Positions 1 to 33,424 of a DNA stretch of 33,424 bases are shown here, one piece after another; within the stretch, counting starts at the first letter, position 1; each line of letters starts with the position of its first letter. A program made the translations under genes and the position numbers. The stretch is from contig JALSHG010000006.1 in the NCBI GenBank assembly GCA_026982355.1, positions 1 to 33,424 on the forward strand. The letters are read 5' to 3'. This DNA comes from Thermodesulfovibrio sp. Lineage in GTDB: Bacteria > Nitrospirota > Thermodesulfovibrionia > UBA6902. Under the pieces are notes generated by a model, which was not told the origin of the DNA, ran no database searches, and saw only the letters and a list, made by a program, of their open reading frames with translations.

Positions 1-238
1 GTCTCTTTTCCGTCTCGAGTTCGATGTTGTGGCGTTCGCCGTAACCCTTTGCAACCTCGTTTTTCCCGCCGCCCCTGCCGAACCTGCCGGCGGCGTCGCT
101 GAGTGTTTCCCCCAGCTTGGCGTGTCCCTCAACGGAATCATAACTTTCAATCAGAGTGATCCTGGAGCTCTCCATCGGTTCCTTTGTGATTTTGTACGCC
201 CTGAAATGCCCCAGGTCGACTGCGATTATTATTTTCAT
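1..238 (-). CDS. Partial hypothetical protein, possibly host-attachment-like (N-terminus only)
   Basis: A leftward reading frame starts at ATG 238-236 and stays open to the left edge of the window, so only about 79 N-terminal residues are visible. A purine-rich GGAAG/GAGG stretch lies just upstream. The protein begins MKIIIAVDLGHFRAYKI and continues with an ESYDSVEGHAKLGE stretch, a glycine-rich segment (GRFGRGGG) and a charged segment ending near NIELETEKR. This layout recalls small bacterial proteins annotated as host-attachment or baeRF-like (PF10116 relatives), which are of uncertain function. The family link is from memory of general layout, not a clear motif. The opposite-strand frame over the same bases is a shadow. 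It diverges from the HAD gene to the right, so 239-363 should hold two divergent promoters, neither of which I can pick out confidently. Confidence 0.6.
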   Translation of the reverse strand, partial: MKIIIAVDLGHFRAYKITKEPMESSRITLIESYDSVEGHAKLGETLSDAAGRFGRGGGKNEVAKGYGERHNIELETEKR

Positions 239-363
239 CGGGTACCTCTTCTTCCTTTCTGAGATTTGATAGGCTCTACAGTTTAATTTTAACTCTTTAT
301 CTCATATATGACAAACATGGGATGATACCGGGACCGCCGCAGACGTGCCATATCCGGTAAAAT

Positions 364-1119
364 ATGGTAAAGTTACTGGAAAAGACCTTGAATAACGGAG
401 ATGCCGGCTTGAAAAGGAACACCCTTTCTATAGGCGCGTTTTTCGACGTTGACAAGACAATAACAGACAGCAACACCATGACCAGCTTTTATTGGTATTT
501 CCACCGGAACCGGCGGCGGCCGGATTTGCCCGTCATAGCCTCTCTGGCCAAATCAATGTACATGAGCGCGGCGTTCGTCAAGTTCGCATGGTGCCTTGCA
601 CACAGCCTGAAAGACGATGACAGAATGGCGGTCAATAAAAAATACTATGCCTGCCTCAGGGGAATAAACACGGAAGAATATCATAAGTTGGCGGGGCAGT
701 GGTTTTTCAGGGAAAAAATTTCTTCCACCTACAACACCAGGGTCATAGAGAGGCTGAAGGAGCACCAGTCGCAAAGACATACCGTTGTGCTTGTATCCGG
801 CTCGCATACGCCCCTGATAAGGCCTCTCGGGAACGAGCTGGGCGTGGATTCCATAATAGCAACAGAGGTTGAAACATCAGGGGGGCGCTTTACCGGCAGG
901 ATACTGAATGACGAACCGCTTGTGGGAGCGGGCAAGGCCAATGCCGTCAGAGCATTTGCCGGGAGGCACGGCATTGACCTGTCGCGGAGCTATGCCTACT
1001 CAGACCATTTCTCGGATGTAAAGATGCTTGAAGCAGTAGGAAATCCCTCCGCGGTAATCGGTGACAGGAGGTTGCGGGAATATGCGCAGGCGCGCGGCTG
1101 GGATATGATTATCCTCTGA
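364..1119 (+). CDS. HAD-superfamily subfamily IB phosphatase (SerB-like)
   Basis: A 251-residue HAD hydrolase with all four family motifs. Motif I is DVDKT (nucleophile Asp28, Asp30), motif II ends in Ser145 within VVLVSGSH, motif III is Lys191 in GAGKA, and motif IV is Asp214/Asp218 in YSDHFSDVK. This spacing fits the HAD-IB group, which includes phosphoserine phosphatase and uncharacterised relatives acting on small phosphorylated metabolites. The helical cap between motifs I and II (about residues 40-135) is larger and more basic than in SerB, so the substrate cannot be named. The ATG at 364 has no clear Shine-Dalgarno. A TTG at 409 is preceded by GGAG at 8-nt spacing and would give a start only 12 residues before motif I, so the true protein may be 15 residues shorter. 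The gene converges on the PilZ gene. Confidence 0.85.
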   Translation: MVKLLEKTLNNGDAGLKRNTLSIGAFFDVDKTITDSNTMTSFYWYFHRNRRRPDLPVIASLAKSMYMSAAFVKFAWCLAHSLKDDDRMAVNKKYYACLRGINTEEYHKLAGQWFFREKISSTYNTRVIERLKEHQSQRHTVVLVSGSHTPLIRPLGNELGVDSIIATEVETSGGRFTGRILNDEPLVGAGKANAVRAFAGRHGIDLSRSYAYSDHFSDVKMLEAVGNPSAVIGDRRLREYAQARGWDMIIL

Positions 1120-1143
1120 TACCCGCTCCGGGGAAAAATATCG

Positions 1144-1812
1144 TCACACGACAACAACGGATATCTTGTAACCGAACCGGTTTCTTGCATACTTGTCGGC
1201 GTACCAGTCGTTCTCGCGGCGGGTGCCGTCGATCAGATAGCTGAACCTGTACTCCCTGTTGCTGTCCAGATCCAAGGTTATGATAAAATCCCCGTTGTCC
1301 ATCCGCACCATGTGTGTTTCCGAAGGATCCCAGTTGTTGAAATCACCTATGAGACTGACGTTCCGCGCATCGCCGGCCGTCTCCTTCAGGAGCCTGAACG
1401 TAACCCTGCACCTGTATCCGTTGTTGTAATACTCCTTTATGAATCCCAGCTTGCTGGGCAGGCCGTCGGTATAGGGGATATGCACGAAGGAGAATATCTG
1501 TTCCAGCGCCTGTTTCTGCATGTCCCTGTCCTTCATCTTGAGCTCGATTCCCGCGAGGCATCTCCTGCCCGCCTGTCTCTTCCATACCACATCACCGAAC
1601 ACGGGCACGGATTTCTTCCCTCCCTGAAGCTCAACGATCAGTTCCAGGTTCTCATACACGATAAACCTGAAATCATGCGCCTCGACCCTGAACCCCCCGC
1701 TGCATAAATCCCGGGTCACACCTGTCGCATAGTCCGTGGCCCCGTAAGTAGGCCGGAACTTTACATTAATGGGGACTTCAAATCGCACGCATTTCCTTCT
1801 GTTGTTCAACAT
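1144..1812 (-). CDS. PilZ domain protein fused to a CBM48/AMPK-type glycogen-binding-like domain
   Basis: A 222-residue two-domain protein. Residues about 1-110 look like a PilZ (cyclic-di-GMP receptor) domain: a RKCVR motif at Arg6-Arg10 gives the RxxxR signature, followed by DLCSGG at 35-40, where the usual serine of the DxSxxG motif is Cys37. Residues about 132-222 look like the early-set immunoglobulin-like fold of CBM48/AMPK-beta domains, with VSLIGDFNNWDP (143-153), YRFSYLIDG and NDWYADKYARNRFG. No catalytic domain or signal peptide is visible, so a cytoplasmic c-di-GMP-responsive adaptor that binds a glucan or a protein partner is the simplest inference. The ATG at 1812 lies only about 2 nt after an AGGA, and a family A repeat lies immediately upstream. 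Confidence 0.82.
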   Translation of the reverse strand: MLNNRRKCVRFEVPINVKFRPTYGATDYATGVTRDLCSGGFRVEAHDFRFIVYENLELIVELQGGKKSVPVFGDVVWKRQAGRRCLAGIELKMKDRDMQKQALEQIFSFVHIPYTDGLPSKLGFIKEYYNNGYRCRVTFRLLKETAGDARNVSLIGDFNNWDPSETHMVRMDNGDFIITLDLDSNREYRFSYLIDGTRRENDWYADKYARNRFGYKISVVVV

Positions 1813-1826
1813 CTTCCTGTTTTTTT

Positions 1827-1919
1827 ACCTTAGCAGCGGCATAAAAACACCGCCCGCGGGCAGGAGAGCCCGGAGGTTTTACGGCGGACTTCTCTGCCGG
1901 CTTATGCAACATTAAGGTT
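1827..1919 (-). repeat. Family A palindromic repeat, about 90-bp form
   Basis: The outer ends read ACCTTAGCAGCGGCATAAA on the left and TTATGCAACATTAAGGT on the right, an imperfect inverted pair. The core has GC-rich inverted arms (GCCCGCGGGCAGGAGAGCCC against CTCTGCCGGC). It lies in the presumed leader of the PilZ gene. Orientation is opposite to the copy at 2936-3027. Confidence 0.9.
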
Positions 1920-2124
1920 TATTTTTGCCCTGGAAACCGGGGCAGGCCTCAAACCCTTTGCAGCTTTTCCGTTTTCTCAGCTTGCAGTCCCTGTTTACAC
2001 ATATGTCCGCGCCCTGTTTTTCGGGGGAGGGCTTTTTCCGCCTGCCGGTATGTTTTTGCTCTGCCACGGTTTGTTATTGCAACAGCCCGGCTTATCCAGG
2101 GAGAAGTTGAGCGACCACAACGGA

Positions 2125-2167
2125 TATGATTTAAATCATACCTGCTCTTCATATGCAGCAATATGAT
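2125..2167 (+). promoter_or_regulatory. Putative FNR/CRP-type operator and class II promoter
   Basis: TATGATTTAAATCATA at 2125-2140 is a perfect 16-bp palindrome. Its core TGAT-N4-ATCA matches the FNR-family half-site pair TTGAT-N4-ATCAA except for the outermost bases. A -10-like TATGAT lies at 2162-2167. A transcript start near 2174 would place the palindrome centre (2132.5) at about -41.5, the classic activator position. A second inverted pair, GCAATA (2158-2163) and TATTGC (2173-2178), overlaps the -10 and start. The rest of 1920-2315 shows no convincing gene. Confidence 0.5.
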
Positions 2168-2315
2168 GTATTTATTGCAGATGAACATATATATACTACA
2201 AAAAAACCGTGTACAAAAACAATTGAAAAATTTTTGCGGAAGTTTTAGCATGTTGGAGAGCCGTGGAAGCCGGAAGATGCACCGCCGGGTTACACGCCTG
2301 AAGCAGGAGGTGATT

Positions 2316-2888
2316 ATGGATGCCAAAGAACTGTTCCGGAATGCACAGCGTTTTTTCGTTGAAGGCAGGCACAGGGAAAGTATCGAGGCCTTCGGCAAGT
2401 CCATAGATGCTGGGGAGAGAACCGAAATCGCGTTTCTCAGCCGGGGGGTCGCCTACCTCAAAATAGAGGACACGGACAGGGCCATAGAAGACTTCAGCAC
2501 AGTGATAGGCATGAACGACCGGAATTTCCGCGCGTATTTCTACCGCGGCACCGCGTATATGAGAAAGGAGGATTTCAGGAGCGCCATAGCCGATTTTGAC
2601 AAAACCATAGAGCTGAAGCCGGACCACGGCGCTGCGTTTTTTGCAAGGGGCACGGCGTATGCGCAGACAGGCAATGAGTACGAGGCCTCGAGAAACCTGA
2701 AGACGGCCATGACTTTCTCCGAGATCTCGATGCAGAGCTTTGCGGACCATTACGGGATGTTCAGGACCCAGTTCGACAAGGCGCTGGCATTTATGACAGG
2801 CGCGGATATCCCGCCCTCCGTGTCGCTGACGGGTGACGAAATAAAGACCCTGAAAAAATGGCTTGACGAAGGGGACGAATACCATTAG
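2316..2888 (+). CDS. Tetratricopeptide repeat protein
   Basis: A 190-residue protein built from TPR helices-turn-helices. Repeats begin near residue 3 (AKELFRNAQRFFVEGRHRES), 38 (AFLSRGVAYLKIEDTDRAIE), 71 (RAYFYRGTAYMRKEDFRSAI) and 105 (AAFFARGTAYAQTGNEYEAS), each with the expected small residues at positions 8 and 20. No signal peptide or membrane segment is seen, so a cytoplasmic scaffold is likely; partners are unknown. The ATG at 2316 is chosen because AGGAGGTGATT, almost a perfect anti-16S match, lies directly upstream. The frame stays open to 2163, but those residues are not TPR-like and would ignore that site. A possible FNR/CRP-controlled promoter about 140 nt upstream suggests oxygen or redox control. 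Confidence 0.88.
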   Translation: MDAKELFRNAQRFFVEGRHRESIEAFGKSIDAGERTEIAFLSRGVAYLKIEDTDRAIEDFSTVIGMNDRNFRAYFYRGTAYMRKEDFRSAIADFDKTIELKPDHGAAFFARGTAYAQTGNEYEASRNLKTAMTFSEISMQSFADHYGMFRTQFDKALAFMTGADIPPSVSLTGDEIKTLKKWLDEGDEYH

Positions 2889-2935
2889 GATATCCTTGAC
2901 TTCAGATTAATATTGCATGAACCGGCGGTGGTTTT

Positions 2936-3027
2936 ACCTTAATGTTGCACAAGCCGGCAGGGGAGTCCGGCGTAAAACCTCCGGGCTCTCCTGCCCGCGG
3001 GCGGCATTTTTATGCCGCTGTAAGGTT
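2936..3027 (+). repeat. Family A palindromic repeat, about 90-bp form, nested in a shorter copy
   Basis: A complete copy from ACCTTAATGTTGCACAAG to ATGCCGCTGTAAGGTT. Left of it, 2907-2930 repeats the left end again (TTAATATTGCATGAACCGGC). Right of it, 3029-3042 repeats the short-form right end (ATGCAACCGTAAGG). The flanks joined together resemble the 50-bp form at 28553-28602, so this looks like one element inside another. It lies in the leader of the transketolase gene. Confidence 0.9.
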
Positions 3028-3057
3028 GATGCAACCGTAAGGAATGAAGGGAGGCGT

Positions 3058-4890
3058 GTGGATACCGAAAGAAAACTGGAAAAAATTGCAAGACTGATTC
3101 GTTACTATATTCTTGTATCAACCACAAACGCCGGTTCCGGCCATCCGACTTCTTCCCTGTCGGCAACCGACCTGATGACATGCCTCCTGTTCGGCGGGAT
3201 ATTCAGGTTCGACATAAACCGGCCCGGGCACCCCAACAATGACCGCCTGATCTTTTCCAAGGGCCATGCCGCCCCGCTTTTTTACGCACAGTGGGCCGCA
3301 GCCGGCGTGTTGACCGAGGAAGAGCTGATGAGCCTGAGGAAGTTCGGCAGCCGCCTTGAAGGCCATCCCACGAGGGCGTTCGACCTTGTTGAAGCGGCAA
3401 CCGGCTCCCTCGGACAGGGGCTCTCCATAGGAGTCGGCATCGCCCTGAACGCCGCATATGTAGACAAACTTCCGTACAGGACATACGTGCTCCTGGGAGA
3501 CAGTGAAATGGCCGAAGGCTCGCAGTGGGAGGCAATGCAGATAGCCTCCCATTACAGGCTCGGCAATCTTGTAGGCATCCTTGATGTAAACCGCCTGGGC
3601 CAGCGCGGAGAGACAATGTACGGGCATAACCTGGCGCTTTATGAAAAACGCATATCCTCTTTCGGCTGGGAGACCATTGTAATCGACGGGCATTCCACGG
3701 GGGAAATCCTCTCAGCCTATGAAAAGGCCTCGGCCGCCGGGGACAGGCCCGTCATGATCATCGCAAGGACCGTAAAGGGCAGGGGTGTCTCATTCATAGA
3801 GGATAAAAACGGCTGGCACGGCAAGACCATCAGCCGCGAGGACCTGCCGCGCGCCCTTGAAGAACTCGGCGAGGTTGATAAATCAGTGCGCGGGGAGATT
3901 CCGCTGCCGGAAGACATTGAGCCCGGTAAAAAGGCGCCGCAGGATATGGAGGATGTTGATTATGAGCCGGGCACGCCCGTTGCCACGAGGAAGGCATACG
4001 GAAACGCACTGAAGCGCATTTTTCCGGCCTTCCCCGGCATGGTGGTGCTGGATGCCGAGGTAAGCAATTCAACCTATTCGGAAATATTCCGGGAGGCGTA
4101 TCCGGAGCGTTTTTTCGAGATGTATATCGCGGAGCAGAACATGGCCGGCGTGGCCCTCGGCCTAGCATCAAGGGGCAGGACACCATTTGTCTCCACCTTT
4201 GCCGCATTCATGACCCGCGCATGCGACCAGATAAGGATGAGCCGTTATTCCGGGGCCGACATCAAGTTCTGCGGCTCGCACGCCGGAGTATCAATAGGTG
4301 AAGACGGCGCATCGCAGATGGGCCTTGAGGACATCTCCATGTTCAGGGCGATCCTCGACAGCGTGGTCCTGTACCCCTCCGACGCCGTATCGACCGAAAG
4401 GCTCGTGGAAGAGATGGCGGGGCATAAAGGCATAGCATACCTAAGAACCACGCGCAAAGCAACGCCTGTCATCTACAGCAGGGACGAGAAATTCTCAATC
4501 GGCGGCAGCAAGGTGCTGAGACAGAGCGATAAAGACAGGGTGACTGTTATTGCCGCCGGCATCACCCTGCATGAGGCCCTTCAGGCATACGAGGAATTAA
4601 TGAAAGAGGATATCTTCATACGTGTTATTGATCTTTACAGCATAAAACCCCTCGACCGCACCGCCCTTGAAACCGCCGCCAGGGAAACAGGCGCGTTTAT
4701 TACCGTTGAAGACCATTTCAGCGAAGGGGGCATCGGAGAGGCCGTAAGGAGCTCGATCCCGGAAAACCCCGTGCCTGTATATTCACTTGCAGTGAGAAAG
4801 ATGCCCAGGAGCGGCAAGCCGGCCGAACTGCTTGATTACGAGGAAATATCAAAGGGGGCGATTGTTTCTGCGGTTAAGAAGCTGTTATGA
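3058..4890 (+). CDS. tkt: Transketolase, full-length single-chain
   Basis: A 610-residue transketolase, transferring two-carbon ketol units in the non-oxidative pentose phosphate pathway, with thiamine diphosphate and a divalent metal. The N-terminal half has GSGHPTSS near residue 27, KGHAAP, EGHPT, TGSLGQGL and the ThDP/metal motif starting GDSEMAEG near 146. The central pyrimidine-binding domain carries the activating glutamate Glu359 in AEQNMAG, followed by GSHAGVSIGEDGASQMGLED. The size and motifs resemble the shorter animal-type transketolases more than E. coli TktA. GTG 3058 is chosen because GGGAGG ends 3 nt before it. The frame is open upstream to 2917, but that stretch is a translated repeat element. 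Its TGA stop overlaps the edge of a family B element. A second, split transketolase lies at 15194-17027. Confidence 0.93.
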   Translation: MDTERKLEKIARLIRYYILVSTTNAGSGHPTSSLSATDLMTCLLFGGIFRFDINRPGHPNNDRLIFSKGHAAPLFYAQWAAAGVLTEEELMSLRKFGSRLEGHPTRAFDLVEAATGSLGQGLSIGVGIALNAAYVDKLPYRTYVLLGDSEMAEGSQWEAMQIASHYRLGNLVGILDVNRLGQRGETMYGHNLALYEKRISSFGWETIVIDGHSTGEILSAYEKASAAGDRPVMIIARTVKGRGVSFIEDKNGWHGKTISREDLPRALEELGEVDKSVRGEIPLPEDIEPGKKAPQDMEDVDYEPGTPVATRKAYGNALKRIFPAFPGMVVLDAEVSNSTYSEIFREAYPERFFEMYIAEQNMAGVALGLASRGRTPFVSTFAAFMTRACDQIRMSRYSGADIKFCGSHAGVSIGEDGASQMGLEDISMFRAILDSVVLYPSDAVSTERLVEEMAGHKGIAYLRTTRKATPVIYSRDEKFSIGGSKVLRQSDKDRVTVIAAGITLHEALQAYEELMKEDIFIRVIDLYSIKPLDRTALETAARETGAFITVEDHFSEGGIGEAVRSSIPENPVPVYSLAVRKMPRSGKPAELLDYEEISKGAIVSAVKKLL

Positions 4891-5015
4891 GTCTCTTGCA
4901 AAAGTCCTCCGTCCGTCACATCGAGCGGAGAGAGGTGTCTTATAACTCATCGATACCGAAAGATTTCTCCCTTGGTCGAAATGACAAGGCATTTTCATGC
5001 TTTTGCAAGAGTCTC
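4889..5015. repeat. Family B element with terminal inverted repeats (MITE-like)
   Basis: The left end GAGTCTCTTGCAAAAG (4889-4904) and the right end CTTTTGCAAGAGTCTC (5000-5015) are inverted repeats matching at 15 of 16 positions, bounding 127 bp with no reading frame. The interior contains GATTTCTCCCTTGGTCGAAA. The reverse complement recurs at 33328-33424. The tkt stop codon TGA (4888-4890) shares its last two bases with the element. No clear target duplication is visible. Confidence 0.85.
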
Positions 5016-5048
5016 GCATGACTTTAATATTGCAATACACCCTTTAAG

Positions 5049-5137
5049 TCCTGCAACAGGGACATATTTCCGGTGTCCCGACGCTTTATAAAGGTTTTAC
5101 GCCGGACCCTCCTGCCGGCTTATGCAGCTGTAAGGTT
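5049..5137 (-). repeat. Family A repeat, truncated long form
   Basis: From TCCTGCAACAGGGACATATT to CAGCTGTAAGGTT this matches the right-hand portion of the long copy at 21609-21826, including GCTTTATAAAGGTTTTACGC and CCTGCCGGCTTATGC. The left part is missing and family B lies about 34 bp away. The whole gap 4891-5320 holds family B, this fragment, then the csp promoter and leader. Confidence 0.88.
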
Positions 5138-5161
5138 AAGGTGGACTGGGTTGCTGCAGGG

Positions 5162-5190
5162 TTGACAATTATCATTATGCATGTTAGGCT
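5162..5190 (+). promoter_or_regulatory. Sigma-70-type promoter ahead of the csp leader
   Basis: A perfect -35 TTGACA (5162-5167) is separated by 17 bp from TAGGCT (5185-5190), a 4-of-6 match to TATAAT. Transcription would begin near 5197, leaving a leader of about 124 nt before the cold-shock gene. The leader contains a terminator-like hairpin. Confidence 0.6.
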
Positions 5191-5223
5191 TAGAGTGAAG
5201 TTCAGAAGTTTTTGTAAGAGGCC

Positions 5224-5263
5224 GGGCCGCAAAGACTTTAGCTTTGCGGTCCCTTTTTGTTTT
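5224..5263 (+). terminator. Intrinsic terminator in the csp leader (possible attenuator or sRNA end)
   Basis: GGGCCGCAAAG (5224-5234) pairs with CTTTGCGGTCCC (5242-5253), 11 pairs with one G-U, around a 7-nt loop. It is followed by TTTTTGTTTT. It lies between the promoter at 5162 and the csp start at 5321, so it would end transcripts at about 65-70 nt unless read through. Confidence 0.72.
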
Positions 5264-5320
5264 AAAGGCAACGGGTCGTTCTGATACTTTAGTTTATATG
5301 TAAGGAGGCAGGCAAAAGAT

Positions 5321-5521
5321 ATGGTGAACGGTACAGTAAAGTGGTTCAACGAATCCAAAGGCTACGGCTTTATCTCGAAAGAAGACGGCGGCGATGTTTT
5401 CGTCCATTACTCTTCCATAGCCGGCAACGGTTTCAAATCTCTTTTGGAAGGCGATTCCGTCAGTTTTGAGATTGAAGAAGGCGCAAAGGGCCAGAAAGCA
5501 ATCAACGTGATCAAGCTGTGA
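5321..5521 (+). CDS. Cold-shock domain protein (CspA family)
   Basis: A 66-residue single-domain OB-fold nucleic-acid-binding protein of the usual length for CspA homologues. RNP1 is KGYGFI (residues 13-18) and RNP2 is VFVHYS (about 26-31), with the family opening [13 protein letters not shown]. It likely acts as an RNA chaperone in the cytoplasm. AAGGAGGC lies upstream of the ATG. The gene has its own promoter, a long leader with an internal terminator and a strong terminator immediately after the stop, so it is an independent single-gene unit. Long leaders that control expression are known for cold-shock genes, so read-through of the leader terminator is a plausible control point. Confidence 0.95.
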
Positions 5522-5532
5522 TCAACTTCCGG

Positions 5533-5568
5533 GGCGCTTCCTGCAAAAGCAGGAAGCGCCTTTATTTT
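5533..5568 (+). terminator. Strong intrinsic terminator after csp
   Basis: GGCGCTTCCTGC (5533-5544) and GCAGGAAGCGCC (5549-5560) form a perfect 12-bp stem with an AAAA loop, followed by TTTATTTT. It begins about 11 bp after the csp stop. Confidence 0.95.
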
Positions 5569-5628
5569 CCCACGCCCTCCATTTGACTAACGCTTCTGAT
5601 TTCCTGTAATATTTCATAGTCCAAATAA

Positions 5629-5716
5629 ACCCTGATGTTGCATAAGCGGGCGGGAGGGTCTCCGGCGTAAAACCTCCGGGCTCTCCCGCGCGCGGTATTT
5701 TTATGCCGGTGTAAGG
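5629..5716 (+). repeat. Family A palindromic repeat, about 90-bp form
   Basis: From ACCCTGATGTTGCATAAGC to TTTATGCCGGTGTAAGG, with the characteristic GTAAAACCTCCGGGCTCTCC core. It lies between the csp terminator and leuC, ending 36 bp before the leuC start. Confidence 0.9.
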
Positions 5717-5752
5717 CAAACCATGCCGCCGGCAATTTCCGGAGGAACATCA

Positions 5753-7009
5753 TTGACAATAACGGAGCAAATCCTTGCAGTACATGCGGGCAGAGAACAG
5801 GTGTCGCCCGGCGAACTGATAAACGCAAAGGTCGACATCGTACTCGCAAACGATATAACCGCGCCCATAGCGATCAGGGAGTTTGAAAAGACCGGGGCCG
5901 CGGATGTTTTCGACAGGGACAGGATCGCCTTCATACCGGATCATTTTACACCGCAGAAGGACATCAGGGCCGCGGAGCAGTGCAGGATGCTCAGGGATTT
6001 TGCAAGGGATTACAACCTCGGGCTTTATTTCGAGGTCGGCAGGATGGGTGTTGAGCATGCACTTCTTCCGGAGCAGGGCATTGTCCTGCCCGGAGACCTC
6101 GTCATAGGCGCGGACAGCCATACATGCACATACGGCGCCCTCGGGGCATTCTCCACGGGCGTGGGCTCAACCGATGCGGCTGCTGCAATGGCAACCGGCG
6201 AATGCTGGTTCAGGGTGCCTGAGTCCATGAAACTCATCTATTACGGCAAACTGAACAGGTGGGTCGGAGGAAAGGACCTGATACTTCACACAATCGGCGC
6301 CATAGGGGTGGACGGGGCGCTTTACAGGGCAATGGAATTCGAGGGCGAGGCGATAAGCTCGCTTCCCATGGCCGGGAGACTGACCATGTGCAATATGGCG
6401 ATTGAAGCCGGCGCCAAGAACGGCATCATTGTTCCGGACCGTGTTACCGAAGAATACGTAAAGCCGAGGGCGAAGAGGCGGTACGCGTTTTATTCATCCG
6501 GCGAAGACGCAACGTATGTTGATGTCAGGGAATACGACTGTTCAAAGATACCGCTTACCGTATCCTGCCCCCACCTGCCGTCCAATACCAGGCCTGCCGA
6601 GGAGCTTTCCTCGGTTGCGATCGACCAGGTCGTCGTGGGCTCATGCACAAACGGCAGGCTGGAGGATATAAGGGAGGCTGCGGAGATTATAAAGGGCCGG
6701 AAGGTTCATCCGGACACGAGGATGATAGTTATCCCCGCAACCCAGCAGATTTACCTGGATGCACTGAAAGAGGGACTGGCGGAGATTTTCATTGAGGCCG
6801 GCGCCGTGTTTTCAACCCCTACATGCGGGCCGTGCCTCGGCGGCCACATGGGTGTCCTTGCAAAGGGGGAGAGGGCGGTTGCAACCACGAACAGGAATTT
6901 TACGGGCAGGATGGGGCATCCCGAAAGCGAGGTTTATCTCGCCAACCCCGCCGTTGCCGCGGCATCCGCCGTCAAGGGCAGGATAGCCGTCCCGGAGGAG
7001 GTACTGTGA
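5753..7009 (+). CDS. leuC: 3-isopropylmalate dehydratase large subunit (HacA/LeuC type)
   Basis: A 418-residue aconitase-family large subunit. With LeuD it isomerises 2-isopropylmalate to 3-isopropylmalate in leucine synthesis through a [4Fe-4S] cluster. Cluster ligands are Cys298 in SCTNGR and Cys358 and Cys361 in TCGPCLGG. Other family marks are GADSHTCTYGALGAFSTGVGSTD and the C-terminal NFTGRMGHPESEVYLANP. The start is TTG 5753, because GGAGGA at 5741-5746 has a 6-nt spacing and the protein then opens with the family-typical TITEQILAVHAG; the frame runs upstream to 5723 without a better site. It overlaps leuD by 4 bp. leuA and leuB are not in the window, so homoaconitase or a citramalate-pathway role cannot be excluded. 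Confidence 0.93.
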   Translation: MTITEQILAVHAGREQVSPGELINAKVDIVLANDITAPIAIREFEKTGAADVFDRDRIAFIPDHFTPQKDIRAAEQCRMLRDFARDYNLGLYFEVGRMGVEHALLPEQGIVLPGDLVIGADSHTCTYGALGAFSTGVGSTDAAAAMATGECWFRVPESMKLIYYGKLNRWVGGKDLILHTIGAIGVDGALYRAMEFEGEAISSLPMAGRLTMCNMAIEAGAKNGIIVPDRVTEEYVKPRAKRRYAFYSSGEDATYVDVREYDCSKIPLTVSCPHLPSNTRPAEELSSVAIDQVVVGSCTNGRLEDIREAAEIIKGRKVHPDTRMIVIPATQQIYLDALKEGLAEIFIEAGAVFSTPTCGPCLGGHMGVLAKGERAVATTNRNFTGRMGHPESEVYLANPAVAAASAVKGRIAVPEEVL

Positions 7010-7503
7010 TACTGAAGGGAAAGGTCTGGAAATTCGGGGACAATATTGACACGGACGCGATAATCCCGGCGCGCTACCTCAACACGTCCGACCCGCATGA
7101 GCTGGCAAAACATGTCATGGAAGATGCGGACAGGGAGTTTCCTTCAAAGGTCGGCGCAGGGGACATGATTGTTGCAGGGGCGAATTTCGGTTGCGGCTCC
7201 TCAAGGGAGCACGCGCCTATTGCTATCAGGGCCGCGGGCATCCAGGCCGTTGTTGCAAAGAGCTTTGCGCGGATCTTTTACAGGAACGCTTTCAACATCG
7301 GTCTTCCGATATTTGAATCCGAAGAGGCACCGGGCGGGATACGTGAAGGTGACGAGATAGAAATCGATGCGGACGGGGGCGCCATAAGGAATATAACAAA
7401 AGGCGAGGAGTACGCCGCAAAGCCCATCCCGCCGTTTATGCAGGAGCTGATAGCAGCAGGGGGACTGATCGAATGGACGAAAAAGCGCATAACGTCCCCT
7501 TAG
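7006..7503 (+). CDS. leuD: 3-isopropylmalate dehydratase small subunit
   Basis: A 165-residue swivel-domain subunit that completes the LeuCD isomerase. It opens LKGKVWKFGDNIDTDAIIPARYL and carries GANFGCGSSREHAP, AVVAKSFARIFYRNAFNIGLP and GDEIEID. The GTG start (7006) overlaps the leuC stop in a GTGA junction, with GGAGGAGG just upstream, so translation is coupled. The substrate-recognition loop reads YLNT. In archaeal homologues this loop distinguishes isopropylmalate from homoaconitate enzymes, and YLNT is neither of the textbook forms, so substrate assignment is by family size and bacterial context. The gene ends 2 bp before the convergent mqnE stop. Confidence 0.92.
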   Translation: MILKGKVWKFGDNIDTDAIIPARYLNTSDPHELAKHVMEDADREFPSKVGAGDMIVAGANFGCGSSREHAPIAIRAAGIQAVVAKSFARIFYRNAFNIGLPIFESEEAPGGIREGDEIEIDADGGAIRNITKGEEYAAKPIPPFMQELIAAGGLIEWTKKRITSP

Positions 7504-7505
7504 AT

Positions 7506-8624
7506 TCAGTTGATCACGCGTGCATTGTAAAACGAATCCCTTTCCACGGCGACCCTGCCGGCCTTTTCAATGAGATGGACCAGCGCCGCCTTTGACATGG
7601 CATTTCCGGATAATGCGCCTGCTGAATGGGTGATCTTTTCTTCAATGATTGTACCGTCCATGTCATCGGCCCCGAACAGGAGGGCGAGCTGCGCGATTTT
7701 CTCGCCAAGCATTACCCAGTAGGCCTTGATGTGAGGAAAGTTGTCGAGAAAGAGTCTCGAGACCGCTATGGTCATGAGGTCATCCGTGCCGGATGTATAT
7801 TTTGCCCCCGGTACTTCCGTGTTCACGGGGTGAAAGGACAGGGGAATGAACGCCTGAAAGCCGCCGGTTTTATCCTGAAGCTCGCGGAGCTTCAGCATGT
7901 GCTCCACCCTGTGCTTATAAGTCTCAATGTGCCCGTAGAGCATAGTCGCATTGGACCTTATGCCCGCCCTGTGCGCGGTCTCCATTATCCTGAGCCAGCG
8001 TGCGCCGCTGATTTTTTCAGGGCATAGCTTGTTTCTGACCCTGCCGTTGAATATCTCCGCGCCGCCGCCGGGCATGGAACCGAGCCCCGCGTTTTTCAGG
8101 GCAAGGAGTGTGTCCCTGAGGGACAGGCCGCTGATCTTTGAGAAATAATCTATCTCGACAGCGGTGAATGCCTTTATGTGCAGCTCCGGGAACGTCCGGC
8201 GGATTTCGCTCAGCATCTGAAGGTAATAATCAAACGGCCGGTGCGGATGAAGGCCACCTACTATATGGACCTCGCAATGCACTTCATTGCCGTTTTTTCC
8301 GCGCCGCGGCTTCCCCTTGCCGTCTGTGTTTGAATACCATTTTCTGATCTTTGAGATTATCCCCCTGATGCTCAGCTCGTACGCGCCCCTGTCGCCTTCG
8401 GAGCGGCTGAAGGCGCAGAACCTGCACCTGTTGACGCAGATATTCGAGGGGTTTATGTGATGGTTCCGGATGAAATACGCCCTCTTGCCGTTTTTGTTGC
8501 GGGCGACATGCGCGGCCAACCTCCCGGCGGTGAAGATGTCGTTGCTCTCAAACAGCTCAAGGGCCTCTGAGGGGCTGAGGCGCTTCCCGGACAGTACCTT
8601 TTTTTCAATCCGTCTAAGGGACAC
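7506..8624 (-). CDS. mqnE: Aminofutalosine synthase (radical SAM, futalosine menaquinone pathway)
   Basis: A radical SAM enzyme of about 372 residues that joins 3-[(1-carboxyvinyl)oxy]benzoate and SAM to make aminofutalosine in menaquinone synthesis. The cluster motif CVNRCRFC gives Cys63, Cys67 and Cys70. Features separating it from MqnC are [29 protein letters not shown] and [20 protein letters not shown]. The frame opens at TTG 8639, but I prefer GTG 8624: GAGGG lies 8 nt upstream, whereas the TTG sits almost on its only GAGG. With GTG the gene overlaps the end of htpX by 11 bp, so the two are probably co-transcribed and coupled. Other mqn genes are not in the window. Confidence 0.92.
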
Positions 8625-9453
8625 GTCCCATGCCCTCAAGCCTCGCTATCCGCTCCTCCATCGGGGGGTGGGTGCTGAACAGTTTTGCAATACCGCCGCC
8701 TGAAAGGGGATTGACAATGAACATATGCGCCGTCGCAGGCTGTGCCTCAAGCGGTATCCTCTGGGCCGCGGCCTGGAGCTTCCTCAATGCGTTTGAGAGA
8801 TAGCGGGGGTTTCCCGCTATCTTGGCCCCCCCTGAATCAGCGGCATACTCCCTTGAGCGGGATATGGCCATCTGTATCAGCAGGGCCGCAACAGGCGCAA
8901 CGATCATCATGACGATTGCAACCACGGGGTTGCTGTCTTCATCGTCCCTGTTTCCGAAGATAAACGCCCATCTCGCCATAAAGGCCAGGTAACTGACGGC
9001 GCCCGCGATCGTCGCTGCCACAGTTCCTATGAGTATGTCCCTGTGTTTGATGTGGGCGAGCTCATGCCCTATGACACCCTCAAGTTCCTCCCGGCTCAGG
9101 AGATTCATTATTCCGGTTGTCACGGCGACCGCTGCATGCGAGGGGTTCCTGCCGGTAGCGAATGCATTGGGCTGTGCCTGATCCATGATATACACCCGCG
9201 GCATGGGAATTTCGGCCCTCTGCGCAAGCCTTCTTACTATTGAGTACAGTTCGGGCGCGTCTGCTTCGGAGACTTCCCTTGCCCTGTACATTTTCAGCAC
9301 TATCTTGTCGCTGAACCAGTAGCTGAAGGCGTTCATCGCCAGGGCGAATATAAGGGCGATTGTCATGCCGGACCGTCCTCCGAGCGCAGCCCCCGCCCAC
9401 AAAAGAACGATGGTGAGTCCTGTCATCAGAAGCGCTGTCTTGAATATGTTCAT
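8614..9453 (-). CDS. htpX: HtpX-type membrane zinc metalloprotease
   Basis: A 279-residue inner-membrane M48 protease, normal length for HtpX, which degrades damaged membrane proteins. Two N-terminal hydrophobic segments (about 4-25 and 29-48) precede the zinc site [14 protein letters not shown], with His130, Glu131 and His134; the downstream [13 protein letters not shown] supplies the third ligand. Two further hydrophobic segments lie at about 142-162 and 178-197. Other family marks are [16 protein letters not shown] and the C-terminal [16 protein letters not shown]. The ATG has GGAGGT about 9 nt upstream. mqnE follows with an overlap. Confidence 0.95.
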
Positions 9454-9587
9454 AAATTAATTACCTCCGTAACAAAATGATACACAAAAATAGTTTACTA
9501 AGGTTCCGTCTTAAAAGCAATACACCACATTCCGCCAAATTCCCCCCGGTTGGCCGGTTTTTGAGAGATTTTTACGTGTATTCACGG

Positions 9588-9593
9588 TATAAT
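9588..9593 (+). promoter_or_regulatory. Likely -10 element for the FAD oxidoreductase gene
   Basis: A perfect TATAAT preceded by CGG. The -35 is weak: TTGAGA at 9561-9566 is 21 bp away and GAGATT at 9565-9570 is 17 bp away. A start near 9600 would put the short family A repeat (9605-9668) almost exactly across the leader. Confidence 0.4.
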
Positions 9594-9604
9594 CGTATAT
9601 ATAG

Positions 9605-9668
9605 ACATTAATGTTGCATAAGCCGGCAGGAGAGTCCGGCAAGCGGTATTTTTATGCAACCGGAAGGT
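9605..9668 (+). repeat. Family A palindromic repeat, 64-bp short form
   Basis: From ACATTAATGTTGCATAAGCC to TTTATGCAACCGGAAGGT, with a shortened core. It ends 8 bp before the ATG at 9677, and its right end supplies the GGAAGG that acts as the only Shine-Dalgarno-like sequence of the gene. Confidence 0.88.
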
Positions 9669-9676
9669 AGACAGAG

Positions 9677-10879
9677 ATGGAGAGATACGATATTATCATA
9701 ATCGGCGCCGGGATCAGCGGATTGAGCCTGGCCCATTACTGTGCCGCTGGAGGGCTCGGGACCCTTGTCATCGAAAAGAGCGGCAGGCCCGGAGGAACAC
9801 TTCACTCTCATCGCTTTCAGGAGGCTGGCGCCGGAGGATTCTGGATAGAGTTGGGCGCGCACACGTGTTACAATTCCTATTGCAACCTGCTGCAGATCAT
9901 GGAAGGCTGCGGGATTCTCGACCGCCTTACCGCGCGGGAGAAGGTCGGCTTCAGGTTCCTGTCAGGGAACCGGTTGAAATCGATTCCCTCGCAGCTCAAC
10001 TTTGCGGAGTTGCTGTTGTCACTGCCCCGCATCCTGACTGTGAAAAAGAGCGGAAAGAGCATAGAGGCATATTATTCGGCAATAGCCGGTCCCGGAAATT
10101 TCCGGAGGGTCCTCGCCCCGGCCTTCAATGCGGTGGTTTCCCAGAGGGCGGATGATTTTCCCGCCGACATGCTGTTCAAAAAGAGAAATCGGCGCAGGGA
10201 TATAGTGAAAAAATTCACGCTCTCCGGGGGACTCGCGACCATCACGGATGCAATTGCATCTGAAAGGGGCATCGTGGTTGCAACAGGGAAAGAGGCGCAG
10301 GCTGTAGGCGCCTCCGGCGGCTCTTTTACGGTTGCAACCACGGACGGGGCCTGCTATGAATCCGCCTTTCTGGCTCTCGCCACCCCGGCCCCGGTTGCGG
10401 CGCGGCTCCTTCGATCCGGCTTCCCGGAGGTGTCGGGCCGCCTTTCCCGGATCGGTGCGGTGGAGGTCGAATCAATAGGAGTGGCTGTAAGAAAGGAAAA
10501 CGTTTCCATTGAACGGGTGGCGGGAATCATCCCGGCTGCTGAGGACGGTTTTTATTCGGTTGTCTCCAGGGACACGGTGCCGCATGAAAGGTATCGCGGC
10601 TTCACCTTTCATTTCAGACCCGGCGCGGCGGACCGTGAAGCCCGGATCAGCCGCGTATGCGAGGTGCTCGGCGTGCAGAAAAGACAGCTTGATTATGTAA
10701 TCCATAGTGAAAACCTCGTGCCGAGCCTCAGGGTCGGGCACGAGGGATTGATCAGTACGATCGACGATCTCATTGAAGGCACCAGGCTTTTGCTGACCGG
10801 CAACTATTTTTCGGGAATGGCGATTGAGGATTGTGTAATCAGGTCGCTGAAAGAGTTCAACAGGTTAAGTGCACTATGA
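9677..10879 (+). CDS. FAD-dependent amine oxidase / protoporphyrinogen-oxidase-like protein
   Basis: A 400-residue flavoprotein. An N-terminal Rossmann FAD-binding motif reads IIIIGAGISGLSLAHYC (about 6-22), followed by the glutamate of VIEKSGRPGGTLHSH. A C-terminal FAD-contact segment reads TGNYFSGMAIEDCVIRS, as in the NAD(P)-binding-8/amine-oxidase family. Overall shape and length are closest to HemY-type protoporphyrinogen oxidases, though those are usually 440-480 residues and no other haem gene is nearby, so the substrate is uncertain; carotenoid or other amine-oxidase-fold substrates remain possible. The start codon lies just after a short family A repeat. It converges on ctpA with a 33-bp gap and no clear terminator. 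Confidence 0.78.
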   Translation: MERYDIIIIGAGISGLSLAHYCAAGGLGTLVIEKSGRPGGTLHSHRFQEAGAGGFWIELGAHTCYNSYCNLLQIMEGCGILDRLTAREKVGFRFLSGNRLKSIPSQLNFAELLLSLPRILTVKKSGKSIEAYYSAIAGPGNFRRVLAPAFNAVVSQRADDFPADMLFKKRNRRRDIVKKFTLSGGLATITDAIASERGIVVATGKEAQAVGASGGSFTVATTDGACYESAFLALATPAPVAARLLRSGFPEVSGRLSRIGAVEVESIGVAVRKENVSIERVAGIIPAAEDGFYSVVSRDTVPHERYRGFTFHFRPGAADREARISRVCEVLGVQKRQLDYVIHSENLVPSLRVGHEGLISTIDDLIEGTRLLLTGNYFSGMAIEDCVIRSLKEFNRLSAL

Positions 10880-10912
10880 ACAACTCCCGGACTACGAACT
10901 TCTGAAATTTCA

Positions 10913-12286
10913 TTACCCCGCCTCCGGCAGTTTCCTGAACACCCTCCATCCCTTCAGCAGGTCTATGGCCCGCTGGAGCTGGTTGTCCTTGTCTTCCGAG
11001 ACCTCTGAGGGAACGACTTCTGTTTCCTTGTCGCTGTCTTTGCCGTCCTCATCTTCCTTGTCTTTGCCGCTATCACCGTCACTGTCTTTGCCGTTCCCGT
11101 TGTCTTCACCTGAGACATCGTTTATAAGATGTTTGCTCAGGTCCTTTTCCCGGATGACGGGATGTGTTTCCACCCCGTTTTTCGCCTCAAGCCTGACCAC
11201 TATGTCCGGGGTTATGCCCGTTGTCTGTATGGATCTGCCCCTGGGCGTGTAATACCTCGCGGTTGTAAGCCTGAGGGCCGAGCCGTCGCTCAGGGGGATG
11301 ACCGTCTGCACGGAGCCCTTGCCGAATGTCTGGGTTCCGAGGATCACCGCCTGTTCCCAGTCCTGCATTGCGCCTGCCACAATCTCCGAGGCGCTGGCGC
11401 TTCCCTCATTGACGAGAACGACCATCGGCAGGTTGAAATAGTGGTTGCCGTTTTTGGCGGTGAACTCCGTCTTGTCACCGCTTCTGCCCTTGATGTATAC
11501 AATGAGTTTTCCTTCCGGCAGGAACCGGCTTGAGACCTCCACCGCGCTTTTCAGGAGTCCTCCGGGGTTGTTTCTGAGGTCGAGAATCAGGGCGTATATC
11601 TCTTTCTTGTAGAGGTCGGTCAGGGCCTTTTCAAGCTCCGACGCGGTCTTCTGCTGGAACTGCGTAAGTTTCACATAGCCTATCCCTTCGTCGAGTATCC
11701 GGGATTTTACGCTTTTGATCTTTATTATGTCCCTGACAATGGTGATGTCCTTGGGCTTGTCGAGCCCCTTCCTGATTATGGTTATCGTCACGGATGTGCC
11801 CGGCTTGCCCCGCAGTTTCGTGACAGCATCGAAAAGGCTGATGTCCTTCGTTGATTCGCCGTCTATCTTGATAATCCTGTCCCCGGCCTTGACGCCGGCC
11901 TTGTGGGCCGGTGTATCTTCAATGGGTGCGATTACGGTGAGTATCCCGTCTTTTATGCCGATCTGGATGCCGAGCCCTCCGAATTCCCCCTTGGTGTCGA
12001 TTTTCATTTCCTTGAACAGCTCGGGGGTCATGAAGGAGGAGTGGGGGTCCAGGGAACTGAGCATGCCCTTTATGGCCCCGTAAACGAGGTCTTTCTCATC
12101 CACCTCTTCCACATAGTTTTTCTTGACCAGTGAAAGGGATTCCGCAAATGTTTTGAGACTCTCGTAATGGGTATCCTGCCCCGCATCGACATCTTCCAGC
12201 AGGCTCCAGTTGTTGTTGAGCAGTATGACGGTGAATACAACGGTAATAATCAGTATCCATACAAAAGCTGTTGTGCGCCTGAACAT
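10913..12286 (-). CDS. ctpA: Carboxyl-terminal processing protease (S41, PDZ)
   Basis: A 457-residue S41A protease anchored or exported by an N-terminal hydrophobic segment (about 8-24). A PDZ domain spans roughly 85-175 (GGLGIQIGIKDG, PAHKAGVKAGDRIIKIDG). The catalytic core has ILDLRNNPGGLL, the nucleophile Ser298 in NEGSASASEIV and the general base Lys323 in FGKGSVQT, making the Ser-Lys dyad of the family. These enzymes trim or degrade periplasmic proteins, including lipoproteins and murein hydrolases. The start is the ATG at 12286, with GGGAGG about 5 nt upstream; the frame extends 9 residues further without a better site. An Asp/Glu/Lys/Ser-rich tail follows the domain. It lies downstream of envC, separated by a family A repeat. 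Confidence 0.94.
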   Translation of the reverse strand: MFRRTTAFVWILIITVVFTVILLNNNWSLLEDVDAGQDTHYESLKTFAESLSLVKKNYVEEVDEKDLVYGAIKGMLSSLDPHSSFMTPELFKEMKIDTKGEFGGLGIQIGIKDGILTVIAPIEDTPAHKAGVKAGDRIIKIDGESTKDISLFDAVTKLRGKPGTSVTITIIRKGLDKPKDITIVRDIIKIKSVKSRILDEGIGYVKLTQFQQKTASELEKALTDLYKKEIYALILDLRNNPGGLLKSAVEVSSRFLPEGKLIVYIKGRSGDKTEFTAKNGNHYFNLPMVVLVNEGSASASEIVAGAMQDWEQAVILGTQTFGKGSVQTVIPLSDGSALRLTTARYYTPRGRSIQTTGITPDIVVRLEAKNGVETHPVIREKDLSKHLINDVSGEDNGNGKDSDGDSGKDKEDEDGKDSDKETEVVPSEVSEDKDNQLQRAIDLLKGWRVFRKLPEAG

Positions 12287-12340
12287 TCTTCCTCCCTTGT
12301 ACCGGAGAAACACGGATATCTATCTCCAGCTTTATACTTT

Positions 12341-12430
12341 ACCTTACAGTCACATGAAAATACCGCCCCCCGGCAGGGGAGCCCGAGGTTTTAGCCGGAC
12401 CCCGCCGCCGACTTATGCAACATTAAGGTT
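12341..12430 (-). repeat. Family A palindromic repeat, 90-bp form
   Basis: From ACCTTACAGTCACATGAAAA to TTATGCAACATTAAGGTT, with the core GGCAGGGGAGCCCGAGGTTT. It fills most of the gap between envC and ctpA, ending 4 bp before the envC stop codon (12435-12437). Any envC-ctpA co-transcript would carry this hairpin. Confidence 0.9.
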
Positions 12431-12434
12431 TATA

Positions 12435-13643
12435 TTAATATTTCCCCCTCTTCCGGCCTTTTTTCTTCAGCCACATCAGCGGGTTGACCGGCTTCCCTTT
12501 GTACCTGATCTCAAAATAAAGGCTGGGAACGTTCAGCAGTCTTGACTTGCCGACCGTCCCGACCGCCTCTCCTTTTCTAATTATATCACCTGTCCTGTGA
12601 AATATCTCCGAAAGGTTTCCATATAAGCTATGATAGCCGCTGCCGTGATTGATAATCAACAGCAGGCCGTATCCCTTGAACCAGTCGGCGTATACCACCC
12701 TGCCGCCCGAGACCGCCCTGGGCCTGTCACCGGGCCTTGCCTTGATTTCTATGCCGTTTTTGAAAACCGGGATATTGAATTTCGGGTCTCTGTATCTTCC
12801 GAAGGGAATAAGCACCCTGCCGTTGACAGGCCATGAGAGATGCCCCCTCTGTGACCTGAATCCCTTGCCGGTGACCGATGCGGGTATCTTCTTTTTTCCG
12901 AGCCGTCTGATCATCTCGCGGAGCCGTTTTGATGACTCTTCAAGCTCCCTGATGGTTTTTTCGTACGTGCTCCGCTTGCTCCGTATCATTGCAAGGAGCC
13001 TGTCCTTCTTGATGCGCTCGGCCTGTAATTCCTTTTTCTTCTGCAGGGCCTCGGCCTTGTTTGTCTCAAGCTTCCTGTGGAGGGTCTCCATCTCTCTTTT
13101 CCTGGAGTTGATCGCCCGTATCTTGGCGCCATAAGTCTTCATCTCCCTGCCGTCGTGGTAGGCAATCAGGCTTAAATACCTGCTTTTCCTGATCAGGTCC
13201 TGGTAGTCCCCGGCCGAAAGGAGCAGGAGGGCATTGCCGCCGTATTGCTGTTTGTAGAGCATTCTGAGACGCTTTTTCAGGTATTGCCTGCTCTTGCGGG
13301 ACTTGGCCCTGAGGGCATTGATCTCCCCGGAAAGCCGTGCAATGTCTGAGCTTGTCCGGGCGATGCGTTTGTCATAATAGCGGAGTTCCTGCTGTTTTTT
13401 TTCGATGGTCCTGTTTATGGCTTCGATTCTCGAGAGTATGGATTTCTCTTTTTCCCTGGCTTCCCTTACCCGCCGCTTTTTTTCGATAAGCTGTTTCCGG
13501 ATTTCAGAGAGTTTTTTTTTGGGGTTTGCGGCGTCCGGTTGCGGGAATGGAAAGGCGGCCAGGATAAAAAGCACAAGACATGACACGGCAAGCAAGACCC
13601 TGACCCTCCGTCCCCTGTCGCCGGTTTTATTTTCTTTGCTCAT
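12435..13643 (-). CDS. envC: EnvC-like murein hydrolase activator (coiled coil + degenerate LytM)
   Basis: A 402-residue exported protein. A basic N-terminus and hydrophobic segment (about 14-33) look like a signal peptide. Residues about 38-270 are heptad-rich and highly charged, a long coiled coil with a break near GGNALLLLSAGDYQD. The C-terminal M23/LytM domain (about 290-390) has lost its zinc ligands: the HxGxD position reads NGIEI, the HxH motif reads HSLYGNL with Asn in place of the second His, and LHFEIR reads LYFEIR. That matches E. coli EnvC, which activates amidases rather than cutting murein. It starts 3 bp after the ftsX stop. FtsX is expected to hold the coiled coil in the periplasm. 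Confidence 0.92.
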   Translation of the reverse strand: MSKENKTGDRGRRVRVLLAVSCLVLFILAAFPFPQPDAANPKKKLSEIRKQLIEKKRRVREAREKEKSILSRIEAINRTIEKKQQELRYYDKRIARTSSDIARLSGEINALRAKSRKSRQYLKKRLRMLYKQQYGGNALLLLSAGDYQDLIRKSRYLSLIAYHDGREMKTYGAKIRAINSRKREMETLHRKLETNKAEALQKKKELQAERIKKDRLLAMIRSKRSTYEKTIRELEESSKRLREMIRRLGKKKIPASVTGKGFRSQRGHLSWPVNGRVLIPFGRYRDPKFNIPVFKNGIEIKARPGDRPRAVSGGRVVYADWFKGYGLLLIINHGSGYHSLYGNLSEIFHRTGDIIRKGEAVGTVGKSRLLNVPSLYFEIRYKGKPVNPLMWLKKKGRKRGKY

Positions 13644-13646
13644 GTG

Positions 13647-14531
13647 TCAGTATCTTATTCTGCCGACCGCGATGAAACTGCCCGTCAAACTCATTGCGGC
13701 CCCTGCAATGACAATTGCCATATATGCCCGCATGGGAGGGGCCACCATCAGCGCCCTGATTGCAGGCAGGATATCGGCGCCTTTAAAAGATATCATGGAA
13801 TGGATGCCGAACAGCGCAACGGCGCTGATCAGGCCGCCGGCGATTCCGATGAACAGCCCTTCTATAAGAAAGGGCAGGCGGATAAACGTCCTCGTGGCTC
13901 CCAGCAGTTTCAACGTCTCTATTTCGTCTTTTCTTCTGTAGAAAAAGATTTTTATCGTATTGTATGTAATGAATACGATGGCGACCAGGATCGCGCACCC
14001 GAGGAATACGGCGCCGGTTTTCAGGATCGTCGATAAGGTGTTCAGGGACGAGAGCCACTTTTCCCCGTATTGCACCTCTTCCACTCCCTTCAGGCGGCTT
14101 ATCTGTTCGGCCTTTTTCTTTACAACGTCCGGTTTCAGCAGCTCCCTTTTGAGTTTGAGTTCAAAAGAGGAGGGCAGCGGATTTTCATCGAGTTCATCGA
14201 GAATAGAGGCGTTTTCACCGAGGGTCCGGCGGAGCTCCCTGACGGCCTGTTCCTTTGATATGTATTTGACCCCGATGATGTCGGGGTCCTGCAGGAAGAG
14301 TCTTTTGAGTTCGTTTTCCGCCTTTCCGGTTAAATCCCCGTCGAGATACACGACCATGCCGAAGCCCTTGGCCCACCGCTTGAGCGCGGAATCCACGTTC
14401 AACGTCACGGTGGCAAAGGAACTCAGTATCAGCAGGCCGATACCGACGGACAAGACCGTGAGAAGGTTTATCCACTTTTCATGCCAGATGCTTTTCATGG
14501 CGGTCTGAAGCGCGTATATCAGGGTTCTCAA
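13647..14531 (-). CDS. ftsX: Cell division protein FtsX
   Basis: A 294-residue permease-like membrane protein, normal length for FtsX. Hydrophobic segments lie near residues 22-43, 168-190, 215-245 and 262-285, with a large periplasmic loop (about 44-160) carrying the FtsX extracellular domain expected to bind EnvC. The C-terminal half has RRKDEIETLKLLGATRTFIRLPFLIEG, the coupling segment facing the ATPase. The start is TTG 14531, overlapping the ftsE stop as TTGA, with GGAGG 8 nt upstream, so translation is coupled. It transmits ATP-dependent signals across the inner membrane at the division site rather than transporting a solute. Confidence 0.94.
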   Translation of the reverse strand: MRTLIYALQTAMKSIWHEKWINLLTVLSVGIGLLILSSFATVTLNVDSALKRWAKGFGMVVYLDGDLTGKAENELKRLFLQDPDIIGVKYISKEQAVRELRRTLGENASILDELDENPLPSSFELKLKRELLKPDVVKKKAEQISRLKGVEEVQYGEKWLSSLNTLSTILKTGAVFLGCAILVAIVFITYNTIKIFFYRRKDEIETLKLLGATRTFIRLPFLIEGLFIGIAGGLISAVALFGIHSMISFKGADILPAIRALMVAPPMRAYMAIVIAGAAMSLTGSFIAVGRIRY

Positions 14532-15190
14532 CCGACGGCCTCCTTCTCGATATGCGTGTTGCTCAGATAAAGCACCCTGCGGCCGGTCCCGTGAAAGAGG
14601 GCGTTGTTGTGGGTGGCTATGAGCACGGTTGTGCCCCTTGCATTGATCTCCCTGAAGAGGCTCATTATGTTCCTCGATGTATCCATGTCGAGATTGCCGG
14701 TGGGTTCGTCAGCAAGAAGCACGGTGGGCCTGGAGACCATGGCCCTCGCTATGACGATCCTCTGCTGCTCCCCGCCGGAGAGATGCTGCGGAAACACATG
14801 CTCCTTGTGTTTCAGTCTGATGTCTTTCAGTACGTTGTTTACGGTCTCCTTTATTTCCCTCGGCTGCATGTCGTGAATTCTCAAGGCAAGGGCGATGTTG
14901 TCGAATACGGTCTTGTTGAAGAGCAACCTGAAATCCTGGAAGACTATGCCGACGTTGCGCCTCAGAAAAGGGATGGTGCCCTGTTTCAGCTTTCCGACAT
15001 CCCATCCCGCCACGATGATTTGTCCGCCGTCGGGGCGTTCCGCGCAATAGATGAGCTTGAGGAGGGTTGTTTTCCCGACGCCGCTGGGGCCGGTTATATA
15101 GGCAAGCTCGCCTTTTTCTATGGTGAAGCTTATATCTTTCAGTACAGCATCGCCGTCATAGTATTTTGATACCCCGGAAAACTGGATCAT
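14528..15190 (-). CDS. ftsE: Cell division ATP-binding protein FtsE
   Basis: A 220-residue ABC ATPase. Walker A is GPSGVGKT (34-41), the Q-loop is VGIVFQDFRLL, the signature is LSGGEQQR, Walker B is VLLADEP followed by TGNLD, and the H-loop His is in IATHNNAL. It opens with the FtsE-typical MIQFSGVSKYYDGD. It powers the FtsEX complex that controls EnvC-dependent amidase activity during septation. The ATG is 3 nt after the transketolase C-half stop and shows no clear Shine-Dalgarno of its own, so it probably depends on translation of the preceding gene. Confidence 0.96.
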   Translation of the reverse strand: MIQFSGVSKYYDGDAVLKDISFTIEKGELAYITGPSGVGKTTLLKLIYCAERPDGGQIIVAGWDVGKLKQGTIPFLRRNVGIVFQDFRLLFNKTVFDNIALALRIHDMQPREIKETVNNVLKDIRLKHKEHVFPQHLSGGEQQRIVIARAMVSRPTVLLADEPTGNLDMDTSRNIMSLFREINARGTTVLIATHNNALFHGTGRRVLYLSNTHIEKEAVG

Positions 15191-15193
15191 GTT

Positions 15194-16192
15194 TCAACCA
15201 GAGTTCTTCACTGTCTCGACAATGTCACCGGCCGTCATTCCGTAACGCTTGAGCAAATCGTCCGGCGTGCCTGAGCATCCGAAGGTGTCCCGCACCCCGA
15301 TCCGCCTGACGGTCACCGGATGGTTCTCCGACAGGAATTCACACACGGACCCGCCGAGGCCGCCGATGACCGAGTGTTCCTCGGCCGTTACAATGAGAGC
15401 CGATGTCCTCGCAACCCGCAGGAGTGTCTCTTCATCAAGCGGCTTTATCGTGGACATGTTGACCACGCCCGTATCGATTCCCTCTCCCGAGAGTATCTCC
15501 GCGGCCTTTTTCGCGATGTCCACCATGATCCCGGCGGCTATGATTGTCGCATCCTTCCCGATATGAAACACAAAGGCCTTCCCGGGAGTGAACCTGTAGT
15601 CATCGGGCATGACATAGGGGACCTTCGCCCGTCCCAGCCTGACATAGACAGGTCCCTTGTGATCCGCCACCGCGCTGATGGCGGATGCGGTCTCGGATGC
15701 ATCCGCCGGCACGATCACCATCATGTTCGGCAGGGCCCTCATCAGGGCGATATCCTCGAGCGCCTGGTGCGATGCCCCGTCTTCGCCGACCGTTACGCCG
15801 CCGTGGGTCGCGACGAGTTTCACATTTGTGTTCGAGTAGCACACGGCAAGCCGTATCTGATCCCACGCCCTGCCTGTTTCAAACACCGCAAACGTTGAAG
15901 CAAAGGGGACCTTCCCGGCCAGGGCGAGGCCGGCGGCGGTTCCTATCATGTCCTGTTCCGCCACCCCCATATTAAAAAACCTGTCGGGGAATTCCCTGGC
16001 GAACCTGGCCGTCTTCGTCGAACCCGACAGGTCGGCGTCAAGGGCCACTATGTCCGGGCGTCTTTTGCCGAGCTCGAGCAGTGTCTCGCCGTAGGCATCT
16101 CTCGTGGCCTTGGGCTTTCTCGGGGTAACATGCCCTGGATGATGCGGTACGGCGTCCTGCACATCCTGCCGCGTCTTATGAAGTTCGGTCAT
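15194..16192 (-). CDS. Transketolase C-terminal subunit (split transketolase)
   Basis: A 332-residue protein equivalent to the central and C-terminal domains of transketolase. The ThDP-activating glutamate is in MGVAEQDMIGTAAGLAL, followed by ATHGGVTVGEDGASHQALED, VPADASETASA and YVRLGRAKVP; the C-terminal domain includes EEHSVIGGLGG. It should work only with the N-terminal subunit encoded upstream. ATG 16192 is chosen over the adjacent TTG because GGAG lies 7 nt upstream; the start overlaps the N-subunit stop by 17 bp. Residues 1-25 are an extra His/Pro-containing leader without an obvious role. The next gene is ftsE, 3 bp downstream. Confidence 0.93.
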   Translation of the reverse strand: MTELHKTRQDVQDAVPHHPGHVTPRKPKATRDAYGETLLELGKRRPDIVALDADLSGSTKTARFAREFPDRFFNMGVAEQDMIGTAAGLALAGKVPFASTFAVFETGRAWDQIRLAVCYSNTNVKLVATHGGVTVGEDGASHQALEDIALMRALPNMMVIVPADASETASAISAVADHKGPVYVRLGRAKVPYVMPDDYRFTPGKAFVFHIGKDATIIAAGIMVDIAKKAAEILSGEGIDTGVVNMSTIKPLDEETLLRVARTSALIVTAEEHSVIGGLGGSVCEFLSENHPVTVRRIGVRDTFGCSGTPDDLLKRYGMTAGDIVETVKNSG

Positions 16193-17027
16193 CAAGAATC
16201 TCCTTTACGGCCCTGTCGAACTCCTCCCGTGTAGGGGCCACTCCGTGATATTCTACTTTATTTTCAAAGAAAGATACACCCTTGCCCTTGGTTGTACGGG
16301 CGATTATTATGCTGGGCCTCCCCTTTACTGTTTCGGCCTCATCGAGGGCGTCGATGATCTCCTGCATGTTGTGTCCGTCTATATCCATAACGTGCCAGCC
16401 GAACGCGGCCCACTTGTCGCGCAGGGGTTCGATCCCCATGACTTTTTCCACCGGGCCGTCTATCTGCAGGCCGTTGTTGTCGACAACGGCGCAGATGTTG
16501 TCGATCTTATAATGGGCCGCGGTCATGGCGGCTTCCCAGACCTGCCCCTCCTGCACCTCTCCGTCGCCCATGATGCAGTATACCCGCGCGGGGTTGCCGT
16601 CAAGCCTCAGCCCCAGGGCCATGCCGTTGGCGACCGACAGCCCCTGGCCGAGAGAGCCGGTTGAGATTTCTATGCCGGGCAGCATTGCAGAACACGGATG
16701 ACCCTGCAGGGGGGAGCCGGTCTTTCTGAGGGTTTTGATCGCGTCTTCCCGGAAATAGCCCGCCTCCGCCATGACGGCATAGATCAGGGGGGCTGCGTGG
16801 CCCTTTGACAGCACGAACCTGTCCCTTTCCTCCCACGAGGGGTCCGCCGGATTAAACTTCATCCTGGAAAAATATATCGCAACCGCCACATCCACGGCGG
16901 AGAGTGAACCGCCCGTATGTCCCGAACCTGCCAGTGTCAGCATGTGCAGGATATTTATACGCACGTTTTTTGCAATTTTTTTCAATTCATTGATATCCGT
17001 GATCTTCCCTTCAGTCATCACACCCAT
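16176..17027 (-). CDS. Transketolase N-terminal subunit (split transketolase)
   Basis: A 283-residue ThDP-binding half of transketolase. Motifs include LAGSGHTGGSLSAVDV, SKGHAAPLIYA, LQGHP, STGSLGQGLSVANGMALG and the ThDP/metal motif from MGDGEVQEGQVWEA to VVDNNGLQ, then ARTTKGKGVSFFE. Split transketolases are widespread in archaea and anaerobic bacteria and serve pentose or ribose synthesis; some are specialised for other sugars. ATG 17027 is chosen because GGGAG lies about 6 nt upstream; the frame extends upstream to 17150 across the promoter. It is the first gene of a leftward operon with the C-subunit, ftsE, ftsX and envC. Confidence 0.93.
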   Translation of the reverse strand: MGVMTEGKITDINELKKIAKNVRINILHMLTLAGSGHTGGSLSAVDVAVAIYFSRMKFNPADPSWEERDRFVLSKGHAAPLIYAVMAEAGYFREDAIKTLRKTGSPLQGHPCSAMLPGIEISTGSLGQGLSVANGMALGLRLDGNPARVYCIMGDGEVQEGQVWEAAMTAAHYKIDNICAVVDNNGLQIDGPVEKVMGIEPLRDKWAAFGWHVMDIDGHNMQEIIDALDEAETVKGRPSIIIARTTKGKGVSFFENKVEYHGVAPTREEFDRAVKEILDDRTS

Positions 17028-17102
17028 AACATTCTCCCAAAGAAAATAATATACCGGAACCTCGACAGCCCGTTGCTCAACCGGAATATTGACGAACGTT
17101 AA

Positions 17103-17132
17103 ATTATAAAATTTCCGGACGTTCAGAAGCAA
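17103..17132 (-). promoter_or_regulatory. Promoter for the leftward transketolase-ftsEX-envC operon
   Basis: Read on the minus strand, TTGCTT (17132-17127) and a perfect TATAAT (17108-17103) are 18 bp apart. Transcription would start near 17096, giving a leader of about 69 nt before the ATG at 17027. No other good promoter was noticed between the five closely packed genes. Confidence 0.6.
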
Positions 17133-17165
17133 GGAGCGGCGTTCCGGCAAACATTTCCGCCGAGC

Positions 17166-17193
17166 TTGCCAAGCGGGCGGAGATTCATATAAA
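17166..17193 (+). promoter_or_regulatory. Promoter for the LolA-like gene
   Basis: TTGCCA (17166-17171) and TATAAA (17188-17193) are 16 bp apart. A start near 17200 would fall at the beginning of the family A half-copy (17198-17226), leaving a leader of about 30 nt made almost entirely of repeat sequence. It is divergent from the promoter at 17103-17132. Confidence 0.55.
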
Positions 17194-17197
17194 CTTT

Positions 17198-17226
17198 ACC
17201 TTGATGTTGCATGAATGACGGGAGGG
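17198..17226 (+). repeat. Family A repeat, left-half remnant
   Basis: ACCTTGATGTTGCATGAATG followed by ACGGGAGGG matches the left end and first inner arm of family A; nothing of the right half remains. The GGGAGGG at 17220-17226 corresponds to the repeat's GGCAGGGGAG arm and is the Shine-Dalgarno of the gene at 17231. Confidence 0.65.
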
Positions 17227-17230
17227 CGCA

Positions 17231-18037
17231 ATGAAACGGCGATGGAGACAACTCATATATCTGTTAACCGCGACCGCTGCGGCGCTGTTTATGTTCCTTC
17301 CGGCAGCGGCGGAGACGCCCGTGGAAAAGGGGCTCGCCATCGCCCGCGAGGCGGATGCACGCGACACGGGATTCAGGGATTCGACCGTTAACCTGCTTAT
17401 GATTCTCAGAAACAGGCACGGACAGGAAAGCATCCGCAGGATGCGCATCAGGACGCTTGAAGTCGAGGGGGACGGGGACAAAATACTGAACATATTCGAC
17501 AGCCCGCGGGATGTCAGGGGCACCGCCCTCCTGACATACACGCACAAGTTCGGTGACGACGATCAGTGGCTCTACCTGCCCGCCCTGAAAAGGGTGAAGC
17601 GGATAAGCTCCCGGAACAAATCAGGCTCGTTTATGGGCAGCGAGTTCGCCTATGAAGACATTGCAAGCCAGGAAGTGGAGAAATACACCTACAAATGGAT
17701 CAGGGATGAAGTGTACGACGGCCTGGAGTGTTTCGTGATTGAACGCTATCCGCTGGACAGAAAAAACTCGGGCTACAGACGCCAGATGATATGGATTGAC
17801 AAGAAGGAGTACCGCACGTTAAAAGTGGATTACTATGACCGCAAGGACTCCCTGCTGAAGACCCTCACCCTCACCGGCTACAGAAAGTACAACAACAGGT
17901 TCTGGCGCGCCTCCGGGATGAACATGGTCAATCACCAGAACGGCAAGAGCACGCGCCTGGAATTTTCGGATTACAGATTCGGCGTGGGCCTCAGGGACAG
18001 CGACTTCAGCAGGAACAGCCTGAAAAGGGTGAGGTAG
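17231..18037 (+). CDS. LolA-like outer-membrane lipoprotein-sorting family protein
   Basis: A 268-residue exported protein. A signal peptide spans residues 1 to about 26 (MKRRWRQLIYLLT, hydrophobic core, then AAAETP). The mature part resembles the LolA-like group found beside RND/MMPL exporters: SPRDVRGTALLTYTHKFGDDDQWLYLPALKRVKRISS, GSFMGSEFAYEDI and RRQMIWIDKKEYRTLKVDYYDR. These proteins have the half-barrel fold of LolA/LolB and are thought to carry lipids or lipoproteins through the periplasm. GGGAGGG lies 4 nt before the ATG. The next gene, an outer-membrane barrel, starts 9 bp after the stop and is probably co-transcribed. Confidence 0.85.
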   Translation: MKRRWRQLIYLLTATAAALFMFLPAAAETPVEKGLAIAREADARDTGFRDSTVNLLMILRNRHGQESIRRMRIRTLEVEGDGDKILNIFDSPRDVRGTALLTYTHKFGDDDQWLYLPALKRVKRISSRNKSGSFMGSEFAYEDIASQEVEKYTYKWIRDEVYDGLECFVIERYPLDRKNSGYRRQMIWIDKKEYRTLKVDYYDRKDSLLKTLTLTGYRKYNNRFWRASGMNMVNHQNGKSTRLEFSDYRFGVGLRDSDFSRNSLKRVR

Positions 18038-18046
18038 GGGACGGAT

Positions 18047-19255
18047 TTGGGCAGGCCTGCATACGCATCCGCCGCTGTGCCGCTGGCGCTTGTTCTCCTG
18101 CTTGTGTTTTTTGTGTCCCGGTCGCAGGCCTGCGACCTCTCCGGACATGCATCGGTGGAAGGCAGGTTTTTCTTCAGGGATGCGCTCTTCCCCGGACAGG
18201 AAGGGAACAGCGCTTCCGTCGCCCTCCAGCCGGAGTTTTACCACGGGCGGCGGGACGGCTCGGGCCTTACATTTACACCCTTTGCAAGATTCGACAGCGC
18301 TGACCCGGAGAGGAGCCGTTTCGATATCCGTGAACTGAACTACCTGATGCTCGGCGATCACTGGGAACTGACCGTGGGCATCAGCAGGGTCTTCTGGGGG
18401 GTGACGGAGTTCGTCCACCTGGCGGATATCATAAACCAGACCGACTATGTGGAGGACATGGACGGCGAGGACAAGCTCGGCCAGCCCATGATTCATCTTT
18501 CCATGCCCCGTGACTGGGGCGTCGTGGACATGTTTGTGCTGCCCTATTTCAGGGAACGCACATTCCCCGGCGAAAAGGGGCGCCTGCGCACACAGCCCGT
18601 GGTGGATACGGACAGGGCCGTGTATGAAAGCGCGGCAAAGGAATACCACGTGGACCTCGCCCTCAGGTACAGCCATACGGCGGGGATATGGGATTTCGGT
18701 ATTTATTATTTCAGGGGCACGGGCCGGGAACCGGATTTCCTGTTGAGCGCGGACAGCTCCGGCAAGCCCGTGCTGGTACCTTTTTACGTGCAGATAGGCC
18801 AGACCGGCCTTGACGTGCAGGCCGTCCTGGGCAACTGGCTCTTCAAACTCGAATCGATTTACAGGACGAGCCGGGACAGGAATTTCTTTGCAGGCGCCGG
18901 CGGATTTGAATACTCCATGGTGAATGCGGCCTCCAGCGGCGTTGATGCAGGCCTGATAGCCGAATGGGCCTATGATGAACGGGGGGAGGACGCCTCAACC
19001 CCCTTTGACAACGACGTAGTGCTCGGCATCCGGCTGGCGCTTAATGACGCGGCGGGCACGGAGGCCCTCATCGGGATAAGCCGGGACCTTGACGGCGGCG
19101 ACAGCATGCTGTCTCTTGAATCCGGCAGGAGGATCGGCGAAGCCTGGAAGATCGCCCTTGACGCCTTTTTCGTAATCGGTTCCTCGGAAGGGGATGCCCT
19201 CCATGCCCTGCGTGCGGATGACAACGTGCAGGTAAGGCTGTCGTATTATTTCTGA
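18047..19255 (+). CDS. Predicted outer-membrane beta-barrel protein
   Basis: A 402-residue protein with a signal peptide (about 1-28, hydrophobic LALVLLLVFFV then SRSQACD) and alternating hydrophobic/polar strands throughout, ending VQVRLSYYF. The terminal aromatic Phe is the usual outer-membrane barrel signal. Strands are separated by acidic loops (for example HLADIINQTDYVEDMDGEDK). It resembles proteins located beside LolA-like and RND genes, some annotated as DUF1302-like, but I recognise no named family. TTG 18047 is the best start: it retains the signal peptide and follows AGGGGA. A short leader and close spacing tie it to the LolA-like gene. Confidence 0.75.
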   Translation: MGRPAYASAAVPLALVLLLVFFVSRSQACDLSGHASVEGRFFFRDALFPGQEGNSASVALQPEFYHGRRDGSGLTFTPFARFDSADPERSRFDIRELNYLMLGDHWELTVGISRVFWGVTEFVHLADIINQTDYVEDMDGEDKLGQPMIHLSMPRDWGVVDMFVLPYFRERTFPGEKGRLRTQPVVDTDRAVYESAAKEYHVDLALRYSHTAGIWDFGIYYFRGTGREPDFLLSADSSGKPVLVPFYVQIGQTGLDVQAVLGNWLFKLESIYRTSRDRNFFAGAGGFEYSMVNAASSGVDAGLIAEWAYDERGEDASTPFDNDVVLGIRLALNDAAGTEALIGISRDLDGGDSMLSLESGRRIGEAWKIALDAFFVIGSSEGDALHALRADDNVQVRLSYYF

Positions 19256-19275
19256 ATCCGGGGACTGATGCAACC

Positions 19276-21576
19276 TCAGGGTTTTCCCCTGTCCACTTTC
19301 ATGAGCAATACCGGCAGGAACAGGAAATCAAGGATCAGGGCAAGCGTTATGGTTATGGCAGTCATGAGACCCATCTCCGAATTGAGCTTGAATCCTGAAA
19401 AAGAGAGCACCATGAACCCCGCCACAAGGGCCGCGGTCGTGACCCACATGGCTGTTCCCACCGTGTCAAAGGAGTGCCGGATTGCCCCGGCTGGGTCTGC
19501 GCCGCTTTCCCGCCTGGCGCGGAGATACTTGCTCATAAAGTGAATGGTGTCGTCCACCACTATGCCGAGTGTCATCGCCACTATGACCGACAGGCTCAGT
19601 CCCGCCTGTCCCGCGATTGCGCCCCATATGCCGAATGCCATGAATGCCGGCGACAGGTTCGGGACCAGGCTCAGCAGGCCCAGCCTGACGCTCTTCAGGG
19701 CAAGCGTGAGTATGCCCGAGATCAGGACAAGCGCGCCGACGGAGGCGCCCAGCATGCTGTTGATATTGCGTTCGGATATATGCGCCCAGATAATGGACAG
19801 GCCCGAGCCGTACGTGAACATTGTTTCAGGCGCGTTCTCTCTGAGCCACTGCCGCGCCCTCTCGTCCATTTCACGCAGCTCCCGCGTGGTCGAATCCCTC
19901 ATGGTCACTATCATCCGGGTTGCGGACTTGTCCACGTTGATCTGGTTATTGAGGTCAAGGCCGAACGGAAGCGACATCTCGTACAGGAGCAGGTACTGGG
20001 CCGCCAGTTCGCGGCTGCCGGGTATCCTGTAGTACGAGTCGTCGTCCCCGTGCATGTTCCTGTTCAGGCGCTTGAATGTATCGGTGATCGTGTTGACATT
20101 GACGACCTTCGGCTGCGTCCGGTACCATTCCGCAAACTCTTCCACAACGGACAGGTATGCGGGGTCATTGATGCCCCCCGTCTCGCCGGAGTCCAGGGAG
20201 TATTCTATTATATTGAAGCCGCTCAGGTTTTCCTGTGTGAAATCGGACGCCTTCCGGATGTCGTAACGCCCGTCGAAATACTTGATCCAGTCGTCGTTCA
20301 GTTCAAGACGCACAATCCCCGATGTCAGGACGGCGACTACTGTCAGCGAGGCCCGGAAAATGAATTTCCGGCGCCTCACCACGAGGTCCGCAAGGCGCAT
20401 GCAGAGACCGCGGCTCTCCTTTTCAGCGGCGGCATGTCTTGCCCTGAGGGGAAGCACGGCCATAAGCGCGGGCAGGAATGTAACCGAATATACGAAGGCC
20501 GCGGTGACACCCGTCGCCACTATGTTGCCCAGGTCGTGAAAGGGAGGGGCGTCAGAGAAGTTCATGCTGAGAAACCCGATGGCCGTGGTGACGCTGGTAA
20601 GAAAGACCGGCTGAAGGTTGATTCTCAGGGATTCCGCAATTGCCTCCTCTTTTTTCATGCCCTCGCGCATCCGGTGGAGCATTGTCACCAGCATATGTAC
20701 ACTGTCCGCCACCGCCAGCACCAGGATGATGGTGGGGGCATTGGCTGAGGCGGGGTTCAGGGACATGCCGAGCCAGCCGGCCAGCCCCATTCCGGTGACC
20801 ATGGAAAAGAGTATAACGAGGAGCGTGGCAAAGGTGGCGGCAAATGAGCGCACCGACAGGCCTATTATCAGGAGGATGGTGAAAAACATCACGGGCACGA
20901 GTGTGGATATATCATCCATAGTGGCCTCGGCGAAGGCATTGTCGAACATGATCGCCCCAGTAAGATACAGGTCTATGCCGGGATGCGCGGCCCTGAATTC
21001 ATTCACCATCCTGCGGGCGAATGCAGCCACCTCGGGGACCTCGTCCCTGGATTTGCGGGGCAGGAGAATATTGACGCTCACACCGGCCGCATGCCCCGAG
21101 GGTGAAACCAGGCGGTTGACGAGGAGGGGTTCGGAGAGCGCGACGGCACGTATTCTTCCGATATCCGCGGCTGTGAGATCTCCGGCGTTCTGCACGAGGT
21201 CTTCAACGATAAGATCGTCCCCTTCTGCGCGGGTATACTGGAAATTCGTGATGGAGTCCACCCGGTTGGAATAAGGTATCTGCCAGGATGCCTCGGTGAG
21301 ATCCTCTATTGCTGCAAGCGTTTCCGCGGTAAAGACATCGCCGTCCTTCGGCGCAATGACGAAGAGCACATTGTCGATTCTGTTGTAGGTATTCTCCAGG
21401 GCCTCCAGGGCCTGCAACCGGGGGTCTTCCCTGCTGAAGAACACCCTCAGGTCATTGTTGAACGTCAGAAACCGCGTGCCGGCTGCGGCGCCCAGGACAA
21501 CCATAATCGTGGCTGTGATTATCCACCACCTGTGCCTGAGCACCCACTTTCCCCACACCGCCTCAATTCGCGTCAT
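19276..21576 (-). CDS. RND-superfamily exporter of the MMPL/hydrophobe type
   Basis: A 766-residue inner-membrane transporter made of two similar halves. Each half has one transmembrane helix, a large periplasmic domain (about 40-215 and 415-590), then five helices. Marks include FLTFNNDLRVFFSREDP after helix 1, VLAVADSVHMLVTMLHRMREGM in the first half and IVVDDTIHFMSKYLRARRESG in the second; these acidic residues fit proton coupling. The size and lack of TolC-type partners fit the MMPL/HpnN-like group that moves lipids or other hydrophobic molecules toward the outer membrane. It converges on the LolA-like and barrel genes, suggesting one envelope-lipid system in two transcription units. The start ATG lacks a clear Shine-Dalgarno. 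Confidence 0.92.
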   Translation of the reverse strand: MTRIEAVWGKWVLRHRWWIITATIMVVLGAAAGTRFLTFNNDLRVFFSREDPRLQALEALENTYNRIDNVLFVIAPKDGDVFTAETLAAIEDLTEASWQIPYSNRVDSITNFQYTRAEGDDLIVEDLVQNAGDLTAADIGRIRAVALSEPLLVNRLVSPSGHAAGVSVNILLPRKSRDEVPEVAAFARRMVNEFRAAHPGIDLYLTGAIMFDNAFAEATMDDISTLVPVMFFTILLIIGLSVRSFAATFATLLVILFSMVTGMGLAGWLGMSLNPASANAPTIILVLAVADSVHMLVTMLHRMREGMKKEEAIAESLRINLQPVFLTSVTTAIGFLSMNFSDAPPFHDLGNIVATGVTAAFVYSVTFLPALMAVLPLRARHAAAEKESRGLCMRLADLVVRRRKFIFRASLTVVAVLTSGIVRLELNDDWIKYFDGRYDIRKASDFTQENLSGFNIIEYSLDSGETGGINDPAYLSVVEEFAEWYRTQPKVVNVNTITDTFKRLNRNMHGDDDSYYRIPGSRELAAQYLLLYEMSLPFGLDLNNQINVDKSATRMIVTMRDSTTRELREMDERARQWLRENAPETMFTYGSGLSIIWAHISERNINSMLGASVGALVLISGILTLALKSVRLGLLSLVPNLSPAFMAFGIWGAIAGQAGLSLSVIVAMTLGIVVDDTIHFMSKYLRARRESGADPAGAIRHSFDTVGTAMWVTTAALVAGFMVLSFSGFKLNSEMGLMTAITITLALILDFLFLPVLLMKVDRGKP

Positions 21577-21608
21577 CTCATAATCGCCACAGCCGTTTAT
21601 GCAACATT

Positions 21609-21826
21609 AACCTTACAGTGGCATAAAAATGCCGCCCGCGGGCAGGGGAGTCAGGCGGAAAAGCTTTATCCGCGATACCTTGGAGAGTATTCCGCACGGC
21701 TTATCGACATCCCTTGGAATTTCACTCTCCGTTACCTCCTGCAATAAAGACATATTTCCGATATCCCATCGCTTTATAAAGGTTTTACGCCGGACTCCCC
21801 TGCCGGCTTGTGCAACATTTAAGGTT
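21609..21826 (-). repeat. Family A repeat, complete 218-bp long form
   Basis: Ends are AACCTTACAGTGGCATAAAA and TTGTGCAACATTTAAGGTT. Inside, GGCGGAAAAGCTTTAT on the left is the inverted partner of CTTTATAAAGGTTTTACGCC on the right, so the element is an imperfect palindrome over nearly its whole length. The stop codon of the sugar transferase (21825-21827) overlaps its last bases. Just outside, 21596-21610 (TTTATGCAACATTAA) looks like the end of a further copy. Confidence 0.92.
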
Positions 21827-23246
21827 AATACACTCCCTCCCCGTTGATCACAACCCTTATGGTCCTGAAAAGGATAACGATATCCAGCCACAGGTTCCAG
21901 TTTCTTACATACCAGGAGTCAAGCACTATCCTGTAATCATACCCGGTGTTGTTCCTGCCGCTGACCTGCCACAGGCCGGTGATGCCCGGCAGCACCCCGA
22001 AGCAGAGCTTCGCCTGCTCCCTGTAGTACTTGTCTATCTCCCTTTTTGTAACGGGCCTCGGCCCCACAAGACTCATCTCCCCCTTCAGGACATTGAATAT
22101 CTGCGGCAGCTCGTCAAGGGACGTCCGCCTCAGAAACCTGCCGATTTTCGTAATCCTCGGATCATTCCTGAGTTTCCAGTTGTGCTTCCATTCATTCCTT
22201 GTCTCCTCATTGCTCTGCAGGAGGCTGTCGAGCCTCTCTTCAGCGTCGTTGAACATCGTCCTGAACTTATGGCACTTGAACGGCCGGTCGTTTCTCCCCC
22301 TCCGCTCCTGTGAATATATGACGGGACCCGGGGAATTAAGCTTTATCAGTACGGCGATTATCATCATGGGAACGGCAAGAATGAGAAGCAGGATCGCGCT
22401 GACGAGCAGGTCGAAGACCCTCTTGATGAAGATATTGGCCGGGTGCGCAAGGTTGTTCTTTACCTCAAGGCCGATCGCCTGTTCCTGGAAAAAGTGCTGC
22501 AGGTTCGTCCCGAGCACGGTTATTCCGAACAGGTCCGGGATAAGTATGATATTCCGCGCCTTGTGCTGCAGCCTGTTGACAAGGGAGATGAATTTGTTCT
22601 TTTCACACCCGGGCATCGCTATGACAATATCCTCGATCCCGCACCTGCCGATGTATTTATGCGCCTTGTCCACCCCTGCGTGTATCTTTACACCCCCGAT
22701 CCTGCCGCCTATCTTTGCGGGGTCGTCGTCAAGAAAGCCGACGACATTCAGGCCGAGGTTTCTGTCTCTCTTCAGGGCATTAAAGATAAGCTCCCCGGTC
22801 TTTCCCGCCCCGAGTATGAGGACCTTGCTCTTAAGCAGGCCGATGAATATCAGAAGCTTCTTGGCGTTGATCCTGATGATCGGAAAGACCGGGATGGATA
22901 TAATCCCCATCAGCACCAGCACGGTTCTCGATACCCGCTCTCCGACCTTGCCGAGATACAGTATGGAGAATGTGGCAAGGGTGGCGAAGAAGACGACCTT
23001 CCACAGCATCTTCACCTCGTCCCAGAACGAAAACCTTTTTGTATACATCCCCTCGTAGGCAAGAAAAAAGAGCCAGACGGGAAAGACCCACCAGAAAAAG
23101 GTGAAACTCTCGTGGGGATATGGCGGAAATGCATGGAACCGCGGCAGAACGTCCTTTCTGAGGAATATCGCGCCCTGAAGTACAATGAAAATCGTGACAG
23201 CATCCGCTACAAAGAGTGCAAATATTCCCAGACTTCTCTTGGTCAT
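21825..23246 (-). CDS. Undecaprenyl-phosphate sugar-phosphate transferase (WbaP-type)
   Basis: A 473-residue polyprenyl glycosylphosphotransferase that starts surface glycan synthesis by moving sugar-1-phosphate from a nucleotide sugar to undecaprenyl phosphate. Four N-terminal helices (within about 1-125), a Rossmann-like middle domain (KVLILGAGKTGELIFNAL, about 142-160) and a re-entrant hydrophobic segment (about 285-310) precede the catalytic domain: KRVFDLLVSA, GPVIYSQERRGRNDRPFKCHKFRTM, DPRITKIGRFLRRTSLDELPQ, NVLKGEMSLVGPRPV, PGITGLWQVSGRN. Full length and domain order match WbaP; whether galactose or another sugar is used cannot be read. No glycosyltransferase cluster follows here. A strong promoter lies about 87 nt upstream. 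Confidence 0.93.
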   Translation of the reverse strand: MTKRSLGIFALFVADAVTIFIVLQGAIFLRKDVLPRFHAFPPYPHESFTFFWWVFPVWLFFLAYEGMYTKRFSFWDEVKMLWKVVFFATLATFSILYLGKVGERVSRTVLVLMGIISIPVFPIIRINAKKLLIFIGLLKSKVLILGAGKTGELIFNALKRDRNLGLNVVGFLDDDPAKIGGRIGGVKIHAGVDKAHKYIGRCGIEDIVIAMPGCEKNKFISLVNRLQHKARNIILIPDLFGITVLGTNLQHFFQEQAIGLEVKNNLAHPANIFIKRVFDLLVSAILLLILAVPMMIIAVLIKLNSPGPVIYSQERRGRNDRPFKCHKFRTMFNDAEERLDSLLQSNEETRNEWKHNWKLRNDPRITKIGRFLRRTSLDELPQIFNVLKGEMSLVGPRPVTKREIDKYYREQAKLCFGVLPGITGLWQVSGRNNTGYDYRIVLDSWYVRNWNLWLDIVILFRTIRVVINGEGVY

Positions 23247-23339
23247 ACTTGTGAAGCTCTGTTCAGAACAGCTTTTAACCGTCCCCAGGGCCGTTGTGTC
23301 TTACATTCCAAAGAATAGAGGGTCGCCGGCATCAGAAAG

Positions 23340-23368
23340 ATTATAGTGCCTGTAGTGAAATACGTCAA
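23340..23368 (-). promoter_or_regulatory. Strong sigma-70-type promoter for the sugar transferase gene
   Basis: On the minus strand TTGACG (23368-23363) and a perfect TATAAT (23345-23340) are 17 bp apart. The start would be near 23333, with a leader of about 87 nt to the ATG at 23246. Confidence 0.7.
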
Positions 23369-23429
23369 CCGTACCGCCGGCGGTTCACGCGCCGCTTCCC
23401 GGTCTGAAGCGCGTGGCGTGCAACCGTGC

Positions 23430-23459
23430 TTGAATTATAAGTTCAAAGCATGTCATAAT
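23430..23459 (+). promoter_or_regulatory. Likely promoter for surA
   Basis: TTGAAT (23430-23435) and CATAAT (23454-23459) are 18 bp apart. The start near 23466 leaves a leader of about 24 nt before the ATG at 23490. It is divergent from the promoter at 23340-23368. Between them lie a palindromic ACCGCCGGCGGT (23370-23381) and an inverted CACGCGC/GCGCGTG pair. Confidence 0.45.
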
Positions 23460-23489
23460 TTTGCTTGTTCAGACCTTGACCCGAACGCC

Positions 23490-24464
23490 ATGGCGAGAAA
23501 GATCTCTTATACAATTATCGCAGTGTTTGCAATCCTGGCACTCCAGGCATCCGGCCTTCATACGGCTTGCGGGGCCGTGCTGCTCGACAGGGTTGTTGCG
23601 ACCGTCAACAACGAGGTCATAACGTGGAGTGAACTGGTGAACACGATCAAGCTGGAGGGCAAGGCATACCTGCAGGATGTCTCCGCGGAAGAAAGGCGGA
23701 AGAGGATACGGGAGCTTGAGAAGCCTTTCCTGAACAAACTTATCCGGATGAAGCTGGAGCTTCAGGAGGCCCGTGAAATGGGGCTTTCGGTGAGTGAAGC
23801 GGAGATTGACGGCGCGGTCGAGGATATCAGGAGAAAGTTCGATCTCACGGAAGATGCCCTTATGGCCTCTCTCCGGGCGGAAGGGATGTCCATGGAGGAT
23901 TACAGGGAGAGGCTGAAAGAGCAGATTCTCATATCAAAGGCCGTGAATTACGCCGTCAGGTCCAGGATTGTCATCACAGACAGGGAAATCCGGGAATATT
24001 ACGAGGCTAACAGGGACAAGTTCACCGGGAAGGAAAAGGTGAGGATAAGGCAGATATTCTTTGCGGCTCCGGCGGATGCCTCTGAAAAGGCGGATGTCGA
24101 GGCCAGGGCCGGGGATGTGATGCAACGGCTCAAAAAGGGGGAGGATTTCGCCAGGCTCGCGATAGAGTACTCCGAGGGACCCAGCAGGCAGTTCGGGGGT
24201 GATCTCGGGTACATAAGCCGCGGCAGCGCGCTCAGGGAAGTCGAGGGTGTGGCCTTCAGGCTTAAGATCGGCGAGGTCAGCAGCCCGTTCTGGAGTCCGG
24301 CGGGGCTTCACATCATAAAGGTCGAGGACAGGATAGAGGCCGGGGGAATGGAAAAGGCCAGGGAAAAGATAAAAGATATCCTTTTCAAAAAGGCATTTGA
24401 GTCAAAGTACCGTGAATGGAGCGCAGCCCTGAGGGAAAAGGCCTACGTGGAAGTGAAGCTTTAA
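23490..24464 (+). CDS. surA: SurA-like periplasmic peptidyl-prolyl isomerase/chaperone
   Basis: A 324-residue periplasmic chaperone for outer-membrane proteins. The signal peptide covers about residues 1-28 ([19 protein letters not shown]). The SurA N-terminal domain follows ([19 protein letters not shown], then a helical region to about 175). One parvulin domain spans about 178-272 ([60 protein letters not shown]). E. coli SurA has two parvulin domains and about 430 residues; this single-domain form is common outside Gammaproteobacteria. ATG 23490 is chosen because the signal peptide begins there; the frame upstream to 23346 is not protein-like. guaB follows after 42 bp. Confidence 0.9.
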
Positions 24465-24503
24465 TTTGAGAGCAAATCTGAATCCATATATTTTAAGGAG
24501 TAA

Positions 24504-25967
<1,464 letters not shown>

Positions 25968-25970
25968 ATG

Positions 25971-26187
25971 AACTTTAGTGTCGCATAAGCAGGCAGGGGA
26001 GTCCGCCGGAAAACCTTTATAAAGCGATGGGATATCGGAAATATGTCTCTGTTGCGGGATTCAACGGAGAGTGAAATTGCAAAAGACGGCGATATGCCGT
26101 GCGGGATATTTCCTGAAGGTATCGCAGATAAAGCTTTTCCGCCGGGCTCCCCTGCCCGCAGGCGATGTTTTATGCAATCGCAAGGTT
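25971..26187 (+). repeat. Family A repeat, complete 217-bp long form
   Basis: The ends are AACTTTAGTGTCGCATAAGC and TATGCAATCGCAAGGTT. It carries, inverted, the internal blocks of the copy at 21609-21826: CCTTTATAAAGCGATGGGAT, GGAGAGTGAAATT and CAGATAAAGCTTTTCCGCC. It occupies nearly the whole guaB-guaA gap and ends 10 bp before the guaA ATG. Confidence 0.92.
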
Positions 26188-26197
26188 GGAGCGGATT

Positions 26198-27745
26198 ATG
26201 AAATTCAAAGAGAAAATCCTGGTTCTTGACTTCGGTTCCCAGTACACGCAGCTTATAGCCAGACGAGTGAGGGAAAACAGGGTGTACTCCGAAATCCTGC
26301 CTTTTAATGTTTCCATTGACCGTATCAGGGAATTCGGGCCGAAAGGCATAATCCTTTCAGGCGGACCCTCAAGGGTGGGGGCCGGCGATGCGCCCTTTCC
26401 GGATGAAGGAATATTCGGCCTCGGCATTCCGGTACTGGGCATATGTTACGGAATGCAGCTCATGGCCCACTGTCTCGGCGGAAAGGTGGGAAGGGCGGCG
26501 AAAAGGGAATACGGACGGGCCGAACTGGTGATCGATGACTTTACCGACCTGTTTAAGGGCCTCGCCCGCAGGCGCCACAATGTGGTCTGGATGAGCCACG
26601 GCGACAGGATACGGAAGCATCCGCCGGGATTCATCCCCATCGCCCATACGGACAATTCCCCCATAGCGGCGATGGCGGACAGGAAGCGCAGGTTCTATGC
26701 GCTTCAGTTCCATCCCGAGGTGGCGCACACCGAGCACGGGCAGAAGATAATGAGGAACTTCATATTCAACATCTGCAGGTGCAGGCCCGCGTGGACGATG
26801 AAGTCATTTATCGAGACAACGACAGGGGAGATAAGGGCAAGAGTCGGCAAAGACCGGGTGGTCTGCGCAATCAGCGGCGGTGTTGACTCCGCCGTCACGG
26901 CGGTGCTCATGCACAAGGCCGTAAACAGACAGCTCACCTGCATCTTTGTGGACAACGGCGTGCTGAGAAAGGGAGAGGCGGAGAAGGTTGAACACACACT
27001 CAGGAAACACTTCCATATGAAGATAGTGTGCGTTGACGCGCGGGAGAGATTCCTCGGAAAATTAAAAGCCGTTACAGACCCTGAGAAGAAGAGGAAGATT
27101 ATAGGCAACGAGTTCATCCGCGTCTTTGAAGAAGAGGCGGGAAAAATAAAAGGTGTGAAATACCTTGCGCAGGGCACGCTGTATCCCGATGTGATAGAAA
27201 GCACCTCGTTCAGGGGCCCCTCGGCGACCATAAAAAGCCATCATAATGTGGGAGGACTTCTGAAGCACATGAAGCTCCAGCTCATTGAGCCGCTGAGGGA
27301 GCTTTTCAAGGATGAGGTCAGGATTCTCGGCAGGGAATTGGGAATCCCCGGGGAAATACTCAACCGCCATCCGTTCCCCGGGCCCGGGCTGGCGATAAGG
27401 ATCATCGGCAGGGTCACCCCCCAGCGGGTGGATATACTCCGGAAGGCCGATGCCGTAGTCCTTGAGGAAATCAGAAATGCGGGCATTTATAATGAGATAT
27501 GGCAGGCATTTGCGGTTCTGCTGCCCATAAAGACCGTGGGCGTGATGGGGGATGAAAGGACATATGAAAACGTCATCGCGGTAAGGGCCGTAACCAGCGT
27601 TGACGGAATGACCGCGGACTGGGCAAAGCTGCCCTGCGAAGTGCTCGGGCGCATCTCCAACAGGGTCATTAACGAGGTCAAGGGCGTAAACAGGGTTGTA
27701 TACGACATAAGCTCAAAGCCGCCGGGCACCATTGAGTGGGAGTGA
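26198..27745 (+). CDS. guaA: GMP synthase (glutamine-hydrolysing)
   Basis: A 515-residue two-activity enzyme converting XMP to GMP with ATP and glutamine. The N-terminal class I amidotransferase has its nucleophile Cys83 in GICYGMQLM and the His-Glu pair in [12 protein letters not shown]. The ATP-pyrophosphatase domain has the PP-loop [17 protein letters not shown]. The C-terminal dimerisation domain ends [16 protein letters not shown], the usual GuaA terminus. ATG 26198 is chosen because GGAG at 26188-26191 is 6 nt upstream and the protein then opens [20 protein letters not shown]; the frame upstream is repeat sequence. The Shine-Dalgarno touches the end of the repeat. Confidence 0.97.
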
Positions 27746-27751
27746 GCTTCA

Positions 27752-27780
27752 ATCTTGAAGTTGCATAAACAGGCAGGTGA
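27752..27780 (+). repeat. Family A repeat, left-half remnant
   Basis: ATCTTGAAGTTGCATAAAC then AGGCAGGTGA matches the left end of family A (ACCTTAATGTTGCATAAGCC then GGCAGGGGA). The right half is absent. Its AGGTGA probably serves as the ribosome binding site of the next gene. Confidence 0.55.
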
Positions 27781-27785
27781 TTTCC

Positions 27786-28496
27786 GTGAACAGAAATGTT
27801 AATCTCTCTTTTTTTCTTCTGCTTTTGTTATCTTTAACCATTACCTGTTATGCCTATGCAGGTGGAAGGGAGGATGGAAAAATGACGGAATACATACACT
27901 GGCTGGGACATGATACATTCAGGATAGAGGGCGAACGGATTATCTTCACGGATCCTTTCAGGATACGCAAAAGCGCCTCTGCCGACATAATCCTTATAAC
28001 CCATGACCACTATGACCACTGTTCCCCCGAAGATGTAGAGAAACTCCTGGGTCCCGACACCGTCATAGTGGCGACCCCGGACTGCGCCGGCAAGCTGCCG
28101 GGAAAGGTCAAGACCGTAAAACCCGGGGACAGGCTCACGGTAAAGGGAATCGATATAGAGGCAGTGCCCGCCTACAACACCGACAAGCAGTTTCATACCA
28201 GGGACAGGAACTGGGTCGGCTACATCTTTACAGTAAAGGGACAGAGGATATATCTCGCCGGAGACACCGACCATATACCGGAGATGAAGACTTTCAGGGC
28301 TGATATTGCGCTGTTACCCGTCTCCGGCACATATGTAATGACCGCTGATGAGGCGGTCGGGGCGGCGCTTGACATAAAGCCCGCGGTTGCGATCCCCATG
28401 CACTACAACTCCATAGTGGGAACGGAAAAAGACGCTGAAAAATTTGCAGCGGGGCTGAAGGGGAAGATAGAAGTAAAGATACCCGGGAAAGAATAG
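27786..28496 (+). CDS. Metallo-beta-lactamase-fold hydrolase (UlaG-like), probably exported
   Basis: A metallo-beta-lactamase superfamily protein of about 236 residues with the metal motif THDHYDHCSPED (HxHxDH), a second acidic ligand in YLAGDTDHIPEM and a final His in PMHYNS. It resembles the COG2220/UlaG-like group of metal-dependent hydrolases; the substrate is unknown. From GTG 27786 the protein begins with a signal-like segment (LSFFLLLLLSLTITCYAYAG), implying a periplasmic enzyme. GTG 27777 is also possible. ATG 27882, with GGGAGG 8 nt upstream, would give a cytoplasmic form starting TEYIHWLGHDTF, which is where most relatives start. Both forms may be made. Confidence 0.85.
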   Translation: MNRNVNLSFFLLLLLSLTITCYAYAGGREDGKMTEYIHWLGHDTFRIEGERIIFTDPFRIRKSASADIILITHDHYDHCSPEDVEKLLGPDTVIVATPDCAGKLPGKVKTVKPGDRLTVKGIDIEAVPAYNTDKQFHTRDRNWVGYIFTVKGQRIYLAGDTDHIPEMKTFRADIALLPVSGTYVMTADEAVGAALDIKPAVAIPMHYNSIVGTEKDAEKFAAGLKGKIEVKIPGKE

Positions 28497-28552
28497 TGTA
28501 AGTCCGGAAGCCGAACAAGTGTCGGTTTCCGACAACCGATTCCATACTGACG

Positions 28553-28602
28553 CTTAATGTTGCATAAGCCCGCAGGCGGTGTTTTTATGCAACCGCAAGT
28601 TT
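28553..28602 (+). repeat. Family A repeat, 50-bp minimal form
   Basis: CTTAATGTTGCATAAGCC, a short CGCAGGCGG core, then TTTTTATGCAACCGCAAG. The outer arms pair across a very small core. It lies 13 bp before the nth start. Confidence 0.85.
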
Positions 28603-28615
28603 AAACTGTAAACCC

Positions 28616-29242
28616 ATGGCCGATGCCGGAAAGATATCGAAACTTTTACTGAAAAAATACCCGAACCCGCGGATTGCGCTTAATTTCTCCAGTCCCCTGG
28701 AGCTTCTCGTCGCCGCCATCCTGTCCGCCCGCTGTACGGATGTGAAGGTCAATGAAGTCACCGCCGGTCTTTTCGGAAAATACAGGACCGCGCGGGATTA
28801 CGCCTCTGCCGATCTCAGGACACTTGAATCAGAGATAAAACCCACGGGTTTCTATAAAAACAAGGCAAAGATGATCATCGAATGCTGCAGGAAGATCGCC
28901 GGCGAGTTTAACGGAAGGGTCCCGGATACCATGGAACAACTGACCGCACTGCCGGGGGTGGGCAGAAAAACGGCCAATGTTGTCCTGGGCAGCGCCTTCG
29001 GCAGGCCGGCCATGGCCGTTGACACGCATGTGCTCAGGGTCTCGAACAGGCTCGGCATAGCCCGCTCCCGCGATCCCGGGCAGGTGGAGGAAGAGCTCAG
29101 AAGGCGGATTCCCGGAAAAATTCTGACGCCGTTCAACCTCGCCCTGATCCTCCACGGGCGGGAAACCTGCACCGCGGCAAGGCCGAAATGCAGGCAGTGC
29201 GTGCTCAACAAAGAATGTGAATGGCCGGAGAAGACCTCCTGA
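28616..29242 (+). CDS. nth: Endonuclease III (DNA glycosylase/AP lyase)
   Basis: A 208-residue base-excision repair enzyme that removes oxidised pyrimidines and nicks at the abasic site. The helix-hairpin-helix LPGVGRKTANVVL carries catalytic Lys118, and VDTHVLRVSNRLG carries catalytic Asp136. The C-terminal [4Fe-4S] loop is Cys185, Cys192, Cys195 and Cys201, the C-x6-C-x2-C-x5-C pattern of the family. Length is normal. No strong Shine-Dalgarno precedes the ATG; a minimal family A repeat lies immediately upstream. It heads a rightward series with birA, coaX, the universal stress gene, the JAMM gene and tonB at short spacing. Confidence 0.96.
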   Translation: MADAGKISKLLLKKYPNPRIALNFSSPLELLVAAILSARCTDVKVNEVTAGLFGKYRTARDYASADLRTLESEIKPTGFYKNKAKMIIECCRKIAGEFNGRVPDTMEQLTALPGVGRKTANVVLGSAFGRPAMAVDTHVLRVSNRLGIARSRDPGQVEEELRRRIPGKILTPFNLALILHGRETCTAARPKCRQCVLNKECEWPEKTS

Positions 29243-29258
29243 GCACAGGCCGGGCATC

Positions 29259-30074
29259 ATGAACAGGAAATCCCGCAACCCGCAGCCCGCAACCCGCGGC
29301 GTCGCCCCTGCATTCAGGGGAGACATCATCGGCAGGGAGATAATATTTCTTGAAACAACCACCTCGACAAACGACGCGGCATTTCAGGCGGCGGGGCTGA
29401 GGCATGACCCTGAAGGGATCGTGGTCGTCGCGGATTCGCAGACAGCGGGCAGGGGCAGGTTCGGCAGGCGGTGGGAATCGCCCCCGGGCGTCAACCTGTA
29501 CTTCACGGTGCTGCTGTGCCCCCCGCTTCAACCACGGGAAGTCCCGCTTCTCACACTGGCGGCCGGCACGGCCGCCGCCTCTGCAATAAGGGAATTCACG
29601 GGTTTGAAGGCTGAAATAAAATGGCCCAATGATATTATTGTAAACGGCAGAAAGACCGGCGGGATACTCGTGGAAATGAAGACCGGCGCACGCAGGATAA
29701 ACCTTCTTGCCGCCGGTATCGGGATAAACGCAAACATGCCCCCCGGCTCCCTCCCGGAACATATAAGGCCGTTTACAACGTCGTTAAAGGCGGAGGCGGG
29801 CAGGGCCGTTGACAGGGCCGGGCTTTTCACCCTCATACTGGAGAAACTGGAACATGCCTATAAAATTCTCTTAAATGGTGATAAGAGGGCTTTAATTAAT
29901 GAATGGCTTCGTTTAAACTTCACTATAGGAAAAAACATACAGGTCAGCACCCCCCACGGGATAATATCCGGCGTTGCAGAGGCAATCAACGACAGCGGAG
30001 AACTCTTGATAAGGCTTTCATCCGGAGAGCTGGAGACAGTAAGGGCGGGGGATGTGACGGTGTTGAAAAACTGA
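29259..30074 (+). CDS. birA: Biotin-[acetyl-CoA-carboxylase] ligase, without repressor domain
   Basis: A 271-residue biotin protein ligase, joining biotin to the carrier lysine of carboxylases through biotinyl-AMP. It has FLETTTSTND, the biotinyl-AMP motif GRGRFGRRW, VNLYFTVLL, IKWPNDIIVNGRKTGGIL and GIGINAN, then a small C-terminal domain ending in LETVRAGDV. The winged-helix DNA-binding domain of E. coli BirA is absent, so it cannot act as a biotin-operon repressor. ATG 29259 lies 17 bp after the nth stop; the frame is open to 29217 inside nth, giving a non-family leader. Residues about 2-20 are basic and low in complexity, from a short CCCGCAACC-like tandem repeat in the DNA. Confidence 0.93.
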   Translation: MNRKSRNPQPATRGVAPAFRGDIIGREIIFLETTTSTNDAAFQAAGLRHDPEGIVVVADSQTAGRGRFGRRWESPPGVNLYFTVLLCPPLQPREVPLLTLAAGTAAASAIREFTGLKAEIKWPNDIIVNGRKTGGILVEMKTGARRINLLAAGIGINANMPPGSLPEHIRPFTTSLKAEAGRAVDRAGLFTLILEKLEHAYKILLNGDKRALINEWLRLNFTIGKNIQVSTPHGIISGVAEAINDSGELLIRLSSGELETVRAGDVTVLKN

Positions 30075-30087
30075 TGCCGAAAGACAC

Positions 30088-30903
30088 ATGCTTTTACTTA
30101 TCGACATAGGAAACTCGGATATCACGACAGGCCTCTGTGAAAACGGCTCTGTTGAACATACATTGAGGCTCGGGACACTCATCGTGGCCGGGGATGCCGG
30201 GATGTTTTCAAGGGTCCTCGGGGATTTTATCAGGGAGTGCGGCATGCGGCGGCCCGGAGGCGCCGCAATATGTTCGGTCGTTCCCCGGATTACGCCTTTG
30301 ATTACAGATGTCCTCCGGCGGACCTTCGACATTGAGCCCCTGATCGTAAGTCACCGGCTGAAGACGGGGTTGAGGTTCTCAATAAAGGACATCAAAGGGC
30401 TGGGCGCGGACAGGATCGCCGGCGCCGCGGCGGCCCGCCGGCTTTACAGGGGCAACCTCGTGGTGGTGGATTTCGGCACAGCGACCACCTTCAACGTTGT
30501 CACGGAGGACGGCGAATACAAGGGCGGCGCTATCATGCCGGGGCCGGGTTTGTCGGCCGGTTCCCTTGCCGGGAAAACGGCAAAGCTGCCTCAGGTGGAC
30601 CTGGACGGACCTGTCAGGGTTCCCGGCAGGGACACCGCCGGAAACATCCGTGCCGGCGTGATTCTCGGACATGCCGGCGCTGTTGAGAGAATCATCGGCG
30701 AAATGGAAAACGAACTTAAAACGGACCTGTCCCTCATTGTCACAGGCGGTTTCAGCGGGCTGATAACACCGCATATGAAGATCGAACCCGTCGACATCAA
30801 CCCCTTGCTCATCCTTGATGGATTGAGATTTATCCATGAGATGAATTCAGGTGTTCTTTCAAAAAACGCCTCCGTACGGGAGGCGGTAAATTCAGGAGGT
30901 TAA
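30088..30903 (+). CDS. coaX: Type III pantothenate kinase
   Basis: A 271-residue ASKHA-fold kinase that phosphorylates pantothenate in the first step of CoA synthesis. It opens LLLIDIGNSDITTGL (phosphate-binding loop with Asp6), followed by GLGADRIAGAAAA, VVDFGTATTFNVV with the conserved Asp, and GGAIMPGPGLSAGSLAGKTAKLP. The usual length. Type III enzymes are not feedback-inhibited by CoA and usually need a monovalent cation. It starts 13 bp after birA, a common pairing in bacteria. A strong hairpin at 30867-30885 lies in its last codons, just before the next gene's ribosome binding site. Confidence 0.95.
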   Translation: MLLLIDIGNSDITTGLCENGSVEHTLRLGTLIVAGDAGMFSRVLGDFIRECGMRRPGGAAICSVVPRITPLITDVLRRTFDIEPLIVSHRLKTGLRFSIKDIKGLGADRIAGAAAARRLYRGNLVVVDFGTATTFNVVTEDGEYKGGAIMPGPGLSAGSLAGKTAKLPQVDLDGPVRVPGRDTAGNIRAGVILGHAGAVERIIGEMENELKTDLSLIVTGGFSGLITPHMKIEPVDINPLLILDGLRFIHEMNSGVLSKNASVREAVNSGG

Positions 30904-30906
30904 TAT

Positions 30907-31362
30907 ATGAAAGTCGAACGCATACTATTTCCAACGGATTTCTCGGAAGGCTCCACTCATGCGATGCATTATGCCGTGGATCTTGCAAAACATTACAATT
31001 CAAAGCTCTATATCCTTCATGTTATTTACGACATTACAAAGGCAACGGAGATATACATACCCCATGTCTCCGCCGACCTGCTTTATAAAGAGCTGAACGA
31101 CTGGGCACTGAAAGAGATAGACAGGTACTGCGTGGAGGAGATAAAGGACATCTCCAACGTGGAGAAAAAAGTCGTGACGGGCATCCCCTATGAAGAGATA
31201 ATCAAATTCGCCGAGAAGGAAAAGATCGACATGATCGTCATGGGTTCATACGGAAGGGTCGGCATAGAGAGGTTCTTCTTCGGCAGCACAGCGGAAAAGG
31301 TGGTCAGGAGGGCGCCGTGCCCGGTGATGGCGGTAAGAGCGCTGGATCACGGGAGAAAATAA
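30907..31362 (+). CDS. Universal stress protein, UspA family
   Basis: A 151-residue single-domain universal stress protein. It opens VERILFPTDFSEGSTHAMHYA and has the ATP-binding signature GSYGRVGIERFFFGSTAEKV (G-x2-G-x9-GS) followed by APCPVMAVR, so an ATP-binding type is expected. Such proteins accumulate under starvation or other stresses; the specific target is not evident. CAGGAGG lies upstream of the ATG, and the gene starts 3 bp after coaX. The JAMM gene follows 14 bp later. Confidence 0.94.
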   Translation: MKVERILFPTDFSEGSTHAMHYAVDLAKHYNSKLYILHVIYDITKATEIYIPHVSADLLYKELNDWALKEIDRYCVEEIKDISNVEKKVVTGIPYEEIIKFAEKEKIDMIVMGSYGRVGIERFFFGSTAEKVVRRAPCPVMAVRALDHGRK

Positions 31363-31376
31363 AAAAGCCGAGGCGC

Positions 31377-31889
31377 ATGAAGGTATATCTCTCGGAGAAT
31401 GCCTTTATGGGCCTCCTGCTGAGCAGCGCCGAGGTCTTCAAGAGGGAGTGCCTGGGATACCTCCTCGGTTACCGTCTCGACGACCGCTTCATAGTGGAAT
31501 ACGCCTTTGGCCTGCAGACAGCAAGGAGAAAGCGGCGTGGGGTCATATTTCACCACAGGGACCAGAAAAAGATAGAGCCCATACTCTCGAACTTCGTGAA
31601 GCTCCAGATAGTGGGGGATTTCCATTCCCACACCCCGTACGGCAACACAAAAGGCATCCCTGTGCCCAGCCCCCAGGACATCAGGGAGATGGAGAAAGAC
31701 AATCTCTACATTATAATAGCCATAAACGAGCTGGAGAAGACCAAGCCGTGGAAAGAAAACAAGGACGGCAGCATCTCCGGGAGCATGGGGGACTTGTTCT
31801 TTAAAATATCGGCATATTTTTACATAGACAGCATACACCAGAGGGCCCCCATCTACTGTCCGTTCCCACCGGGCCTGAAAGTAGGATGA
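31377..31889 (+). CDS. JAMM/MPN+ domain metalloprotease-like protein
   Basis: A 170-residue stand-alone MPN domain of the JAB1/Mov34 superfamily. The zinc-site residues are present: Glu24 in KRECLGYLLG, His83 and His85 in FHSH, then Ser98 and Asp101 in SPQD. The usual pattern is H-x-H-x7-S-x2-D; here 12 residues separate His85 from Ser98, a 5-residue insertion beside the active site. Bacterial members can cleave ubiquitin-like or sulfur-carrier tails or peptides, but no such carrier is encoded nearby. A buried family member that acts on a modified protein is only inference. ATG 31377 is preferred, after GAGG; the frame extends 20 residues into the stress gene. Confidence 0.85.
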   Translation: MKVYLSENAFMGLLLSSAEVFKRECLGYLLGYRLDDRFIVEYAFGLQTARRKRRGVIFHHRDQKKIEPILSNFVKLQIVGDFHSHTPYGNTKGIPVPSPQDIREMEKDNLYIIIAINELEKTKPWKENKDGSISGSMGDLFFKISAYFYIDSIHQRAPIYCPFPPGLKVG

Positions 31890-31907
31890 CACTGCGGACA
31901 AATTGAA

Positions 31908-32636
31908 TTGAGTCTCAGGCGCTGCATAGCCATATCCGTGTTGTTTCACATCATGTTGCTGTGGGGTATATGGACCGTGCCTTCCATGACGCGCAGCAGG
32001 GTGCAGGTGTTTAATGTCGACCTTGTGGAACCTCGCGAAGCCCGGAAGCCTCCGGCCCCGGCGAAGAGAAAACCGGTGCTCGAAAAAAAGACCCGCCGGC
32101 CCCCCGTCATCGTAAAACCCCGCAGTCCCGCAGGCGGGAAAAAACCGTTGCCGGGGGCCGCGCACGGCAGGGGCACGGAGCCGCCTCAAAAGGACACGGA
32201 AGAGACGGAAACCGCCCCCCCGCCCCCGCAGAGGGCGCCCCTGTCTTCACTGTTCGACAGGAAAACCATAGAAAAATTCGCCCGGAAAGGCCTGCCGCCC
32301 GGCAACGGGCTTTCATTCGATACATCCGTATTCAGGTACCGCAGGTACATGAGAACGCTGAAGGAACGGATTGAAGGCATCTGGAAATATCCTGAAGAGG
32401 CCGGCCGGCGGGGAATATCCGGCGATCTTTACATGGATTTCACGATAAAAAAAGACGGGACACTCGGTGAAATCGAGATTGTAAGGACATCCGGCTACAG
32501 GGAGCTTGACGAAGCGGCGATAAAGGCCCTGAGAGACGCCGCACCGTTCTGGCCGCTGCCTGACGACTGGGACAAGGACAGCCTGAAGATAAGGGGGCAC
32601 TTCATATACATTCTCGGCAGGACCTATATCATGTAG
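31908..32636 (+). CDS. tonB: TonB-family energy-transducing protein
   Basis: A 242-residue protein with TonB architecture. One N-terminal transmembrane segment (about 5-25, AISVLFHIMLLWGIWTV) is followed by a proline- and lysine-rich periplasmic spacer (about 40-110, with PPAPAKRKPV, KTRRPPVIVKP and EPPQKD). The C-terminal TonB domain (about 150-240) reads KERIEGIWKYPEEAGRRG, GDLYMDFTIKKDGTLGEIEIVRTSGYRELDEAAIKALRDA, FWPLPDDW. It links inner-membrane proton motive force to outer-membrane receptors. No ExbB or ExbD is in the window. TTG 31908 is used because there is no ATG that keeps the membrane anchor; its Shine-Dalgarno is poor. Confidence 0.9.
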   Translation: MSLRRCIAISVLFHIMLLWGIWTVPSMTRSRVQVFNVDLVEPREARKPPAPAKRKPVLEKKTRRPPVIVKPRSPAGGKKPLPGAAHGRGTEPPQKDTEETETAPPPPQRAPLSSLFDRKTIEKFARKGLPPGNGLSFDTSVFRYRRYMRTLKERIEGIWKYPEEAGRRGISGDLYMDFTIKKDGTLGEIEIVRTSGYRELDEAAIKALRDAAPFWPLPDDWDKDSLKIRGHFIYILGRTYIM

Positions 32637-32666
32637 ACAGGGGAAACCCTCCGGGCTTTCCTGTTT
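32637..32666 (+). terminator. Probable terminator after tonB, resembling a family A core
   Basis: ACAGG (32637-32641) pairs with CCTGT (32660-32664), with inner AAA/TTT and CCC/GGG pairs around a CCTCCGGG-type loop, then TTTAA. The wording CAGGGGA, ACCCTCCGGGCTTTCCTG matches the inner part of family A with its ends lost. The T-tract is short. Confidence 0.45.
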
Positions 32667-32791
32667 AATGACATCTCGACAGAGGAAGATAATTGCTGAC
32701 TTTTTCCTTCATTCACCAAAGACAAAATCATGCTATTTAGACAATAAACTACTCTGTCGCCGAGACAGGCAGGGGAGTGTATTCGGCAATA

Positions 32792-33103
32792 TTATCTGGA
32801 AGACAGGATTCCCTCAAGAAAAGTCCCCTTTATATCCTTTAATTCCTCCTGTGTATAACCGATAGCTTCTATAGGTTCAAAGACTTTCCCAGCCGCAAGA
32901 CCTAAAGTTTCGAGCCTTTCCCGGAGATTCATTTGAGCGAAATCATTTGAGATAACAATCAAGTCAATATCGCTGTCATCACGTGGATTCCCGCCTGCAT
33001 ATGAACCATAAAGAATGATATCCTGAGGCACTATGCCGAGAGCTTTCAGGGCATCTTTATAGCGCCTGATTATGTCTTCAACTTCTCGTTTTGTTTTAGC
33101 CAT
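32792..33103 (-). CDS. MNT-type nucleotidyltransferase (HEPN/MNT pair member)
   Basis: A 103-residue minimal nucleotidyltransferase of DNA-polymerase-beta fold. The motif GSYAGGNPRDDSDIDLIVIS (33-52) contains the G-S and DxD metal-binding residues, and a third acidic residue lies near FEPIEAIGYT. Such proteins are normally the antitoxin half of a HEPN/MNT toxin-antitoxin pair, where they can AMPylate or otherwise inactivate the HEPN RNase. Its ATG overlaps by 34 bp the 3' end of an upstream frame that looks like a HEPN C-terminus but has lost its start, so this gene is probably an orphan. A+T content is higher than in neighbours, consistent with a transferred module. Confidence 0.88.
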   Translation of the reverse strand: MAKTKREVEDIIRRYKDALKALGIVPQDIILYGSYAGGNPRDDSDIDLIVISNDFAQMNLRERLETLGLAAGKVFEPIEAIGYTQEELKDIKGTFLEGILSSR

Positions 33104-33174
33104 TCTAACGCTCTCTCAGTATATTCGAGATATTCCTTAACAACTTTTTCAGGATAACTTTCAATAAGTTTACC
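33070..33174 (-). pseudogene. HEPN-domain protein remnant (C-terminal fragment only)
   Basis: On the minus strand a frame without a start codon encodes about 34 residues, LIESYPEKVVKEYLEYTERA then LEWLKQNEKLKT, and ends at TAA 33072-33070. The amphipathic final helix, and the overlap with the MNT gene in the order HEPN then MNT, fit the C-terminus of a HEPN toxin. Moving upstream the frame meets an in-frame TAA (33177-33175) formed by the end of the family A repeat (AAGGTAA on the minus strand). The remaining 90-100 N-terminal residues expected are not present in the window. Confidence 0.62.
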
Positions 33175-33327
33175 TTACAGTGGCATAAAAATGCCGCCCG
33201 TGGGCAGGGGAGTCCGGCGGAAAAGCTTTATCCGCGATACCTTGGAGAGTATTCCGCACGGCATATCGACATCCCTTGGAATTTCACTCTCCGTTACGTC
33301 CTGCAACAGGGACATATCCCATCGCCT
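33171..33327 (-). repeat. Family A repeat, long form truncated by family B
   Basis: It starts TACCTTACAGTGGCATAAAA and is near-identical to 21609 onward through GAAAAGCTTTATCCGCGATA and CCGCACGGC to CAGGGACATATCCCATCGC. There the match stops and family B begins. The right third is missing. It abuts the broken HEPN fragment. Confidence 0.9.
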
Positions 33328-33424
33328 GAGCCTCTTGCAAAAGTGTGAAAATGCCCGTATATGTCATTTCGACCGGAGGGAGAAATCTTTCGGTATCGAT
33401 GCAGGTATAAGACCTCTCTCTCCG
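33328..33424. repeat. Family B element, cut by the window end
   Basis: GAGCCTCTTGCAAAAG then TCATTTCGACCGGAGGGAGA and AAATCTTTCGGTATCGATG match the reverse complement of 4889-5015. About 97 of the expected 127 bp are visible; the far inverted repeat lies outside the window. Confidence 0.85.

Follow-up and report, generated by a model that had tools for sequence, protein, structure and literature searches.

Does a protein that joins a PilZ domain to a CBM48/AMPK-beta-like domain tie c-di-GMP, a biofilm and motility signal, to stored glucan? This question is raised by one gene of the window, that is, the whole 33,424-nucleotide stretch of DNA that was analysed. The initial annotation had described the encoded protein as such a fusion with no enzyme domain, and had suggested a direct connection between c-di-GMP and carbohydrate storage or surface glycan.

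Domain architecture and predicted fold

ORF calling gave a complete and real open reading frame of 222 aa on the minus strand, starting with ATG (Table 1). Two Pfam profiles matched the protein above their cut-offs: PilZ (PF07238) at aa 4-105 with 31.8 bits (cut-off 22.5, E=1.9e-7) and CBM_48 (PF02922) at aa 146-209 with 30.5 bits (cut-off 22.4, E=4.7e-7), while AMPK1_CBM (PF16561) stayed slightly below its cut-off (25.2 against 26.8 bits). Pfam detected no enzyme domain, in agreement with the annotation. The C-terminal alpha/gamma-binding region of AMPK-beta is also absent, as the protein stops with CBM48 at aa 222 and gives no such Pfam match.

An AlphaFold2 model (mean pLDDT 85.6, pTM 0.53) was computed from an input alignment of 34 homologues; it supports the fold of each domain, while the placement of PilZ relative to CBM48 is not defined by it. 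In Foldseek comparisons with the PDB, the model matched the beta-barrel of the BcsA PilZ domain (4i86, TM 0.77 by target length) and the early-set beta-sandwich of the cyclodextrin-bound AMPK beta1 CBM (4yef, TM 0.80 by target length). Structure prediction had been named beforehand as a check of the proposed fusion, and neither a missing PilZ barrel nor a C-terminal domain of a different fold was seen. The predicted structure of a canonical sister is made up of the same elements; its linker is of low confidence and its domain orientation undefined. A chance ORF or a mis-assembly was ruled out, since the fused frame recurs, at 88-95% identity and with dN/dS 0.08-0.14, in three genomes of the genus that were assembled separately, and 34 proteins in all have it. 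The N-terminus reads MLNNRRKCVRF, and by eye neither a signal peptide nor a membrane segment is visible in the protein; the suggested link to surface glycan is therefore unlikely.

Table 1. Coordinates of the fusion gene, its functional sites and the separate CBM48 and PilZ genes. Positions are those of the window unless a locus label (L) is given.
Feature	Position	Strand	Evidence
PilZ-CBM48 fusion gene, 222 aa	1144..1812	-	ORF, Pfam, AlphaFold2 model, Foldseek, 34 homologues
PilZ domain, aa 4-105	1498..1803	-	PF07238 E=1.9e-7; 4i86 PilZ TM 0.77 by target length
RxxxR c-di-GMP motif, aa 6-10	1783..1797	-	R6 and R10 invariant in 34/34 fusions
[D/N]xSxxG motif, aa 35-40, here D-L-C-S-G-G; Cys37 codon TGC at 1702-1704	1693..1710	-	Fusion alignment
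Interdomain linker, aa 114-122, 9 residues	1447..1473	-	9-11 residues in the genus vs 25-82 in other fusions
CBM48/AMPK-beta-like domain with N-terminal strand, aa 123-222	1147..1446	-	PF02922; 4yef TM 0.80
Trp161, counterpart of AMPK W100 (FNNW motif), kept	1330..1332	-	W in 34/34 fusions and 43/43 standalone CBM48s
Ser191, counterpart of AMPK K126	1240..1242	-	S in 3/3 of the genus; R/K in 30/31 other fusions and 43/43 standalone
Arg199, counterpart of AMPK W133	1216..1218	-	R in 3/3 of the genus; W in 31/31 other fusions and 43/43 standalone
Ile217, counterpart of AMPK N150	1162..1164	-	I in 3/3 of the genus; D in 28/31 other fusions; D/N in 42/43 standalone
CBM48-PilZ-PilZ row, the fusion's counterpart in separate genes	L005 2492-3782 (own genome, contig C60); L148 1532-2938; L193 1689-2893
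Standalone CBM48 proteins	L005 2492-2905; L006 2729-3151; L163-L202; L212-L232

Distribution and genomic context of the fusion

Genome searches and ORF calling covered 47 genomes of the order, 27 of which carry PilZ-CBM48 fusions, with a total of 34 fusions and up to three paralogues per genome. Of these genomes, 25 belong to the family of the window (f1) and two to a sister family (f5); in one genome (G013) the PilZ half is truncated by the contig end. In a sample of 396 genomes of the phylum no fusion was detected beyond those of the order, with only separate CBM48 or PilZ matches elsewhere, nor was one detected in 247 Pseudomonadota and 296 Bacteroidota genomes, which at the thresholds used gave matches to the CBM48 part only, and the plasmid search returned only standalone CBM48; the patterns of the whole-collection genome scan came from the diverged window copy, and distant fusions could escape them. 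The literature searched, which covers few subscription journals, yielded no description of the pairing; the one paper in which PilZ and CBM48 both occur names each of them a single time. In the CBM48 tree, which is built on a short domain and has weak deep forks, fused and standalone copies lie almost fully apart (two label changes against about 25 when shuffled), a topology that is compatible with a single fusion event. Two paralogous fusions stand on one contig (C51) of genome G005, at L117 5709-6551 (-) and 8860-9588 (+), with a DUF480 gene and a PAS histidine kinase gene between them; the second is a canonical sister, 65% identical to the window protein.

The window copy is flanked by genes for a HAD-family hydrolase, a TPR protein and a transketolase in an order kept only within the genus, and across the 34 fusion loci no neighbour is conserved beyond close relatives and no partner is indicated. 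A GGDEF gene lies within four genes of the fusion at 4/34 loci (one neighbour cluster scanned) in genomes that hold up to 44 GGDEF matches, which is too few for much conclusion. The genome of the window itself has 13 GGDEF matches, a strong glycogen-synthase-type match and a 678-aa CBM48 ORF of branching-enzyme size, the identity of each of the latter two being taken from one domain match and the ORF length. Genes of these three kinds are present in most of the fusion-bearing genomes. Standalone CBM48 proteins, mostly with lysine-rich, low-complexity N-terminal tails, are often encoded several times per genome in this bacterial family. Two of them are found in the genome of the window, and one opens a row of CBM48, PilZ and PilZ genes that also occurs in the genus mate G001 and in G004; its first PilZ protein keeps RxxxR and DxSxxG, as judged by eye. 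This group thus joins CBM48 and PilZ in two ways, within one protein and as neighbouring genes, and this speaks for a common function.

Some further features of the window were recorded. At 3058-4890, one gene (610 aa) encodes the three transketolase domains together, and an apparent split transketolase-type pair, recognized from ORF sequences only, forms a second such set at 15194-17150. A GC-rich dispersed repeat of about 90-150 nt is located at 1813-1918 and 2936-3041 and also near 5041-5143, 5629-5721, 12338-12436, 21607-21831, 25971-26171 and 33169-33317. The first two copies (106 nt, 85% complementary) are oppositely oriented and stand on either side of the TPR gene that lies upstream of the fusion. 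In the same genome, scoring 40 of 627 candidates gave at least 40 further or equal matches with 86-100% identity. No Rfam family reached its gathering score anywhere in the window, the repeat included.

The c-di-GMP and glucan sites

Both arginines of the RxxxR motif are kept in the window protein, as in every other fusion. The second PilZ motif, canonical in 31/31 other fusions, reads D35-L-C37-S-G-G40 here and is DxCxxG in both genus mates as well, so that residue 37 is Cys in 3/3 genomes of the genus and Ser in 31/31 other fusions, just as the initial annotation had noticed for the window copy. By fold and profile the protein is a PilZ protein, with a predicted c-di-GMP site that is not fully canonical. 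Judging from the two retained arginines, it probably still binds c-di-GMP, perhaps in an altered manner.

Cys37 is the smaller of the changes in this protein. In AMPK beta1, W100, K126, W133, L146 and T148 contact sugar and mutating each of them lowers glycogen binding, which is markedly reduced in the K126 or W133 single mutants (PMC2642990), N150 hydrogen-bonds the first glucose (PMC9788615), and mutation of both Trp residues in the plant protein PTST abolished starch binding (PMC4339375). Counterparts of four of these positions were assigned in the fusions, residues 191 (K126) and 199 (W133) from a profile alignment to AMPK beta2, residue 161 (W100) by the FNNW motif and residue 217 (N150) by eye. 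The window protein and its genus mates carry W, S, R and I at W100, K126, W133 and N150, respectively, whereas nearly all other fusions and the standalone CBM48s retain the sugar-contact residues (Table 1), the standalone CBM48s of the same genus doing so at every one of these positions. Consequently, the direct connection between c-di-GMP and storage glucan is a sound proposal for the family, where canonical motifs and sugar-contact residues persist in nearly all of the 31 other fusions, but it does not carry over well to the window gene with its Ser, Arg and Ile. This lineage has lost most of the residues that hold glucan, three of the four main contact positions compared, and so probably has another job, although the retained Trp161 leaves room for weak or different sugar binding. 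The case serves as a warning that the domain name alone, which would assign glycogen binding, misleads when the predicted binding site is largely gone.

These residues bear on two other readings. The CBM48 of the whole family might be a protein-docking module that never binds glucan; the fusions would then be protein adaptors that depend on c-di-GMP, with glycogen enzymes or something quite different as their possible targets. Some CBM48s are mainly regulatory, the neighbours of the fusions are not consistently glycogen genes, and the genus lost the pocket without losing the gene, which shows the glucan site to be dispensable for the conserved function. Nevertheless, we regard this as unlikely, since the sugar-contact residues are almost invariant in the 31 fusions and 43 standalone CBM48s, as would be expected of a glucan site in use. 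The second reading, that the window gene itself couples c-di-GMP directly to a glycogen-like glucan through a working CBM48, would agree with the profile and fold matches, with the conserved Trp161 and RxxxR, and with the glycogen-synthase-type gene and the CBM48 ORF of enzyme size in the genome. Given that all three members of the genus have Ser, Arg and Ile at positions that their standalone CBM48s never changed, and that either of the first two exchanges falls on a residue whose single mutation is so damaging in AMPK beta1 (PMC2642990), it is quite improbable.

Remodelling of the ligand sites in one genus

Among the 31 relatives 81 positions are near-invariant; 75 of these are kept and six are changed in all three genus members. 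Five of the six changes (N35D, S37C, R/K191S, W199R and D217I) affect ligand-site positions, of which there are nine in total. A hypergeometric test gave p=2.8e-5, or 3.6e-4 when N35D, which the motif allows, is dropped from the changes, but the ligand positions, though taken from the literature, were tested after the alignment had been seen, so these values are indicative. The genus is represented by three genomes only. When the other 31 fusions were tested one by one in a similar way, none had more than one ligand-site change. The linker is also much shorter in the genus than in the other fusions (Table 1). In the nearest relatives in the tree, G005 and G012, position 217 is occupied by Ala, which suggests that the site was lost stepwise. 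The dN/dS values among the genus members (0.08-0.14) indicate purifying selection. The pattern is one of targeted remodelling under constraint, not of decay.

Remodelling of this kind could also mean that the copy of this genus switched its sugar specificity, with Ser191, Arg199, Tyr215 and Ile217 lining a new pocket that accepts a different saccharide or a phosphorylated glucan. The changes cluster in the pocket and became fixed in a gene under purifying selection, Trp161 is kept, and Arg199 and Tyr215 could provide new polar or stacking contacts. However, the replacement of a stacking Trp by Arg is unusual for a platform that binds neutral sugars, and neither a candidate ligand nor a saccharide gene cluster adjoining the gene has come to light, which makes such a switch very doubtful. 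Decay toward a pseudogene, with changes in the ligand sites of both domains and canonical CBM48 copies persisting in the same genome, is hardly credible in view of the dN/dS values, on which a decayed gene was rejected, the frame intact in three genomes and the 75 near-invariant positions that are kept.

Proposed function and comparison with known systems

Considering these results, the reading we prefer, which has in our view an even chance of being correct, is that the fusions are cytoplasmic c-di-GMP-responsive glycogen-docking adaptors, and that the lineage of the window lost glucan docking while keeping a conserved adaptor role. In the family, CBM48 would dock the protein on glycogen or another alpha-glucan, and c-di-GMP bound to PilZ would change which partner is held or released. 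The window copy would be a derivative of this adaptor that has given up docking on alpha-glucan, presumably still binds c-di-GMP through the two RxxxR arginines, and may use the remodelled face of its CBM48 for protein contact. A broader proposal can be put forward only tentatively, and may well prove wrong: the fusions would form an order-restricted class of c-di-GMP-gated glycogen-docking adaptors in Nitrospirota, which one genus has repurposed (pocket dismantled, linker shortened, PilZ site altered, protein conserved), leaving glucan docking to the standalone CBM48s and the split CBM48-PilZ-PilZ row. The 31 canonical fusions, the three with a dismantled pocket, the standalone CBM48s and the split row make up a matched series, in which the role of each ligand site can be compared.

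The closest CBM48 relatives are standalone proteins of the same bacteria, named 'isoamylase early set domain-containing', with an identity of about 43-60% to the CBM48 of the window protein. Unlike the window protein, they have no PilZ, mostly bear lysine-rich N-terminal tails and keep the glucan-site residues intact. The CBM of AMPK beta shares with the window protein the fold, the Trp of the FNNW motif, the lack of catalytic function and the place within a signalling protein, and the fusions outside the genus also keep the counterparts of K126, W133 and N150, which the genus has lost. On the other hand, the window protein has a PilZ domain, lacks the alpha/gamma-binding region and a kinase, and falls just below the PF16561 cut-off. 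The plant scaffolds PTST/FLO6 likewise carry a non-catalytic CBM48 on another domain and are proposed to deliver a partner to glucan (PMC4339375); there, granule-bound starch synthase is held by a coiled coil (PMC4339375), in whose place the N-terminal part of the window protein has PilZ. PilZ domains fused to output domains are an already known kind of protein (PMC10333796). YcgR, BcsA and MapZ have the same PilZ fold with RxxxR kept, and their PilZ switches a partner or the domain to which it is attached (PMC10333796, PMC7288161), but in the window protein the attached domain is CBM48, and in its genus the Ser of [D/N]xSxxG is Cys. A direct connection between c-di-GMP and glycogen exists in Streptomyces GlgX, which also bears a CBM48; this protein is a c-di-GMP-regulated glycogen debranching enzyme that has no PilZ domain, PilZ not being mentioned in the paper (PMC9530166), whereas the window protein lacks a catalytic domain. 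Should the fusions act as proposed, c-di-GMP would be tied to stored glycogen by a dedicated receptor, in contrast to an enzyme that happens to bind the messenger, as GlgX does.
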